This document shows positions 1 to 64,000 of a stretch of DNA of 64,000 nt, piece by piece (positions within the stretch are counted from its first letter, which is position 1; every line of letters begins with the position of its first letter). The position numbers and the translations under genes are program-made. The stretch is from an uncultured Methanomicrobiales archaeon (GTDB taxonomy: Archaea; Halobacteriota; Methanomicrobia; Methanomicrobiales; Methanospirillaceae). The stretch is from NCBI GenBank assembly GCA_903926075.1, contig CAIYHQ010000050.1:1-64000 (forward strand), read 5' to 3'. Under the pieces are notes generated by a model. It did not search any database. It was not told the DNA's origin and saw only the letters and a program-made list of their open reading frames with translations.

Positions 1-159
1 ACTAATTTTTTCCATCTCCCAACAGAGATTTTGCATACCCCCGTATTTAGGTTATTGATCATTGTATGCAGATTTAAAATCTCCCTTCCAGATTCGTACC
101 TGTGATCCGTTAAGTTAATTCACAGTCTCGTTTAATCATCTATAAGTTACAGGGATATT

Positions 160-1749
160 GTGATTACAGTCCTCGTTGTTGATGACGAACAAAGTCTTTC
201 AAATCTCACCAGTATATACTTATCAGAAGATCCGTCCATAATCTGTGAGACTGCTGATTCAGGGACCCAGGCACAGGAGATGATCGAAAAGAACCGGTAT
301 GACGTTGTAGTCTCTGATTATGCAATGCCTGACATGAGTGGCATAGAACTCATGAAAACTGTCCATGAGAAGGGTAGTTCCCTCCCTTTTATAATTTTTA
401 CCGGAAGAGGACATGAGTCCGTTGCAATTGAAGCCCTGAATGCCGGTGCGCAGTTCTACCTTCAGAAAGGCGGGGACATGGAAGTCCGTTTTCACGAACT
501 TTCGAACATGGTGAAGAAGGTTTTTGATAAAAAAAGGGCAGAAAACCAACTTGTTCACATAAATCAATTATACGCTGTTTTATCTGAGATTAACCGAAAA
601 ATAATTCAGATATCCGAACCAAAAGCGCTCTACAGTGAACTATGTAAGGTTGCTATTGAGAAAGGAGGTTTCTCAATGGCCTGGGTCGGCCTTGTGGACT
701 CTGCATTCGGTGCGATAACGTCTGTAACTCATGCAGGAAAGGAAGAAGGGTATATTGAGCGTATAAGGATTGATATTGAAGGAGATGAAGGATTTTTCTC
801 TCCCACTGGAACTGAAATACTTGAAGGCCATTGTGCTGTGAATAATGATATTGGAAGTGAATTATTAATATCAGAATTGAGGGAAAAAGCTATTCAAAGA
901 GGGTACAGGTCTAAAGCATCTGTTCCCTTCAGTTGCCAGAAACGGTTTATCGGGACCTTCAATTTATATTCAGAGCGACCTGGTTTTTTTGAAGGGAGTG
1001 TTATAGATCTTCTCGAAAATATAGGGAAGAGTATCTCCTACGCTCTCGAGCATATAAAATACAAGAGAGAAAGGAAATTGTTTCATGAGGCTTTATCCAA
1101 AGCGAACACCAAACTAAATATCCTTTCAAGTATTACCCGGCATGACATACTTAACCAGATTACCGCTCTTCTTGGATATCTTGAAATTTCAAAGGGATAC
1201 GTGAAAGATACAAAGGTTTTAAACTTTATTGAGAGGGAGGAATTAATTACAACGACAATTCAAAGACAGATTGAATTTACAAAAGATTACCAGGATATAG
1301 GTGTAAGGGAACCCCTCTGGGTTAAGATCTCGTCTTTAATAAAACAAGTGTGCAGGAATATAAAATTGAATGATGTAACACTGGAAATTGGGGACCTGGA
1401 GATTGAGATCTTTGCGGACTTTCTCCTTGAGAAAATATTTTCAAATTTGTTTGATAATTCACTAAAATACGCAGAAGGTCTAAAGATCATCAGGATTAAT
1501 CTTAAAAATGAAGGTGATTCGCTTGTTGTTTTATATGAAGATGACGGGCCTGGCATACCTGATAAGGAGAAGGAAAAGATTTTTTTAAAGGGTTATGGCA
1601 AGAATGCAGCTTTTGGTCTTTTCCTCTCACGTGAGATCCTCTCAATAACCGGATTATCGATGTCTGAAACAGGAATCCCCGGAGATGGAGTAAGGTTTGA
1701 GATTAGGGTCCCTAAAGGTCTGTACCGCGAGGTCAGATCTGACCAATGA
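160..1749 (+). CDS. Hybrid sensor kinase: REC-GAF-histidine kinase
   Basis: Soluble signalling protein of 529 residues. The N-terminal response-regulator receiver domain (about 3-120) has the acidic pair VVDDE and the phospho-acceptor Asp53 in SDYAMPD. A GAF-like sensor region follows (about 130-310). The C-terminal kinase core has an H-box with His328 in the motif ITRHDILNQ and an HATPase domain with DDGPGIPDKEKEKIF and a late glycine motif FGLFLSREIL. There is no membrane segment, so it senses a cytoplasmic signal or receives a phosphate on its REC domain. The start is GTG at 160. The kinase core closely resembles that of the REC-kinase at 40460, and both end in a similar ARFEI/VRFEI...VPxGxYR tail. 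It stands alone upstream of two tRNA genes; target unknown. Confidence 0.85.
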   Translation: MITVLVVDDEQSLSNLTSIYLSEDPSIICETADSGTQAQEMIEKNRYDVVVSDYAMPDMSGIELMKTVHEKGSSLPFIIFTGRGHESVAIEALNAGAQFYLQKGGDMEVRFHELSNMVKKVFDKKRAENQLVHINQLYAVLSEINRKIIQISEPKALYSELCKVAIEKGGFSMAWVGLVDSAFGAITSVTHAGKEEGYIERIRIDIEGDEGFFSPTGTEILEGHCAVNNDIGSELLISELREKAIQRGYRSKASVPFSCQKRFIGTFNLYSERPGFFEGSVIDLLENIGKSISYALEHIKYKRERKLFHEALSKANTKLNILSSITRHDILNQITALLGYLEISKGYVKDTKVLNFIEREELITTTIQRQIEFTKDYQDIGVREPLWVKISSLIKQVCRNIKLNDVTLEIGDLEIEIFADFLLEKIFSNLFDNSLKYAEGLKIIRINLKNEGDSLVVLYEDDGPGIPDKEKEKIFLKGYGKNAAFGLFLSREILSITGLSMSETGIPGDGVRFEIRVPKGLYREVRSDQ

Positions 1750-1794
1750 CACAAAACCTTAATCAGGTTAATAGATTAATAATAGAGGCACAGA

Positions 1795-1865
1795 GCATCG
1801 ATGGTCTAGTGGTATGACTTTGGCCTTCCAAGCCAACTGCTCGGGTTCGATCCCCGATCGATGCA
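1795..1865 (+). tRNA. tRNA-Gly (anticodon UCC)
   Basis: A full cloverleaf can be drawn. The 7-bp acceptor stem GCATCGA pairs with TCGATGC at 1858-1864, followed by discriminator A at 1865. The anticodon stem TTGGC/GCCAA encloses the loop CTTCCAA, which reads TCC. The T-arm carries GGTTCGATCCC. No CCA is encoded and no intron is seen. It lies three bases upstream of the tRNA-Val gene, so the two are probably co-transcribed. Confidence 0.95.
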
Positions 1866-1867
1866 TA

Positions 1868-1941
1868 GGGCTCGTGGTCTAGCCGGCTATGACGTCGCCT
1901 TCACACGGCGGAGGTCCTGAGTTCGAATCTCAGCGGGCCCA
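1868..1941 (+). tRNA. tRNA-Val (anticodon CAC)
   Basis: Cloverleaf with acceptor stem GGGCTCG pairing with CGGGCCC (1934-1940, including G-T pairs) and discriminator A. The anticodon stem TCGCC/GGCGG (with a T-G closing pair) surrounds the loop TTCACAC, giving anticodon CAC. The T-loop is GTTCGAATC. No intron and no encoded CCA. It follows tRNA-Gly by two bases. Confidence 0.94.
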
Positions 1942-2015
1942 TGGTGCCTGAGGATTTGCGATAAAGTTATTGCAATATGACTTAATTTTAATAATATCTA
2001 CAACGAAATAAACAA

Positions 2016-2501
2016 GTGAAATATATGTTCTACCGAATTTTTCCAGTATTTGTAATCCTTATTTGTGGGATTTTTCTTCTTTCCCCCTTCATAACCGCAG
2101 GCGCAGAGTCAGTTTCTTCATTGAACCCCACTCCGATAAACCCCTCACGTGGAGTTAACTTACAAATAATAAAGTCCACACCGGTTATAAAAGTGAACTG
2201 GACTCCGGATCTTAAGCCGATTTCAACACAAATAACAAAACTGGTTGTAACACCTCTGATAAAAGCTCCCGTAAATTTAAGTATAATAAGAGATTTGCCA
2301 ACAATTCTGGAAAACCCCACAACTCTTGTTTATGTGACCCTCCCTGCCAATTATACCCCCACTGCGTATCATGGAAAGGGTAATCCCACTCCGATAAAAC
2401 CGACACCAACTCCGACTAAAATTGTAAGCACCCTCAATTTCTCTATGCCATATAATTCAGTTCATCCACTTTTACCTGGGGGAGTGGGTATATTACCCTA
2501 A
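2016..2501 (+). CDS. Secreted Pro/Thr-rich protein, unknown function
   Basis: 161 residues. An N-terminal hydrophobic signal segment (about residues 5-28, ending near TAGAES) is followed by a low-complexity body rich in Pro, Thr, Ile and Val with repeated TPTPIKPTP-like stretches. No catalytic motif is recognised. The start is GTG at 2016; an in-frame ATG lies at 2025. It begins the run of exported proteins on this strand and may be a cell-wall or S-layer associated spacer protein. Function cannot be assigned. Confidence 0.6.
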   Translation: MKYMFYRIFPVFVILICGIFLLSPFITAGAESVSSLNPTPINPSRGVNLQIIKSTPVIKVNWTPDLKPISTQITKLVVTPLIKAPVNLSIIRDLPTILENPTTLVYVTLPANYTPTAYHGKGNPTPIKPTPTPTKIVSTLNFSMPYNSVHPLLPGGVGILP

Positions 2502-2641
2502 ACAGGAGTTTCATTTTTTTTAAGGTGACCGGAATAGAGAAACCAAACTTTTAACTTCTTTTCCGATAATTAACAAATACCGTTTTCGCAGATTTTAGTT
2601 TTAAGTGAACTCGGTTTAATTCAGAAACAGGGGGTTAAATA

Positions 2642-4342
2642 TTGAATAATACAGTTTACTTAAGGATTTTACCTATAATCTTTTTCATCCTTTTTATTCT
2701 AGTTAATTTTGCCTGTACTGTCAGTGCAGATATTAATAACGGTACCGGGTCGTTTGCTACTGACGTAACACAACCAACTCTATCGTTCACGCCTACACTG
2801 GTGAATGAGATAGATGCGGAACATGGAATCATGCACATTTCAAAAGAAGAGAAACATGAAGATGTATTTCAGTATCTTGAAGCTCCAAAAGCTCCGGATG
2901 TTAAAATAGATATTAGATCTGGGTCCAAAGACCTGCTTTCCCAGGTTCCATATATACCTTCGGAACGAAACCAGGGCAATTGTGGAAACTGCTGGGTGTG
3001 GGCATCTACTGGTGCGATGGAAGTTGCGCATTCCATCAGCAATGGAGTGCATGAAAGACTCTCTATTCAGTATTTTGATTCGAATTACAACAATGGAAAA
3101 TCTCCGGGCTGGTCATGTGAAGGTGGAAATATAAATAAATTCACGACTTTCTACTCAACTTCAGGTTTTGGTAAGGCGATACCATGGGCAAACAGGAACG
3201 CTTCCTTTTCTGATGCGGGTGCATGCCCTTTAGGAAACTGTGGAGGAGGCACAACCATGTTATCACAATATATTGAGACATCTCCGAATTACCCTTTAAC
3301 TGGAATTTCAAGTAATAGTCTTAGCACTTTTGGTGTGGCTAAAGATACCGCAATCAACAATATGAAAGCGCAGATTGAACAAAATAAGGCGGTATACTAT
3401 GCTTTTTATCTCCCTGATAAGTCATCATGGACCGAATTTAATTCATTCTGGAATTCACAACCTGAAACGACACTCTGGAACCCTGATCGGTTTAATGAGA
3501 TTCCATACAGTTCCAGTAGCGGTGGTGGTGGCCATGGAGTTTTGATAGTTGGATATAATGACCTTGACGCTTCCAACAGTTACTGGCTAGTACTTAACAG
3601 CTGGGGAACGACACAGCTTCGCACACGGGGTGTTTACAGACTTGATATGAACATGGATTATAGTGGAACGGATGCCACTGGGAGCCCTAACCATCTGTTT
3701 TATGTCCTCAATCCTGTTTTTTCAGGCGAGACCCCTACGATTACCTCAACCCCTACTCCAACCTATACAGTTACTGTTTCACCGACAGTAACACTAACCC
3801 AGACAGCAACGGTAACACCCACAATAACCAGTACTCAAACAACAACAGTCATTCCAACTTATACAACGAGTCCTACACCAACATTCACATCAACACCCAC
3901 TAATACTCCCACACCCACATTTACATCAACGTCCACCTCGACTCCCACAACAACATCTATCACGACCCCTACAGCAACTTCTACATCATCACCTACTACA
4001 ACCTCTACTTCCATACCATCACCGACTATTGCTCCCACTTATACCCCCACAGTCACACCAACATTAACTGTGACAACAGTGGTTCCAACACTCACTCCCT
4101 CACAAACAATGGCTCCTGGTGCAGTTTCTGGTTCTGTCAGGCTTGAATCAGATCCAAGAGGAGCAATTATATTTATAGACGGGACATTCAAGGGCAACAC
4201 ACCGCGGATGGTTACGGGAATATTACCTGGGACACACTCCCTGCGGATTTCCTATCCATTCTGCAAGGACTGGACAGGAAGTTTTGTTCTGGATGCAGGA
4301 GAACTGACAGTTTTACCAGAGATAATTCTCGAAAAACAGTGA
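2642..4342 (+). CDS. Secreted C1A (papain-family) cysteine protease with Thr/Pro linker and PEGA domain
   Basis: 566 residues starting at TTG 2642. Signal peptide about 1-29. The papain-type catalytic domain (about 95-360) shows the oxyanion Gln111 and nucleophile Cys117 in QGNCGNCWVWAS, catalytic His298 in GGGGHGV and Asn319 in LNSWG, so the active site is complete. A linker of about 110 residues dominated by Thr, Pro and Ser (about 365-485) leads to a C-terminal PEGA domain (about 495-566) beginning SGSVRLESDPRGA. Such linkers are usually glycosylated stalks, and PEGA domains are surface modules. Inference: an extracellular, envelope-tethered protease. The same PEGA tail type closes the PKD proteins downstream. 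Confidence 0.88.
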   Translation: MNNTVYLRILPIIFFILFILVNFACTVSADINNGTGSFATDVTQPTLSFTPTLVNEIDAEHGIMHISKEEKHEDVFQYLEAPKAPDVKIDIRSGSKDLLSQVPYIPSERNQGNCGNCWVWASTGAMEVAHSISNGVHERLSIQYFDSNYNNGKSPGWSCEGGNINKFTTFYSTSGFGKAIPWANRNASFSDAGACPLGNCGGGTTMLSQYIETSPNYPLTGISSNSLSTFGVAKDTAINNMKAQIEQNKAVYYAFYLPDKSSWTEFNSFWNSQPETTLWNPDRFNEIPYSSSSGGGGHGVLIVGYNDLDASNSYWLVLNSWGTTQLRTRGVYRLDMNMDYSGTDATGSPNHLFYVLNPVFSGETPTITSTPTPTYTVTVSPTVTLTQTATVTPTITSTQTTTVIPTYTTSPTPTFTSTPTNTPTPTFTSTSTSTPTTTSITTPTATSTSSPTTTSTSIPSPTIAPTYTPTVTPTLTVTTVVPTLTPSQTMAPGAVSGSVRLESDPRGAIIFIDGTFKGNTPRMVTGILPGTHSLRISYPFCKDWTGSFVLDAGELTVLPEIILEKQ

Positions 4343-4390
4343 TATTTTTTTAAAAAATTATTAAAATAACAAAGTAATAAAATAATGGGG

Positions 4391-4420
4391 TGCGCTTTTA
4401 CGCATTTTTTTATTTTTTTT
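4391..4420 (+). terminator. Probable terminator after the protease gene
   Basis: A short hairpin (TGCG, loop CTTTTA, CGCA) is followed by a long T-rich run between the protease gene and the next PKD gene. The stem is only four base pairs, but T-tracts alone can terminate in archaea. Confidence 0.4.
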
Positions 4421-4574
4421 AACCAGAAAAAGTCCAATTCAGCTTTCGTTTTTATTGAAAATACTATCAGTCTTTTCTGGAAGATAATTCTCATGATAAA
4501 GTATATCAGGGACAAAAGTAGAAAACACTAATTTACTCGTTCTGTCTCTGAAAAAAAAGATGGGGGAAAAAAAT

Positions 4575-7500
4575 ATGGCAATATGTGGGAGAATAACCTC
4601 CCTTGGATGTATCGTCTGGATAGCAATACTCATGGCTTCTTTTTTTATCGTGAGTTTCGCCTCTGCAAACGGAGATGTTCCGCCAGTTGCTCAGTTTACA
4701 TCAAATACAACATTTGGATCACCACCGCTCGCAGTCCAGTTTAATGACCAGTCTCTCAATAACCCAGGTTCGTATATATGGAACTTTGGTGACATGGAGA
4801 TGGCTTTTGATGTACCAAATCCAGTCCATGTGTATCAGGATGAAGGCCTTTATACTGTGTATCTCACAGTGTCTAATGCAGCCGGCAGCAATTCTGCAAC
4901 TATAGCCAATTACATAAATGTAACAAATGCACCATTACCGCCGCCAGTTGCTGATTTTAAAGCTAACATTACTTCAGGGACAATGCCTACTACAGTGCAG
5001 TTCTATGATCGGTCAAAAAACAATCCATCTTCATATGTCTGGAACTTCGGAGACGGAACAACATCAAACCTGAAAAATCCTGTCCATATCTTCTCATCAG
5101 AGGGTATCTACACGGTCTCCCTTGGAGTCTCAAACCAGGCTGGTAGCAATTCAATTCTTAAAAAAGATTATATTGTGATTAATTCACCAGTTCCTCCACC
5201 AGTTGTTGATTTCACTGCTTATCCTGTGAGTGGACCCGCACCACTTATCGTGCAGTTTCTTGATGCCTCAACAAACAATCCAAACGCTTGGTCCTGGACT
5301 TTTGGAGACGGTGTGACCTCAAATGAACAGAATCCTCAGCATTCCTACAGTACTGCGGGTCAATATACAGTAACTCTAAGGGCATCTAACAACGCCGGAA
5401 GTTATACTCTCTCAAAAAATGCCTATATCACTGTTACCTCACAACCTCCGGTTCAGCCTGTTGCCGATTTTGCAGCCAATATCCGGCAGGGTACGATGCC
5501 ACTCACAGTACAGTTTATTGATCAATCAAGTGGGCCGGCAACTTCGTGGCTCTGGAATTTTGGCGATAATGGTACTTCATCGCTAAAGAGCCCATCTCAT
5601 ACTTATACCCAGAGCGGTTCGTATTCAGTTTCCCTGGGAGTGTCAAACAGTGTAGGAAGCAATTCCGTCACAAAACAAAATTACATCCAGGTAGATAGCG
5701 GGAATTTAAAACCGCTTGTTAACTTCACCGCCAATGTTACCTCTGGTGGAAAACCACTTGTTGTTCAGTTTAGCGACCTCTCACTTCAGAACCCGACAAC
5801 ATGGCTCTGGAGTTTTGGAGACGGGAGCACCTCTTCAGAACGTAATCCTCTGCATACCTATGCAACGTCAGGTATTTATTCGGTGACATTATCCGCCTCA
5901 AATTCTGCGGGAAGCAACCAGTTAATCAGGTATAATTATATTAATGTAGTCGATATATCACCGCCTGTTGTTGATTTCAATGTTAATATCACAAGTGGTT
6001 ATTATCCACTATCGGTGAAGTTCACAGATCTGTCCCAGAAGAACCCTACGGTTTGGTCCTGGGACTTTGGTGATAATGGTACTTCATCAGAACAGAACCC
6101 GGTCTATGTATATACACGATCAGGTCAGTTTACAGTCCGACTGACCGCAACTAATGCCGGGGGCAGTGGCACTGCAACTAAAAATGCATATATCAATGTA
6201 AGCCAGCAACCGGTACCGATAGCGGATTTTACGGTCAATAACACTGCTGGTTATGCCCCACTTACGATAAAATTTACCGACAAGTCAAATAACCTTCCCT
6301 CCTCCTGGCTCTGGAATTTTGGGGACAGCGGAACCTCTACAGTTATGAACCCTGATTATGTCTATACGAAAGCCGGGGTTTACAATGTTACACTTACTGC
6401 ATACAATAGTGGCGGGAGTAATACGACCCTGAAGGCAAACCTTATCACTGTTACAAATCCCCCTGTAGCACCAGTTGCTGATTTTAGTGTAAATAATACT
6501 GTAGGTGTTTCACCGCTCCCGGTGAAGTTCACGGACCTGTCGACAAATACTCCAACCATGTGGTCCTGGGACTTTGGTGACGGAGGGACCTCGCCAGTAA
6601 AGAACCCTGATTATATTTATACAAAAACAGGCATATACACAGTAAAACTGACCGCATCCAACACTGCTGGTAGTAATACTACAACAAAAAACAGTTATAT
6701 TAACGTTACAACAAGTCCCCCGGTACCTGTTGCTGGATTTACGGCAAATAAGACAAGTGGTTACACACCACTAATAGTAAAATTCACAGATCAGTCCAGT
6801 GGGAGCCCGACCCAATGGCTCTGGGAATTTGGTACAGGGGCAACATCATCGCTACAGAACCCAGAATACGTCTACACTACACAAGGATTATATTCAGTCA
6901 GATTAACTGCAAACAATTCTGCAGGCAGTAGTGTTGCATTAAAAAGCAGTTATATCAATGTTAGTGCAAGTCCCCCTGCACCTGTTGCAGCATTCACAGC
7001 AAACCAGACGATTGGTTACGCTCCATTATCGGTGAAATTTACTGACCAGTCGAGTAATAATCCGACCCAGTGGCTCTGGGAATTTGGAACCGGGGCGACA
7101 TCACCGCTACAGAACCCAGAATATGTCTATAGTACACAAGGATTATATTCAGTCAGATTGACAGCGACGAACTCTGCAGGCAGTAGTGTTGCATTAAAAA
7201 GCAGTTATATTAATGTGAATACCAGTCCCCCTGCCCCGGTTGCTCAGTTTGTTGCTAATACGACGACAGGTTATGTCCCATTAGCGTTGAAATTCACCGA
7301 TCAGTCGAGTAATAATCCGACCCAGTGGCTCTGGGAATTCGGAACCGGGGCGACATCATCGCTACAGAACCCAGAGTACCTGTATTCGCGATCCGGGATA
7401 TATCCGGTTAAATTAACGGCTATTAATTCATTCGGGAGTAACTCCGCTCTTAAAACCGGATATATTACAGTAAGTGACCGTACCATAGCACCTGTTGCAG

Positions 7501-9104
7501 ACTTTGGAGCGAACCAGACATCAGGAAACATACCTCTTCCAATAAAATTCACAGACTTTTCAAAGAACACACCCACCATGTGGGTATGGGAATTTGGTGA
7601 TGGCGGAACATCAAACCTGCAGAACCCTGATTACCTATACACGAAATCCGGGGTTTATAATGTCAGATTGACTGCAGCAAACAGCGTCGGCATTAATTCA
7701 ACACAAAAGAATGCATATATCAATTCTACCGCTCCAGTCACCACTTATACTATTTTTGCCTCCTCAACACAGGGGGGTTCGATAAGTCCCTCAGGCGTTG
7801 TTTCTGTAAAATCAGGTAACTCCCAGACATTCGTCTTTAATCCACAGACATGTTATGAGATTCAGGATGTTACTGTAGATGGAAATTCTGTTGGAAGAAT
7901 TAATTCATACAGCTTTACGAATGTTACCTCGAACCATTCAATTCAGGTCTCATTCAGGCTATTACAATATCTGATAAGTGCGACAGCACTTACGGGCGGG
8001 TCAATAACGCCATCCGGTCCTGTGTATGTCAATTGCAATTCAAGTCAGTTATTCACGATAACTCCTTTCAGCTGCAGTGATATACTGGATGTTTTAGTAG
8101 ATAGTAAATCTGTAGGAAAAGTGACAAATTACACTTTCACGAATGTTACAGGCCCGCATTCAATTATTGCTACATTCAATACAAAATTGTTTGTTATCAA
8201 TGCTACAGCAGGAACAGGTGGAGCAATATCACCTTCAGGCCCGGTATCTGTAAATTGTGGGATGAACCAGACCTTCACATTTACACCAGAACAATGCTAT
8301 TCAATAGCTGATGTTCTCGTTGATAATACATCAATGGGAAAGATCAACAATTACACTTTCTCAACAATAACGGGTCCTCATTCAATCATTGTGAAATTTG
8401 AGAAGCGTATCTTCAATATAACTGCATCTACAGGTGATCATGGTACTATAACACCCTCAGGAGTGGTGCAGGCCGGTTGCGGTGAGGACAGGACATTTAC
8501 ATTTACCCCTGAATGGGGATATGTCATACAGGACGTCCTCGTTGACGGAAGCTCTATAGGGGCCGTTCAAAGTTACACCTTCAAAGGAATCACCCAGGAT
8601 CACACTATTAAGTCATTTTTTAACCTTGTCCCTGTAGGTTCGATTCGGATATCGTCAATTCCGACCGGTGCCTCAATCTATATTGACGGAGTATACCGAG
8701 ATACAACAGACAGGTTTATTACAGGTGTTCCATCCGGCAAACATGAAATAGTCCTTAAATACCCGTTCTATGCAGATTATAAAACAACAGTTGATGTATT
8801 AGCGGGAGCAACAGTCACTGTCCCGGTTGCATACCTGATACCTGGCACACCTACACCAGGAACTCCAACACCCACCCAGACACAAGGTCCACCCGGGATG
8901 CTACAGGTGACGTCCTATCCACTTGGTGCTATTATCTATCTCGATGATGCTTATAAGGGGATAGCACCTCTCCTCTTAAATGACGTTTCATCCGGTTCGC
9001 ATCAGATTAAGGCAACCTTCCCTGGTTACATTGATTATTACGGTTCAGTCTCTGTATCGCCCTCTGTTGTAACTCCGTTTATTATCACAATGCAGAAAAG
9101 TTAA
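4575..9104 (+). CDS. Giant surface protein: 12 PKD domains, 4 InlB-like repeats, 2 PEGA domains
   Basis: About 1509 residues from ATG 4575, chosen because GGGGG at 4562-4566 sits eight bases upstream; an in-frame ATG at 4560 overlaps that site. A signal sequence ending near FASANG is followed by twelve tandem PKD domains, each opening with a PVADFTAN-like strand and carrying WxFGDG. Next come four divergent InlB B-like repeats of about 72 residues (GGSISPSG, GGSITPSG, GGAISPSG, GTITPSG), then two PEGA domains separated by a TPTPGTPTPTQTQ linker. PKD 9-11 have FGTGAT in place of FGDGxT. PKD arrays are extended beta-sandwich stalks in archaeal surface layers; a role in adhesion or cell-wall structure is inference. 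Confidence 0.9.
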   Translation: MAICGRITSLGCIVWIAILMASFFIVSFASANGDVPPVAQFTSNTTFGSPPLAVQFNDQSLNNPGSYIWNFGDMEMAFDVPNPVHVYQDEGLYTVYLTVSNAAGSNSATIANYINVTNAPLPPPVADFKANITSGTMPTTVQFYDRSKNNPSSYVWNFGDGTTSNLKNPVHIFSSEGIYTVSLGVSNQAGSNSILKKDYIVINSPVPPPVVDFTAYPVSGPAPLIVQFLDASTNNPNAWSWTFGDGVTSNEQNPQHSYSTAGQYTVTLRASNNAGSYTLSKNAYITVTSQPPVQPVADFAANIRQGTMPLTVQFIDQSSGPATSWLWNFGDNGTSSLKSPSHTYTQSGSYSVSLGVSNSVGSNSVTKQNYIQVDSGNLKPLVNFTANVTSGGKPLVVQFSDLSLQNPTTWLWSFGDGSTSSERNPLHTYATSGIYSVTLSASNSAGSNQLIRYNYINVVDISPPVVDFNVNITSGYYPLSVKFTDLSQKNPTVWSWDFGDNGTSSEQNPVYVYTRSGQFTVRLTATNAGGSGTATKNAYINVSQQPVPIADFTVNNTAGYAPLTIKFTDKSNNLPSSWLWNFGDSGTSTVMNPDYVYTKAGVYNVTLTAYNSGGSNTTLKANLITVTNPPVAPVADFSVNNTVGVSPLPVKFTDLSTNTPTMWSWDFGDGGTSPVKNPDYIYTKTGIYTVKLTASNTAGSNTTTKNSYINVTTSPPVPVAGFTANKTSGYTPLIVKFTDQSSGSPTQWLWEFGTGATSSLQNPEYVYTTQGLYSVRLTANNSAGSSVALKSSYINVSASPPAPVAAFTANQTIGYAPLSVKFTDQSSNNPTQWLWEFGTGATSPLQNPEYVYSTQGLYSVRLTATNSAGSSVALKSSYINVNTSPPAPVAQFVANTTTGYVPLALKFTDQSSNNPTQWLWEFGTGATSSLQNPEYLYSRSGIYPVKLTAINSFGSNSALKTGYITVSDRTIAPVADFGANQTSGNIPLPIKFTDFSKNTPTMWVWEFGDGGTSNLQNPDYLYTKSGVYNVRLTAANSVGINSTQKNAYINSTAPVTTYTIFASSTQGGSISPSGVVSVKSGNSQTFVFNPQTCYEIQDVTVDGNSVGRINSYSFTNVTSNHSIQVSFRLLQYLISATALTGGSITPSGPVYVNCNSSQLFTITPFSCSDILDVLVDSKSVGKVTNYTFTNVTGPHSIIATFNTKLFVINATAGTGGAISPSGPVSVNCGMNQTFTFTPEQCYSIADVLVDNTSMGKINNYTFSTITGPHSIIVKFEKRIFNITASTGDHGTITPSGVVQAGCGEDRTFTFTPEWGYVIQDVLVDGSSIGAVQSYTFKGITQDHTIKSFFNLVPVGSIRISSIPTGASIYIDGVYRDTTDRFITGVPSGKHEIVLKYPFYADYKTTVDVLAGATVTVPVAYLIPGTPTPGTPTPTQTQGPPGMLQVTSYPLGAIIYLDDAYKGIAPLLLNDVSSGSHQIKATFPGYIDYYGSVSVSPSVVTPFIITMQKS
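6726..7490 (+). repeat. Three tandem 255-bp in-frame repeats (PKD 9-11)
   Basis: The coding DNA repeats with an exact 255-bp period (landmarks CCTGTTGC at 6726 and 6981 and CCGGTTGC at 7236; GCTACAGAACCC at 6851, 7106 and 7361). Identity between units is much higher than between other PKD units of the same gene, which indicates recent duplication or gene conversion within the array. Each unit encodes 85 residues. Confidence 0.9.
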
Positions 9105-9245
9105 AATCAGAAATTTCTCTTTTTTTGGCGGTATTCAGTCATTATTTCTCACTCAAAAAAAAAGGAATAAGTCCTGAAGAAAACCAGAAAACATTTCAAT
9201 AGCTTTATTAGTTGCAAGTGAGAAATAGAATGTCAGGTGAGCTTA

Positions 9246-10004
9246 ATGCACATAGGAAACATTGTTGGTGAATCCTTTGCTTATGCAAAGGAAGGTGTTT
9301 GGAACAGGTGGGCACTCTGGATTACTCTTGCGATAATGCTTGTTCCCACATTTTTAGTCGAGTTTGTTCCAAAGGGATTGGAACCGGTAAAATGGGTTCT
9401 TGAGATCCTTTCGATAATAGGAGCGATACTCATTGCAGGGTATATAATGGAGATATACCGTGGAAAAAAACCAGCTCCCGAAATATCAAACTGGGGAAAA
9501 ATGTTTGTTGATGGTCTTAAACTGCTGATTACAGTGTTTTTGTACATGTTGATCCCAATACTTGTACTTACTGCAGCTTTTTTGGTCCCCCTCATAAGTT
9601 TAATTATGAAAGTAACGAGTAACCCTGCCTTAATGATGGACAGCATGCAGATGATCCTGGGTATGGTTACACAAATGATTGCGGGAGCAATTATTTTTGT
9701 AATACTTGCGATAATATTCGGCATCTTTATGATTATAGGGATGGTCCGCCTTGCAAGGTTTGAAAAATGGAGTGAGGCCTTTAACTTCAGTGCAATCCTC
9801 GCAACAATTGGTAAGATTGGATGGGGGAGCTATATTCTTGCTCTTATTGTCTGGATAATCGTATGGTTTATTCTTGAAGTCATACTTGGGATATTCTTCC
9901 TGATTCCATTCATAGGCTGGGTTATTACCGTACTCCTCACGATACCGGTTATGCTCTTTATTAACCGATACCAGACAATGGTCTATGAATCAGCAGGCGT
10001 ATAA
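9246..10004 (+). CDS. DUF4013-type integral membrane protein
   Basis: About 252 residues from ATG 9246, preceded by AGGTGA at 9235-9240; a GTG at 9237 is in frame but lies inside this ribosome-binding site. The N-terminus (GNIVGESFAYAKEGVW) is typical of the DUF4013 family. Roughly six hydrophobic segments follow: about 20-37, 48-65, 90-115, 135-165, 190-215 and 220-245. It occurs between secreted-protein genes. DUF4013 proteins are of unknown function; no catalytic motif is visible. Confidence 0.75.
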   Translation: MHIGNIVGESFAYAKEGVWNRWALWITLAIMLVPTFLVEFVPKGLEPVKWVLEILSIIGAILIAGYIMEIYRGKKPAPEISNWGKMFVDGLKLLITVFLYMLIPILVLTAAFLVPLISLIMKVTSNPALMMDSMQMILGMVTQMIAGAIIFVILAIIFGIFMIIGMVRLARFEKWSEAFNFSAILATIGKIGWGSYILALIVWIIVWFILEVILGIFFLIPFIGWVITVLLTIPVMLFINRYQTMVYESAGV

Positions 10005-10074
10005 TTAATTATAATTCTCTTTTTTTATTTGTAAAATTTCAGCAATCTCTTACCATAATTCATAATAAAGAATC

Positions 10075-10912
10075 ATGAAATTGTTCATGCCTTGTGTCGC
10101 CGTTCTGTTCTTGTTTTCAATTATCTCGCTAGTATCAATCCCGGTTCTCTCCTCTGATTTTATAATTAACAGTTCATCTTCTCCTTTGTTCACAACATTA
10201 AAGGAAATTATACAGTTCCCCGAAATAGAAGAAAAACAATCAGTCCAGTTTGTAGCAAACCCGCCAAAAGGAAAATATTATCACGGAACTCACCCGAATA
10301 CGAAAGGAAACGAAGGAAATGTTACTATCGAAAATATCAACTCCTACATCTCACTTTCCGGAAAAAAGGTTGCATGGGTGTACTTTTCCAATGAATGGTT
10401 TCCATGGAATGCAAAGTGGAACGGTGAGATTGAAGGGGCCGTGAAGTTTGTACAGGCATACAGGAGGATAATTAATATTTCACGAGAAGAGGGAGCGAAT
10501 AATATAATCTGGGTATTTCATATTGATGATTCTGATAACCCCAGTTTATCCTGGAATCGTATGGAAAATTATTATCCAGGTTCTGATGGATAAAGTTTAT
10601 CCTAGACTTATGAAAATGAGCCCCAAAAAACCGATAATCATTGCAGAATTTGGAGTTACTCAAGGTTACCCTGGTAAAGACCAGTCACTTTGGGCAGAAG
10701 AAGCATTAACTAATATTCTTAAAAGCCAGTGGTCAAATGTCATTGGATTTTCATGGTGGAATGGTGAGTGGCAAAATGATGACAGTCCGAAAAACAACTC
10801 AGTGATGTCACTGGAAGCGAATCCTGACCTTGCTAAAGTCTTTAATAATACAATTGGAAAAAGCCCTTCTGTTATTGAAAGAGTGCTTTTCACCCAGCGA
10901 AAAGTTACATAA
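10075..10912 (+). pseudogene. Decayed GH26-like glycoside hydrolase (internal deletions, frameshift)
   Basis: Two overlapping reading frames together encode parts of one protein. Frame A (10075-10593) has a signal peptide, the segment KKVAWVYFSNEWFPWNAKWNG and later NIIWVFHIDDSDNP...WNRMENYYPGSD, then stops. Frame B resumes near 10583 with MDKVYPRLMKMSPKKPIIIAEFG and continues with IGFSWWNGEWQNDD to 10912. These are hallmarks of the secreted GH26 (beta-mannanase-like) proteins of methanogens; the Glu of IIIAEFG would be the nucleophile. From memory of the family, the stretch between NYYPG and MDKVYP should contain about 25-40 more residues, and a further block seems missing after VYFSN. Both are inferred. 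Almost certainly non-functional. Confidence 0.7.
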
Positions 10913-10992
10913 TGTATTATTGTTAGTTCCAGTAATCTTTGAGTAATTTTTTTGGTCTAAAAGTACCTTACCATGTAAAAAGTCCAAAAAGC

Positions 10993-11000
10993 TTATATTA
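10993..11000 (+). promoter_or_regulatory. TATA box of the lipoprotein gene, probable leaderless transcript
   Basis: TTATATTA at 10993-11000 lies about 27 bases before the ATG at 11024. Archaeal transcription starts about 25 bases downstream of the TATA centre, so the mRNA would start at or very near the start codon. No Shine-Dalgarno sequence is visible. Confidence 0.5.
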
Positions 11001-11023
11001 ATACTCGACCCAATATCCATCCT

Positions 11024-11530
11024 ATGATTAAGAAAATATACGGATTAATTGCGATTGCGGTGATCGCAATTCTTCTCACTGCGGGATGTACACAACCCCA
11101 ACAACCCCCTCAAAACATCGTAACTCCAAGTGTAGGAATTACAACTCCGGTTCAAAATCAGACTCATTCTTCTGATGTACAGGCTCCTTTTCTTGCGAGT
11201 TCAACACTAGCGACACCAGGTCCTACACAAACTCTTCCAGACCAGTACAGCCTTACTTTCCAGGTTCAGGGAAATGGAAATACGGTAAATCCAAAGATTG
11301 GTGTGAACCTAAGGGGTGGCAACGGACTAGCACTTGATTCACAGGTGGATTCAACAATATTCCGGACGGATGGCTCAGTCGAGCAGGGTTCAATGTTCCA
11401 GCCATTACATGGTGGTCAGCAGATAGTTTTCAATGCTACAAATTCGGACAAAAACAGAGTTGAAATCTGGGTAACCGCACCGACAGTCGGTAAAATAAAA
11501 GTTTACGATGATTACGTACCACTTAAATGA
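11024..11530 (+). CDS. Lipoprotein, unknown function
   Basis: 168 residues with a clear lipoprotein signal: charged MIKK, a hydrophobic stretch and the lipobox LTAGC (Cys at about 22). A Pro/Gln/Thr-rich linker follows (about 23-75), then a small beta-rich domain (about 78-168) containing NPKIGVNLRGGNGLAL and ending KVYDDYVPLK. The family is not recognised. It is predicted to be anchored to the outer face of the cytoplasmic membrane. Confidence 0.7.
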   Translation: MIKKIYGLIAIAVIAILLTAGCTQPQQPPQNIVTPSVGITTPVQNQTHSSDVQAPFLASSTLATPGPTQTLPDQYSLTFQVQGNGNTVNPKIGVNLRGGNGLALDSQVDSTIFRTDGSVEQGSMFQPLHGGQQIVFNATNSDKNRVEIWVTAPTVGKIKVYDDYVPLK

Positions 11531-11589
11531 CTTAATTCCTAAACCCTTAATTTTTTGTCGTCCTTAACCATGTGGTCCCGAATCGAATA

Positions 11590-11623
11590 TTTATATTAGT
11601 TTGTTTTATAAATAGCAGGAGGG
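11590..11623 (+). promoter_or_regulatory. TATA box and strong RBS of the kinase-like membrane gene
   Basis: TTTATATTAG at 11590-11599 is a good archaeal TATA element, and AGGAGGG at 11617-11623 is a strong ribosome-binding site six bases before the ATG at 11630. This gene therefore has its own promoter and a short leader. Confidence 0.5.
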
Positions 11624-11629
11624 CACGAA

Positions 11630-12184
11630 ATGAATGAGTATCTCCGAAAAATTTCTCACCTTCTTTTTGGTTTACTAATTGCTGGAGTTATCGGAATTTT
11701 CCCAAAAAATGAAGCACTGGCAATTATAGCAGTATCTCTTTCAGTCGGGCTAATCCTTATTGACCTTTGTATTAAGGAATACCGGATACCTGTTATCTAT
11801 GAACTTATCCTAACAATGGAACGTGATGGGGCGTTTCCAGGTAAAGGGGCTCTCTTTTTTGTATGTACCTCATTGTGTATTCTTGTTATTTTTTCCTCTT
11901 TAATCGCTGCAATCTCTGTCGGAGTACTTGCAATACTCGATTGTTTTGCAACAATAGTAGGCATCCGTTATGGTACACACAAAATCTATAACAATAAATC
12001 ACTTGAGGGATTTTTAGGGGGTTTTATTATTGCCACCATATCTCTTGCAATTTTCATTTCGCCAATTTTAGCCCTTGTTATAGCGTTTATTGCAGGAATT
12101 TCTGAGTTATTGAGCCCGGTCGATGATAATCTCATAATCCCCTGGGTTGTTGCCATATTAATAACGATTTTAACTAATATTTAA
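11630..12184 (+). CDS. Polyprenol/diacylglycerol kinase-like membrane protein (SEC59/VTE5/Dgk1 type)
   Basis: 184 residues, nearly all hydrophobic, with about six membrane segments. The N-terminal RKISH and the motif built from DCFATIVGIRYG, HKIYNNKSLEG are the conserved signature of the CTP-dependent dolichol/phytol/diacylglycerol kinase and cytidylyltransferase-related family. Family members phosphorylate lipid alcohols in the membrane; in an archaeon the substrate could be a polyprenol or geranylgeraniol for glycosylation or lipid salvage, which is inference. It is somewhat short but complete, with a strong RBS. Confidence 0.72.
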   Translation: MNEYLRKISHLLFGLLIAGVIGIFPKNEALAIIAVSLSVGLILIDLCIKEYRIPVIYELILTMERDGAFPGKGALFFVCTSLCILVIFSSLIAAISVGVLAILDCFATIVGIRYGTHKIYNNKSLEGFLGGFIIATISLAIFISPILALVIAFIAGISELLSPVDDNLIIPWVVAILITILTNI

Positions 12185-12286
12185 GAAAAACAAAAACCTT
12201 TTCTTTGTATATGAGAAACGTTTATAATATTACTTCGATATAACTAATATCAGTTTTTTCTTTGAGAAGAAGCAGAGGGGAACGAG

Positions 12287-15200
12287 ATGGAGAGAATGCG
12301 TTCATCACATTGTTTATGCTTTGAAAAATTTTTTGGAATTGTACTACTTGCCAGTATGCTCATGATGATTGTTTCTGCAGAAGACACATCACCTATGGCA
12401 GGATTTTATGCAAATGTAACATCTGGCAATGCTCCATTGACTGTATTATTCAGTGACCAGTCAACAGGGTCACCAGGTTCATGGTTTTGGGATTTTGGTG
12501 ATCTTGGCTCGACATCAAATCTTTCAAGCCCAACATATACCTATTATTCTGCCGGTCTCTATACCGTAAATCTTACTGTCACCAGCGTAAATGGTACGAA
12601 TACTACTTCAAGAAAGGATTATATCAACGTTACAAGGGCGTTATTCCCTCCAAATCCCCGATTTACTGCTAATGCAACGTATGGGGTCGCACCATTATAT
12701 GTTCACTTCACTGATCTTTCAGAGAATACTCCTTCCCAATGGAACTGGGATTTTGGTGACGGGACAACATCAATACAAGAAAATCCGGACCATATCTATA
12801 TGAATAATGGTCTTTATACTGTAAACCTTACTGCTTCAAATTCTGCAGGAAACAATACAATTTCCCAGAGCGGACTCATAAATGCGACGAGTGCCATCTA
12901 TCCGCCTGTGGCCGGTTTCAGTGTTAATACCACTAGCGGATCAGTACCTTTAACTGTCCTATTTACTGATAAGTCAACAAACAGTCCGGATTCATGGAAA
13001 TGGGACTTTGGAGACAATTCGACTTCTCAATTAATGAGCCCCCCACACACCTATATTGAGACCGGACTTTTTAATGTCAGTCTTCTCGTATCAAATTCTG
13101 CAGGATCAAATTCGACAGCATTTAATTCTCTTATCAATATTACCACGGCTATCTCCCCTCCGGTGGCAGCATTTACCTCAAATGTCACTTCTGGGACATC
13201 CCCGCTTAATGTCCGCTTTATTGATACATCCATTGGAAGCCCGAATGAATGGTTCTGGGAGTTTGGAGATGGAACAAACGGAACAGAGAGGGATCCAGTC
13301 CATCTATATAATAACGCAGGTAACTTCAGTGTAGGACTTACAGCGATTAATGGGGGAGGAAGCAACAAGACCATTTTATCAGATTATATAAGTGTAATTA
13401 ATCCTGATACGCCCCCTTCTGTCTCATTCTTTGGAAATGTCACCTCTGGTAACATCCCATTAGCAGTCCAGTTCAACGACAGTTCAACCGGCATACCTAC
13501 GAGCTGGCTATGGTCATTTGGTGACGGTAAATCGTCTCTTGAACAAAACCCTGTTCATATCTATACTAATGTAGGTAACTTCACTGTCAATTTGTCTGCT
13601 TCTAACCATGCAGGGTCAGGAAACTTTTCAAGGGCCAATTATATCAGTCCAAGCCCTGCAGGAATCCCGCCGACAGCAGGATTTTTTGCCAACATAACAA
13701 CAGGAATAGCCCCCCTTTCGGTCCAGTTTACTGACAATTCGACAGGTGAAATTAACAGCTGGTTCTGGGAGTTTGGAGATGGTATAACATCCCCATTAAA
13801 GAATCCGGTTTACATATATCAGAGGACCGGACTCTTCAATGTCAGTCTCACTGTTTCAGGGCCCGGAGGCTCAAATAGAACAACGAATCCAGGTTATATC
13901 AACGTGACCGGTTCTCCTCTTCCGCCTGTCTCGATATTCACTGCAAATGTTTTCAATGGTACAGCTCCATTGAGTGTTCAGTTTACTGATGAATCAACAA
14001 ATAATCCAAAAATGTGGCTTTGGCTTTTTGGAGATGGTGGGAGTTCGACCGAACAGAACCCTCAGTATAACTTTACAAATGCCGGCCTTTATAGTGTTAC
14101 TCTTTCTGTATCAAACCAGGCAGGTACCAACAGCTATGTAGCAAGAGATATGATCAATGTCACCTCTACCCTTGTTCCACCTGTTGCCGGGTTCACTGCA
14201 AATATTACCGGGGGATACAGTCCACTGACAGTGAAATTTACAGATGCATCAATTAATTCTCCAGACTCCTGGTTCTGGGAATTCGGAGATGGGCAGAATA
14301 GCAGTGAGAAAAATCCGGTTCATACATACATGCAGGATGGTTTATTCAGCGTAAACCTTACAGTAATAAACAAGGCAGGATCAAACTCCATCGAACAAAA
14401 AGATTATATAAATGTCATGAAATTGCCGGAGGACTATTATATCAATGCAACATCTGGTGTTGGAGGGGAGATAATACCTGGCGGGTATACTAATGCAAAA
14501 CCCGGACAGAACCTGACATTTAATATAACACCTGATGATTGTTTTACTATTAAATCCATAACAGTTGACGATATTTCACAAGGGGTTGCACAAAATTATA
14601 CATTCTACAATATCTCAGCGAACCATACGATAACGGCTGATTTTTCAAGAAAAGTATTTAAAATTACAGCATCAGCTGGAGATAACGGCTTTATTTCTCC
14701 ATCAGGGGATGTTTTTGTGAATTGCAGCGAGGACATTCTATTCACCATTTCACCTCAATGGGGATACGCTGTTTCAGATCTTCTGGTGGACGGGAAATCA
14801 GCTGGAAAATCAGGTACCTATACATTTCCAAACGTAGAAAGTGACCATACAATACGAGCTTTCTTTAAATCATTGCCTTCCGGATCATTAAGGGTCTCTT
14901 CAAACCCAACAGGGGCATCAATATTTATTGACGGCGTTTATCGGGATAAAACCGACCGGTTTATTAGCGGAATCCCGATGGGTGAGCATGAACTGCTTCT
15001 TGTTTATCCTTTCTATAAAGATTACAAACGGACTATCCGAATAAATCAGGGACAGACAACCGATATTAAGGATGCCAGGCTTCAGCCGGAGTCTCCTACC
15101 GAAACACCAACCGTTTTACCCTCACCAACAACTACAGCCAATAATACATCAGGTAGCTTAACCGTGAATACATCACCACAGGGCGCTAACCTGACAATTG

Positions 15201-15364
15201 ATAGTGCTTACTATGGGTTGTCACCTCACACAATAACCGGTCTCGCCGGTGGAGTGCATACACTCTCTGTCACCTATCCGTACTATAAGGATTACTCGGC
15301 CAATATTACAGTAATCGAAGGTGAGAAACAGGAACTCCCTCTTATTATACTGGAGAAGAGGTAG
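12287..15364 (+). CDS. Large surface protein: 8 PKD domains, 2 InlB-like repeats, 2 PEGA domains
   Basis: 1025 residues. An N-terminal signal segment (hydrophobic about 14-35, ending MIVSAEDT) is followed by eight PKD domains (about 36-710), two InlB B-like repeats (starting YYINATSGVGGEI and VFKITASAGDNGF), and two PEGA domains (SGSLRVSSNPTGA and SGSLTVNTSPQGA) joined by a Pro/Thr linker. The architecture is the same as the 4575-9104 protein, and the first PEGA domains are close relatives (both have IDGVYRD and TDRFI). The two are paralogues flanking unrelated membrane genes. Many Asn-X-Ser/Thr sequons suggest heavy N-glycosylation. Role inferred as surface stalk or adhesin. Confidence 0.9.
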   Translation: MERMRSSHCLCFEKFFGIVLLASMLMMIVSAEDTSPMAGFYANVTSGNAPLTVLFSDQSTGSPGSWFWDFGDLGSTSNLSSPTYTYYSAGLYTVNLTVTSVNGTNTTSRKDYINVTRALFPPNPRFTANATYGVAPLYVHFTDLSENTPSQWNWDFGDGTTSIQENPDHIYMNNGLYTVNLTASNSAGNNTISQSGLINATSAIYPPVAGFSVNTTSGSVPLTVLFTDKSTNSPDSWKWDFGDNSTSQLMSPPHTYIETGLFNVSLLVSNSAGSNSTAFNSLINITTAISPPVAAFTSNVTSGTSPLNVRFIDTSIGSPNEWFWEFGDGTNGTERDPVHLYNNAGNFSVGLTAINGGGSNKTILSDYISVINPDTPPSVSFFGNVTSGNIPLAVQFNDSSTGIPTSWLWSFGDGKSSLEQNPVHIYTNVGNFTVNLSASNHAGSGNFSRANYISPSPAGIPPTAGFFANITTGIAPLSVQFTDNSTGEINSWFWEFGDGITSPLKNPVYIYQRTGLFNVSLTVSGPGGSNRTTNPGYINVTGSPLPPVSIFTANVFNGTAPLSVQFTDESTNNPKMWLWLFGDGGSSTEQNPQYNFTNAGLYSVTLSVSNQAGTNSYVARDMINVTSTLVPPVAGFTANITGGYSPLTVKFTDASINSPDSWFWEFGDGQNSSEKNPVHTYMQDGLFSVNLTVINKAGSNSIEQKDYINVMKLPEDYYINATSGVGGEIIPGGYTNAKPGQNLTFNITPDDCFTIKSITVDDISQGVAQNYTFYNISANHTITADFSRKVFKITASAGDNGFISPSGDVFVNCSEDILFTISPQWGYAVSDLLVDGKSAGKSGTYTFPNVESDHTIRAFFKSLPSGSLRVSSNPTGASIFIDGVYRDKTDRFISGIPMGEHELLLVYPFYKDYKRTIRINQGQTTDIKDARLQPESPTETPTVLPSPTTTANNTSGSLTVNTSPQGANLTIDSAYYGLSPHTITGLAGGVHTLSVTYPYYKDYSANITVIEGEKQELPLIILEKR

Positions 15365-15517
15365 TCTCGCCACTTTCGCACCACACAGGTTGCGTTTATT
15401 GGTAAAACTCCCATGAATGTATATAGAGGTTTATGAAGGGAGCAACTCTCTTTTCATGACCTCCGGAACACCCCTTCCGCAAAAAACCATGATCTGAGGA
15501 GACCGGAACTTAAACTC

Positions 15518-15550
15518 CCCGACAACCGGTACCCGTCGGGTCATTCTTTT
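15518..15550 (+). terminator. Hairpin plus T-tract
   Basis: CCCGAC (15518-15523) pairs with GTCGGG (15535-15540) across an 11-base loop, followed by TCATTC and seven Ts. It lies after the PKD gene and immediately before the antiporter-regulator gene, so it may terminate the former or act in the leader of the latter. Confidence 0.5.
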
Positions 15551-15570
15551 TTTCCAAAAATAATCCCTTT

Positions 15571-16104
15571 ATGAATTTCCCGGAATTTATATGTGCTCAC
15601 TCTCCAATCAGATATGGTATGGTCCTGCGTTCAGTGAGCCTCCCGGGCATTGGAACTAAATACGAACTGAAGACGGATAAAGGTGACACAATTGCCGTTT
15701 TTTTTATGAAAACCGGCAATATCCAGGTCTACACCCTGCCAAAGGAATGTCAGGCCCAGTGTGTGGCCGAACTCTCAATGAGTGAAGCGAGGAGGCTCGG
15801 AAGCATTCTAACTGGCGCAGTAATGGATGTAGACCAGGAAAGTGTTGAGATAGCATTCTCTGCCCTCTCTGACCTTCGCATAAGTATGCAGACCTATATA
15901 ATTCCAAAAAATCTTGTTGGCCATTCACTGGAAGAGACGAGGATTAGGGCTAAAACAGGTGTGACAATAATTGCTATATCGCGTAAGCAAAGAAATGTTA
16001 TAAATCCCCCGCCATCTTTTCTGTTCGAGTCCGGGGATGTTGCCCTGGTTATCGGTGAAACCGACCAGCTCCGTTCATTCGAACGTGAGTTTATAGGTGA
16101 GTAA
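15571..16104 (+). CDS. KhtT-like cation:proton antiporter regulatory subunit (RCK_C/TrkA-C)
   Basis: 177 residues. The N-terminal half (LPGIGTKYELKTDKGDTIAVF) matches the KhtT/YhaT N-domain, and the C-terminal half (about 95-175; QTYIIPKNLVGHSLEETRIRAKTG...GDVALVIGETDQL) is a TrkA-C/RCK_C ligand-binding domain. It would be a cytosolic gating subunit responding to a nucleotide or ion. The stop overlaps the ATG of the antiporter gene by one base (TAATG), a classical subunit pair. ATG 15571 is used; an internal ATG at 15619 just before the conserved region is an alternative start. Confidence 0.82.
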   Translation: MNFPEFICAHSPIRYGMVLRSVSLPGIGTKYELKTDKGDTIAVFFMKTGNIQVYTLPKECQAQCVAELSMSEARRLGSILTGAVMDVDQESVEIAFSALSDLRISMQTYIIPKNLVGHSLEETRIRAKTGVTIIAISRKQRNVINPPPSFLFESGDVALVIGETDQLRSFEREFIGE

Positions 16105-17207
16105 TGGAAGGGATAGTCCTCGCTCTTCTTGTTTGCCTTGTACTCGCCTGTGTTACAAAGTACTTAGGAGTCCCTTCGATTCCTTTCTACATCATTGCAG
16201 GAATAGCTCTTGGTAAAAGCGGACTGAATCTGGTCTCGGCCGATTCTACTTCACAATTCTTTACCGATTTAGGACTTATTTTCCTTCTATTCTTTATGGG
16301 ACTTGAATTAAACCCTTCGCGAATCATTGAGAACAGGACTCAATTTCTTCGAAGCGGGTTAATTGACCTGAATGTAAATCTTTTTATCGGATTTATCGCA
16401 GCCTATATCTTTGGTTTTACTCTCACAGAGTCTCTTGTTGTAGGAGTTGCATTTTTTGTTTCCAGCACTGCTATGACGCTTACTTCGTTAATAGAGAACA
16501 GGAAGCTCATGATGCATGAGAGTGAGACCATTGTCTGGATGATGGTCTTTGAAGACCTTGTCCTAATCATCGCACTCGCATTTCTCGCAAGAGGTGATTC
16601 AAATCCATTATTTCTCTTTTTGAAAGTTATTCTAATGTTCCTGTTCTTTGCAATAATAGGCAAATATGGAAAAGGAATAATAAAAGGGATACTGAAAAGG
16701 GACGATGACCTTCCGGTTCTCTTTACTTTCTCAGCAGTGCTTGCGATAGCATTCTTTTCACAATCAATCGGGGTGCCTGATACACTGATGGTAATAGCAT
16801 TTGGTGCAGCACTTGCAGCATCGAATGCAACAGCATTTGAAGTCCATGCAAAACCATTTAAAGACGTTTTTTTAGTAATATTCTTTGTATTTTTTGGAAT
16901 TTCGGTAGACCTGTCTGGTGGGATCTCAATTATAGCCGCAGTTGTTATAAGTGTTCTTGCTTTGGCGAGCAAATTTATATCTGGTCTAATTATTGGACTA
17001 CGAATTCATGGTAGAATTATGTCCGGAATTGAAATTGGTGTAAATACCATAGGAAGAGGAGAATTCTCGATAGCCCTTGCAACAATTTTTGGTTCTGCGG
17101 CCGTGTCAACCATGATAGCGGTCGTTGTAATTACCACCTCAATAATTGGTGCATTTCTCGCCAGGTATAGTGATGTGATAAAAGCAAAATGCATGGAGAT
17201 CAGTTAA
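16104..17207 (+). CDS. KhtU/KefB-like CPA2 K+(Na+)/H+ antiporter
   Basis: 367 residues with about ten to twelve membrane helices, the transport domain of the CPA2 family. Visible signatures include LGVPSIPFYIIAGIALGKSGL near the N-terminus, the paired FFMGLELNPS, the helix with SSTAMTLTSLIENRK, and MVFEDLVLIIALAFLA containing the conserved acidic residue region. No C-terminal TrkA-N domain is fused; regulation is supplied in trans by the upstream KhtT-like protein. An AGGTGAG sequence upstream overlaps the previous gene. Expected role: K+ or Na+ efflux coupled to proton entry for pH or osmotic control. Confidence 0.85.
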   Translation: MEGIVLALLVCLVLACVTKYLGVPSIPFYIIAGIALGKSGLNLVSADSTSQFFTDLGLIFLLFFMGLELNPSRIIENRTQFLRSGLIDLNVNLFIGFIAAYIFGFTLTESLVVGVAFFVSSTAMTLTSLIENRKLMMHESETIVWMMVFEDLVLIIALAFLARGDSNPLFLFLKVILMFLFFAIIGKYGKGIIKGILKRDDDLPVLFTFSAVLAIAFFSQSIGVPDTLMVIAFGAALAASNATAFEVHAKPFKDVFLVIFFVFFGISVDLSGGISIIAAVVISVLALASKFISGLIIGLRIHGRIMSGIEIGVNTIGRGEFSIALATIFGSAAVSTMIAVVVITTSIIGAFLARYSDVIKAKCMEIS

Positions 17208-17208
17208 A

Positions 17209-18183
17209 ATGGCAAGGCATAAAGGTTCATCATCGAATGCAGTACCGTTTTTAAAATGGGCTGGAGGCAAGTCTCAATTACTGCAGGCATTTGAAATACG
17301 TTTCCCCCTCGAATTAAAAAAAGGTGGCATCACTACTTACATTGAGCCTTTCATTGGAGGTGGAGCAGTTTTTTTCCACATAGCACTTAATAATCGGACT
17401 CAATTCAACTATCTCTGGGATATAAATGAAGATCTCGTAATTACCTATAACGTCATCAAAAATAATTGTGAACTACTTGTAAATGAATTAAAACAACTGG
17501 AAGGAGGTTACCTTAAAGGTGATGAAGGCGAGCGTGAAAAAAGATATTACGAAATCAGGGATGAATTTAATAAAGAAAAATGCGGGTTAAATTATACGAC
17601 TTTCAGTTCAGACTGGATTCATCGGGCCTCGCAGTTAATATTCCTCAATAAAACCTGTTTCAATGGACTCTATCGGGTAAACTCAAAAGGTGAATTCAAT
17701 GTCCCGTTTGGGAGATATAAAAACCCGCTAATTTGTAATGAAACGAACCTCATGCGGGTTTCAGTTACTCTTTCAGACACAATAGTAAGGCTCGGGGATT
17801 TCTCTCTCTGTGAGATGTATGCTGATGAAAATACATTTGTTTACTTCGACCCTCCATACAGGCCGCTTAACAAATCTGCATTCTTCGCGTCTTACGCTAA
17901 AGACGGGTTTTATGAAAGAGACCAGTTAAGACTTGCAGAATTGTTTAAAAAGCTTGATAAAAAGGGAGCAAAAGTTATGTTGTCAAATTCAGATCCAAAA
18001 AATGAAGATCCTGAGGATACGTTTTTTGATGATCTGTATGAAGGGTATTTGATAGAACGTGTCCCTGCAAAGAGAGCTATAAATTCAAACGGTTCTCTCA
18101 GGGGTGCGATAAATGAACTTATCGTAATGAACTACCTGCCCCCGGCCGTTACTCCCCTGAACCGGCAACTGACTGAACTGTAA
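17209..18183 (+). CDS. dam: DNA adenine N6-methyltransferase, Dam/D12 class
   Basis: 324 residues. Conserved motifs of D12-class methylases are present: [12 protein letters not shown] (SAM-binding and N-terminal motif), [13 protein letters not shown] (motif I) and the catalytic DPPY in [10 protein letters not shown]. The family includes Dam and DpnIIA, which methylate GATC, but specificity cannot be read directly. No restriction endonuclease gene is adjacent, so it is a solitary methylase in this window. It starts one base after the antiporter stop and its last 35 bases overlap the convergent sepS gene. Inference: a role in mismatch marking, gene control or protection. Confidence 0.88.
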
Positions 18184-19738
18184 GGAATACTGGTCCGCGT
18201 AAATCCGTTTTTTTATGATTGTCTGTTATATACCTGCGTACATAGGGTGATAGAGTTATGTTTATATCACCTGGCGACTTTGCCATTTTTACCTGAACTG
18301 TGCATCCCTCTCCACATCTTGCAGCGAGTTCAATTTTTGCTGCAATACCCTGTGCAACTGCATCAATAAACCTGAATCCTGTGAAAGCCCCCTCTTTTCT
18401 TACATGAGCCCATTTATCATTGTCCGGGACTCCAAGAAGTGCACCTTCATAAAAAAATATTGCATTTTCGCAGGCAGGCCCGAGCAATTTTGTCCCGCTC
18501 TCTCTTTCGAGGACAGAGACCTCGACGTTATAATTGAACAGTCTGCCGGACCAGGCCTTAAATTCACAGGGTCCCGGAGAATCGGAATTTGAAAGTGCAG
18601 TCGAGACAATGGCTGAAGCTATATATCTTCCATTTATGCTTCCAGGTGATTCCGTCAGGCGTATCCCTCTTGCGAGTTCGGCATCTGAAAACTGTTGTGG
18701 GAAGAACTGAGGATAGGAGAGGGCCCTTACATCTTTTTTCCCTGATAATATCATTGCAAGGCGTTCTACACCGAGTCCAAGGTTCATTACAGGAATACCA
18801 ATTCCATATTGGGAGAGGGCAGTTGGTGAATACATTCCAAATGTCGCTACTTCGACCCATCCGATGGTTGGATGAAGGGCATATACTTCGGTCTGAGTAC
18901 CAGGGACATAATATTTTGACCTTTTTTCGTCAGGGCTGAACCTGAAGGATATAAAACCGAAAGAGGATAGTAAACCCTCGCTAATTGCTTTTCCCTCCTC
19001 GTTTGTTATATCGTCTCCTGCAACGACACAAGATGCTGAATGATAACTCATCAGGCGGGTAGGGCCTTCCGCCTGCTCTCTCCTGAAACAGCGGTCGACT
19101 GAAAAAAGACGTAAAGGAAGACTGGACCTTTCCCATATCTCTGCAAGAGAGAGGAACCATCCGCTTGTCATATGGCTCCTGAGGGTTGTACGTGATGATT
19201 CAGGTGTTAATTCCCGGAACTCAGGAAAGACTTTCTCAAGTATAGTGACCACAATACCATCGTCGATCTCCAGGACGAGGGAGATGGCGTGGACAAGATC
19301 ATCACCATCTATTGAACCTTTCTTGTACTTATGAAGTGTCTCCTGCAGTTTCGCTCCGACATCCTCTGAAATAGATTTTCCTGTAATTGAACCAATTTTA
19401 TCAAGGTCTTCTTTTCCAATACCTACGTTGGGTCTTGGAAGGCCTCCAAGATAGAATACACGGTCAAGGACTGCCATTGCTTCAGGGCCAAACTGCCGGT
19501 AGACCTCCTGTTCTTCAATCAGAAGAGGCACTGATGCTTCGTCAAACCCGAGTGCGAGATATGTCTCTCTCAAGCGCTGTATTGTGTCATAGACCGGATG
19601 AACTTTTGCCAATCGGTACCGTGTCCTGGGATAGGACTCGTTCAGAAGAGGGGGGTCAACAATTTTTTCCCCTTCGTGCCAGGCAGTATCAAAATTTTCA
19701 AGGGATTTACGTTTAAATTCTTCAGGATCAAACCTCAT
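18149..19738 (-). CDS. sepS: O-phosphoserine-tRNA(Cys) ligase (SepRS)
   Basis: About 529 residues. It charges tRNA-Cys with O-phosphoserine, the first step of the two-step Cys-tRNA route of methanogens; the second enzyme, SepCysS, is not in this window. The N-terminus [20 protein letters not shown] and class II core ([46 protein letters not shown]) are diagnostic. The start ATG at 19738 was chosen because it overlaps the taw1 stop (ATGA) and is preceded by GGAGAGAGGAG; an upstream in-frame start at 19756 is less likely. The 3' end overlaps the convergent methylase gene by 35 bases. It is co-transcribed with taw1, argS and probably prf1. Confidence 0.95.
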
Positions 19739-20631
19739 ACTCCTCTCTCCAGACAAATAACCCTTGACAGGGGTGACTCATCCAATATTTTATAGTCAGA
19801 ATATTCCGAAATTGATTTTGCAAACTCCTGCACCTCAGTGTGTTCAGGCATATTACCTCTTTCCAGTCGTTTGCGGGAATATCCAAGATACATATACCCT
19901 TTAACCTCAATGAAAGTAGCTCCGGAATCCTTAAGAATCGCACCGTATTTTTCAGGAGAGTGATCATTGATACCTTTTACCATGGTTATACGGACTGCAG
20001 ACCTTTGCCTGCTCATTTCACTGATACTAGTAAGTACATTCGCCCAAAGATCGGAAGAAGGCCTGCACAGTGATTCATATGTCTCTTTATCAGGTGCATC
20101 AAGGGAGATGTAAAGTTGAGTAGGACGGCATCTCCTGAGCATTTCAGGCTTTGTGCCGTTACTCACAAGAAATGTCGAATAATTCTTCTCTGTTAATCTG
20201 TCAATCAACTCTGGAAGCCAGGGATAAAGTGTTGGTTCGCCAGAGAGTGATATTGCTACGTGCCTTGGCGTTAAAGCTTCAAGAAAACGTTCTTCCGGCA
20301 CATGTGGATTTACTTTATAACCTGACAATGCTTTCTTCTGGAGCCCAGGAAGTGCTTCGATTATCTCGTGAGGCTGGAGAATAAAAGTATCAGGCTCTTC
20401 ATATTCGAATGAACGCCAGCAGAACAGACAACGCTGGTTACACATAAGTGTCGGCGTCATCTGGACACAGAGATGACTCTCTATCCCGTAGAACTGATGT
20501 TTATAGCACTGGCCACCACCGGTAAGTGACCTTTTACACCACAGGCACGGTTTGACGGCGGCAGAGGAACCCGGCTTCACAAACTGGTAACCCTGCCTCT
20601 TTAAGCCTTCACATCGTTTTAAGCGCATCAA
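19735..20631 (-). CDS. taw1: 4-demethylwyosine synthase (radical SAM, TYW1/Taw1)
   Basis: 298 residues. It builds the tricyclic base of wyosine at position 37 of tRNA-Phe from N1-methylguanosine and pyruvate. The radical SAM cluster is Cys64, Cys68 and Cys71 in CNQRCLFCW. Cys29, Cys42 and Cys55 have the 13-residue spacing of the second 4Fe-4S cluster known in archaeal TYW1. Length is near the archaeal norm, with no flavodoxin domain. The start overlaps the end of argS by 23 bases and the stop overlaps the start of sepS, so the genes are translationally coupled. No m1G37 methylase gene is nearby. Confidence 0.95.
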
Positions 20632-22273
20632 TACCCATTACAGAAAGGGTTTCTTTCAGTGTTTGTGCAGTTGCCTTTACAATAGTGAGCCTGCTCCTTT
20701 TCTCTTCTTCAGCTGCCTTTAAAACAGGGAGGTCATGGTAAAATGAGTTAAACAGGTCTGCAAGTTCACGTGCATAGGATGCAATGAGATGAGGTCTGAG
20801 TTCAATAATCGTCCTTTCAATAATATATGGGAATTTTGCTATCTGTTTCACAACTGCAATTTCACTCTGGTCTTTAACCTGGTATAAAGGTGAAAAATCA
20901 CCGGCTTTTTCAAGTATACTTGAGGCACGGGCAAATGCGTACTGGATATAAGGACCGCTCTGCCTTTCAAAATTAAGGGCTTCTTCCCAGTTAAATACAG
21001 TATTCTTTTCTGGAGAAACTTTCACTATATCGTAACGAATAGCTGCGAGAGCGACAGACTGTGCAATTCTCTCCTGTTCTTCAGTTGAAAGTTCAGGCCT
21101 GCGGGTCCTTACCTCTTCCCTGGCACGCTTCCGTGTTTCAAGAATAAGTTCATCAGCAGAGATGAATTTACCCTGCCTTGTGCTCATCGAGCCTTCAGGA
21201 AGTGAAACAAATTCAAAATGTACTATCTCCGGAGTTCTCTCACCAATAAGTTTGAGTGTTGCTATCAACTGACCACCTATCAGTTTGTGGTCTGCACCCA
21301 GGACATCAATTACCCTGTCAAAATTTCTGCCTTTCCAGATATGGTATGCAAGGTCCCTTGCAGCATAAACTGTGGTACCATCGCTCCTGACAATAACATA
21401 TTCCTTGAGAAAACCCTCATTTGAAAGGTCAAGGTACATCCTGTCCTCAATATGGCACTCTGGAAGCCGCTTCAGTTTCCCGATAAGACGGTCAGTATCA
21501 CCGTTTCTTATAAAGTCGCTTTCACTAACAAAACGATCGTGTTTTGCATTCAGTTCTAGCAGAGTTGTTTCAAAGCCACTTAGGCATATCCCTACAGCGT
21601 AGAAAAACTTCTTTGTTGTCTCGGGTTCAATTGCTTCAACTTTCTGCATAAGGTGGTCAATCTGGCCGGTTATTGTGTTATCGTTATTGATCTTCTTATT
21701 AGCTTCAATATATACACGGGCTATGAAATGGTCAGATTTTTCGGATTCATTCTGGATTAAATCGAGATTATCAAGTCCCCAAACTACAATTGCTATCTGG
21801 CGGCCGATGTTATTGACATAGTACTGGACTTCCAGCTGGAACCCTGCTTTACGGAATGCACGGGCAAGAGTGTCCCCAATTATCGTGTTCCTGATATGGC
21901 CGACGTGAAGAGGACCATTTGGATTAGCACTTGTGTGTTCAAGGACAACACGTATACCTCTTTTTTCAAGGTTTCCATATCCCTCCTGGCATGCACAGAC
22001 GAGCGCCTCCTTAAGATATTCCTCCCCTGCAATGAAGTTTATGTACGGACCCTTTGTCTCAATTTTTATTGCTTTTAAAATTTCAAGTTTTGAGAGTTTA
22101 TCCGCAATATCAGTTGCTATAGGGACTGGGGAGGTCTTATTTTCCCGGCCTATACTAAAGGCGACCGTTGACGCAAAATCAGCATGTTCACCGCCTTCAA
22201 TCAGGCCTACATCCTTAATGCCGGTAATCTCCTGTAATGCGCTCTCAATACACTTATAAGTCTCACGAAACAT
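20609..22273 (-). CDS. argS: Arginyl-tRNA synthetase
   Basis: 554 residues, class I synthetase. The HIGH signature appears as HVGH in NPNGPLHVGHIRN; the KMSKS-equivalent is MSTRQGKF. The N-terminal additional domain (about 1-90) and the C-terminal anticodon-binding DALR domain (about 430-554, YIQYAFARASSI) are present. Its start is flush with the stop of the release factor gene (position 22273 shared), so the operon runs prf1-argS-taw1-sepS. No anomalies. Confidence 0.96.
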   Translation of the reverse strand: MFRETYKCIESALQEITGIKDVGLIEGGEHADFASTVAFSIGRENKTSPVPIATDIADKLSKLEILKAIKIETKGPYINFIAGEEYLKEALVCACQEGYGNLEKRGIRVVLEHTSANPNGPLHVGHIRNTIIGDTLARAFRKAGFQLEVQYYVNNIGRQIAIVVWGLDNLDLIQNESEKSDHFIARVYIEANKKINNDNTITGQIDHLMQKVEAIEPETTKKFFYAVGICLSGFETTLLELNAKHDRFVSESDFIRNGDTDRLIGKLKRLPECHIEDRMYLDLSNEGFLKEYVIVRSDGTTVYAARDLAYHIWKGRNFDRVIDVLGADHKLIGGQLIATLKLIGERTPEIVHFEFVSLPEGSMSTRQGKFISADELILETRKRAREEVRTRRPELSTEEQERIAQSVALAAIRYDIVKVSPEKNTVFNWEEALNFERQSGPYIQYAFARASSILEKAGDFSPLYQVKDQSEIAVVKQIAKFPYIIERTIIELRPHLIASYARELADLFNSFYHDLPVLKAAEEEKRSRLTIVKATAQTLKETLSVMGIDALKTM

Positions 22274-23544
22274 TATGAACCAGTCCTGTACCTAAGAATA
22301 GCTGCAATTCCACCAAAGGCGCTGTAAAGTATCGAACCCTCCTCAAAATCGTCAGAAATTATCTCAACTTTTGAGCTTGACAGGTCAGCGGTCTGGGTAA
22401 GTTCTTCGACAATATCTACTTCTTCATCAAGGATAATGGGCGATGAACAATTCGGGCAGTGTCCGAATTCAAGGTCTTTGACGTGTGTACCGGGTTCAAC
22501 CTGGATTGTCCTTTCTTCGACTCGCCCACAATTTGCACACCTCAGTTTTAGCCGGGACTTTCTCAGTTTGGAAGAGAGGAGTAATATATCAACAGCTCCC
22601 AATCCAAGGTTTTTCCGTACACTTTCCTCACCATAAGATGCAAGACCGTCTTCTTTTACGAGTTCCTTCAGGAACCTCTGCATAAGGTCTTTCTCTTTTA
22701 TTACCTCCATTCCCTTGAGTGCATCGCGGGCGTTATCAACTAGTTCAGCAAGACCGTCCTCATTTGTGTAGGCGACATCAAAGATACCGATTATTCGTTT
22801 CTGGATCTCGTGGTGGAGAAAATTCCCGGCTTCAAACTCCTCTTTTGTAGGGCTTGGCCCTCCTATCAGGAGTCCCTTAAACCGTTCGAAAAAATCTTTC
22901 TCAGAGAGAAAGATCTGGCTGGAACGCTCACCAATCTTAGTATAAAAGTCGTTAATCGCTATAAGTCTTAATCGCTCAAAACGGACGCTTGACTGGCCCC
23001 CTTTACGTTGTTTTCCAGGGACTGTTGAAGTTGTCCCTCCAATTGGTTCAATCCTGTTGCCACGAAGAAAGCCCCAGTAAGCTTCACGTCTGTCAAGGAC
23101 CAGGAGGCCGTAAACCGCCTTTTCTTCGAGCATCTGGCGCAATGGTTCGAGCTCGAAACTTGAACTGCAGCGGTAGATGTAAAGGTTGAGTGGTTCAGGC
23201 GGGTCGACTATAAGGCATTCCAGGTCTGTTTTGTCCCCTCCAAGCTGGATTGCGCCACAGAATATTGCTATTCCGCGCGGAGGTGCAGTCCTGTAATATT
23301 TTAATCTGGACAGGATTGATGAAATGGCACTCTGAACATTTGTTTTTGTCTGCTTGCTTTTAATGTTTGAAGTCTGCCCCAGCTCATCACGGAGCTGAGC
23401 TGCCACGTCATAGATCTGTTTGTCTGGTGGTATATAGAGAGAAATAAGTTCAGTACCGCTGCCCTGTTTCTCCTCAAGTTTCTCAAGCATCTTTTTAAAT
23501 TCATACCTGTGCCTGGCATCATCCATCTCAACATTCTCTGTCAC
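22273..23544 (-). CDS. prf1: Peptide chain release factor aRF1
   Basis: 423 residues. It recognises all three stop codons and triggers peptide release. Diagnostic motifs are NIKS (residues 60-63) for stop-codon decoding and GGQ (182-184) in GKQRKGGQSSVRFERL for hydrolysis. The C-terminal domain has a zinc-ribbon-like CANCGR...GHCPNC. GTG at 23544 is preceded by GGTGAG; an in-frame ATG codes residue 7. First gene of the prf1-argS-taw1-sepS run. Confidence 0.96.
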   Translation of the reverse strand: MTENVEMDDARHRYEFKKMLEKLEEKQGSGTELISLYIPPDKQIYDVAAQLRDELGQTSNIKSKQTKTNVQSAISSILSRLKYYRTAPPRGIAIFCGAIQLGGDKTDLECLIVDPPEPLNLYIYRCSSSFELEPLRQMLEEKAVYGLLVLDRREAYWGFLRGNRIEPIGGTTSTVPGKQRKGGQSSVRFERLRLIAINDFYTKIGERSSQIFLSEKDFFERFKGLLIGGPSPTKEEFEAGNFLHHEIQKRIIGIFDVAYTNEDGLAELVDNARDALKGMEVIKEKDLMQRFLKELVKEDGLASYGEESVRKNLGLGAVDILLLSSKLRKSRLKLRCANCGRVEERTIQVEPGTHVKDLEFGHCPNCSSPIILDEEVDIVEELTQTADLSSSKVEIISDDFEEGSILYSAFGGIAAILRYRTGS

Positions 23545-23583
23545 CCCATCTCACCTTTAAAAAGTCTCCTTATTCTATGGCTT

Positions 23584-24501
23584 TCAGTTGTGATATAACT
23601 GTGCCAGCCTCTGCAATATCAGCTGGTCAGTCTCTTCATTTATTCCATGAGTTCCATTGAAGGTTAAAAATTCCTTTGGATCTTTTGCATAGGAAAAGAG
23701 TTTTGTTCCTGAATCAAACGGAATAATCGGATCAGTTTTTGAGTGAAAGATAAAAGTATTCCGCGGACTGATTAAAGACAGATATGTATCAGGGTCGATT
23801 GATAGCAGAAACTTGCGCTGAATTCCTGTATATTGATCACCCTCCCTGTCAAACCCTGAGGTTGAGACTGCAATGACTCCTCTGGATGCAGAGTCAAGCG
23901 CAGCTGCAATTATAGCATATCTTCCACCATTGCTCTCACCTATGTACATAACCGGAACTTGAGTGCGGTCTCTGAGATATTGGGCAGCTTCAAGCATGTC
24001 CAGAATGTTGTCATAGTACTGCGGAAATCCCTGATTTGCGAATTTCTGGAAGTCAAGTTTGAAATCCAGGGGGTATCCTTCAGTTTCTCCCCCCTGGCCA
24101 CGAATATCCAGGACAAGATACGAATATCCGGATTGCAGATATGGCTTCATCCTGTTGATGTGACCTTCTTTTTTTACTCCTGCACCTGGTGCATGCACAA
24201 AACCAGCTATTGTCTTATTGTTTGGTATCCCGAGGATTCCGTATACTTCTCCGTGTGGTGTATGAAACACCAGCCGCTCAATAGTATAATTTGCGTTTTT
24301 TTCAATAATTGAGGTTGATACTGGCGACTCCGAAAAATTTAAAGTAAGTCTGCCATCTTCCGCTACACTATACTGCCTTGAAGCAGGTTCATGTGATGTG
24401 CATCCTGAAAAAGAAGCCAGTATTACTAATATTACAGATAATGCAATAATTACTGGAATTTTATTGAAATGCTTTATAAAACAGACATATTGTTTTTGCA
24501 T
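23584..24501 (-). CDS. Alpha/beta-hydrolase lipoprotein (esterase/peptidase-like)
   Basis: 305 residues. An N-terminal membrane segment ends in a lipobox-like FSGCTS, so it is probably a lipoprotein on the outer membrane face. The hydrolase fold includes GFVHAPGAGVKKEGHINRM, VLDIRGQGG, the nucleophile elbow GESNGGR, an acid in SKTDPIIPFDSG and a His in FNGTHGINEE. It resembles prolyl-oligopeptidase or dienelactone-hydrolase relatives; the substrate is unknown. Its start lies 41 bases inside the end of the Nudix gene, so it is the last gene of the queDEC-nudix unit. Confidence 0.75.
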   Translation of the reverse strand: MQKQYVCFIKHFNKIPVIIALSVILVILASFSGCTSHEPASRQYSVAEDGRLTLNFSESPVSTSIIEKNANYTIERLVFHTPHGEVYGILGIPNNKTIAGFVHAPGAGVKKEGHINRMKPYLQSGYSYLVLDIRGQGGETEGYPLDFKLDFQKFANQGFPQYYDNILDMLEAAQYLRDRTQVPVMYIGESNGGRYAIIAAALDSASRGVIAVSTSGFDREGDQYTGIQRKFLLSIDPDTYLSLISPRNTFIFHSKTDPIIPFDSGTKLFSYAKDPKEFLTFNGTHGINEETDQLILQRLAQLYHN

Positions 24502-24964
24502 CTGTAATTCTCCCGTTAAGTATCATGTTCTTTACTTCATCAAGTGAAAACCTGCGGACTTCGATTATCTCATCGTCATCCATTGGATAATTCTCTGATT
24601 TTGTGAGTCCTTCGGCAAGAAATAGGTGAATTATTTCATCTGAATACCCGGGAGTCGTGAATATTGTGCCTAGTGATGTTAACCTTTCTGCATTGAGATG
24701 TGTCTCTTCTGCGAGTTCGCGTTTAGCAGTCAAAATCGGGCTTTCACCAGGTTCGCACTTGCCTGCTGGAGCTTCAATAATGTAGTCTTCAATACAATAG
24801 CGATATTGCGAGAGCAGGTAACAATCGAGTTCCTCAATAGGGAGAATCGCAACAGCATCTCCTGGATGGACAATTAATCCCTCTTTACGGTACCCGTTTG
24901 GAAGGACTACCTTTTTTTTCTCGATTGAAATATTCCTGCCCTTGTAAACTTCCGTCATTCTCAC
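24461..24964 (-). CDS. Nudix hydrolase (ADP-ribose pyrophosphatase-like)
   Basis: 167 residues. The Nudix box begins GKCEPGE and continues into RELAEET, fitting GX5EX7REUXEE, with His in place of the usual Gly. The N-terminal [24 protein letters not shown] and [10 protein letters not shown] resemble ADP-sugar pyrophosphatases. It would hydrolyse a nucleoside diphosphate linked to another moiety. It overlaps queC by four bases (ATGA) and so belongs to the archaeosine gene unit; whether it acts in that pathway is unknown. Confidence 0.85.
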
Positions 24965-25626
24965 TCCATATATTTGAGCGGGTCATGAATCCCGTCAGCT
25001 GCAAATGCTTCCAGGCGGTAATGGCATGCTCCGCATCGTCCGCATGCCTTCTCTAAGTTCTGATAACATGACCATGTATGCTCGTAAGGAACATCAAGTC
25101 TCATTCCCAGTTTGAGGATATCTGTCTTGGTCATATTTACAAATGGTGCATGAAGCTCTATGTCAGTCCCATCTCGTGTCCCCAGGTCTATCACTCTCTG
25201 GAAAGCTTCTATGAATTCGGGCCTGCAATCAGGATATCCACTGTAATCAAGTGCCTGAGCTCCGATGAAAATTGCAGACGCACCCCGCGACTCTGCAAAA
25301 CTCGTTGCAATTGAGAGCAAATTAGCATTCCTGAATGGGACATAAGTGTTTGGGAGGTGTGAAAGGTCTGGATCGAAATCATCGATGTCTATCTGATTAT
25401 CTGTGAGCGCACTTCCGCCGATCCTGGAGAAATATTCGAGATTAATTTCAATAAATTCAAGAACTCCAAGAAGATCTGCGACTTTTTGTGCACACGCGCG
25501 TTCTTTGCTTTCAGTTCTCTGACCATAATTAAGGTGAAGTGCATATATACTGAATCCCTCTTTTTTTGCATAATATGCAAGTGTCGATGAATCCATTCCG
25601 CCTGAAAGCAGACATAAGGCTTTCAT
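24961..25626 (-). CDS. queC: 7-cyano-7-deazaguanine (preQ0) synthase
   Basis: 221 residues. ATP-dependent conversion of 7-carboxy-7-deazaguanine to preQ0, the base later inserted into tRNA and turned into archaeosine. The PP-loop SGGMDSST is at the N-terminus, and four zinc-binding Cys lie in [16 protein letters not shown] near the C-terminus. The start codon overlaps the queE stop. Tightly linked order queD-queE-queC. Confidence 0.95.
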
Positions 25627-26234
25627 TATTTCACTCCTATAAATTTGTGTATTTGCAGTTGTACCCGTGCATCAAGAGAATTTGAGATGATATATTCCGC
25701 AATATTTAGCACATCCGACCCCTCAACAGGGGAAAAAAAGACTTCTCCTGATATCTGGTGATTTTTAAGGATCTCCCCTGCGTATTTAAGGTCAGGATTA
25801 TCTTCTACTACGAATTTTACTGTGTCGTTCTCACTAATCTGATTAAGAAGGCTGAGGTCACTCTTCTCCCCTGACGAGGGACATTTCACATCCATGCATA
25901 TCGATGCGTACTCCTGGAAAGGCCTGAAATCCATTGTCCCATTCGTCTCGATCTCAATTTTAAAATTATTCTCTTTCAGAAGCTTAAGGAGGGGAGAAAG
26001 TTCTTCTTCCTGGATTAAGGGTTCACCACCAGTGATGCAGACTCTGAAACAGTTAAGTGACATCAGTTCGCGAAATATTGATTCTTTACTCATTTCTATC
26101 CCGTTTCCGCGAGCTTCAGGGGTGTCACACCAGCTGCAGTTCAGATTGCATCCAGCAAACCTTACAAATGAGCATGGGTATCCCTGCCCTTTTCCCTCCC
26201 CCTGGATGCTTAAAAAAATCTCAAATACTCTCAT
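25626..26234 (-). CDS. queE: 7-carboxy-7-deazaguanine synthase (radical SAM)
   Basis: 202 residues. It converts 6-carboxytetrahydropterin to 7-carboxy-7-deazaguanine. The N-terminus [18 protein letters not shown] and the cluster motif in [14 protein letters not shown] are typical, with CX3-type spacing giving the radical SAM cysteines; CITGGEPL is the SAM-binding GGE motif. Overlaps queD by four bases. Complete, small-type QueE. Confidence 0.94.
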
Positions 26235-26632
26235 ATCAGTTCAGCATAGCATGTTGGCGACTCCCAGACTCTGATCTTCAAAACTCTCGCCTGAATTTTC
26301 TGTGATATTATCGCTTCTTCAAGCATTTTACGGAAGAGAACGGCAAGGAGTTCGCTCGAAGGGTCACCGGGCGTAACAATTACCGGTTGGAATGGTTCAA
26401 GGGCAGACACCATGTTGTCCTCTTCATTTAATATAGTCTGGTGGTCAAAAGTTTCTATGACTTCTTTAATGAGGTTATAATCCATAAGGATCCTGGTCTC
26501 TATGTCACACTCTCCTTCAACCCAGACTTCTACCTTCCATCGGTGACCATGAAGCCGGTTACACTTCCCTTTATAGTGCATGAGCCTGTGACAGGCATCG
26601 AACTGGACTTCCTTGTAGACACCAATACTCAT
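26231..26632 (-). CDS. queD: 6-carboxytetrahydropterin synthase
   Basis: About 133 residues from ATG 26632 (MSIGVYKEVQFDACHRL); an upstream in-frame start at 26671 adds 13 residues unlike the family. Zinc-binding His residues are in FDACHRL and RLHGHRW, with the catalytic Cys in KGKCNRLHGH. It makes 6-carboxytetrahydropterin from dihydroneopterin triphosphate in the archaeosine pathway. First gene of the queDEC unit, divergent from the ribosomal-protein operon. Confidence 0.93.
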   Translation of the reverse strand: MSIGVYKEVQFDACHRLMHYKGKCNRLHGHRWKVEVWVEGECDIETRILMDYNLIKEVIETFDHQTILNEEDNMVSALEPFQPVIVTPGDPSSELLAVLFRKMLEEAIISQKIQARVLKIRVWESPTCYAELI

Positions 26633-26710
26633 TATGAAAGTTTCGGGTGCAGGATATAATATTATTAGCAATGCTGTACCAAATATACAGGCACACAGCG
26701 GATATAGAAT

Positions 26711-26779
26711 ACTATATAAACTAGATCCGCGCGTTAACAGCGGCCGGAACAGGCCGAATCTTAACTAAATTCATTGAGG
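26711..26779 (+). promoter_or_regulatory. Promoter and RBS of the rps12-rps7-aEF2 operon
   Basis: ACTATATAA at 26711-26719 is a strong TATA element. The leader of roughly 45 bases contains a GC-rich segment with the short inverted repeat CGGCC/GGCCG (26751-26768 region) and GAGGG at 26775-26779 as ribosome-binding site, eight bases before ATG 26787. Confidence 0.6.
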
Positions 26780-26786
26780 GTATCTA

Positions 26787-27215
26787 ATGGGACAGGGAAA
26801 ATTTGCAGCACGCAAGATGGTCCGCGATTCGAATAAGTTCAGGTGGAGTGATCCAAATTATGCAAGGAGACAGGATGGGCTTGACCTGAAAAGTGACCCG
26901 CTCGAGGGCGCTCCTCAATCACGCGGAATAGTGCTCGAAAAGATTGGAGTTGAGGCAAAGCAGCCAAACTCTGCAATACGCAAGTGCGTCAGGGTTCAAC
27001 TTATCAAGAATGGAAGACAGGTCTCTGCTTTCGCAGCTGGAGACGGAGCAATAAACTTCATTGATGAACATGACGAAGTCGAGATCGAAGGTATCGGCGG
27101 TCGTCTTGGACGTTCCATGGGTGATATCCCTGGTGTCCGGTTTGTCGTCACAAAGGTGAACGGAGTATCACTTAATGAACTTGTGATTGGAAGGAAGGAG
27201 AAGCCGAGGAGGTAA
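26787..27215 (+). CDS. rps12: 30S ribosomal protein S12 (uS12)
   Basis: 142 residues, archaeal length. The conserved decoding-centre segment [19 protein letters not shown] and the C-terminal [26 protein letters not shown] are clear. First gene of a short operon with S7 and aEF2. Confidence 0.98.
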
Positions 27216-27219
27216 GAAT

Positions 27220-27798
27220 ATGGTTGATATAGAAACAAAAAAACTCCTCTTCAATAAATATGACATGAATGAGGTTCATATTGGAGACCCGGGCCTTGTC
27301 AGGTATGTAAACCTCTCATCAATGATAGTACCTCATTCATGTGGGAAATTTACCCGTCAGGAGTTTAACAAAGGCAACATGTTGATAGTTGAACGACTTA
27401 TCAACCGTCTGATGCAGACAGAGAACAATACAGGGAAAAAAACGCTCTGCATCAACATTGTACGCGATGCATTTGAGATAATCCACAAGCGCACAAAGAA
27501 GAACCCGGTCCAGGTTCTTGTAGAAGCTCTTGCAAATTCTGGTCCTCGTGAGGAGACTGTCCGTCTAAAATACGGTGGAATTAATGTCCCAAAATCGGTA
27601 GATACAGCACCCTTGAGGCGTGTAAATTCAGGGCTAAAGTACATCGCGGATGCAGTAAAAAGTTCATCAAAAGGGACAAAAAAACCTGTATCTATCTGCC
27701 TTGCCGATGAGTTGATCGCTGCTTCAAAGGGCGATATGAAATGTTATTGTGTTAACAAGAAGGAAGAGCGCGAGCGTATAGCAAAATCCGCCCGTTAA
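27220..27798 (+). CDS. rps7: 30S ribosomal protein S7 (uS7)
   Basis: 192 residues from ATG 27220, which follows GAGGAGG at the S12 gene end; an earlier in-frame start at 27187 lies within S12 and is unlikely. Typical archaeal S7 features are [13 protein letters not shown]-like N-terminus ([15 protein letters not shown]) and the conserved [24 protein letters not shown]. Binds the 3' domain of 16S rRNA. Confidence 0.98.
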
Positions 27799-27824
27799 TC
27801 TCTTTTTACTCTTTTAGGTGTATT

Positions 27825-30020
27825 ATGTCACGTGCAAAGAAAACGGTTGAACGAGTTATAGAACTTATGAACCAGCCGGAGCATATCCGGAATATTGGTA
27901 TCGTTGCCCATATTGATCACGGGAAGACCACACTCTCTGACAGTCTGCTTGCAGGAGCCGGCATAATAAGTGAAGAACTTGCAGGAAGGCAGCTCTTCAT
28001 GGATTCCGACCCAGAGGAACAGGCACGTGGAATCACGATAGACGCAAGTAACGTCTCAATGGTCCACGAATATGAAGGAACAGACTTTCTTATCAATATG
28101 ATTGATACACCTGGCCATGTTGACTTTGGTGGTGATGTCACCCGTGCCATGCGGGCAGTTGATGGCGCAGTTGTATTAGTTGATGCTGTTGAAGGGACAA
28201 TGCCTCAAACCGAGACAGTACTTCGTCAGGCTTTAAAAGAGCAGGTACGTCCGGTTCTCTTTATCAATAAAGTTGACCGTCTCATCAATGAACTCAAAGT
28301 CGATGAGATGGAGATGCAGATCCGGCTCGGCAAAGTCATTGATAAGGTGAATAAACTTATCAAAGGAATGAATGAGGACATGTATAATGCCGGATGGAAA
28401 CTTGACGCATCAAACGGAACTGTAGCATTCGGATCATCCCTTTATAAGTGGGCAGTTTCTGTCCCGTTCATGAAGAGGAGCGGTGTCTCTTTTAAGGATG
28501 TGTATGACAAATGCCGCGAAGGCGACATGAAATATCTAGCAACAAAGAGTCCACTCTGTGAAGTTGTTCTCGATATGGTGGTTTCACATCTTCCAAACCC
28601 TTTTGATGCACAGAAGCGTCGTATCAAAGTTATCTGGCATGGGGACATCGAATCACCTGAAGGAAAATCGATGCTTACCTGTGACCCAAATGGTCCTATT
28701 GCACTCATGGTTACTGACATATCATTTGATCCGCACGCAGGTGAGGTTGCAACAGGCAGACTCTTCTCCGGGAAATTGAAACGCGGGGTTGAATTATATG
28801 TCATGGGGTCAGCGAAGAAATCAAATCGTATCCAGCAGGTAGGGATATTCATGGGACCCACAAGAACTGAGGTCGAGGAACTGTATGCAGGGAATATTGC
28901 AGCAGTAACCGGTCTTCGTGATGCGATGGTGGGATCAACAGTAACCTCTCTCATGGAAATGACCTCATTTGAGGCTTTGAAACACTACAGCGAACCTGTT
29001 ATGACGGTTGCTGTTGAAGCAAAGAATATGAAGGATCTTCCTAAGCTTGTCGAGGTATTAAGGCAGGTCGCAAAAGAAGACCCCACCCTTGTTATCACAA
29101 TCAATGAGGAGACAGGCGAGCATCTTATAAGTGGCATGGGTGAGCTTCACCTGGAGATCATAACTGGTCGTATCAAGCGTGACAAAGGTGTTGAGATAAT
29201 TACTTCTGAACCCATAGTTGTATATCGTGAGACTGTCACTCAAAAAACACCTGGAGCAGTTGAAGGTAAATCACCCAATCGTCACAACCGTTTCTATATT
29301 GAAATTGAACCTCTTGCAGAAGAGATAGTAACAATGATTAAGAGTGGGGATATCTCAATGAACCAGCCGGCCCTTGAACGGCGGGATACCCTTATGAAGG
29401 CAGGATATGACAAGGACGAAGCAAAGAGTGTAAAAGATATCAAAGGGACAAATCTGTTCCTTGACATGACCAAAGGGATTCAGTACCTGAATGAGACGAT
29501 GGAGCTTATCCTTGAAGGTCTTCACGAAGCCCTCGCTGGCGGTCCACTTGCCGATGAACCTGTTCAGAACCTGAAGATCAGGCTTGTTGATGTGAAGCTC
29601 CACGAAGACGCAATCCACCGTGGTCCGGCACAGGTTATTCCTGCTGTCAGGTCTGCAGTCAAGGCAGGTATTCTGATGGCAAACGACTCATTGCTTGAGC
29701 CGATACAGAAGATTCAGATAACTGTACCCACTGATCAGATGGGAAATGCAACTGCACAGATCCAGGGACGCCGTGGCCAGGTACTTGACCTCACAAGCGA
29801 GGGGGACACGGTCACAGTTGTTGGTAAAGCTCCGGTTGCAGAACTTTTTGGATTTGCCGGAGATATCAGATCAGCAACTGAAGGGCGTGCGATGTGGAAT
29901 ACTGAATTTGCAGGGTTTGAAATTGTCCCTGCAAGTCTTGTTAAAGATGTTGTAATGTCAATTAGGAAACGAAAAGGCCTTAAAGAGCAGATACCACGTC
30001 CTGATGACTATCTGGCATAA
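27825..30020 (+). CDS. fusA: Translation elongation factor aEF2
   Basis: 731 residues, normal length. GTPase motifs: G1 [10 protein letters not shown]3 [11 protein letters not shown]4 NKVDR. Domain IV carries [11 protein letters not shown] with the His that is converted to diphthamide. It follows S7 by 26 bases. Genes for aEF1A and S10, which commonly follow in euryarchaeal str operons, are absent here; the next gene is recQ. Confidence 0.98.
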
Positions 30021-30080
30021 ATATTTCCTGTAAACTCTTTTTTAGGATCAAATCTTTTACTTTCACTCCACACGCGGTTT

Positions 30081-31613
30081 TTGTTCATAAAGGGCTTAAG
30101 TTATTCTCTATTCATATTGATCACTGATGTTCAACCCAGGAAAGCCGATATCTTAACGAGGGTACATGCCCCACATGATATCAGGGAGCTAAAAAATGTC
30201 ACCAGCACTTCCGACAGGGACTATCTGCCAGAGTTGCGGGTTAGTGATGGAAAAACCGGCAATAAAATTGCGTGTGTCGAAAATAGAGGCAAGGGAAAAG
30301 GCGCAGGCGATAATCCCCTCACCCAAACGCTGGAAGCAGCACTAAAAAAATATTTTGGTTATGATAACTTCCGGTACCCGCAGGAAGAGGTAATTAACTC
30401 TGTCCTTCGTGGAAAAGATGTACTTGCAATTCTTGCCACGGGTGGAGGGAAGTCACTCTGCTATCAGATCCCTGCAATTTTTCGAAAAGGAGGTATGACA
30501 TTAGTGATATCTCCATTGATAGCACTTATGAAAGACCAGGTGTCAGATCTCAATGAACGTGGGATAAATGCATTTGCATGGACATCAGAATGTTCACTGT
30601 CGGAAGTTGAGAGAATAAAAACCAGTGCAAAGAAGGGTGAATTGCAGCTTGTATATGTATCCCCTGAACGTGCGGTAATGCCTTCTTTTTTACGCGAAAT
30701 TTCTTCATGGCCTGTGCAATGTATTGCTGTTGACGAGGCTCACTGCATCTCACTCTGGGGCCATCAGTTCAGGCCTGAATACTGTGATCTAGTTATAATC
30801 AAGGCAAAATTTCCTGATATCCCTATAATTGCAGTTACTGCAACTGCTACGCCGATGGTTCAAAAAGAAATTATTGAAAGGCTTAGACTTAATGCTCCAG
30901 ACCTCTTTATAGGTTCATTTAACAGGACAAATTTGAATTATAAAGTAAGGAGCAGAAAAAATGCGTACCTGGATATTCTGTCATACATGAGAATGAATAA
31001 AGAACATTCAGGCATTATTTACTGCACGAGCAAGAAAGATGTTGGTGAACTCTCAAGAAAACTAAGAAAAGATGGTCAAAAAGCCATTCCATATCATGCA
31101 GGGCTTTCGTATAAAGAACGTGAGATTAATCAGGAATTATTCAGGACTGGAAAAGCGAAGATAATATGTGCTACAGTCGCTTTCGGGATGGGTATAAATA
31201 AACCTGATGTCAGGTTTGTTTTTCATTACGGAATGCCGAAAAGTGTTGAACAATACTATCAGGAGACCGGTAGGGCAGGAAGAGATGGCAAAGAGGCAGA
31301 ATGTATTCTATATTATGAAAGAAGTGAATATTTTAGATTAAGGGCTCTTATCAGGACTGATAATTCACAAGAAGCCTTTAAAAAGGTAAGTCTCGCAAAA
31401 CTTGAACAGATGTTACAATATTGTGAGACTCGCGACTGCAGGCGCAAAAATCTGCTTGCATATTTTGGAGAAGAAGCAAATTCTGACACTTGTGAACAGT
31501 GTGATAACTGTCTCTCTTTACCAGGCGAAAAAAAAACTGGTATCAAGTCCTGGAAAAACAAAAATCAGGATACCCATCAAAAGATAAGCAGTATAATGGA
31601 AATCAGGTCATAA
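30081..31613 (+). CDS. recQ: RecQ-family ATP-dependent DNA helicase (short form)
   Basis: Up to 510 residues if TTG 30081 is used. The recognisable RecQ region starts at LEAALKKYFGYDNFRYPQEE (about 30325). Walker A is TGGGKSLCYQ, motif II is DEAHCISLWGHQFRPEY, and motif VI is QETGRAGRDG. A RecQ zinc-binding domain follows with Cys residues in YCETRDCRRKNLLAYFGEE and DTCEQCDNC. No winged-helix or HRDC domain is present. A 3'-5' helicase for repair and recombination. The first 80 or so residues are unlike the family and lack any ATG, so the start is unresolved. Confidence 0.85.
   Translation: MFIKGLSYSLFILITDVQPRKADILTRVHAPHDIRELKNVTSTSDRDYLPELRVSDGKTGNKIACVENRGKGKGAGDNPLTQTLEAALKKYFGYDNFRYPQEEVINSVLRGKDVLAILATGGGKSLCYQIPAIFRKGGMTLVISPLIALMKDQVSDLNERGINAFAWTSECSLSEVERIKTSAKKGELQLVYVSPERAVMPSFLREISSWPVQCIAVDEAHCISLWGHQFRPEYCDLVIIKAKFPDIPIIAVTATATPMVQKEIIERLRLNAPDLFIGSFNRTNLNYKVRSRKNAYLDILSYMRMNKEHSGIIYCTSKKDVGELSRKLRKDGQKAIPYHAGLSYKEREINQELFRTGKAKIICATVAFGMGINKPDVRFVFHYGMPKSVEQYYQETGRAGRDGKEAECILYYERSEYFRLRALIRTDNSQEAFKKVSLAKLEQMLQYCETRDCRRKNLLAYFGEEANSDTCEQCDNCLSLPGEKKTGIKSWKNKNQDTHQKISSIMEIRS
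30196..30345 (+). CDS. Small 49-residue ORF with a CxxC pair, overlapping the 5' end of recQ
   Basis: ATG 30196 is preceded by GGGAG at 30184-30188 with seven-base spacing, a better start signal than any in the recQ frame. The product begins MSPALPTGTICQSCGLVMEK, has one CxxC pair and a basic C-terminal part (KRWKQH). It overlaps the recQ frame, whose conserved part begins at about 30325. It could be a real small zinc-binding protein, the true N-terminus of RecQ joined by a frameshift, or chance. Unrecognised family. Confidence 0.35.
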   Translation: MSPALPTGTICQSCGLVMEKPAIKLRVSKIEAREKAQAIIPSPKRWKQH

Positions 31614-31687
31614 ATTAATCTAATAAAAATTTAATTTATTTTCTCCGTAAAAATTAACTCTTTTAAAGTGATATTTATATCATACTG

Positions 31688-32149
31688 ATGGAGTTCCTTC
31701 TCTTCCTGCTAAATAATTGTAAATATGGAATAAGCCTTGCCTATGTTGAAAGAGTTATCAGGATGGTAAAAGTTACAAGTCTGCCTCTCGCACCTGATAT
31801 TGTCAGTGGAATAATTGATCTGCATGGGACGGTTATCCCGGTTTATGACCCGAGAGTAAGATTTAATCTCCCTAAAAAGTCGTTTTCAGCATTTGATTCA
31901 TTAATTATTGCAAATAACGGTGAAAATATTGTTGGCCTTGCAGTTGAGAAAATTGAAGGGGTTGTCTCTTTAAACCAATCTATAGAAAAAGTTGATACTT
32001 CTATATCAGGGACAAATGCAATTGAAGGAGTAGTCAGGATAGATTCAGGCCTTGTCGTGATTTATGATCTTTCGCTTTTTATTACACCGATTGAAGCAGA
32101 GGAAGTTAAAAAGGTGATAACAGATTGGAAAGTGAAAAACCAAGTATAA
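31688..32149 (+). CDS. cheW: CheW-like adaptor (WspB-like)
   Basis: 153 residues, a single CheW domain: FLLNNCKYGISLAYVERVIRM, then the conserved PLAPDIVSGIIDLHGTVIPVYDPR and IVGLAVEKIEGVV. It links receptors to CheA. First gene of the seven-gene chemosensory operon; it overlaps the next gene by 25 bases. By position and size it corresponds to one of the two CheW proteins (WspB, WspD) of Wsp systems. Confidence 0.9.
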   Translation: MEFLLFLLNNCKYGISLAYVERVIRMVKVTSLPLAPDIVSGIIDLHGTVIPVYDPRVRFNLPKKSFSAFDSLIIANNGENIVGLAVEKIEGVVSLNQSIEKVDTSISGTNAIEGVVRIDSGLVVIYDLSLFITPIEAEEVKKVITDWKVKNQV

Positions 32150-33603
32150 ATATCCCTTATCAGGATGTTATCCGTGTTTCTCAATTCGTAAGCGAAAATA
32201 TTGGTTTAGAATATACTCCGGAAAGAATGAAAGATCTCGAAAAGGGAATAATAACCGCCTGTTTTAGAGAGGGTCTTTCTGATACTGAGTCCTGTTTAAA
32301 ATGGGTCCGATCAGCTGACAATATCAATGAAAAAATTCATGCACTTGCACTCAGTCTGACTATAGGTGAGACCTATTTTTTCAGGGATAAAAACCTTTTC
32401 AGGTTCCTCAGAGATGAATTTTTTCCAAGACTTATAACCCGGGCGCGGGAACATGGGAATTCTATAAGGATATGGAGTGCAGGTTGTAGTTCTGGAGAAG
32501 AACCATATTCATTATCAATTTTGCTTTATGAGTTAATACCTGACATCAAGGACTGGAATATTCAGATACTTGCAACCGATATCAATAATGATGCACTTGA
32601 TAAGGCAAAAAAGGGGGAATACAGTTCGTGGTCATTTCGTGATAATTTATTTATAATAAAAGATAATTTTTTTCAAATTAAGGGGAATGGAAAATACAAA
32701 ATTAATGACAATATTAAGAATATCGTGAAATTTCAGGAAATTAATCTGATAACCGATTCTTATCCTGATACAAGAAATGGAACAATCCTTCTGGACTTAA
32801 TTCTTTGTAGAAACGTTCTAATGTACTTCTCAAAAGACAAGGCCGCAAAAGTGATAGAAGGTTTTCACAATGCCTTGAAGGACGAAGGGTATCTTATCGT
32901 GAGCCCACAGGAAATTTCTTATCTACAGAACCAGCGATTTACCACAATTATCCGAGATGATGTATTCCTGCATAAAAAAGTTGAAAATTCAAATAAGGAT
33001 AATGAATCTGTTCTTACACATCAAATTAAATTTACTTACTCTCAGGACTACTCGCATTTTCTCCCGGAACCGGTCCAAAGATCATTTGACTCTATTACAG
33101 TCAATGAGGACAGTTTTGACACAGATGACGAGGCTTCAAAAAAAATATGGGCAGAAGTCAGCAGGCAATTATCAGTAGAATCTTCTAAATTTCAGGATAA
33201 ACCACGTATCGGGGCATTATCAGAAGCAAAAAAACTTGCTGATAATAACCGGTTTGAGGAAGCTCTCGTTTTATGCAATAAAGCCCTTGAGAGTGACCGT
33301 TTAAACCCTAAACTCCATTATCTAAAGGCAACCATTCATCAGGAAAATGGTAATGTACCGGAAGCTGTGAAATCACTTCGCCAGGCACTCTACGCAGATA
33401 AAAATTATATACCTGCACATCTCAATCTCGGTACATTAATGAAAAAAGAGGGGAAAGAGAAAGAATCAAGGCGACATTTTCAAAATGCACTGATAAGTAT
33501 GGAAGGACATGAAGATTCAGAAATTCTTGAAGATCTTGGAGGTATGACTGTGGGGAGAATCCGGGTAATGATTGAAGACTTTATTTCAGAGGCCAATAAA
33601 TGA
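32125..33603 (+). CDS. cheR: CheR-type receptor methyltransferase with C-terminal TPR repeats (WspC-like)
   Basis: 492 residues. The start TTG 32125 lies eight bases after AGGTGAT. The CheR domain (about 10-280) has the N-terminal helical part, the SAM-binding WSAGCSSGEEPYSL, and DLILCRNVLMYFSKD. The C-terminal part (about 355-480) has TPR repeats (ALVLCNKALESDRLNPKLHY, AVKSLRQALYADKNYIPAHL). CheR-TPR fusions are characteristic of WspC-type enzymes. It would methylate Glu residues of the MCP encoded two genes downstream. Confidence 0.92.
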   Translation: MESEKPSINIPYQDVIRVSQFVSENIGLEYTPERMKDLEKGIITACFREGLSDTESCLKWVRSADNINEKIHALALSLTIGETYFFRDKNLFRFLRDEFFPRLITRAREHGNSIRIWSAGCSSGEEPYSLSILLYELIPDIKDWNIQILATDINNDALDKAKKGEYSSWSFRDNLFIIKDNFFQIKGNGKYKINDNIKNIVKFQEINLITDSYPDTRNGTILLDLILCRNVLMYFSKDKAAKVIEGFHNALKDEGYLIVSPQEISYLQNQRFTTIIRDDVFLHKKVENSNKDNESVLTHQIKFTYSQDYSHFLPEPVQRSFDSITVNEDSFDTDDEASKKIWAEVSRQLSVESSKFQDKPRIGALSEAKKLADNNRFEEALVLCNKALESDRLNPKLHYLKATIHQENGNVPEAVKSLRQALYADKNYIPAHLNLGTLMKKEGKEKESRRHFQNALISMEGHEDSEILEDLGGMTVGRIRVMIEDFISEANK

Positions 33604-34211
33604 AAAAGGGGAATTTAGAGGAGGAGACAACCTCTATTGACTGGGATGATATTAAGCGCCTGATTAAAGAAACAGAACTCCACCTCTCGGAAATTTACAC
33701 TCACTCAAATGAACAAAACGAGAAGATTCTTGAAGAGAGAGCAAAAATCCTGGCAACTCCAGAGATTGAAATAACTTTGATTGAATCCATACGGGTTTTA
33801 ACATTTATCCTAGCTTACGAGAGATATGGAATTGAGACGGATAATGTTCTTGAAGTAATTTCTTTAAAGGAGGTAACCTCCCTCCCACATACACCCGCAT
33901 TTGTCATAGGTGTCATCAATTATCGCGGAAGAATTCTTTCAATTATTGATTTGAAAGCATTTTTTAACCTTCCACGAAAAGGACTCCCTGAATTTGCACG
34001 ACTAATCGTTCTTTCAGACGGGAAGATGGAGTTTGGTCTGCTCGCAGACCAGATACTTGGGACATACGATATCCCAGTTTCTGATATTGAACCCGTCCCT
34101 ACTGGTCTTTCATTACTTGGAAGCCGGTATCTGAAAGGTATGACTCATAATTCATTGATTCTTATTGATTCCCTTGCACTTTTAACAGACCAAACTATTA
34201 TTGTGGAGTGA
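33600..34211 (+). CDS. cheW: CheW-like adaptor with N-terminal extension (WspD-like)
   Basis: 203 residues. An N-terminal charged, probably helical extension of about 60 residues with ILEERAKILATPE precedes a CheW domain (about 62-200; SLPHTPAFVIGVINYRGRILSIIDLKAFF). The ERAxxLA-type extension is common in WspD and related CheW proteins. It overlaps cheR by ATGA. Confidence 0.9.
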   Translation: MKKGNLEEETTSIDWDDIKRLIKETELHLSEIYTHSNEQNEKILEERAKILATPEIEITLIESIRVLTFILAYERYGIETDNVLEVISLKEVTSLPHTPAFVIGVINYRGRILSIIDLKAFFNLPRKGLPEFARLIVLSDGKMEFGLLADQILGTYDIPVSDIEPVPTGLSLLGSRYLKGMTHNSLILIDSLALLTDQTIIVE

Positions 34212-34215
34212 AAAG

Positions 34216-34335
34216 ATGAAAAGAAGAAACCAGTCATATATTAAGTCAATTCGAAGCGAAATAAACAAGATTCAAAAAAATTTAGAATTATTTTATGTGT
34301 TCGAACAATTCCGGATTGATAGGTGGTTCATATGA
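34216..34335 (+). CDS. Small 39-residue ORF between cheW and the MCP gene
   Basis: ATG 34216 lies four bases after the cheW stop and is preceded by GTGGAG. The product starts [20 protein letters not shown] and is basic and probably helical. Its stop overlaps the most likely MCP start (ATGA at 34332-34335). This double coupling suggests it is translated, but no family is recognised and it could be a leader that tunes receptor translation. Confidence 0.45.
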
Positions 34336-37070
34336 AAACTCTTGACAACACGAAGATATGGGTAAAACTGATTGGAGGGTTTATTCTAATAAGTATCCTC
34401 TTTGCTATCGTTTCGATAACAGGAATCGCTACAATTAACAGCATTGTCGGAAATAGTCGAATAGCTTATTCTGATGGTTTTTTGCCAATTCAGGACCTCC
34501 AGTCAGTCAAGATACTTTTGAACGAAATAAGCAGGGACACACTAAGATATTATTTTTTCCCGGCAGAGAGAACAGATCTTGAATCTACAATTTCAACTGA
34601 GACCCGCGAGATAAATAACATTCTTACAAAATATAAGGCTTCATCAATAAATCCCTCAAACCAGGCGGACTTTGTAGCTTTAAATTCAAACTGGGCAGAT
34701 TATCAAAATGAACTTCAGATAGCTTTCATGGAGAGCAAATCCGGCAATACTCAATATATCAACCAAAGTCTCTCGACTAACGGAAAGCTTGTAAACCTAA
34801 GAAAAGAACTCAACAACGAAGCAGATTCAATAATTAGTGGGGAGGAGCAATGGGTAGAATCAATTCTCGCAGCAAACGAGAAAGATTCAGCAAATGCCAC
34901 TATTTTTGTTATTATTATTTCTTGTCTGGGCATAATATCAGCTATTGTCATTGGTTTTATTCTAACTAGAAATATCACCGTACCTCTGATAGACGTGATG
35001 GTCACGGCAGAAAAAATTGGAAGAGGTGAATCAAAGGCACGTGTAAATTTTGATAGAAAAGATGAGCTGGGAGACCTTGGAAATTCACTCAATATAATGG
35101 CGGGTCATATCGGGGCACTTGTCGGCGAGGCACATGAGCTCACAAAGGCAGCGGTCAAAGGAGAATTATCGGTAAGGGCTGACCCATCAGTTCATGAAGG
35201 AGATTACAGGGCCATAATTACTGAATTTAATGCCACTCTTGATGCAGTGACTGGGCCATTGAATATCGCAGCTGAATATGTAGACAGAATAAGCAAGGGT
35301 GACATTCCTCAAAAAATTACAGACCATTATAATGGCGATTTCAATGAGATAAAACAGAATCTTAATACCTGTATCGATGAAGTGAAACTTCTCATTGAAG
35401 ATGTGAAGATGCTTTCATTAGCAGGTGTAGAAGGCCGCCTATCAACCCGTGCAGATGCATCCCGACATAAGGGTGACTTCATGAAGATAGTTGAAGGAGT
35501 GAATGAGACCCTTGATTCGGTTATTGGTCCACTGAATGTCGCTGCAGGATATGTAGACAGAATCAGTAACGGAAACATCCCTGACAAGATTACAGAAAAT
35601 TATAATGGCGACTTTAATGCGATTAAGCTGAACCTGAACAAATGCATAGATGCAGTAAACCTTCTCATAAGCGATTCAAAAATGCTTTCATTAGCAGGTG
35701 TAGAAGGCCGCCTATCAACCCGTGCAGATGCATCCCGACATAAGGGTGACTTCAGGAAGATAGTTGAAGGAGTGAATGAGACCCTTGATTCGGTTATTGG
35801 TCCACTGAATGTCGCTGCAGGATATGTAGACAGAATCAGTAACGGAGATATCCCTGACAAGATTACAGAAAACTACAACGGCGACTTTAATGCGATTAAG
35901 CTAAACCTGAACAAATGCGTAGATGCAGTAAACCTTCTCATAAGCGATTCAAAAATGCTTTCATTAGCAGGTGTAGAAGGCCGCCTATCAACCCGTGCAG
36001 ATGCATCTCGACATAAGGGTGACTTCAGGAAGATAGTTGAAGGAGTGAATGAGACCCTTGATTCGGTTATTGGCCCTGTGAATGAGGCATTACGAGTATC
36101 AAAAGAATATGCCCGAGGTGATTTTACTGCCAGAGTCTCTGAATCCCTTTCTGTGAGGGGCGATTTCATAGAATTTAAAGATGCTCTAAACAAGATAGGG
36201 GTCGAACTTTCAAAGCTTATGAACCTCCTTAATGAAGAGATCTTTGAGGGTGTGAATGTGCTTTCAGCAGCTTCAAGTGAGATCCTCGCAATTACTGCGC
36301 AACTGTCAGCCGGTGCGAATCAGACTGCTACATCTGTAAATGAGACTACGGCTACTGTTCAGGAAGTTAGAAAGACCACAGACCTGACAAGTGAGAAATC
36401 AAAATATGTTGCTGAAAAAGCAGTACAGGTCAATCAGATAGCAGAAAAAGGACAAAAATCAGTAGATGAGATAATTGCAGGGATGAGTCATATCCAGCAG
36501 CAGATGGAGGGCATTGCAGGAAATGTTGTCAGACTGAGTGAGCAAAGCCAGGCAATTGGTGAGATAATAGCTTCAGTAAACGATATTTCAGAGCAATCAA
36601 ACCTCCTCGCAGTGAACGCCTCGATTGAAGCTGCAAAAGCAGGTGAATTAGGAAAAGGTTTCGGTGTGGTATCACAGGAGATTAAAAACCTTGCAGACCA
36701 GTCAAAACAGGCGACTTCGCATATAAGAACTATTCTTACTGATATTCAGAGAGCCGTCAGTTCCACGGTCATATCAACTGAACAAGGGACGAAAACCGTC
36801 CTTAACGGGTCTAAGTTGTCATCAGAGGCACAGGAATCAATAATTGTACTCTCGAAGAGTATAGCAGATTCTTCAAAAGCAGCTATTCAGATTACGGCCT
36901 CTGTCCAGGAACAGGTGGTTGGAATGGATCAAATAGCTCTTGCTATGGAGAGCATAAGGGAAGCTGCGCAAAGTAATCTTGCAGTAACAAAGCAGGCTGA
37001 AAAGACTGCACAAAACCTCCATGACCTCGGATTAAAGCTAAAACAGGTAGCAGGCCGCTATAAGGTTTAA
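34332..37070 (+). CDS. mcp: Methyl-accepting chemotaxis protein with tandem HAMP-like repeats (WspA-like)
   Basis: About 912 residues from ATG 34332; the GTG at 34323 is a weaker alternative. TM1 (about 10-32), an extracytoplasmic four-helix-type sensor domain (about 33-185), TM2 (about 190-215), and a HAMP domain ([18 protein letters not shown]). Then come four or more HAMP-like units of 91 residues. The C-terminal signalling domain (about 620-900) has the hairpin tip [23 protein letters not shown] and [14 protein letters not shown]. It would control the CheA encoded downstream. Confidence 0.93.
35409..36080 (+). repeat. 273-bp tandem repeats in the MCP gene
   Basis: Near-identical units with an exact 273-bp period (ATGCTTTCATTAGC at 35409, 35682 and 35955); about 2.5 units, with more diverged related units upstream (35130-35408). 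Each unit encodes 91 residues of a HAMP-like pair, including [14 protein letters not shown] and [13 protein letters not shown]. The array is open to slippage or recombination in whole-codon steps. Confidence 0.92.
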
Positions 37071-37081
37071 AGGACGTTGTG

Positions 37082-39370
37082 ATGAACACGAAAGATGAGG
37101 AGTTTCAGAAAAGACTCCTCGTTATGTTCAGGGAAGAAGCAAGGGAGCACCTTGATTCAATTACCAAGGGACTACTTGACCTTGAAAAAGAAGTCCCAAC
37201 TGATGAAAAAAAAGAGATAATCGAAAGGGTGTATCGAGAGACCCACAGTCTGAAAGGTGCAGCACGAGCTGTAAGCCTCTCGAGGGTAGAAGGGCTCTGC
37301 CAGAACCTCGAAAGCGTCTTTTCTGCACTAAAAAGAGGAGAAACAACAATTGATTCCTCCTCATTTGATCTGTTGCATAAAGTTGTTGATAACCTGTCCA
37401 AAATCATCTCACCGGATGACTTACCCGTAGATGAAAGAGATATTGAACAATTGATCTCAAATCTGAAAAATCTCTTACTGGTTCAATCCCAAAAGCCTGC
37501 AGAAGATCAAAAAAAAAATATTGAAACAGGGTCAACTGGGGATAATATCGAAAAACCCGTTGAAATAAAAGAGAGCGAACCACTCCTGTCACGTGGAACT
37601 GTTAGAGTGGCTACCTGGAAACTGGATTCACTCTTTTCTAAAACCGATGAACTTATAATGTGGAGGCTTGCCCAGGGGCAGATGGTTGCTGACCTCAAAG
37701 ACCTTAATATAAGATTCCAGGAATGGTTCTGGAATTATTCAAAGATCAATTCTCAGTTCCTTAAACTGAAGCAGAGCCTTGAAACAAGAAGTGATGATAA
37801 CCGAAATGAAGGTTTCACGTCTGATCTGCTCAGGTTAACTGAATTTCTTGACTATAATAGAAATTTTATTGATACTATCGAGAGAAGGACAAGAACACTT
37901 ACTGAAAATGCAACAAAAGAGAATTTTGGGCTATATGAATTTACCGAGTCCATCAGGGAAGAAGTTAAAAGGACTCTTCTCCTGCCTGCATCAGTTATTC
38001 TTGATAATTATCAAAAATTCGTACGGACCTTTTCGCGTGAAAAAGGAAAAGAAGCTGAATTGATCTCATCAGGGGCCGAAATAGAAGTTGATAGAAGAGT
38101 CCTTGATGAATTGAAGGACCCGTTGCTTCATCTTATACGAAACAGTATTGATCATGGTATTGAGAATGAAAAGGAGAGGTTACAGGCAGGAAAGTCTAAA
38201 AAAGGTAGAATTAAAATTAACCTCTCTTCTGTTGCCGGGAACAGGTTTACTATCACATATGAGGATGATGGCAGGGGAATCGATCTGGAGGCAGTTAAAA
38301 ATTCAGGCCTGAAAAACGGAATTTTCTCAGAAGACCAGCTTGACAAATTAACTGAATCTGAAATTCTCACTTCAATCTTTTATTCAGGCCTCTCTACAAG
38401 CCAGATAATTACTGATACATCAGGGAGGGGTCTCGGGCTTGCTATAGTCCTTGAAAAAGTTGAAGCACTCGGTGGATATATTGATGTATCAAGCGAAAAA
38501 GGGAAGAGTACACGTTTTGAAATAACGCTTCCCCTGACTATTGCCACGTTTCGAGGGGTGCTTGTGAGGGCCGGAAAATTGCGCTATGCAATACCTATTA
38601 GAAATATCAAACGTGTTTTTATGGCCAAAACGACAGAAATTGAAACAATTGAGAACCGTTCAGTTATCAGGATAAATGGAGTTCATCTTTCTATAATCCC
38701 TCTGGAACAGGTTCTGTATGATAAAACAGGTAATGAAGATGACAAACCTGACTCTTTCCCGGCGATATATTTGCATGACCACGGAAATGAGATACTTCTT
38801 CAGGTTGATGAAGTGCTGGCATCAATTGAAGTGCTTGTAAAAACCCTTGGGCCTCAGTTGAAACATTTGGAAGGGGTCGCAGGCGCAACAATACTTGGAA
38901 ATGGATCAGTCATCCCGGTTTTAAGGATAGACGAAATAATCGAATCCGCAATAAAAACAGACTTTTCTGTTACTGCAGAGAGTGGACGAAAAGATACTGA
39001 CAAGAAAGCTCCAAATATTCTAGTCGCAGAAGACTCTATCACGTCCAGGATGCTATTGAAGAATATATTAGAGGGGGCAGGATACAAGGTTGAGACTGCA
39101 GTAGACGGAGTCGATGCTTTTTCAAAGATTAAGACCGGTCAGTTTGATGTTCTCGTATCTGATGTAGACATGCCACGCATGAATGGGTTCACTCTTACAG
39201 AGAAGGTCCGTGCTGACCCGAAAAATTCGGATATTCCGGTAATTCTTGTAACCGCTCTTGAATCACAGGAAGATAAAGAGCATGGAATTGAGGCAGGGGC
39301 AAATGCTTATATTGTGAAAAGCAGTTTTGATCAGAGTAACCTGCTTGAGGTAATATCACGTCTTTTGTAA
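37082..39370 (+). CDS. cheA: Hybrid CheA histidine kinase with C-terminal receiver (WspE-like)
   Basis: 762 residues from ATG 37082 (AGGA at 37071). Hpt domain about 1-120 with phospho-acceptor His55 in RETHSLKGAARAV; no CheY-binding P2 domain is evident; an atypical helical region (about 190-320); HATPase with LIRNSIDHGIE and DDGRGIDLEAVK; CheW domain (about 500-630); then a receiver with Asp694 in LVSDVDMPRMNG. CheA fused to REC and lacking P2 is typical of Wsp/Frz-type pathways. It would phosphorylate its own REC, CheB and the REC-kinase downstream. Confidence 0.93.
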   Translation: MNTKDEEFQKRLLVMFREEAREHLDSITKGLLDLEKEVPTDEKKEIIERVYRETHSLKGAARAVSLSRVEGLCQNLESVFSALKRGETTIDSSSFDLLHKVVDNLSKIISPDDLPVDERDIEQLISNLKNLLLVQSQKPAEDQKKNIETGSTGDNIEKPVEIKESEPLLSRGTVRVATWKLDSLFSKTDELIMWRLAQGQMVADLKDLNIRFQEWFWNYSKINSQFLKLKQSLETRSDDNRNEGFTSDLLRLTEFLDYNRNFIDTIERRTRTLTENATKENFGLYEFTESIREEVKRTLLLPASVILDNYQKFVRTFSREKGKEAELISSGAEIEVDRRVLDELKDPLLHLIRNSIDHGIENEKERLQAGKSKKGRIKINLSSVAGNRFTITYEDDGRGIDLEAVKNSGLKNGIFSEDQLDKLTESEILTSIFYSGLSTSQIITDTSGRGLGLAIVLEKVEALGGYIDVSSEKGKSTRFEITLPLTIATFRGVLVRAGKLRYAIPIRNIKRVFMAKTTEIETIENRSVIRINGVHLSIIPLEQVLYDKTGNEDDKPDSFPAIYLHDHGNEILLQVDEVLASIEVLVKTLGPQLKHLEGVAGATILGNGSVIPVLRIDEIIESAIKTDFSVTAESGRKDTDKKAPNILVAEDSITSRMLLKNILEGAGYKVETAVDGVDAFSKIKTGQFDVLVSDVDMPRMNGFTLTEKVRADPKNSDIPVILVTALESQEDKEHGIEAGANAYIVKSSFDQSNLLEVISRLL

Positions 39371-39385
39371 TTGAAATGGAGAAAA

Positions 39386-40444
39386 ATGATCCGTGTATTA
39401 ATTGTAGATGATTCACCCGTAATCAGAGAAGTTATCTCACAGATACTTCAAAAAGACCCTGAGATTTCTGTAATCGGTGCTATTGGCAACGGCGAGGACG
39501 GTGTCAAAGCAGCAGTTGAGATGAGTCCTGACCTTATAACAATGGACATAAATCTGCCAGGAATAAACGGCCTAGAGGCCACCCGCAGAATAATGAACCT
39601 TAAACCGGTTCCAATAATCATTGTGAGCAGCACGGTTGATAATTATAATATTTCAACTTCATTTCAGGCGATAGAAGCAGGAGCTCTTGCTGTTATGAGA
39701 ACACCACCTGGTCTGTTGAACCCAACTTTTGAGAATTATGTTCAGGAACTCATCAATACTGTAAAACTTTATTCTGAAATTAAAGTTGTTAAACGTCGTT
39801 TTATAAAATATAACGTGTCCAGTCCTGTTGCAGAACCATATTCTACCACCGATGTTAAGATGATGGATGTTGAAATAGTAGTAATCGGTGCATCCACCGG
39901 GGGACCTCCTGTTGTCGCCACAATATTAACAATACTTGGACCTAATCTTTCAGTTCCTGTACTTATAACTCAGCACATGTCTCCAGGATTCATTACAGGC
40001 TATGCAGAATGGCTCTCCAATTCAAGCAGTGTTTGTGTCAGAGTTCCGGAAGATAACGAGGTCCTGATTCCTGGAATAGTATATGTAGCTCCTGATAATG
40101 TGCATATGGGGGTAAAAGAGAAAGGTAGAATCCATTTATCGAACGAAGACCCAATTAAAAGCCTGCGACCTTCTGTTGGTTACCTGTTCAGGACCGTTGC
40201 TGAGACATACGGGAAAAAAGCACTAGCTGTAATACTTACAGGTATGGGTGACGATGGTGCATCTGAAATGGGGCTAATCAGGAAAAAAGGAGGGATCACA
40301 ATTGCTCAGGACGCAGAAAGTTCTATTGTCAATGGAATGCCCGGGTCCGCAATATCACTCGGTTCAGTCAAGTATATTTTGCCCCCGGAACTGATAGCAG
40401 AAAAAGTCAAGTCACTATTGGAAAAAAAGGTCAAATTCAATTGA
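39386..40444 (+). CDS. cheB: CheB methylesterase (WspF-like)
   Basis: 352 residues from ATG 39386, preceded by GGAG at 39378-39381; the TTG at 39371 is less likely. The REC domain has Asp54 in MDINLPG; the methylesterase domain has Ser170 in IGASTGGPP, a His in TQHMSPGF and an Asp in LTGMGDDGASEM. It removes methyl groups from the MCP and opposes CheR. Confidence 0.94.
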   Translation: MIRVLIVDDSPVIREVISQILQKDPEISVIGAIGNGEDGVKAAVEMSPDLITMDINLPGINGLEATRRIMNLKPVPIIIVSSTVDNYNISTSFQAIEAGALAVMRTPPGLLNPTFENYVQELINTVKLYSEIKVVKRRFIKYNVSSPVAEPYSTTDVKMMDVEIVVIGASTGGPPVVATILTILGPNLSVPVLITQHMSPGFITGYAEWLSNSSSVCVRVPEDNEVLIPGIVYVAPDNVHMGVKEKGRIHLSNEDPIKSLRPSVGYLFRTVAETYGKKALAVILTGMGDDGASEMGLIRKKGGITIAQDAESSIVNGMPGSAISLGSVKYILPPELIAEKVKSLLEKKVKFN

Positions 40445-40459
40445 AGTATGGAGGAACGT

Positions 40460-41680
40460 ATGAGTGATAATGTAGTGGATAGAAAAAGAAGTTATATTCT
40501 TGTCGTAGAAGACAGTCCAACCCAGGCAGAAATGCTCAGGCATCTTCTTCTGCAGAACAATTATATGGCGAGGGTTGCAAATTCCGGTGAAAATGCACTT
40601 GAAATTATAAAAGAAGAGACACCAGATCTTGTTTTGACTGATATTGTTATGCCAGGTATGGATGGATATGAACTCTGCAAAAAAGTGAAATCCGGACAAT
40701 TTAATGAGGACATACCCGTTCTACTTGTTACCGCATTATCAGACCCTAAAGATCTTATACGCGGACTGGAATCCGGGGCAGATAACTTTGTTGTGAAACC
40801 TTATGATGGAGCTGATCTTGTTAATACTGTAAACGACCTTCTTCTTGATTTTTCTTTAAAGAAACATGATGAAAGGGAAGAAGCAGCGATAATTATTGAC
40901 AATGAGCAATACATCGTATCAGCAGACAGGAGGAAAGTTATTCGTTTTCTCCTGTCTACTTATGGAGCTGCAGAAAAGAAAAGGAGAGAACTTGAAGCTG
41001 AGGTTTTAAACAGGAAGGCTGTTGAAGATGCACTTCGTCAGGCAAATAAAAAACTGAATCTCCTTGGGAGCATCACCCGTCACGATGTCCTGAATAAGAT
41101 TATAATTCTTAATGGTTTCATTCCGTTTATAAAGAAAAAGATAACTGATGAGAAAGTACTTGAGGATTTTGTCCGTATTGAACAGGCAGGCATTGCAATT
41201 CAAAGGCTTATAAACTTCACAAAGGAGTATGAAAACCTGGGCTCAGAGAGTGCAAGGTGGCAGGATGTGGACTCAATTGTCAATGGGACATTAATACAGC
41301 AGTTTGCGAATCGTATTGAGTTAAAGACTGAATTAAAGGGGCTTATGCTATTCGCAGACATTATGCTCGAAAAAGTCTTTTATAACCTTGTTGAGAATGC
41401 TGTTAGACATGGCGGGAAAATTTCACATATAAATATTTATTTTATCCAGGATGGAGAAAACCTGAAGATAATCTGTGAGGACGATGGGTCCGGAATAGCC
41501 GATAAAGAAAAGGAATCAGTCTTTGAGAGAGGTTATGGACAAAATACTGGTCTGGGCCTCTTTTTAATCCGTGAAATACTCTCCATTACTGGGATTTTAA
41601 TTAAAGAGAACGGTAATTTTGGCAAAGGTGCCCGCTTTGAAATCCTTGTTCCACCAGGGAAATACCGGTTATCGACCTGA
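40460..41680 (+). CDS. REC-histidine kinase, probable output of the Wsp-like pathway
   Basis: 406 residues from ATG 40460, five bases after GGAGG; an in-frame ATG at 40448 overlaps that site. The REC domain (about 10-130) has Asp61 in LTDIVMPGMDG. A short coiled linker leads to a kinase core with His208 in SITRHDVLNK and an HATPase with DDGSGIADKEKESVF and LGLFLIREIL. There is no transmembrane segment and no HTH or GGDEF domain. It takes the place of WspR at the end of the operon, suggesting a phosphorelay to an unlinked partner. The core is homologous to that of the 160-1749 kinase. Confidence 0.9.
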   Translation: MSDNVVDRKRSYILVVEDSPTQAEMLRHLLLQNNYMARVANSGENALEIIKEETPDLVLTDIVMPGMDGYELCKKVKSGQFNEDIPVLLVTALSDPKDLIRGLESGADNFVVKPYDGADLVNTVNDLLLDFSLKKHDEREEAAIIIDNEQYIVSADRRKVIRFLLSTYGAAEKKRRELEAEVLNRKAVEDALRQANKKLNLLGSITRHDVLNKIIILNGFIPFIKKKITDEKVLEDFVRIEQAGIAIQRLINFTKEYENLGSESARWQDVDSIVNGTLIQQFANRIELKTELKGLMLFADIMLEKVFYNLVENAVRHGGKISHINIYFIQDGENLKIICEDDGSGIADKEKESVFERGYGQNTGLGLFLIREILSITGILIKENGNFGKGARFEILVPPGKYRLST

Positions 41681-41866
41681 ATAATCCTTATACTTTTGTT
41701 TATCTTCAAAGTACCATGGTTTGCGTATTTTGTTTCATATATCGCATCATAAGGTTTATATTTGAATAATATGTCCGTAATTGTATCTAAAAAAAAATGA
41801 GAAAGGGGGAATATTTGTTCAAAATATCAATAAATAAACTGTATCTGATTTTTTCAACCAAAACCC

Positions 41867-42112
41867 TTATCCTTCAGATTTTGCTGCCTCATGGAGATAT
41901 TTTTTTAAAAGTTCCGGGTTTATTTTCCATATATAATCGTTGAAATACAGGATTTCGTAATTTTTATCATGAGTTAGAAATAGTTTTAAAAAATATAACT
42001 CGTTCCATGCACTTCCTTGTAAAAGTCATTCAAGCGGATATTCGAATGGCCTTAATATATCATGAAAATGAATCATCACGCCTGGTTTTAAACAAGGTAA
42101 ACCTTCATATAG
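41867..42112 (-). pseudogene. C-terminal remnant of a SAM-dependent methyltransferase
   Basis: The 470-base gap 41681-42151 has no intact gene, but the minus strand from 42112 to 41867 reads LKPGVMIHFHDILRPFEYPLE, a TGA at 42026-42028, then LLQGSAWNELYFLKLFL and NYEILYFNDYIWK to a TAA at 41867. HFHDIxxPFEYP followed by WNE and FEILYFND is the C-terminal signature of class I methyltransferases found in glycan and surface clusters. The TGA stands where a Trp codon is expected. A TAA is in frame just upstream, so only the tail survives. Nothing else is seen in the gap. Confidence 0.65.
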
Positions 42113-42151
42113 TGATTAATAGGGTCCTCGTGGGGCGAAATGATTATTATT

Positions 42152-42889
42152 CTATTTGATAACTACAGATGCTGTTTCGTCAAATGGATTTGTCCTTATA
42201 GCGAGGGAGAAGAGATATGGATATTTTCTCTTCAGATATTGCATATACGAAATCCAGGAGATAACAAGCTGTTTATAGACCCTCTGAAGGTCTAATTGTA
42301 TATGTGCTATGTCCGAAGGGGGTAATATTCCAAAATCTTTTCTTCTTTCAAGTTCATCCATAGCATGAAAAACCGCCTGCAAAAGTTCAGTAAAAGAATC
42401 ATGTTCAAGAACTACAGGGTTTTCCAATAACTGGACCAGAAAATCCCCATTCTCTTCGAGGCATTTTTTAACTTCCATGATACATACAGTGCTTATTTTG
42501 ATATTGAATATGTGACCCTCAATCTTCATTCTTGCTCGTTCAAAATCATTAACACTCCATGAGTCAATAATTATCAGTTCATTTCTTAATTTAATGAGAT
42601 CTTCATCTGCTTTTATCATTATATCGAGGAGTACGGTCCCTACCCTATTATAAAAGACTCCGATAACCATGTTAAGTTTTTCGAGTCTTTGCGAACGTTC
42701 GTGAGACTCAAGGAGGCGTTGAAGGATGACTGTGACAATAAGGACCTCAATAGGTATAAAGGCAATATTACTGATGAGATAAAAGAGAATATAGTTAATA
42801 TCCCGGAAGATGAAGTATTGCACTGAGTATAAACTAATGGATAACAGGATAAGCCCTGCACTTATCAAGACTAGAGACCTGTTATTCAT
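42152..42889 (-). CDS. Membrane protein with two N-terminal helices and a long cytoplasmic helical domain
   Basis: 245 residues. Two hydrophobic segments (about 6-28 and 33-57) are followed by a charged, mainly helical domain (about 65-245) with no recognised motif. It lies five bases downstream of the subtilase-type gene on the same strand, so it may be co-transcribed with it. Family not recognised; similar 2-TM proteins occur scattered in methanogens (from memory). Function unknown. Confidence 0.6.
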   Translation of the reverse strand: MNNRSLVLISAGLILLSISLYSVQYFIFRDINYILFYLISNIAFIPIEVLIVTVILQRLLESHERSQRLEKLNMVIGVFYNRVGTVLLDIMIKADEDLIKLRNELIIIDSWSVNDFERARMKIEGHIFNIKISTVCIMEVKKCLEENGDFLVQLLENPVVLEHDSFTELLQAVFHAMDELERRKDFGILPPSDIAHIQLDLQRVYKQLVISWISYMQYLKRKYPYLFSLAIRTNPFDETASVVIK

Positions 42890-42893
42890 GATT

Positions 42894-45800
42894 TCAGGAC
42901 TTGTTTTTCACTGAAGAAAGTGGGAGCTTATCTATATTATTTTCATTAATTACGAAATCACGGGTTGTAAATCCATCTTTACCCGCATTTTTGGGGTTTT
43001 CAGAGAACCCAGTACCATCCAGTGAACCCCAGAAGTTTCCTCCGATATATGGTCCTCCTATAATATTTGGCCCTGTCTTCTTCTGTATATTCCATTTATT
43101 TGAAGTGCTGAGGTTGTAGATATAAAAGTTCTTTTGATTATTAAAGAGATTATTATAGATAAGATTATCTTCTGCAAGGTTTAGTCCAATTCCCACAAAA
43201 TTACCCTGAAATAGGTTCGAATTCATTGTGTTATTACTGACATTCGAGATAAGGACACCATGCATGTCATTGTTCTCAATGAGATTTGTAGAAATTTCAG
43301 TTTGATTTGCATTCGTTAAAAATACACCGTCGTTTGAATTTCCACTTATGACATTACCTTTCAAAATATTTTTTTCTCCGGTTAAAACAATACCTCTGTT
43401 TTCATTCAGTATGAATGAACTCTTTTCAACCGTGTTTTTATCAGCGAGGGTGAATACAGCTCCCACAAGGTTCTTTGAGAACGAACTTTTTGATATGATA
43501 TTATCTTTGGAATTTTTAAGTACCATTATACCCATGATATTTCCAGAACCCTGTGAATCAACAATTTTAGACTTACTGGAGCCTAATATAGAAATACCTG
43601 CATAATTATACTCAAAATCACAATTTTCAATTGAAACATCCTTTGTATTATAGAGTGCGATACCACAGAATAGATTTGTGAACTTCAGGTTCTTGATAGT
43701 CACTCTTTCGATTGTTTTATTTGACCCGGTTGTGGTTACAAATATCCCAAATTGCTTTTGTGATGTATTAAGTCCAATAGTAGTCTCAATTCCTTCTATA
43801 GTATGGCCCTGCCCGTCTATGACTACATCGGATGCCATTACATGGATAACAGGTTCGGTGTTTAGCAGAAGATCATTATCCAGCAGATAAACTCCGGATT
43901 TATTTATAACAGCCGGCCCTTCAATCAGGTGCTCTCCAGGGTTGAGTTTTTTTGTTGTTACCGGTGTGGGGGTATGAACAGGTATCTTTGTTGGTGTAAA
44001 ATTTAATGATGGAACTGGCATACCCTGAAGTTTCTCATACATTTTTACAGCGTTTGGTGATCCATATCCATTTACAGGGTCCCACCCTGCTTCGCCAAGG
44101 TCATTTGCGGTATCATACAGTGCACTCTTAATAATACCTGCGGTCATATTTGGGAAAGCACTCCAGATGGATGCCGTAAGCCCTGCAATATGTGCTGCAG
44201 AGGCACTTGTTCCTATAAACGGGACTTCAACACTTCCGGCCCTTGTTACAGACACTCCGGAAGGAGCAACAACATCAGGTTTTCTACGAATTTCCTGTTT
44301 TGGATAAATAATGGTAACAGGGCCCTGTGAGGAATAGTTAAGTACTTTATTTTGGGATGTCTGTGATATTGCACCTACAGTAATTACAGAAGGCACCGCG
44401 GCATGACCAAATATTGAATCTTCAGGTCTGATATTGTCAGGAAGTATTTTTGAACCGCCAAGTGGATACAGATAAATTTCAAGGATACGCGGGTCAGCTT
44501 TCTTCTTGAAGTTCTCTACCGCTACGCCAACTGTTATAGTTTCACTGCCCGTATTTTCATAAATACATTTTTCAAGTGGTTTGTCATCGCCGTTCTGTAA
44601 ACGTTTACTGTATGAGAGGATATCCCCGGTTTTTGCATTGTACATGTAAAGGTCATAATCATTCTTTGATGAATCCCAAGGGTCATCCCACTGAAGTACA
44701 CCAAGGAGGTAACCGCCCCTGGGAACTTTTACGTAAAGATCTTTGTATGGGGAGGTGCCATCACTAAGGTCAGCAAAAGTGTCATTAGGTTGTGCAACGT
44801 ACATGCCTTGGTAATGCCTGCCTGCATCGTTTCCAGCAGCTGTAATATGGATACTGTATGGATTGTTTTTAAGGATATCATTTAGGTGAGTGGCAATCAT
44901 GCCATCTTCAAAATATGGCACCTGCAGCCAGCTTATGTCATCAACCACTATCTGGCAGCCAGCATCATTGAGTGCATCCAGAGCCGAATTAAATTCAATA
45001 TAATTCGATCCACAGTCATGAAAATAAAGTTCTGCCCCTGGAGCGATATCATGTATTATCTCAAGCATTGACACTCCTTCGTCCCCGCCATATGCGTTGC
45101 TTAGTACATGAACATTTAATGGTAGATCCCCTGTTGCCTGTGATTCATTCAGATGATCGACCCCATCAGAGATGACACCTACTTTTATGCCTGTCCCATT
45201 TGCACCGAATTTTTCTCTGACTACATCTGTTCCAATTATTTTATCGCCTTCGGTCATCACGGACCCTATATTTCTGACTGGAGTTGTTAATTCATCGATA
45301 GATGAGACTGCAGGAAGTTTCGCAATTTCAAGTATATTCTCCTTATCTGCCCAACCCGTTATAGTTGTTTTATCTGACTGGAAACTTCTTTTCACATCCA
45401 GATAGTGGGTAATTGTTGAAATGTCCGCCAGATCTCTGAAATTGATCTCTATATGATGAAGATCTTTATTCGATTCTCCAATAGTATCCCCATTCGATTC
45501 CAGCTTCGTAAGTCTGTCAGACGAAAAAGGTTCAGTAATATCTGGCTTTTCAAGGTCGCTTGAAAGTTTGGTATCAAGGAGCGTTTTTTCACCGGTTTTT
45601 TGAGGGCGAATATAATTTCCTTCAGCTTGATCCCTGATTACTTCAGTTTGCCCGGTCAACCTGGAAGAAACATCCTGAATTTTATCTGTACTTAAATCCT
45701 GTATACCATAGAGATTTACAGTGTCCTGTATTGAGTGAAAAACATCTTGCTCCTCTTGTTTAAGAATAGGAGTGTAGAGAATATTATTTGGGTTCAGAGT

Positions 45801-45917
45801 GTCTTCTTCTTTGTATTGATCAGAAAGCACACCCGCTGTTGCACCGGGTATTATTAACATTATGATGAATAAAGCAACAATTGAAGCAAATGCCAGTGAT
45901 ATTATCTTGTTGTTCAT
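42894..45917 (-). CDS. Secreted subtilase-like protein with NosD-type beta-helix
   Basis: 1007 residues. Signal peptide about 1-29; propeptide-like region (about 35-215); an S8-type domain (about 240-630) with Asp251 in VGVISDGVD, Asn363 in TAAGNDAG and Ser571 in FIGTSASAAH. Where subtilisins have HGT, this protein has DEG (Glu280) in GDEGVSMLEIIHDIAPGA. A TPTPV linker leads to a right-handed beta-helix (about 680-1000) of NosD/PbH1 repeats such as IENCDFEYNYAGISI. Inference: surface protease or a binding protein with an altered active site. Confidence 0.85.
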   Translation of the reverse strand: MNNKIISLAFASIVALFIIMLIIPGATAGVLSDQYKEEDTLNPNNILYTPILKQEEQDVFHSIQDTVNLYGIQDLSTDKIQDVSSRLTGQTEVIRDQAEGNYIRPQKTGEKTLLDTKLSSDLEKPDITEPFSSDRLTKLESNGDTIGESNKDLHHIEINFRDLADISTITHYLDVKRSFQSDKTTITGWADKENILEIAKLPAVSSIDELTTPVRNIGSVMTEGDKIIGTDVVREKFGANGTGIKVGVISDGVDHLNESQATGDLPLNVHVLSNAYGGDEGVSMLEIIHDIAPGAELYFHDCGSNYIEFNSALDALNDAGCQIVVDDISWLQVPYFEDGMIATHLNDILKNNPYSIHITAAGNDAGRHYQGMYVAQPNDTFADLSDGTSPYKDLYVKVPRGGYLLGVLQWDDPWDSSKNDYDLYMYNAKTGDILSYSKRLQNGDDKPLEKCIYENTGSETITVGVAVENFKKKADPRILEIYLYPLGGSKILPDNIRPEDSIFGHAAVPSVITVGAISQTSQNKVLNYSSQGPVTIIYPKQEIRRKPDVVAPSGVSVTRAGSVEVPFIGTSASAAHIAGLTASIWSAFPNMTAGIIKSALYDTANDLGEAGWDPVNGYGSPNAVKMYEKLQGMPVPSLNFTPTKIPVHTPTPVTTKKLNPGEHLIEGPAVINKSGVYLLDNDLLLNTEPVIHVMASDVVIDGQGHTIEGIETTIGLNTSQKQFGIFVTTTGSNKTIERVTIKNLKFTNLFCGIALYNTKDVSIENCDFEYNYAGISILGSSKSKIVDSQGSGNIMGIMVLKNSKDNIISKSSFSKNLVGAVFTLADKNTVEKSSFILNENRGIVLTGEKNILKGNVISGNSNDGVFLTNANQTEISTNLIENNDMHGVLISNVSNNTMNSNLFQGNFVGIGLNLAEDNLIYNNLFNNQKNFYIYNLSTSNKWNIQKKTGPNIIGGPYIGGNFWGSLDGTGFSENPKNAGKDGFTTRDFVINENNIDKLPLSSVKNKS

Positions 45918-46044
45918 AGGGGTCTTACCTGAGAGATTTATCTCTAAACCGTCGAATTCCTGAGTATCTATAGTTTCTTAATCTAAAAACCGAATCAATA
46001 AAATTTCATCCTGTAGCAAATTATTATCTGACTTGTGCAAAATT

Positions 46045-46080
46045 TCAATGGCAATAAACCATATAATGCTATATATAAAC
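46045..46080 (-). promoter_or_regulatory. TATA element upstream of the subtilase-like gene
   Basis: On the minus strand GTTTATATATAG (46069-46080 region) matches the archaeal TATA consensus and would start transcription near 46045, giving a leader of about 130 bases. No other feature is recognised in the 229-base intergenic stretch besides the inverted repeat at 46089-46107. Confidence 0.4.
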
Positions 46081-46088
46081 TTTGATCC

Positions 46089-46107
46089 TTTTCAACCCTG
46101 TTGAAAA
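46089..46107. terminator. Inverted repeat, possible terminator of the DUF2298 genes
   Basis: TTTTCAAC (46089-46096) and GTTGAAAA (46100-46107) form an 8-bp stem with a 3-base loop. A T-rich stretch (CCCTCTTTTTTCTC on the minus strand) precedes it just after the stop at 46147. It could end the DUF2298 transcript or be an operator for the subtilase gene whose TATA lies next to it. Confidence 0.4.
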
Positions 46108-46146
46108 AGGTCGGTCTGATAATAGAGAAAAAAGAGGGGTTTAATG

Positions 46147-48183
46147 CTATTCTGTATTGACCCTGTATATCGTCACATTTCCCTTTATAAATATAGGAAC
46201 AAGTCCTGTATCAGGGAGTTCCAGTTTATACTTCGTGCGTTCTGTGTCTCCAACATACAGGAGGGTAACATTATATTTTTTCAGAAGAGATAGCGACTGC
46301 CCTCGTTCCTCATAAATGGATTGAACGTCTCTCTCTCTGTCCCAGAAATTTCCAATTAAGTAACCCCGCCACGATAGTTCATGATTCGGTTCGCCTAAAA
46401 TTGTTGGAATACCCGTATATGAAGAAATTCTTGAAAAGTAGGTCCAGTCCTGGCCTGTTGCTTCTACAATTCTTTCATCCCCTGAAAGTTTGCGAAGGAA
46501 TTCTATTGCAAGAAGGTCATCAGGATGGGTGGTCTCCATGTATGCAAGGCCATCGAGCGTATAATATCCGGAATCAAAACTTATGTCCCGAAGTCCCTTC
46601 CCGACATCGAAATGAAAGATCCATGGCACTGCAAGCAGTAACACAATGGCTATTGCAATGCACGAAAATTTTGTCCCTTTTGAAATTGAAAATTTTTTCA
46701 ATACTGGAACAAACCATTCCCCTACCAAAAAGAGACTTGATATACAGAGGAAGATCCATGCAATGTAGTAAAGTTTGAATATAGTGATAAACCTGTAGTA
46801 AACCAGATCATTCCCCTGTATGAAACTGAATAGTTCACAAAAGATAAGGATTGAGAGACCTGAAAATGCCAGAAGGTCTGTAAACCTTGACCTTTTCATG
46901 AGGATGATATAGATAAGAGGGATTAATGCTATTCCCGTGCTGTATTGTCCCATAGCAAAAAAAGGGACTGCTGCAATGAGCCACAGAGGTCTTTTTATAA
47001 CTGCTTTATGAATATAAAAGTAAAGAATTACCAGGAAGAAACCCGAATACAGGAAGAAATCAAACGGGTTTGTAGTCATAATAGTCGGCACTATCCTATT
47101 TACTGTCTGGCCGTACATCTGAATATAATATGGCAGATATAAAATCATGGCAAGGACTGCTATTCCTAAAAAAATAAAAAATATCTTTTTATAATCCAGT
47201 TCCTTAATTTTTTGCCTGTATGTTATGAGGAGGCCAGTAAGAATCGTCAGAGGTGCATAGGCAATAATATCCCATGTACTGATAAGTCCCATCGTTCCAA
47301 GGCTTAGGACACAGAGAAAAGATATTACAATTTTTGCCATTTTCTCCAGGTAATTCCACTTACAGACAAGGTACCCCAGCAGGAACAGGAGAAGGATTTG
47401 GTTGAAAATACCAACTATATGTCCATGGGCATCCCCAAGAATTAACGAAAAAAGCGGATATTCAGTTGGTACCCCTACAACCCACCTGCTTCCATCAAGT
47501 ATCATGTAGAACCCCTCACCAAGAAGGTAATGATAGATAACAGCAGGGTTGAAAATGAGAAGAAGGAGCAGAGGCAACCACTTAATCTTTGGTAAGAACA
47601 GTTTTCCAAGTGCCAGAAGCATGACTGCGGCAAGACCTGTAACGGTGGGAAGTGCAAGGTTCCATACTACATTTGAGGGAATGCGAGAGACTAGTGCAAG
47701 TGTTCCAAGCATCCAGTGACCAAGGTAGTAGTACATTGTAAGTGGGTAACCACTTGCCCATGGGTCGAGTGGAGGTACCACAGGGTTTCGCATTATCGAC
47801 GCAACAAACCCGTGGTCCATGAAAGCTTCGCTATAATGCGTAAGGACTGGATTAATAAACCGCATCTCAAGGACAAAAATGAAGAAAATCAGGAACGTGA
47901 TATCCCATTGGGTAGATCTTATTAGTTCCCTGAGAATTATCTCTCTTTTTAAGAATGAATAGATAATCAGTAATATAAAAGGGATAATAGCAGCCTGAAC
48001 CGGTATGTGAAGAAGTCCGAAGTACCATGAAATAAGAGTAAATAATAGGACTGAAACCGGATATGCAACCGGGTAAGCATATTCGCGAAGATAAGGCTTT
48101 AAACGTGGCCAGAGGGATAATTGAATCCCCTTCAGTAAAATAAGCCAGGAAATAAGGTATATTATTTGAGTATACACATCCAT
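46147..48183 (-). CDS. DUF2298 (Chlor_Arch_YYY) polytopic membrane protein, copy 2
   Basis: 678 residues with about a dozen membrane helices. The family signature is LTHYSEAFMDHGFVASIMRN and PPLDPWASGYPLTMYYYLGHWMLG. A soluble C-terminal part (about 540-678) contains HELSWRG and IYEERGQSLSLLKKYNVTLLYVGD. The fold resembles GT-C glycosyltransferases, and the family is suspected to handle lipid-linked sugars; the activity is not established. It is a tandem paralogue of the next gene upstream, separated by eight bases. Confidence 0.85.
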   Translation of the reverse strand: MDVYTQIIYLISWLILLKGIQLSLWPRLKPYLREYAYPVAYPVSVLLFTLISWYFGLLHIPVQAAIIPFILLIIYSFLKREIILRELIRSTQWDITFLIFFIFVLEMRFINPVLTHYSEAFMDHGFVASIMRNPVVPPLDPWASGYPLTMYYYLGHWMLGTLALVSRIPSNVVWNLALPTVTGLAAVMLLALGKLFLPKIKWLPLLLLLIFNPAVIYHYLLGEGFYMILDGSRWVVGVPTEYPLFSLILGDAHGHIVGIFNQILLLFLLGYLVCKWNYLEKMAKIVISFLCVLSLGTMGLISTWDIIAYAPLTILTGLLITYRQKIKELDYKKIFFIFLGIAVLAMILYLPYYIQMYGQTVNRIVPTIMTTNPFDFFLYSGFFLVILYFYIHKAVIKRPLWLIAAVPFFAMGQYSTGIALIPLIYIILMKRSRFTDLLAFSGLSILIFCELFSFIQGNDLVYYRFITIFKLYYIAWIFLCISSLFLVGEWFVPVLKKFSISKGTKFSCIAIAIVLLLAVPWIFHFDVGKGLRDISFDSGYYTLDGLAYMETTHPDDLLAIEFLRKLSGDERIVEATGQDWTYFSRISSYTGIPTILGEPNHELSWRGYLIGNFWDRERDVQSIYEERGQSLSLLKKYNVTLLYVGDTERTKYKLELPDTGLVPIFIKGNVTIYRVNTE

Positions 48184-48191
48184 AAGAAAAA

Positions 48192-50264
48192 TTAAACGCT
48201 GTTTGTTGTCTGGTCATTTACGGAGTTTACTCTGTATATCGTTACATTTCCTTTTTTAAAGATTATTGTGAGACCTGTTTTTGGGAGATTGACATTATAT
48301 CTGCTCTTTTCCAGGTCACCCAGGTAAAGGAGTGTAGTATTGTATTTTCTGAGTAATGGCAGAGATTTGGAAGGATCTTCATAAATTGACTGGACATCAT
48401 TTTGTCTGTCCCAGTACCACCCGGTTTTATCTGTCCGCCACTGGAACTCGTGGGAAGGCTGTCCCAGAATTGCAGGAATGCCTGTAAATGCCGATATCCT
48501 TGAGAAGTATGTATAGTCCCCGTCAACAGCCTCAACGAGTTGCTCCCTGCCAGGAAGCTTTCGCAGGTATTTAATTGCTGTTAAATCGTCAGGATGGTTT
48601 TTCTCGAGGTATGCAAACCCGTCCAATGTGTAATAACCAGACTTAAAATCAATTCCAAGGAGGCCTTTTCCAACATCGAACTGGAATACGGGAGGAACAG
48701 CAAGTAGAATGACAATAATAAGAATTGTAAGCCTGGTCCTTGCCTTTTTTCCAAGTGAAAAATCAGGGAATCTGGAGCAAAACATCTCTGAGAGTATCAT
48801 TAATGAAGATGAACAGAGGAGCACCCACGCAATGTAATAAAATTTGAATACGGTAATGAATCGGAAATACTGAAGGTCACTACCCTGGAAAAATGAGAAC
48901 AACTCACAGAATATAAGGACGGAAAGTCCGGACAATGCCAGAAGTTCCTGGAACCGGTAAACTTTGCGTAGTATAATATAAATAAATGGAATTAACGCAA
49001 TTGCTGTGCTATACTGGCCCATTGCAAGGAATGGAGCAGCACAAAGCAGCCACATTGGTTTGTCACGAATGGTTTTCCATGAGAGTGCATAGAATATGAT
49101 TAGGAAAAATCCTGAAAAAAGCATAAATTCAATGGGGTCTGAAGGAACTTTCGTGGTGATTAATGTCTGAACACTCTCGCCTCCGAGTTTCAGATAATAG
49201 GGGAGATAGATGATCAGTGAAAAAAAGACAATAAACGCGAATGTTAGAGCAACTTTTTTCAATTCTCCCTTCTTTTTCCGGTTCATGTACCAGACCAGGA
49301 ATGCTGCTACAATGGTAATTGGGCCATATACCATTGCATCCCATGTGCTGATAAGTCCCATCGCACCAAGTGAAAGGATGCAGAGGAATGAAAGGAGAAT
49401 ACGGGTTTTATCCTTCATCTCTCCCCATTTCAAAACAAGATAACCCAGAAGGAAAATGAAGGTAATCTGATTGAAAAGACCTAAGACATGCGCATGAGCA
49501 TCGCCTATTATGAGGGAATAAAATGGGTATTCTGTGATAACCCCGTTAATTACCCATCTGCTTGAATTTAAGGCAGAATAGAATTCATCTCCTCTCAGAA
49601 TAAAGAAGATGACCGCAGGGTCAATGAGGACGATGAGTGCAAGTGGAACCCATTTCAATTTTGGGATGAATAGTTTGCCAAGCGCGAGGAGCATCACAGA
49701 TGCTAGTCCGATGACAGTAGGAAGTGCAAGGTTCCATACCACGTTTGAAGGAACACCTGTGATAATTCCAAGCATTCCAAGCATCCAGTGACCCAGATAA
49801 TAATACATTGTGAGAGGTTCACCGGATACCCAGGGATCGAGCGGAGGTACAACCGGAGTTCTCATAATCGAAGCGATGAACGCATGGTCCATGAAAGCTT
49901 CACTATAATGCGTGAGAACCGGATTGATGAATCTCATCTCAAGAACAAAAACAAAAAATACGAGAAAAGTTGCGTCCCAGTATAATGAGGCCTTAAGTTC
50001 AGTTTTTGTATACTGCCTTCTCCACAGGGAATATATAAACAGAACGACAAACGGCATGGCCGCAACCTGGACTGGAAAGTGCACAAGGCCGCAATACCAG
50101 GATATTAACGTAAACAGGAGCACTGACAACGGGTAGGCAACCGGGTATGCATATTCCGCAAGGTAAGGCTTCAGATATGGCCATAAGGCAAGCTGAAGGA
50201 TCTTCAGGACAAAAAGCCATGATATGACATAGAATAACTGGAGAGCTATCTCCACACTCAACAC
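48192..50264 (-). CDS. DUF2298 (Chlor_Arch_YYY) polytopic membrane protein, copy 1
   Basis: 690 residues, the upstream paralogue, with LTHYSEAFMDHAFIASIMRT and PLTMYYYLGHWMLGMLGI and about a dozen helices. The C-terminal segment again ends in a GNVTIYRVN motif shared with copy 2. The start is a GTG at 50264; a second GTG three codons on is possible. The two copies align along their whole length and so arose by tandem duplication. Predicted role in envelope glycan assembly is inference. Confidence 0.85.
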   Translation of the reverse strand: MLSVEIALQLFYVISWLFVLKILQLALWPYLKPYLAEYAYPVAYPLSVLLFTLISWYCGLVHFPVQVAAMPFVVLFIYSLWRRQYTKTELKASLYWDATFLVFFVFVLEMRFINPVLTHYSEAFMDHAFIASIMRTPVVPPLDPWVSGEPLTMYYYLGHWMLGMLGIITGVPSNVVWNLALPTVIGLASVMLLALGKLFIPKLKWVPLALIVLIDPAVIFFILRGDEFYSALNSSRWVINGVITEYPFYSLIIGDAHAHVLGLFNQITFIFLLGYLVLKWGEMKDKTRILLSFLCILSLGAMGLISTWDAMVYGPITIVAAFLVWYMNRKKKGELKKVALTFAFIVFFSLIIYLPYYLKLGGESVQTLITTKVPSDPIEFMLFSGFFLIIFYALSWKTIRDKPMWLLCAAPFLAMGQYSTAIALIPFIYIILRKVYRFQELLALSGLSVLIFCELFSFFQGSDLQYFRFITVFKFYYIAWVLLCSSSLMILSEMFCSRFPDFSLGKKARTRLTILIIVILLAVPPVFQFDVGKGLLGIDFKSGYYTLDGFAYLEKNHPDDLTAIKYLRKLPGREQLVEAVDGDYTYFSRISAFTGIPAILGQPSHEFQWRTDKTGWYWDRQNDVQSIYEDPSKSLPLLRKYNTTLLYLGDLEKSRYNVNLPKTGLTIIFKKGNVTIYRVNSVNDQTTNSV

Positions 50265-50343
50265 TCCATATATCTACTAACAATGGCGTTCTTATCTCAT
50301 AATAGGGTGTTGCAGAAAGCGAGAATAAGGTTATAAGAGAAGA

Positions 50344-50631
50344 CTAAGATATTCGTATTTTTTCATACAGTACCTGTCTTCCATCCCTTATGTTGAATTT
50401 TGCAATAATAAGGCGCTCTTTGCGCAGAAGACTAAGTGCATTTCTTATAGCCCTTTCACTGATGGTGGTCTCACCAGAAATATCATGAAATGTTTTCGAT
50501 TTGCCATCATCAAGGATCTTTAAAATCTTCCTCGCAGAAGGTGTTAGCCTGATTATTTTTGATGTCAGTATTTCAGGAGAGACCAGGGAAGCGGTTTCTG
50601 AAAAACTGCCTGTAAACAATGATGCAGCCAT
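50344..50631 (-). CDS. Small winged-helix transcriptional regulator
   Basis: 95 residues. A winged-helix domain spans about 25-92, with KIIRLTPSARKILKILDDGK, the recognition-helix region TISERAIRNALSLLRKERL and a wing ending DGRQVLYEKIRIS. MarR/ArsR-like. It is divergent from the V4R regulator; the intergenic region holds repeated CGAAC motifs that could be its operator. GGTGA precedes the ATG. Confidence 0.8.
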   Translation of the reverse strand: MAASLFTGSFSETASLVSPEILTSKIIRLTPSARKILKILDDGKSKTFHDISGETTISERAIRNALSLLRKERLIIAKFNIRDGRQVLYEKIRIS

Positions 50632-50667
50632 AATTTTTCACCTGAATTTTTTTCCGTGTTATTAATA

Positions 50668-50703
50668 GTTCGAGTTATTACGAACGTTTTATAGTATACG
50701 AAC
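50668..50703. promoter_or_regulatory. Candidate operator with GTTCG/CGAAC repeats between divergent regulators
   Basis: GTTCG (50668-50672) faces CGAAC (50681-50685), and TACGAAC recurs at 50679-50685 and 50697-50703, an 18-base spacing. The site lies in the 100-base region between two divergently transcribed regulators, so binding could control both. Confidence 0.5.
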
Positions 50704-50733
50704 TAAACATATATACAGTTTTTGATAGAGATA

Positions 50734-51519
50734 ATGGTAACAGGATTTGGTCCTTGCATGAGTGGAACAATTGAACCGATTATAGCATTACCTTCAGTTG
50801 AATTCTTTGCATCCGGCCGAGGAATTCATGCTATAGACAGCCCAGTAAAAATGAGGATCCTCTCCATGTTAAAGGAGCGGGAGATGTCCTTTGATGAGAT
50901 TGTCCTTCACCTTGGGAAAGCAAAGTCCACAGTGTCAGTCCACCTTAAATGGCTGACTTCTGAAGGTGTAATAAGTTCAAGGTCTGACACTGCAGATTCG
51001 CGAAGAAAGATCTTTTCACTTGATTCTGTATTCATTGGAGAAGCTTCACCAGACGAAAGAGTCCGGGTCCAGGAACAAAAAGATGAAATTTATCAGTTTG
51101 GGGAGGACAATCCCGGGAATTTCTTTAGGTTCGTTTTAAAAACGATAAGGGTTACCCTTTTGCGTGAAGGGATTATTATTGACCCACTCCTTCAGGCTGC
51201 AGGTTACAGAGTTGGCAGGTCATTGTACGATTATGTTAAATCTGCAGATATTGAAGAATTTCTTTTAAAAATTTCTGAATTCTGGACTTATCACAGCCTC
51301 GGTTTAGTCCGGGTCATCACACTCTCTCCGGTTGTTATCAACATCTATGACTGCTTTGAATGTATTGATCTCCCCCCTCTCGGGAGACCCGCATGCGCAT
51401 TTGAATCAGGCATCCTGAATGGACTTTTTTCCAGTTTTTATAATGAAAAGATAATTTCCACAGAGATTCACTGTTATGCAATGGGTGATAATTATTGCCA
51501 GTTTGTGATAGAGCAGTAA
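50734..51519 (+). CDS. ArsR-type HTH regulator with C-terminal V4R domain
   Basis: 261 residues from ATG 50734 (a TTG at 50722 is in frame). A winged HTH (about 28-95: MRILSMLKEREMSFDEIVLHL, KSTVSVHLKWLTSEG) is followed by a V4R (4-vinyl-reductase-like) domain (about 155-260) with Cys residues in DCFECIDLPPLGRPACAFESG and HCYAMGDNYCQF. V4R domains bind small hydrophobic ligands or metals; family members in methanogens often act as stand-alone regulators (known for the related MsvR-like proteins). Targets unknown. Confidence 0.82.
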   Translation: MVTGFGPCMSGTIEPIIALPSVEFFASGRGIHAIDSPVKMRILSMLKEREMSFDEIVLHLGKAKSTVSVHLKWLTSEGVISSRSDTADSRRKIFSLDSVFIGEASPDERVRVQEQKDEIYQFGEDNPGNFFRFVLKTIRVTLLREGIIIDPLLQAAGYRVGRSLYDYVKSADIEEFLLKISEFWTYHSLGLVRVITLSPVVINIYDCFECIDLPPLGRPACAFESGILNGLFSSFYNEKIISTEIHCYAMGDNYCQFVIEQ

Positions 51520-51598
51520 AATGAAAGATGAGTGAGAAGTGATGTACCACATCTAATAAATCTTTGCAGAATCAGAATATTATAAAGGTGAAATATCC

Positions 51599-52294
51599 AT
51601 GCAATTCAAAATAAACTTTAAAAAGAGTATTATTATCTTTGTCCTCCTGGTTTCTGTTGTAATAATTGGACAATCCCTCTCGGTATCGAACGGAAATCCT
51701 GAAACAAAAATGTTAGTCAGCCCATCAGGTGGAGGAACCGCTCCTCTGAATGTAACTTTTACAGACATTTCCACAGGAAATTTCACGTCATGGCTCTGGG
51801 AATTCGGAGATGGCAAAAATTCAACTGAACAAAATACAGTCCATAAGTATACGAAAAGTGGAAAATACAAAGTTATCTTTGAGGCATGTAATCAAAACGG
51901 ATGCAAAACTGGAAATAATAATGTATTTATCGCAGTCTGTGAAAACGGATATATCTTTGATAAAAGTAAAAACAAGTGCTTAAAACCAATAATAACCATT
52001 AATAGCACTAAGCAGGTCCATGTCCCCGAACTCAATATAGTAGTAGTAGTCAAAGCAGGTTGTCCTGCCTGTGCCGTACAGGAACCGATAATCGCAGATT
52101 TGAAGAATGTAACAGAAGTTCCGATACAGATCGTTGACATTAAAACGAATCGAGAAGCGATTTCAAAGTACCACATTAACTGGACACCTACTACGATAAT
52201 ATTCAGGAATGGAAAACAGTATTCCCGTTTTGACGGTCAGATCCTCTCAAAGGAAGACTACCTCCAGGCTATAGAAAACGCCTCCCTATCTTGA
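51599..52294 (+). CDS. Secreted PKD-thioredoxin fusion protein
   Basis: 231 residues. A signal or anchor segment (about 8-30) precedes one PKD domain (about 36-114, TSWLWEFGDG) and a thioredoxin-like domain (about 140-228) with the redox pair Cys155/Cys158 in KAGCPACAVQEP and a cis-Pro in INWTPTTIIFRNG. Four further Cys (97, 102, 114, 127) lie between the domains. The fold suggests an extracytoplasmic thiol-disulfide oxidoreductase displayed on the surface. The stop overlaps the start of the following histidine kinase (TTGA). Confidence 0.82.
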   Translation: MQFKINFKKSIIIFVLLVSVVIIGQSLSVSNGNPETKMLVSPSGGGTAPLNVTFTDISTGNFTSWLWEFGDGKNSTEQNTVHKYTKSGKYKVIFEACNQNGCKTGNNNVFIAVCENGYIFDKSKNKCLKPIITINSTKQVHVPELNIVVVVKAGCPACAVQEPIIADLKNVTEVPIQIVDIKTNREAISKYHINWTPTTIIFRNGKQYSRFDGQILSKEDYLQAIENASLS

Positions 52295-53082
52295 GCGATA
52301 ATTCTGAACAAGCAGACCAGGCAGATTTATTAAGGCGAGAGAACCGCCTTCTTGAAGAAAGAATAGGAGAACTTTCCAGTGAACTCGAAATTGTAAATAA
52401 AGAACTTGAGTCGTATACCCATATGATATCACATGACTTTAAAGCACCTTTGAGATCGATTGATGGTTACTTATTCATGTTGATGGACGATTTCTCAGAT
52501 TCTTTATCTCCTGCAGCTGTCAATTACATTCATTCCGCCAGAAAAAGTGCTATATGGATGAGTGAACTGATAAGGGACTTTGTCAGGTTTTCGCAAAACA
52601 GCAGAAAAACATTGAACAAAGAATATCTGTATCCTGCAAAAATAGCATATAACTGTCTTAAAGAATTATCATATATGTTAAGTGACTGCGACTGTGAGGT
52701 AATAGTTGAGGATATGCCCCGGGTTTACGCAGATCGAGATCTTTTACGCCAAGTTTACATAAACCTGATTTCAAACGCCATTAAATTTACTAATGGCCGG
52801 AAACCCGCAATTATTACAATAGGATCTTACTTGGAGGAAGAAAACCGGGTCTACTTTGTTGAGGATAATGGAACTGGTTTTGATATGAAGTACAAAGACC
52901 AGATTTTTCAGATCTTTTCAAGCCTGGACAACAGCGGGGAATCTGGAAGTACTGGTGTAGGTCTTGCGATTGCAAAAAAAAGTATAGACCGGCACAAGGG
53001 TTCAATATGGGTAAGGTCGGCAAAGGGAAAAGGAACAACCTTCTTCTTTTCACTTCCCGGACTTCCAGAAAACGGTGAATAA
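52291..53082 (+). CDS. Soluble histidine kinase (HisKA-HATPase)
   Basis: 263 residues, starting at TTG 52291 inside the previous stop. An N-terminal coiled coil (about 15-42) leads to the HisKA H-box with His48 in YTHMISHDFKAPL, then an HATPase domain: N-box NLISNAIKFTNG, G1 EDNGTGFD and G2 GVGLAIAKKSIDRHKG. There is no sensor domain or membrane segment, so it must receive its signal from a partner. Tight coupling to the PKD-thioredoxin gene is notable. No response regulator is adjacent. Confidence 0.88.
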   Translation: MSDNSEQADQADLLRRENRLLEERIGELSSELEIVNKELESYTHMISHDFKAPLRSIDGYLFMLMDDFSDSLSPAAVNYIHSARKSAIWMSELIRDFVRFSQNSRKTLNKEYLYPAKIAYNCLKELSYMLSDCDCEVIVEDMPRVYADRDLLRQVYINLISNAIKFTNGRKPAIITIGSYLEEENRVYFVEDNGTGFDMKYKDQIFQIFSSLDNSGESGSTGVGLAIAKKSIDRHKGSIWVRSAKGKGTTFFFSLPGLPENGE

Positions 53083-53193
53083 AAAAGATAAACGTCTCTG
53101 AAAATCACCTTCTTTCTATATTTTCAATATTTCGTATTGAACCAATATCACAAAGCTTATACCTTTCATAAGGGAATAAGAGAACTGATCAAC

Positions 53194-54063
53194 ATGATGA
53201 AAAGACTATATATACAGATTTCAATCATATTGCTTGTAATTCTTGTATCGGCCATAAGTCTGACTTCGGCTCTTACATATTCCAATACCAATCTTTTAAG
53301 CAACAGTGGAATATATAGTGGCAGTCAGAGTCTGAACATTGGAGGAAGTCAAAATGTCGTCTATAGTTCGAATAGCCTCGTTGGTAGCCAGTCTGGGAGT
53401 TCGTCATCAAGTCAGAGTGTGAATTACTATCACGCAGGAAATAATACTCTTACAAAGATAAGCAGCCAGTTTTCAAGTACTGGCACGTCAGGAGGCACAA
53501 TTAACCCGGTTTACGGGAATGCTGTCCTCAACCTTTATTCCAATCCTTCAGGAGCACAGGTCTGGTATGATCAGGTATACAAAGGTGTGACACCGCTTCA
53601 GATAGCGACAACGACAGGAGTGCATCCTTTTATCCTCTCTCTCCCTGGTTATCTCCCATATCAGAAAAATATGAACATTCCATCCAGCGGGACCTGGCAG
53701 TTTATTGCTGATCTTGTTCCATCAGGTCCTATTACTCTTCATCCCACCACAATTCCAATTACATTCCCTCCGACTCTGTATCCTACTCTGCCACCTTACG
53801 GGAGCACATTAACAATTGTATCTGTCCCTGCGGGTGCAACAGTTGTTTATGATGGTATGCCAATGGGTGTTACTCCGGTCACATTTACCACCACCACCGG
53901 CCGTCATCCATTCACTGTCAGCCTCTCTGGTTACTATCCATATCAGAGGAACATGATAATCCCATCCTATGGAAACTGGCAGTTTAATGTCTGGCTTGTT
54001 CCTCAGGGGAATCCAGTAATTTACTCATCAAATCCTAAGACCTCGTTTGGCAAAGTAAGTTAA
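53194..54063 (+). CDS. Secreted protein with two PEGA domains
   Basis: About 289 residues from ATG 53194 (or 53197); the TTG at 53137 would add an unlikely N-terminus. A signal segment (about 3-28) is followed by a Ser/Gly/Gln-rich region (about 30-110), then two PEGA domains (GNAVLNLYSNPSGAQVWYDQ and GSTLTIVSVPAGATVVYDG) with a Pro/Thr linker. Both share the ending GTWQF/GNWQF and LPGYLPYQ/LSGYYPYQ. Surface protein of unknown role. Confidence 0.78.
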   Translation: MMKRLYIQISIILLVILVSAISLTSALTYSNTNLLSNSGIYSGSQSLNIGGSQNVVYSSNSLVGSQSGSSSSSQSVNYYHAGNNTLTKISSQFSSTGTSGGTINPVYGNAVLNLYSNPSGAQVWYDQVYKGVTPLQIATTTGVHPFILSLPGYLPYQKNMNIPSSGTWQFIADLVPSGPITLHPTTIPITFPPTLYPTLPPYGSTLTIVSVPAGATVVYDGMPMGVTPVTFTTTTGRHPFTVSLSGYYPYQRNMIIPSYGNWQFNVWLVPQGNPVIYSSNPKTSFGKVS

Positions 54064-54137
54064 CGAGGTAATATAGCAATTCCTTTTTTTTAGTAAGAAA
54101 CCAGTTTCAGAATTAAGAATAAAAAAAAAGAAAATAT

Positions 54138-55007
54138 TTAGATGTATGGGTTCCGGAGAGCCTTTCCTGCCCCGAAACTTGCACGACCTGCAATGGTCTT
54201 CTGGTTCTTTGTGATCTTCTCGTTTGCGAGTTTTGTCACAAGTTCAAGACCTGGCTTTACCTGCTCGATTGGTTTTGTCTCGAAGCAGCCTGCAGCTACG
54301 GCCTTCGTCCATACAGTTTCACCTTTTGCATTTCGGACGAAGACTGTGCTCCATCCGTCAGGTGAACCTACTGATCCGGTTGAGATGTCTGCAAGGTTTG
54401 CAACATAGTCAAGACAAACATGACAGCCTGGCTGCTCATACTTGTGAGTGACCTTCAGTGGGAGGTCAACGACTGCCCCACGGTCTGTGTAGACCCAGAA
54501 CTTGCCTTTGCCTATGTTCATCTTGCTGACATTCTCTAACTTCTGGCCTGCATGGTCCTCTACGAGCTGAACGATGCTCTGGTATGGGAAGTTCTCCATG
54601 CAGAATATGCCGAGTGCAAGAGCAATCTTGTCAGGGACATCCCTCCATCCGAATGGATAGAGCATACCCTTCCTGATTGCCTGCATCTGGCAGGGAGTAC
54701 CAACAATACCAACCTTGTCTAGTCCGAAGCTCCTTGTGGCTTCCTTTATGAACGAGACGTTCGGGCTGATGTTGTACTTTGTTCCCCGTGCTGCAAGGAG
54801 TTCGTCCTTTGACATTGCAACCATCGGCTGTGGGCGCCATGGCTCTTCGCCAGGGCCTGCAACGATTGCACCGTCAATAATCCCCTCTTCAAGTGCAAAC
54901 GCGAAGAGCTGGGTTACGATACCGCCGTCCTGTGAGCACTTTAGAATCTCCTTATCTGTGCTTCGTGCTGATACACAGGTCTTGTAGTTTCCAAGTTCGT
55001 TTGCCAT
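54138..55007 (-). CDS. frhB: F420-reducing hydrogenase subunit beta
   Basis: About 289 residues from ATG 55007, chosen because AGGTGA lies just upstream; the frame opens earlier at 55043. The iron-sulfur flavoprotein subunit that reduces coenzyme F420. The N-terminus [16 protein letters not shown] and the Cys-containing [31 protein letters not shown] and [24 protein letters not shown] are diagnostic. Last gene of the frhADGB operon. Confidence 0.96.
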
Positions 55008-55017
55008 CTCTTTCACC

Positions 55018-55890
55018 TCACTGGAGTGCTCCATTGATAGCACCGAGGATTGCCTCGTAATTATTCACAACATCAAAGCTGTAGAAGCTCCTTGGGCATT
55101 GTGCGTAACAGGCACCACACTTAATACAGAGGTCGCGCTGACCCTGTGGTTTGCCATATTCATGGGTAATTGCTCTTACCGGACATGCTGCAGCACAGCT
55201 GCCACAACCCATGCAAAGACCCTGGTTTATGACTTCGGTCATCAGGTTGCAGAAACAGGCTTCGGTGCCCTTTGCTGCAAGGTCCATGAGGGGCTTTAAG
55301 TAACTGGTAGCAAGTGCTTTCTGTTCAGCATTGCCTTTCAGGAGTAGATAGGCCATTACACAGACATTCCTTATCATCTGTGGTGTCGGTGCACAGCCTG
55401 GAATATATACGTCGACTTTTATCAGGTCGCCGATTGGAAGGAACGATTCATGCTGAGGCTGGTTCTGCTGTCCGCCACGGCAGAAACGCGTAATGTTGCC
55501 ATAACACGCACAGCCGCCAACAGCGACCACTACAGCCGCCTTCTCTCTGGTCTCTTTAATCTCATCTACAGAGCACTTGTCATTTATACAGCATGACCCT
55601 TCGACGAGAGCAACATCCATCTTTGGGATGTGCCTGACATCGGCAAGGGTGAGGCCGTAGACAAGGTCTGCATACCTGTCAAGGATTGTTAATAATCCTC
55701 CATAGTTGTCCGCAAGGGACACAAGACAGCCAGTGCAACCGCTCATGTGCACATGGCCAACAGTGATCTTATCTGCCACGGATTTCTCCTCCTTTCGCTT
55801 AGATTCCACCATCTTTACGGCGCCAGTATCAGACTTCGCTGAACTGCCGCTCTTATGAAACAATTTTGAGAGTAGTCCCAGTAGTCCCAT
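55018..55890 (-). CDS. frhG: F420-reducing hydrogenase subunit gamma (small subunit)
   Basis: About 290 residues from ATG 55890; a TTG two codons upstream is in frame. The small hydrogenase subunit with three iron-sulfur clusters. Proximal-cluster Cys are in [19 protein letters not shown] and CACYG; the C-terminal part has two 4Fe-4S ferredoxin motifs, [14 protein letters not shown] and [12 protein letters not shown]. It overlaps frhD by about 38 bases. Confidence 0.96.
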
Positions 55891-56350
55891 AGTCAACCCC
55901 GATCAAATCCAGTACAAGTTGTACCGTCTTCGGTATTGCCTCATTCACCTCATCAGTGAGTCCGATTAGGAACTCGGGGGTTGGTACACACTTTGGCTGA
56001 CACCCGATCACCGTAATATCAATTGCATCTTTTATCCGCTGGAGTGGTTCCGTAAGGTCCCAGGAATGTGCATCCCTGTAACTACCTGCTGGAAGGTCTT
56101 CAACTTTAAATTTTGCAATAGATCCTGGTTCTGCACCAAAATCTGCGATATCGATGATTATCAGTTTTTTGGTCACTTCGCTGTCAAGGAGGGTGAATAT
56201 GAAGTGAGGGCTTCCAAGTCCCCCGTCCACCACCTTGATATTGTCAGGAAGTGTGAGTTTCTGCATTTCCTCAACGACTGCAGGTCCAAACCCGTCATCA
56301 CCAAAGAGCGGGTTTCCGCAACCGACCACTAAAATTTCGGGATACAGCAT
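55853..56350 (-). CDS. frhD: Hydrogenase maturation protease FrhD
   Basis: 165 residues from ATG 56350 (MLYPEILVVGCGN); the frame opens at 56383. HybD/HoxW-type endopeptidase that removes the C-terminal tail of FrhA after nickel insertion. Nickel-binding acid in GNPLFGDDGFGP and IIIDIADFGAEPG. Starts ten bases after the frhA stop. Confidence 0.94.
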   Translation of the reverse strand: MLYPEILVVGCGNPLFGDDGFGPAVVEEMQKLTLPDNIKVVDGGLGSPHFIFTLLDSEVTKKLIIIDIADFGAEPGSIAKFKVEDLPAGSYRDAHSWDLTEPLQRIKDAIDITVIGCQPKCVPTPEFLIGLTDEVNEAIPKTVQLVLDLIGVDYGTTGTTLKIVS

Positions 56351-56360
56351 GCGAGTGTAC

Positions 56361-57728
56361 TCACTGGATGAGCTTCTGAGCAACTATTCTCTTGTCGTCA
56401 TCGATCACGATCATATGGGTTGCACACGAGACACACGGGTCATATCCACGGACTACAAGCTCGGCAAGCTGCCATGGTGCACCGGTAAGTGCACGGCTGC
56501 ATGTCGGGAAGTTCCATGTTGTAGGAACAAGCATCGAGTAATACTGAACTCTGCCGTCTTTGACTCGTGCGAGGTGGACATCAGTTCCACGTGGTGCTTC
56601 GTTTGCTGCCCATCCGAGTGAACCGTCACCCTGTGGGATCTCGTCTGCAAGGACACTACCTGATGGATCGAGTTCATCAAGGGCTCTTATCATTGCATAA
56701 AAGCTGTCTGTGTATTCGAGCTGTCGTGCAGCGTGCTGTCCCCAGGTCCCCTTCTCATCAAAGTTTTTGAAGGTGACAAGACGTGCTCTTGGGCCAACCT
56801 CAACAGGTTGTCCGTCGTACATTGGAACACCGGTACAGGCTTCCATCTGTGGATTTACAACTGTGCCTGCCTTTGTAGTTCCACCAACCGGGTAACTCTT
56901 GTCTTCAAGGTCCACGGTCATCTCGCCCATGTACCAGTCCCAGGGACGGGTCTCCATAAAGCGTGAAAGGTCCCAGCGTGGACACTCATCAAGGCTTGTT
57001 GACCCATATACCGGGTCTACTGCCATATAACCCTGATTGTGGTAACCCAGTTCTTTTGGTACCGCTATTTTTTTGCCAGCGACATCAATAAAATCACGCT
57101 TCTGCATGTTCTTGATGATAGCTAACATTAGCTCCATCTGGTCACGTGCAAGCACAAGGCCTTCCTTTGCGAGATCGTACATCTTTGATTTTGCACGTGG
57201 TGAAACATTCAGGTACATACCACCAACACGTGTGTTGCTGGGGTGTATCGCTTCACCGCCGGCTATCTCACCGATAGTCTGACCTATCTCACGGATCCTC
57301 TGGATCCTCTTTGCAACGCTTCTTACCGGCTCTTCAGGAGAGAACGGGTTGATCTTTGTCTCTGTCCCCGGAAGATAAAAGTCCGGAAGGATCAGTATGT
57401 TATGCAATGCTATACTGTGCACTCTGTTTGCACACTGAAGAATGATACGAAGGAGTTTTGCATCGTCAGGAATATCGCAGCCGATGGATGCTTCCATGGC
57501 CTCTGTTCCTGCGAGTGTGTGGGCAATAGGACAAATACCACAGACGCGTGATGCTATCTTTGGCACCTGCTCCATCGTCTTTCCCACTGCGAGCTTCTCT
57601 ACGCCTCTGACTGGAGTGATACTACACCAGTCACCACGCTCGACTATTCCCTCCTCATTGACCTTCAGAACAAGCTTTGAATGTCCCTCATGCCGGGTGG
57701 TTGGGGAAATCTCTACAACTTTCGACAA
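56361..57728 (-). CDS. frhA: F420-reducing hydrogenase subunit alpha (NiFe large subunit)
   Basis: 455 residues, TTG start at 57728 preceded by GAGG. The Ni-Fe ligands are Cys63 and Cys66 of RVCGICPIAH and Cys432 and Cys435 of DPCVSCATH; the 17 residues after His438 form the tail cleaved by FrhD. It oxidises H2 and, with FrhG and FrhB, reduces F420, which feeds hydrogenotrophic methanogenesis. First gene of frhADGB; the upstream region holds a palindrome and TATA motif. Confidence 0.97.
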   Translation of the reverse strand: MSKVVEISPTTRHEGHSKLVLKVNEEGIVERGDWCSITPVRGVEKLAVGKTMEQVPKIASRVCGICPIAHTLAGTEAMEASIGCDIPDDAKLLRIILQCANRVHSIALHNILILPDFYLPGTETKINPFSPEEPVRSVAKRIQRIREIGQTIGEIAGGEAIHPSNTRVGGMYLNVSPRAKSKMYDLAKEGLVLARDQMELMLAIIKNMQKRDFIDVAGKKIAVPKELGYHNQGYMAVDPVYGSTSLDECPRWDLSRFMETRPWDWYMGEMTVDLEDKSYPVGGTTKAGTVVNPQMEACTGVPMYDGQPVEVGPRARLVTFKNFDEKGTWGQHAARQLEYTDSFYAMIRALDELDPSGSVLADEIPQGDGSLGWAANEAPRGTDVHLARVKDGRVQYYSMLVPTTWNFPTCSRALTGAPWQLAELVVRGYDPCVSCATHMIVIDDDKRIVAQKLIQ

Positions 57729-57808
57729 TATTATCGCCTCATATATAAGTGAGTTGTTCAGATTGCGATACTGTAATTATCAGATTATCCCATTGACCGG
57801 GATATCAG

Positions 57809-57855
57809 ACGTACTAAGTACGTTCAAAGATATTGACAGTCTCAATCATATATCA
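57809..57855 (-). promoter_or_regulatory. frh promoter: TATA motif and palindrome at the predicted start
   Basis: On the minus strand ATATAT (57848-57853, in GTGATATATGATT) fits a TATA element. Transcription would start near 57825. A perfect 7-1-7 palindrome, ACGTACT-A-AGTACGT (57809-57823), begins there, so a bound repressor would block initiation. The leader to TTG 57728 would be about 95 bases. Confidence 0.5.
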
Positions 57856-57987
57856 CTTTTTCTCTTTTATTGGGGGAGTGCGGTTAATTTATGGGTTCCA
57901 GACAGAAACATCTCTACCAATGGGCTTTTTTCCCTATTATCAGCATACTAGTTAAATCAAAAGTAACACGTTTTATGATTATTATTA

Positions 57988-58530
57988 TTACTTAAAAATG
58001 AGCGCAGACATATAAAAGTGCCTGATAAAATAGTGAAATGACCGATTTTTTCGCTTTGCAGTTCTAAATGAAAAATATTTCAGTAACTCAATCATGAAAG
58101 AGATCCTTGAATGGAATTGAAAAGGGATCACGTTATTAAAATCTTCCTTTGTTATATTATCGGTAAATGGGAGGTATTTTACATGAAGACGGTATGAATC
58201 GGCTCTTCGCAGTCCTGCAAGGTACCAGCTCTCAATCTCCTTAATAATTACTATTGTCCTTTGCCGGTCCAGTTCATGAAACCTCCGTAATAAAATTGAG
58301 ATCTTCAAAGACACACTCTCTTCTTCATCAATATCGGCAAAAAGCAGGTAAGAATCACCCATCTGCCTGATTCCCCTGATAAATCTGTCAACCTTAACCG
58401 CCTTCATACATGCATATTCGATTATTGAGACATTTTCATAGCTTTGTCTGAAATGAGGTGCGACAGTCAGGGAGAAGAATCTATAATCATCATTCCCCTC
58501 AACGAACAGGTAAATGTGTCCTTTCTTCAT
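57988..58530 (-). CDS. TOPRIM-like protein, possible nuclease partner of the AAA ATPase
   Basis: 180 residues. The N-terminal LFVEGNDDYRFF (Glu11) and LLFADIDEE (Asp66, Asp68), with the later IIKEIESWYLAG (Glu98, Glu100), match the TOPRIM layout of DUF4276/DUF4435-like proteins. This is pattern recognition by eye. It overlaps the upstream ATPase gene by ATGA. ATPase/TOPRIM pairs include OLD-type nucleases and the PARIS system; the product is much smaller than PARIS AriB as remembered. Inferred role: nuclease effector in anti-phage defence. Confidence 0.6.
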   Translation of the reverse strand: MKKGHIYLFVEGNDDYRFFSLTVAPHFRQSYENVSIIEYACMKAVKVDRFIRGIRQMGDSYLLFADIDEEESVSLKISILLRRFHELDRQRTIVIIKEIESWYLAGLRRADSYRLHVKYLPFTDNITKEDFNNVIPFQFHSRISFMIELLKYFSFRTAKRKNRSFHYFIRHFYMSALIFK

Positions 58531-59780
58531 TCCCTTCCAAGTAAGTCCTGCAGGAAGAGTTCATCGATTCCTATTTCATGCTCAATAAATGAGCGGACAG
58601 ATAATTTGTCGGCAGGTCGCGTAATAATGGAGAACCCGTCCTTGTCTCGTCCTATCATCAGAATTTCATCGATATTCGCTCTTTTTAACATTTCAGGGTG
58701 ATGGGTCGTAATAAGGATCTGCCGTCTCTCCCGTACCTCTTTGAACATGTCGAGAAGGCTGCCAAATAGGAGAGGATAAATCCCCTTTTCAGGCTCTTCA
58801 AAGAGGACAACCGGAGAATTGTCAAAGTATAGTGCGATAATGATGGCAATTACATTCAAAGTCCCGTCTGAGATGAGAAAAGAGGGGAGGTAATTTTTAT
58901 TTCCATATATCTCCCTGATTTTCACAAAGAGTGCGATATCCATGTAATTTTCTACTTCTATATCTGTTATGAAAGGGAGCATGTTCAGGAGGAGGTTGAA
59001 AAAGACCTTCTTCCTGTCAGGGTCATGCAGGATGTTTCGAAGGACCAGTGCAAGGTTTCTTGTGTCTTCTTCGAGTTCAGTCCTTCCTATCAGGGGCAGT
59101 GCACTCTTCTGGATACGCGGGTCAAGTTCAAAAAATTTTATTTTCCCGAATATCCGGTCAATCCTTGGAATACCCGGGATATCTGTCTCGGAAAAAAGCA
59201 GTGTTTCTTTAGGAGACAGTTTAGATGATCTGGGGACACAGATAAAAAAATCCTTGAAAGGAGTTACAGCTTTGCCAGAATGGTTTAAATTAGCAGTTAA
59301 AGAAGCCCCCTTGCGATGTATATTAAGTGACCCTATAATCTCTTCATCTTTTAAGTTTTCTCCCTCTGGGCATATACTCCCTGTGAGTATCAGGTCTTCA
59401 CTGTCAACAATAATATCAGAACCATTTTCAGTGAAGATAAGGATGAGATGGTACCTAACCTTATGAGTTGAAAGAAAGACTGGAACATTTCCCTTTAACC
59501 CGACATAAAATGGGACTTGTTCCTCGAGATCATAATCCAGAAGAAACTCAACAGGGGCATCAGAACGTGAATACACGTTTCTAATAAAATCAGCCCCACC
59601 CTGAAGCGAGACTGCATTATTAAGTCCCTGGAGTGAGATATCCCTTAGAAATTTAAAAGCCTGGATGAAATTTGTTTTTCCTGATGCATTCGACCCGATA
59701 ACCAGGTGGAACTGCCCGAGTTCAAGGGATATGTGCCGAAAACTCCTGAAATTTCGGACCTCGAGAAGTTTTACTGGCAT
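58527..59780 (-). CDS. AAA/ABC-type ATPase of the OLD/RecF-like group
   Basis: 417 residues. The N-terminus MPVKLLEVRNFRSFRHISLE, Walker A GSNASGKTN (29-37) and C-terminal Walker B VVLFEEPEKGIYPLLF with the switch His in LITTHHPEML are typical of AAA_15/AAA_21 ATPases. No nuclease domain is fused; the partner is the TOPRIM-like protein encoded next. Such ATPases usually sense DNA ends or phage proteins and gate a nuclease. Length is close to the ATPase half of OLD proteins. Confidence 0.82.
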   Translation of the reverse strand: MPVKLLEVRNFRSFRHISLELGQFHLVIGSNASGKTNFIQAFKFLRDISLQGLNNAVSLQGGADFIRNVYSRSDAPVEFLLDYDLEEQVPFYVGLKGNVPVFLSTHKVRYHLILIFTENGSDIIVDSEDLILTGSICPEGENLKDEEIIGSLNIHRKGASLTANLNHSGKAVTPFKDFFICVPRSSKLSPKETLLFSETDIPGIPRIDRIFGKIKFFELDPRIQKSALPLIGRTELEEDTRNLALVLRNILHDPDRKKVFFNLLLNMLPFITDIEVENYMDIALFVKIREIYGNKNYLPSFLISDGTLNVIAIIIALYFDNSPVVLFEEPEKGIYPLLFGSLLDMFKEVRERRQILITTHHPEMLKRANIDEILMIGRDKDGFSIITRPADKLSVRSFIEHEIGIDELFLQDLLGRE

Positions 59781-59826
59781 ATTTACCGGATATTCGATAT
59801 TTATCTGAACTGCATTTCATATATTC

Positions 59827-60780
59827 TTATGAAGCGTCTCCGTTCAATTCAACGATAAGTTCAGCAATTGTTGCCTGCCTTTCAGCATAAGCGTCATGCT
59901 GGTGAATACTCTCTTCGTTTGTCTGTTGAATTGTAACAAGTGCATCACCTGGAAGGTGGTTGAATTCATTCAGAACTTTTTTTGCCATCATCCGCACGCA
60001 GTCCTCTACAAACCTGGGGTTCTTATGTGCATGAAGAACGACAAAACTCTCGTCGCCTCTCTTTAAAAGTTCAAAAATAGGCGCACTCATTGATTCCTTC
60101 GCAATTTTTATAAGGTCTTCAAGGTTTATATGCTCGTCATCATCAGTTTCTATGGAGAGAAACCCCTTCCCTCTCTGGTTGTGAGTGGCAAGCGGGACTT
60201 CATCAAGGAACATATCAATCTTTGAGTCCTCAATTCCCAGGTTCTGAAGGACGTAAACAGCCCTTTCTTTCATTATATTTTGCGCGCACGGGCATGCAGT
60301 CATTCCTGTTACCTCTACACCAATGCTCTTGCGGACTATTGGTTCACGGAATGTTCTTTTTGCTATAGCTGACGCAAAGACCTTTACAACTTCATGGCAG
60401 CTAGTATGGCTCACCGGGGTCTCACGTTTTACCATGAAGTCACTCTTCATGTGGACCTCAGTCCTGTCAGCATATTCATGTCTATCAAGAAGTTTCCGGG
60501 CAACAAGGCTGCAAAGGCTTTCAATCTCCTTGACCTCGCCGTCAATTGCCTGCTGGAGGACTTCATCAATGACTTCAAAGTTCCGTGAGAGGTTTGCACC
60601 TTTCAAATCACCCGGCAGGTCTACATAGACATCAAAATTCGAAATAAAGATAACTGGTCTGCGGTCCATTCTTGAGACTTCTACCAGTTTTTTAACATTC
60701 CTCACTCCTACCCGGGTGAGATTTATTCGTACATCCGGCGCAGTCGACTGTACATCAGGTAACTCGCGGGTTGTCTTCAC
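59827..60780 (-). CDS. mptA: GTP cyclohydrolase MptA (methanopterin biosynthesis)
   Basis: 317 residues, FolE2/MptA family. It converts GTP to 7,8-dihydroneopterin 2',3'-cyclic phosphate, the first step of methanopterin synthesis. Conserved metal and active-site residues lie in VSHTSCHEV, GMTACPCAQ and ATHNQRGKG. Divergent from ilvC. Complete length. Confidence 0.94.
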   Translation of the reverse strand: MKTTRELPDVQSTAPDVRINLTRVGVRNVKKLVEVSRMDRRPVIFISNFDVYVDLPGDLKGANLSRNFEVIDEVLQQAIDGEVKEIESLCSLVARKLLDRHEYADRTEVHMKSDFMVKRETPVSHTSCHEVVKVFASAIAKRTFREPIVRKSIGVEVTGMTACPCAQNIMKERAVYVLQNLGIEDSKIDMFLDEVPLATHNQRGKGFLSIETDDDEHINLEDLIKIAKESMSAPIFELLKRGDESFVVLHAHKNPRFVEDCVRMMAKKVLNEFNHLPGDALVTIQQTNEESIHQHDAYAERQATIAELIVELNGDAS

Positions 60781-60893
60781 TTCTTGTGTATACTGAATGG
60801 ATTATCGCTCCCGATATCTTATCCAAATGGTTCTCCAACTTTATTCTGATATAATATTTATGTGCTTTGTTGTAGAACTAATTGGTGATTCAA

Positions 60894-61883
60894 ATGGTAT
60901 CGAAATATTTCGAAAAAGATGCCGACCTTTCGGCAATTAAAGGAAAGACAATAGCAGTTCTTGGGTACGGTTCGCAGGGAAAAGGGCAATCGTTAAACCT
61001 CAAAGACAGCGGCCTTAATGTGATAATAGGGCTCCGTCCCGGGAAGAGCTGGGATTCTGCAAAAGCAGACGGATTTACTGTGATGTCGGTTTCGGACGCA
61101 GTGAAAAAGGCCGACATTGTCCAGGTTTTACTCCCTGATGAACACCAGGCAGCGGTCTACAGGAACGAAGTCCATGCAAATCTTAGGGAAAATTCCTGCC
61201 TGATGTTCTCCCATGGCTTCAATATCCATTATGGGCAGATAATGCCTCCGGAAAATGTGGATGTTATCATGGTCGCACCCAAAGGGCCGGGTCACATGGT
61301 AAGAAGGCAGTATGAAGACGGAAAGGGAGTTCCGGCGCTAATTGCAATACACCAGGACGCGACAGGTTCTGCTCATAAAATAGCACTAAGTTATGCAAAA
61401 GGCATTGGTGCCACGCGTGCCGTGGTCCTTGAGACTACCTTCAGGGAAGAGACTGAAACTGACCTCTTTGGAGAGCAGGCAGTGCTCTGCGGCGGAACAA
61501 CCGCTCTTATCAAGGCAGGTTTTGAGACACTCGTTGAAGCGGGATACGCTCCTGAGATGGCATACCTGGAAGTCCTGCATGAACTCAAACTGATTGTAGA
61601 TCTGATATACGAAGGCGGGTTCACAAAAATGCGGTATTACATCAGTAACACAGCGCAGTATGGAGATATTACCCGTGGGCCGCGGGTGATTGGGGAAGAG
61701 AGTTACCTTGCCATGCAGCAGATCCTCGATGAGATCCAGACTGGCGAGTTTGCGAAGGAATGGATTCTTGAGAACATGGTAGGGAGACCAGTCTTTAATG
61801 CGCTTACAAAATCAGACGAAGAGCACCTGATTGAGAGTGTGGGTAAGGAGATACGGGACCTTATGCCACAGTTCAAAAAGTGA
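60894..61883 (+). CDS. ilvC: Ketol-acid reductoisomerase
   Basis: 329 residues from ATG 60894, which follows GGTGAT; a TTG at 60882 is in frame. Class I short form. It makes the dihydroxy-acid precursors of valine and isoleucine with NADPH. The Rossmann motif is [29 protein letters not shown] and [13 protein letters not shown] carry the Mg-binding and catalytic residues. No other ilv gene is adjacent. Confidence 0.97.
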
Positions 61884-61951
61884 ACCTGCTCAAATGTGTT
61901 GAAAAGGCTTTAAAATAATATTTAATATGAAACCTACCGGGTGGTCTGAAA

Positions 61952-62371
61952 GTGACAAAAATAATATCAGATATATTTTTCAGGGGAATGGTAATACTGG
62001 CTGTTATCTGCCTCCTGCTTGGATGCCTCTCAATAATATCGGCAGAAAAAATTAATTCAACAAAAATTAACGGGACAAAAATATCGGAAAATTTATTGAT
62101 AATTACTAAAAATACCTCGGTAAATAAGATAATTTCCCAAAAAAATGTTACAAATAAGAGTGTAAAAACTAATCAGACGGTAAAATTAAACACAACGAAT
62201 ATCAGTATTCAGGCGAGTACGCCAAAAATTCCTAACCGGACACCTCTGGCAAACTTATCAGTTTTAAATTATCCTCCTATAACTCTTACTCCGTCAGGAT
62301 GGGAGACATTTAATGGTCTCGCCAAAGGCTGCGATTCAAGCTGCAGCGGGGCATCTGCCATTATATGGTAA
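61952..62371 (+). CDS. Small secreted Asn/Thr-rich protein
   Basis: 139 residues, GTG start at 61952. One hydrophobic N-terminal segment (about 12-30), then a low-complexity region with many Asn-X-Ser/Thr sequons (NST, NGT, NTS, NVT, NKS, NQT, NTT), and a C-terminal part with CDSSCSGAS. Probably an exported, heavily N-glycosylated protein. No family recognised. Confidence 0.6.
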   Translation: MTKIISDIFFRGMVILAVICLLLGCLSIISAEKINSTKINGTKISENLLIITKNTSVNKIISQKNVTNKSVKTNQTVKLNTTNISIQASTPKIPNRTPLANLSVLNYPPITLTPSGWETFNGLAKGCDSSCSGASAIIW

Positions 62372-62376
62372 AAAAA

Positions 62377-64000
62377 TTATTTTTTCCTTTCCAGAGTTTC
62401 TGTAAGCGTTTCAAATGCATGTGTTCTTTCGTCATCATTTATGATAATAGACCGGTTGCCGCACTGGATAAAAAGTGAATCTCCGTCTATAGTCCCGATT
62501 ACCTGGTAATCGAGTCCTTTAAGGTTTGATTCATTTGAAAAAGCCACAAGAAAACGGCCATATGTCTCTGAAAAGAGGTTCGTCACTGCGTCGCCTTCAA
62601 GTTTAACCCTGGCATGCGGGGTAAGCTCTGCAAGGCCTGCAAGCAGGCCCCCTTGCGAGAGGTCTGTAACCGAGCCGACAAAAGTTGAATTCACGTAATC
62701 ATGTATTTTCTGTAGGCAGGATACGTCAGGGACAGTAGGAGGAGCAGCGCCGCCACAACCTGTTATTGTGTCGATTACAGACCCGCCGAAGTGTTCTCCT
62801 GTAACTCCGACAAGAGCTATTTCAGAACCTTCTTCAGGCACTTTATGCTGTAAAATGTCGCCCTTACCTAGAATTCCTATTGATGGCGTTGGGAGAATTG
62901 TGGTATTGAACTCATCACTTTCATTATAGAGTGAGACATTTCCCCCTACGACCGGGGTTTCAAGTTTTCTTGCCATCGTGCCCATTCCTAAAACCGATTC
63001 TTCAATCTGCCATGCTATATCCGGGTGCATGGGACTAGCAAAGTTGAGACAATTGACAATACAGAGTGGTTTAGCCCCTACACAGGCAAGATTTGCTGCG
63101 TTTTCATAAACTGTATTTTCAGTTCCTGGACGCGGAGCAAGATATATGTGCCTGGGGTTACAGCCACAGGAAAGTGCCAGCATCTCACCTCCAAGTCTCA
63201 ATAAAGCTGCATCATGGGCAATGCTGATCGTTCTTAACTGGACATCATGATCGTACTGGGTAAAGACCCAGTCCTTTCCTGCAACTTCTGGATGTGATAA
63301 GACATTCAATGCCAACTCTTTAAGGTCCATCTGGACGGGAGAATACGGTTTCTCCGGAAAATATGGCGTTTTTACCCACTCACATGGAGGAGCACCGTCT
63401 ACAAGAAGGTCAAGAGGAAGATTGCAGACTATCTCACCATTTAAATAGATCCGGTAATAAGGTTCAGTAATAACTTTCCCGATATCTGACCACATCAGGT
63501 CATATTTTTCGGCAATTTTTCCGATTAAATTGACGTCAGAGGGGCTTACTTCAACAAGCATGCGTTCCTGTGATTCAGAAAGCATTATCTCGACTTCATT
63601 CATTCCGGTTTCACGCATGTGGACGCGGTCAGCATGAAATTCTCCCCCGAGTTCCCCGCACATCTCACTTGATGCACCTGCGAGCCCTGCTGCCCCAAGA
63701 TCACGGCATGCAAGTAACTTTCCGGTCTCTGCCATCTCAAGGATAGCTTCAATAAGTAATTTCTCTGTATATGGGTCTCCAATCTGCACACTGGGCCGGT
63801 CTTCAGCCTCCGACTCCTCTGAAAGGTCCCTTGATGCAAATGAAGCACCACCTAGTCCGTCCCTTCCTGTCCTTGAACCGATAAGTACAAGGTGGTTTCC
63901 GGCTTTTTTTACCCTCGCAGTAAGGAAGCGGCCCGGAGATACGGTCCCCACACAGACAACATTCACTAAAGGGTTCCCCTTGTAAGAGTTATCAAAAACG
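62377..64000 (-). CDS. purL: Phosphoribosylformylglycinamidine synthase II (PurL), partial
   Basis: The frame is open to the window edge, so the N-terminal part lies outside; the first codons read VFDNSYKGNPLVNVVCVG. The visible 541 residues cover the conserved GSRTGRDGLGGASFAS, QIGDPYTEKLL, ACRDLGAAGLAGASSEM and the C-terminal half with VVGGNVSLYNESD and GGSVID. ATP-dependent amidation of FGAR in purine synthesis, with PurQ and PurS as partners elsewhere. Confidence 0.95.
   Translation of the reverse strand, partial: VFDNSYKGNPLVNVVCVGTVSPGRFLTARVKKAGNHLVLIGSRTGRDGLGGASFASRDLSEESEAEDRPSVQIGDPYTEKLLIEAILEMAETGKLLACRDLGAAGLAGASSEMCGELGGEFHADRVHMRETGMNEVEIMLSESQERMLVEVSPSDVNLIGKIAEKYDLMWSDIGKVITEPYYRIYLNGEIVCNLPLDLLVDGAPPCEWVKTPYFPEKPYSPVQMDLKELALNVLSHPEVAGKDWVFTQYDHDVQLRTISIAHDAALLRLGGEMLALSCGCNPRHIYLAPRPGTENTVYENAANLACVGAKPLCIVNCLNFASPMHPDIAWQIEESVLGMGTMARKLETPVVGGNVSLYNESDEFNTTILPTPSIGILGKGDILQHKVPEEGSEIALVGVTGEHFGGSVIDTITGCGGAAPPTVPDVSCLQKIHDYVNSTFVGSVTDLSQGGLLAGLAELTPHARVKLEGDAVTNLFSETYGRFLVAFSNESNLKGLDYQVIGTIDGDSLFIQCGNRSIIINDDERTHAFETLTETLERKK

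Follow-up and report, generated by a model that had tools for sequence, protein, structure and literature searches.

An alternative-function-like chemosensory operon with a linked receiver-histidine kinase as its proposed output in a Methanomicrobiales archaeon

The window analyzed here, a 64,000-nucleotide stretch of DNA from an uncultured Methanomicrobiales archaeon, contains a seven-gene chemosensory operon that is probably an ACF-like system of bacterial descent. In this system CheA would signal through Asp65 of a receiver-histidine kinase (REC-kinase), switching its autokinase activity, with the receiver and the adjoining connector serving as the conserved CheA interface. Support for this reading comes from the complete operon, the intact catalytic residues and the placement of CheA in a bacterial ACF-like clade to which no archaellum, Tfp or WspE CheA belongs.

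Table 1. Positions within the window of the operon genes and of features internal to them
Feature	Coordinates	Strand	Basis
cheW1, coupling protein, 153 aa	31688..32149	+	Pfam CheW, E 2.8e-23
cheR with C-terminal TPR repeats, 492 aa counted from TTG	32125..33603	+	Pfam CheR, E 5.6e-49
cheW2, 203 aa, ~65-residue N-terminal extension	33600..34211	+	Pfam CheW, residues 66-197, E 2e-30
mcp, 915 aa: 4HB sensor, HAMP, four HAMP_2, MCPsignal	34323..37070	+	Pfam
Tandem repeat within mcp, 3.1 x 273 bp, 90% matches	35238..36084	+	Tandem Repeats Finder
cheA, 763 aa: Hpt, linker, P3, P4, P5, C-terminal REC	37079..39370	+	Pfam, AlphaFold, residues, trees
cheB, 357 aa: REC and methylesterase	39371..40444	+	Pfam CheB_methylest, E 2.3e-56; tree
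REC-histidine kinase, 410 aa, proposed pathway output	40448..41680	+	Pfam REC and HATPase_c; AlphaFold; linkage in relatives
Receiver domain, residues 17-128, phosphoacceptor Asp65	40496..40831	+	Pfam, invariant column
Connector, residues 144-195	40877..41032	+	Shared with bacterial output proteins; AlphaFold model
Kinase part: signalling-helix end, DHp, catalytic ATPase domain	41033..41662	+	Pfam HATPase_c, H-box comparison, model

Analysis of open reading frames with Pfam resolved the region 31688-41680 into cheW, cheR-TPR, cheW, mcp, cheA-REC without P2, cheB and a REC-histidine kinase gene, and the domains that an initial annotation had assigned to these seven genes were all recovered at the same coordinates on the forward strand (Table 1). 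Given that adjoining genes overlap (by 4 bp for cheR and cheW2) or lie 0-8 bp apart (3 bp for cheB and the REC-kinase gene), except that 111 bp separate cheW2 from mcp, the cluster looks like a single transcription unit. A chance arrangement is excluded because the gene order is kept in relatives. The SAM-site motif AGCSSGEE is present in CheR, which has TPR matches at residues 371-455, and the GASTGG motif is in place in CheB; the 273-bp repeat units of mcp encode repeated HAMP_2 modules. The actual start of cheR may lie downstream of the annotated TTG.

Pfam identified Hpt, HATPase, CheW and REC domains in CheA and no match to P2 or H-kinase_dim. Consistent with this result, the AlphaFold model (pLDDT 77) has a disordered linker (residues 138-178) where P2 would be, between Hpt (3-137) and a two-helix P3 (179-300) that is followed by P4, P5 and REC (646-763). 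The phosphorylation-site residues His56 (Hpt) and Asp695 (REC) are intact. Both analyses thus find a C-terminal REC and no P2; a C-terminal REC and frequent absence of P2 have been described as a trend in CheAs of the ACF class (PMC10782961). In the CheA trees, the operon protein formed one clade with bacterial CheAs (support 100/100), and the CheAs of its bacterial relatives are ~40-44% identical to it over their full length. The archaellum CheA of the same genome and two ChpA-type CheAs fell outside this ACF-like group. On tree placement and domain content, from which the label ACF-like is taken, the operon CheA is ACF-like and not archaellum-type, as the initial annotation had held, and an archaellum-type origin of the operon was ruled out on the same grounds. 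The operon would thus be of the alternative-function (ACF-like) type and of bacterial descent, the direction of transfer between bacteria and archaea hanging on the rooting of the tree. Quick trees of CheB and of the REC-connector region gave no starred set around the operon's sequence and leave gene-by-gene co-transfer unsettled.

The same genome encodes an archaellum system on contig C74, comprising CheY, CheB, CheD, CheF, flaHIJ and a CheA with P2 and a fused CheC that is 28% identical to the operon CheA. CheA and CheB are homologous in the two systems, but CheF, CheY, CheD/CheC and a CheA with P2 and H-kinase_dim are found on C74 and not in the operon cluster; the absence of CheY, CheC, CheD and CheF from the cluster had been claimed initially and was borne out. 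To judge from sequence, the operon likely controls a function other than swimming. Two related genomes (G011 and G002) are ambiguous on this point: they encode archaellins and the archaellum ATPase, but neither CheF nor a CheA carrying H-kinase_dim was detected in them, and the ACF-type operon is therefore the sole CheA system detected there. A further genome, G133 (93% complete), carries a reduced form of the operon and has no match to archaellin, archaellum ATPase or CheF. The notion that ACF operons are restricted to genomes without archaella proved wrong, since CheF occurs in 38 of 44 genomes with an ACF-type system.

The operon could alternatively be a second archaellum chemotaxis system, in which CheA would phosphorylate the CheY of C74 in trans and the REC-kinase would be a side branch or phosphate sink. 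Such an arrangement would be in keeping with the archaellum, CheY and CheF of the same genome and with the situation in G011 and G002. It is nevertheless unlikely, given that the operon CheA lacks P2, the CheY-docking domain, that none of the inspected relative clusters contains CheY, CheF, CheC or CheD, that a separate and complete archaellum-linked system exists in the same genome, and that G133 has kept the reduced operon with archaellin, archaellum ATPase and CheF unmatched.

The proposed output protein retains Asp65, His212 in the TRHD motif of its DHp domain, and the ATP-site motifs. Numbered from the first ATG (40448), the phosphoacceptor is Asp65; numbered from the ATG at 40460, it is the Asp61 of the initial annotation, so that the residue stands and its number differs. 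From the AlphaFold model (pLDDT 79, with LvrB as the best structural match), the connector, which has the motif LLSTYxxA (also given as LLSTYExA), consists of a beta-hairpin (residues 144-159) and the first part of the signalling helix, from residue 161. It is covered by no Pfam model, either in the REC-kinase itself or in four longer examples. Receiver and connector are ~40-45% identical to those of bacterial output proteins, whereas the kinase part is only ~22-26% identical and has a different H-box; at the sequence level, the kinase behind the connector is of the archaeal (TRHD) type. It thus appears that the receiver and connector move together with CheA and that the output domain is swapped.

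A linked REC-connector output protein was found at 45 of the 46 ACF-type cheA loci in Methanomicrobiales, the remaining locus being cut by a contig end. The initial view of the REC-kinase as part of the operon is thereby upheld: it is not unlinked in most relatives with a normal CheY nearby. Unlinked REC-connector proteins occur in 42 places, and the connector is therefore not exclusive to che clusters. The commoner form of the operon in this order is the reduced one, with CheW-CheW, mcp, cheA-REC and REC-kinase genes and no cheR or cheB; a paralogous copy in the same genome provides a second cheA/REC-kinase pair. At the G133 locus (L082), the linked connector protein is of REC-PAS-PAS composition with no kinase domain detected, a counterpoint to the REC-kinase output model. 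Operons of the same gene order that end in a REC-(PAS)-kinase are present in several bacterial phyla. An archaeal invention of the kinase output is ruled out because bacterial sister operons carry it. Shared target genes 3' of the operon were also considered and rejected; the open reading frames downstream of four long operons (L045, L049, L056 and L118) look unrelated in N-terminal sequence and size.

By the most likely mechanism suggested by these sequences, Asp65 of the REC-kinase receives phosphate from CheA, and the autokinase (His212) is thereby toggled. Receptor arrays would control CheA autophosphorylation at His56, and phosphate would pass to CheB, to Asp65 and also to Asp695 of CheA's own REC, which would act as a sink or modulator. 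The phosphorylated receiver would rearrange the signalling helix capped by the beta-hairpin, turning the His212 autokinase on or off, and the REC-kinase would then phosphorylate an unlinked response regulator. The receiver-connector would constitute the conserved CheA interface, with an exchangeable domain behind it, here an archaeal TRHD-type kinase. It is also conceivable, if improbable, that the kinase part is mainly a phosphatase or a sensor node for other inputs and that CheA output is confined to its own REC or CheB in a feedback-only array. The linked connector proteins without a kinase domain (REC-PAS types at L093 and L082) and the retention of CheA's own REC in every relative inspected fit such an array, but not the preservation of His212, Asp65 and the ATP-site motifs or the position of the REC-kinase gene beside cheA in nearly all reduced operons, which have no cheB. 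As a counterpoint of another kind, CheA may act chiefly on single-domain receivers that are unlinked; REC domains number in the dozens in this genome.

Archaeal chemosensory research has mostly concerned the archaellum. The operon and its reduced paralogue indicate that alternative-function systems are embedded across a methanogen order and are tied to kinases, not to CheY. The operon layout itself is already common to many bacteria; the conserved connector, so far unnamed, and the reduced archaeal operon look new. Tentatively, the 40-50-residue connector might be a dedicated, transplantable adapter through which almost any output domain (archaeal kinase, HisKA kinase, PAS or GGDEF) is linked to ACF-type CheAs. 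On this reading, methanomicrobial archaea would have acquired it with the operon and attached their own kinase to it, later arriving at a minimal array in which the CheWs are fused and dedicated methylation enzymes are missing. The same receiver and connector with differing output domains form a natural series on the rewiring of one chemosensory core, and the reduced array without its own CheR and CheB is suited to asking if adaptation is dispensable.

Among known systems, Wsp of Pseudomonas (output WspR) and Burkholderia (WspH) has the same parts list, including CheR-TPR and two CheWs, and WspH, which replaces WspR in Burkholderia, is a REC-kinase like the output considered here (PMC8552884). 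The initial annotation had called the operon Wsp-like (ACF); the ACF-like CheA and the parts list stand, and membership of Wsp was rejected once WspE references were added to the tree, where WspE of three loci (L191-L193) formed its own clade (99-100% support) and the operon CheA lay in another. In addition, mcp is fourth in the operon (W-R-W-mcp-A-B) but first in the Wsp operon L193, which ends in a diguanylate cyclase, and the WspR/WspH-type proteins of L191-L193 have no connector. Despite the common parts and the WspH precedent, it is thus very unlikely that archaea acquired Wsp proper, its WspR replaced by a WspH-like kinase, as a means of governing surface attachment; moreover, PMC8552884 found Wsp in beta- and gammaproteobacteria only. 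Nor does the REC-kinase take the place of WspR, as first supposed: the bacterial sister operons usually have this kind of output, for which CheS3 (PMC3868531) and WspH (PMC8552884) are precedents. No support was found for surface-protein display as the controlled function.

The Che3 system of Rhodospirillum centenum likewise encodes a CheA with a C-terminal REC together with a REC-bearing histidine kinase, CheS3, whose receiver is phosphorylated by CheA3 (PMC3868531). CheS3 is a tested phosphotransfer target, whereas the REC-kinase is a predicted one. CheS3 combines two RECs and a PAS domain with an HWE kinase and transfers phosphate to a linked CheY3 (PMC3868531), whereas the open reading frames of the operon include no single-domain receiver and so no linked CheY3 counterpart. 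A cluster of the CheA3-CheS3-CheY3 layout (L136) fell outside the operon CheA's clade. Leptospira LvrB has the same REC-DHp-CA layout as the REC-kinase, and phosphorylation of its receiver forms a coiled coil and activates the kinase (PMC13269768). LvrB lies outside chemosensory operons, however, and is phosphorylated by another hybrid kinase, and the passages searched report no beta-hairpin connector. Three other candidates were set aside: the Comamonas testosteroni Flm pathway, which belongs to the Tfp class and has a single-domain receiver; Geobacter Esn, a chemosensory network whose output is a diguanylate cyclase; and the Corallococcus Cc-5 cluster, which has a different layout. The unnamed ACF-like operons of Verrucomicrobiota, Nitrospirota, Chloroflexota, Geobacter and Ignavibacteriota (for example L091, L101, L104, L108 and L118) match the archaeal operon exactly or almost exactly in gene order and share the ~40-44% identity in CheA and a linked REC-connector protein, but their kinase part is bacterial (HisKA or others), often with PAS, whereas that of the archaeal operon is of the TRHD type.

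The gene order proposed in the initial annotation, cheW-cheR(TPR)-cheW-mcp-cheA(REC)-cheB-REC/kinase, was present on a single strand of the window, with 111 bp between the second cheW and mcp and all other neighbors overlapping or separated by 0-8 bp. Residue inspection revealed that the phosphorylation and catalytic residues of the operon proteins are intact. An AlphaFold model of CheA (alignment of 27 CheAs, pLDDT 77) comprised Hpt, a disordered linker at the P2 position, a two-helix P3 unrecognized by Pfam, P4, P5, and REC; Foldseek returned Thermotoga and E. coli CheA as its top matches. Receptors of other long operons are ordinary (~545 aa), in contrast to the repeat-bearing receptor encoded here.

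Features of the window and of related loci
Location	Source	Feature
31688-41680	Window	Seven genes, one strand: CheW, CheR-TPR, CheW (N-terminal extension), MCP, CheA (C-terminal REC), CheB, REC-histidine kinase
35238-36084	Window, mcp	Three near-identical tandem 273-bp copies: repeated HAMP_2 modules of the receptor
42152-45917	Window, minus strand	Convergent pair: 245-aa protein without Pfam match; 1007-aa S8-peptidase/NosD-repeat surface-type protein
L013:8194-10893	Same genome, C74	Archaellum-linked CheA with P2 and C-terminally fused CheC domain
L009:9013-12014	Same genome, C111	Orphan CheR adjoining 699-aa protein (PAS domains, C-terminal CheW domain)
L012:4734-8722	Same genome, C70	Orphan CheW near PAS-kinase; kinase part 48% identical to that of the window REC-kinase
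L187:6564-11136		Wsp-like operon, mcp first; last gene, read by eye, encodes receiver plus apparent PP2C-type phosphatase domain, not cyclase or kinase

The same 3.14-Mb genome carries an archaellum-linked chemosensory system on contig C74, with flaHIJ-like genes, CheF, CheY, CheB, CheD, and a CheA containing P2, H-kinase_dim, and fused CheC; CheY and CheF are absent from the window cluster itself. A second operon, similar to the alternative-function (ACF) kind and located on contig C111, encodes a CheW-CheW fusion, Cache MCP, CheA-REC (38% identical to that of the window), and REC-kinase (42%), with neither cheR nor cheB. Orphan CheWs, a PAS-CheW fusion, and a CheR occur elsewhere.

Of 150 Methanomicrobiales genomes surveyed, 44 carried ACF-type cheA loci, 46 in total. 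Inspected loci, including those of the host genome, showed two layouts: a long one (window, L045, L046, L049, L056, and L068) and, at 36 loci, a short one. The short layout has fused CheWs (separate at a few loci), mcp, cheA-REC, and REC-kinase, in most cases together with a PAS-kinase; inspected clusters of this type showed neither cheR nor cheB. A genome-wide scan added two more archaeal long operons, from an uncultured Methanomicrobiales archaeon (L119) and an ANME-2 archaeon (L093).

Relatives were sought using one genome per species. Mostly bacteria were returned, with ≤44% identity over the whole CheA and the same or nearly the same gene order in Verrucomicrobiota, Nitrospirota, Thermodesulfobacteriota, Chlamydiota, Bacteroidota, Ignavibacteriota, and others. 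The last gene of the bacterial operons encodes a REC-kinase, REC-PAS-kinase, REC-PAS, or REC-GGDEF protein. Residues 12-206 of the window REC-kinase are ~40-45% identical to these output proteins, whereas the kinase parts share only ~22-26% and the H-boxes differ (TRHD in archaea; SHDLRTP or AHDLRNP in bacteria). The shared region includes a connector directly after the receiver, with the consensus IExxFxGxxYxIxxxRxQILxLLLSTYExAVxKNxEL, that is present irrespective of the C-terminal output type. A Pfam search gave no convincing match to it. In the REC-kinase model (12 sequences, pLDDT 79), it forms a β-hairpin (144-159) followed by one helix continuing into the DHp domain.

A REC-connector protein lay within 8 kb of cheA at 45 of the 46 loci, the remaining one being at a contig end; in genome G133 it is REC-PAS-PAS, with no kinase domain detected. 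By comparison of the CheA tree with the connector-protein search, the closest clade includes 29 bacterial loci, of which 24 have such a protein; four of the other five reach a contig end. Unlinked REC-connector proteins occupy 42 further places, most of the 11 inspected being lone REC-kinases; one divergent REC-connector-kinase (L174, on contig C22 of genome G047) lies beside a second cheW-cheR-cheW cluster that ends at the contig edge.

Quick and careful CheA trees agreed, uniting every archaeal ACF-type CheA with bacteria in a single supported clade (98 to 100). Within the trees, the window, L049, L068, and all short-operon CheAs formed a 99-100 clade. Given that the short-type CheAs form one 100/100 clade, the reduced operon represents one lineage, whose simplest origin is a long ancestor that lost cheR and cheB. 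In these trees, L045/L046, L056/L119, and L093 do not join the window/short-type lineage, an indication that transfer between bacteria and archaea took place more than once; branches there are weak and direction is root-dependent. Archaellum and ChpA-type CheAs fell outside the window clade, in keeping with the proposed ACF-type assignment. Membership of Wsp proper was not borne out, since the WspE sequences, one of which belongs to an operon whose last gene is annotated as a diguanylate cyclase, formed a separate clade.

A role other than motility is likely, judging from gene content: no CheY or CheF is linked to the window operon, its CheA lacks P2, and G133 keeps the reduced operon while a genome search found no match to archaellin, archaellum ATPase, CheF, or H-kinase_dim. 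Against this must be weighed genomes G011 and G002, which have archaella and in which a long ACF-type operon is the only CheA system detected, with neither CheF nor an H-kinase_dim CheA detectable.

For these protein families, MCP-CheW-CheA arrays, adaptation by CheR and CheB, and phosphotransfer from Hpt to receiver are well-known features. By analogy with CheA3-CheS3 and LvrB, phosphorylated CheA probably acts on the REC-kinase via Asp65. The two precedents are opposite in sign: phosphorylation of the CheS3 receiver by CheA3 shuts off the CheS3 kinase (PMC3868531), whereas in LvrB the phosphorylated receiver promotes coiled-coil formation and turns the kinase on (PMC13269768).

The REC-kinase was initially read as standing in place of WspR, but bacterial operons of the same or nearly the same order also end in one. 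Such an output is not new, because the ACF class (PMC10782961), Che3/CheS3, and WspH are known. Archaeal ACF CheAs may already have been catalogued. The literature searched yielded no description of this conserved connector, of a reduced operon of this type in archaea, or of outputs exchanged behind a shared receiver-connector. WspR/WspH-type proteins and the CheS3-like protein of locus L136 showed no detectable connector.
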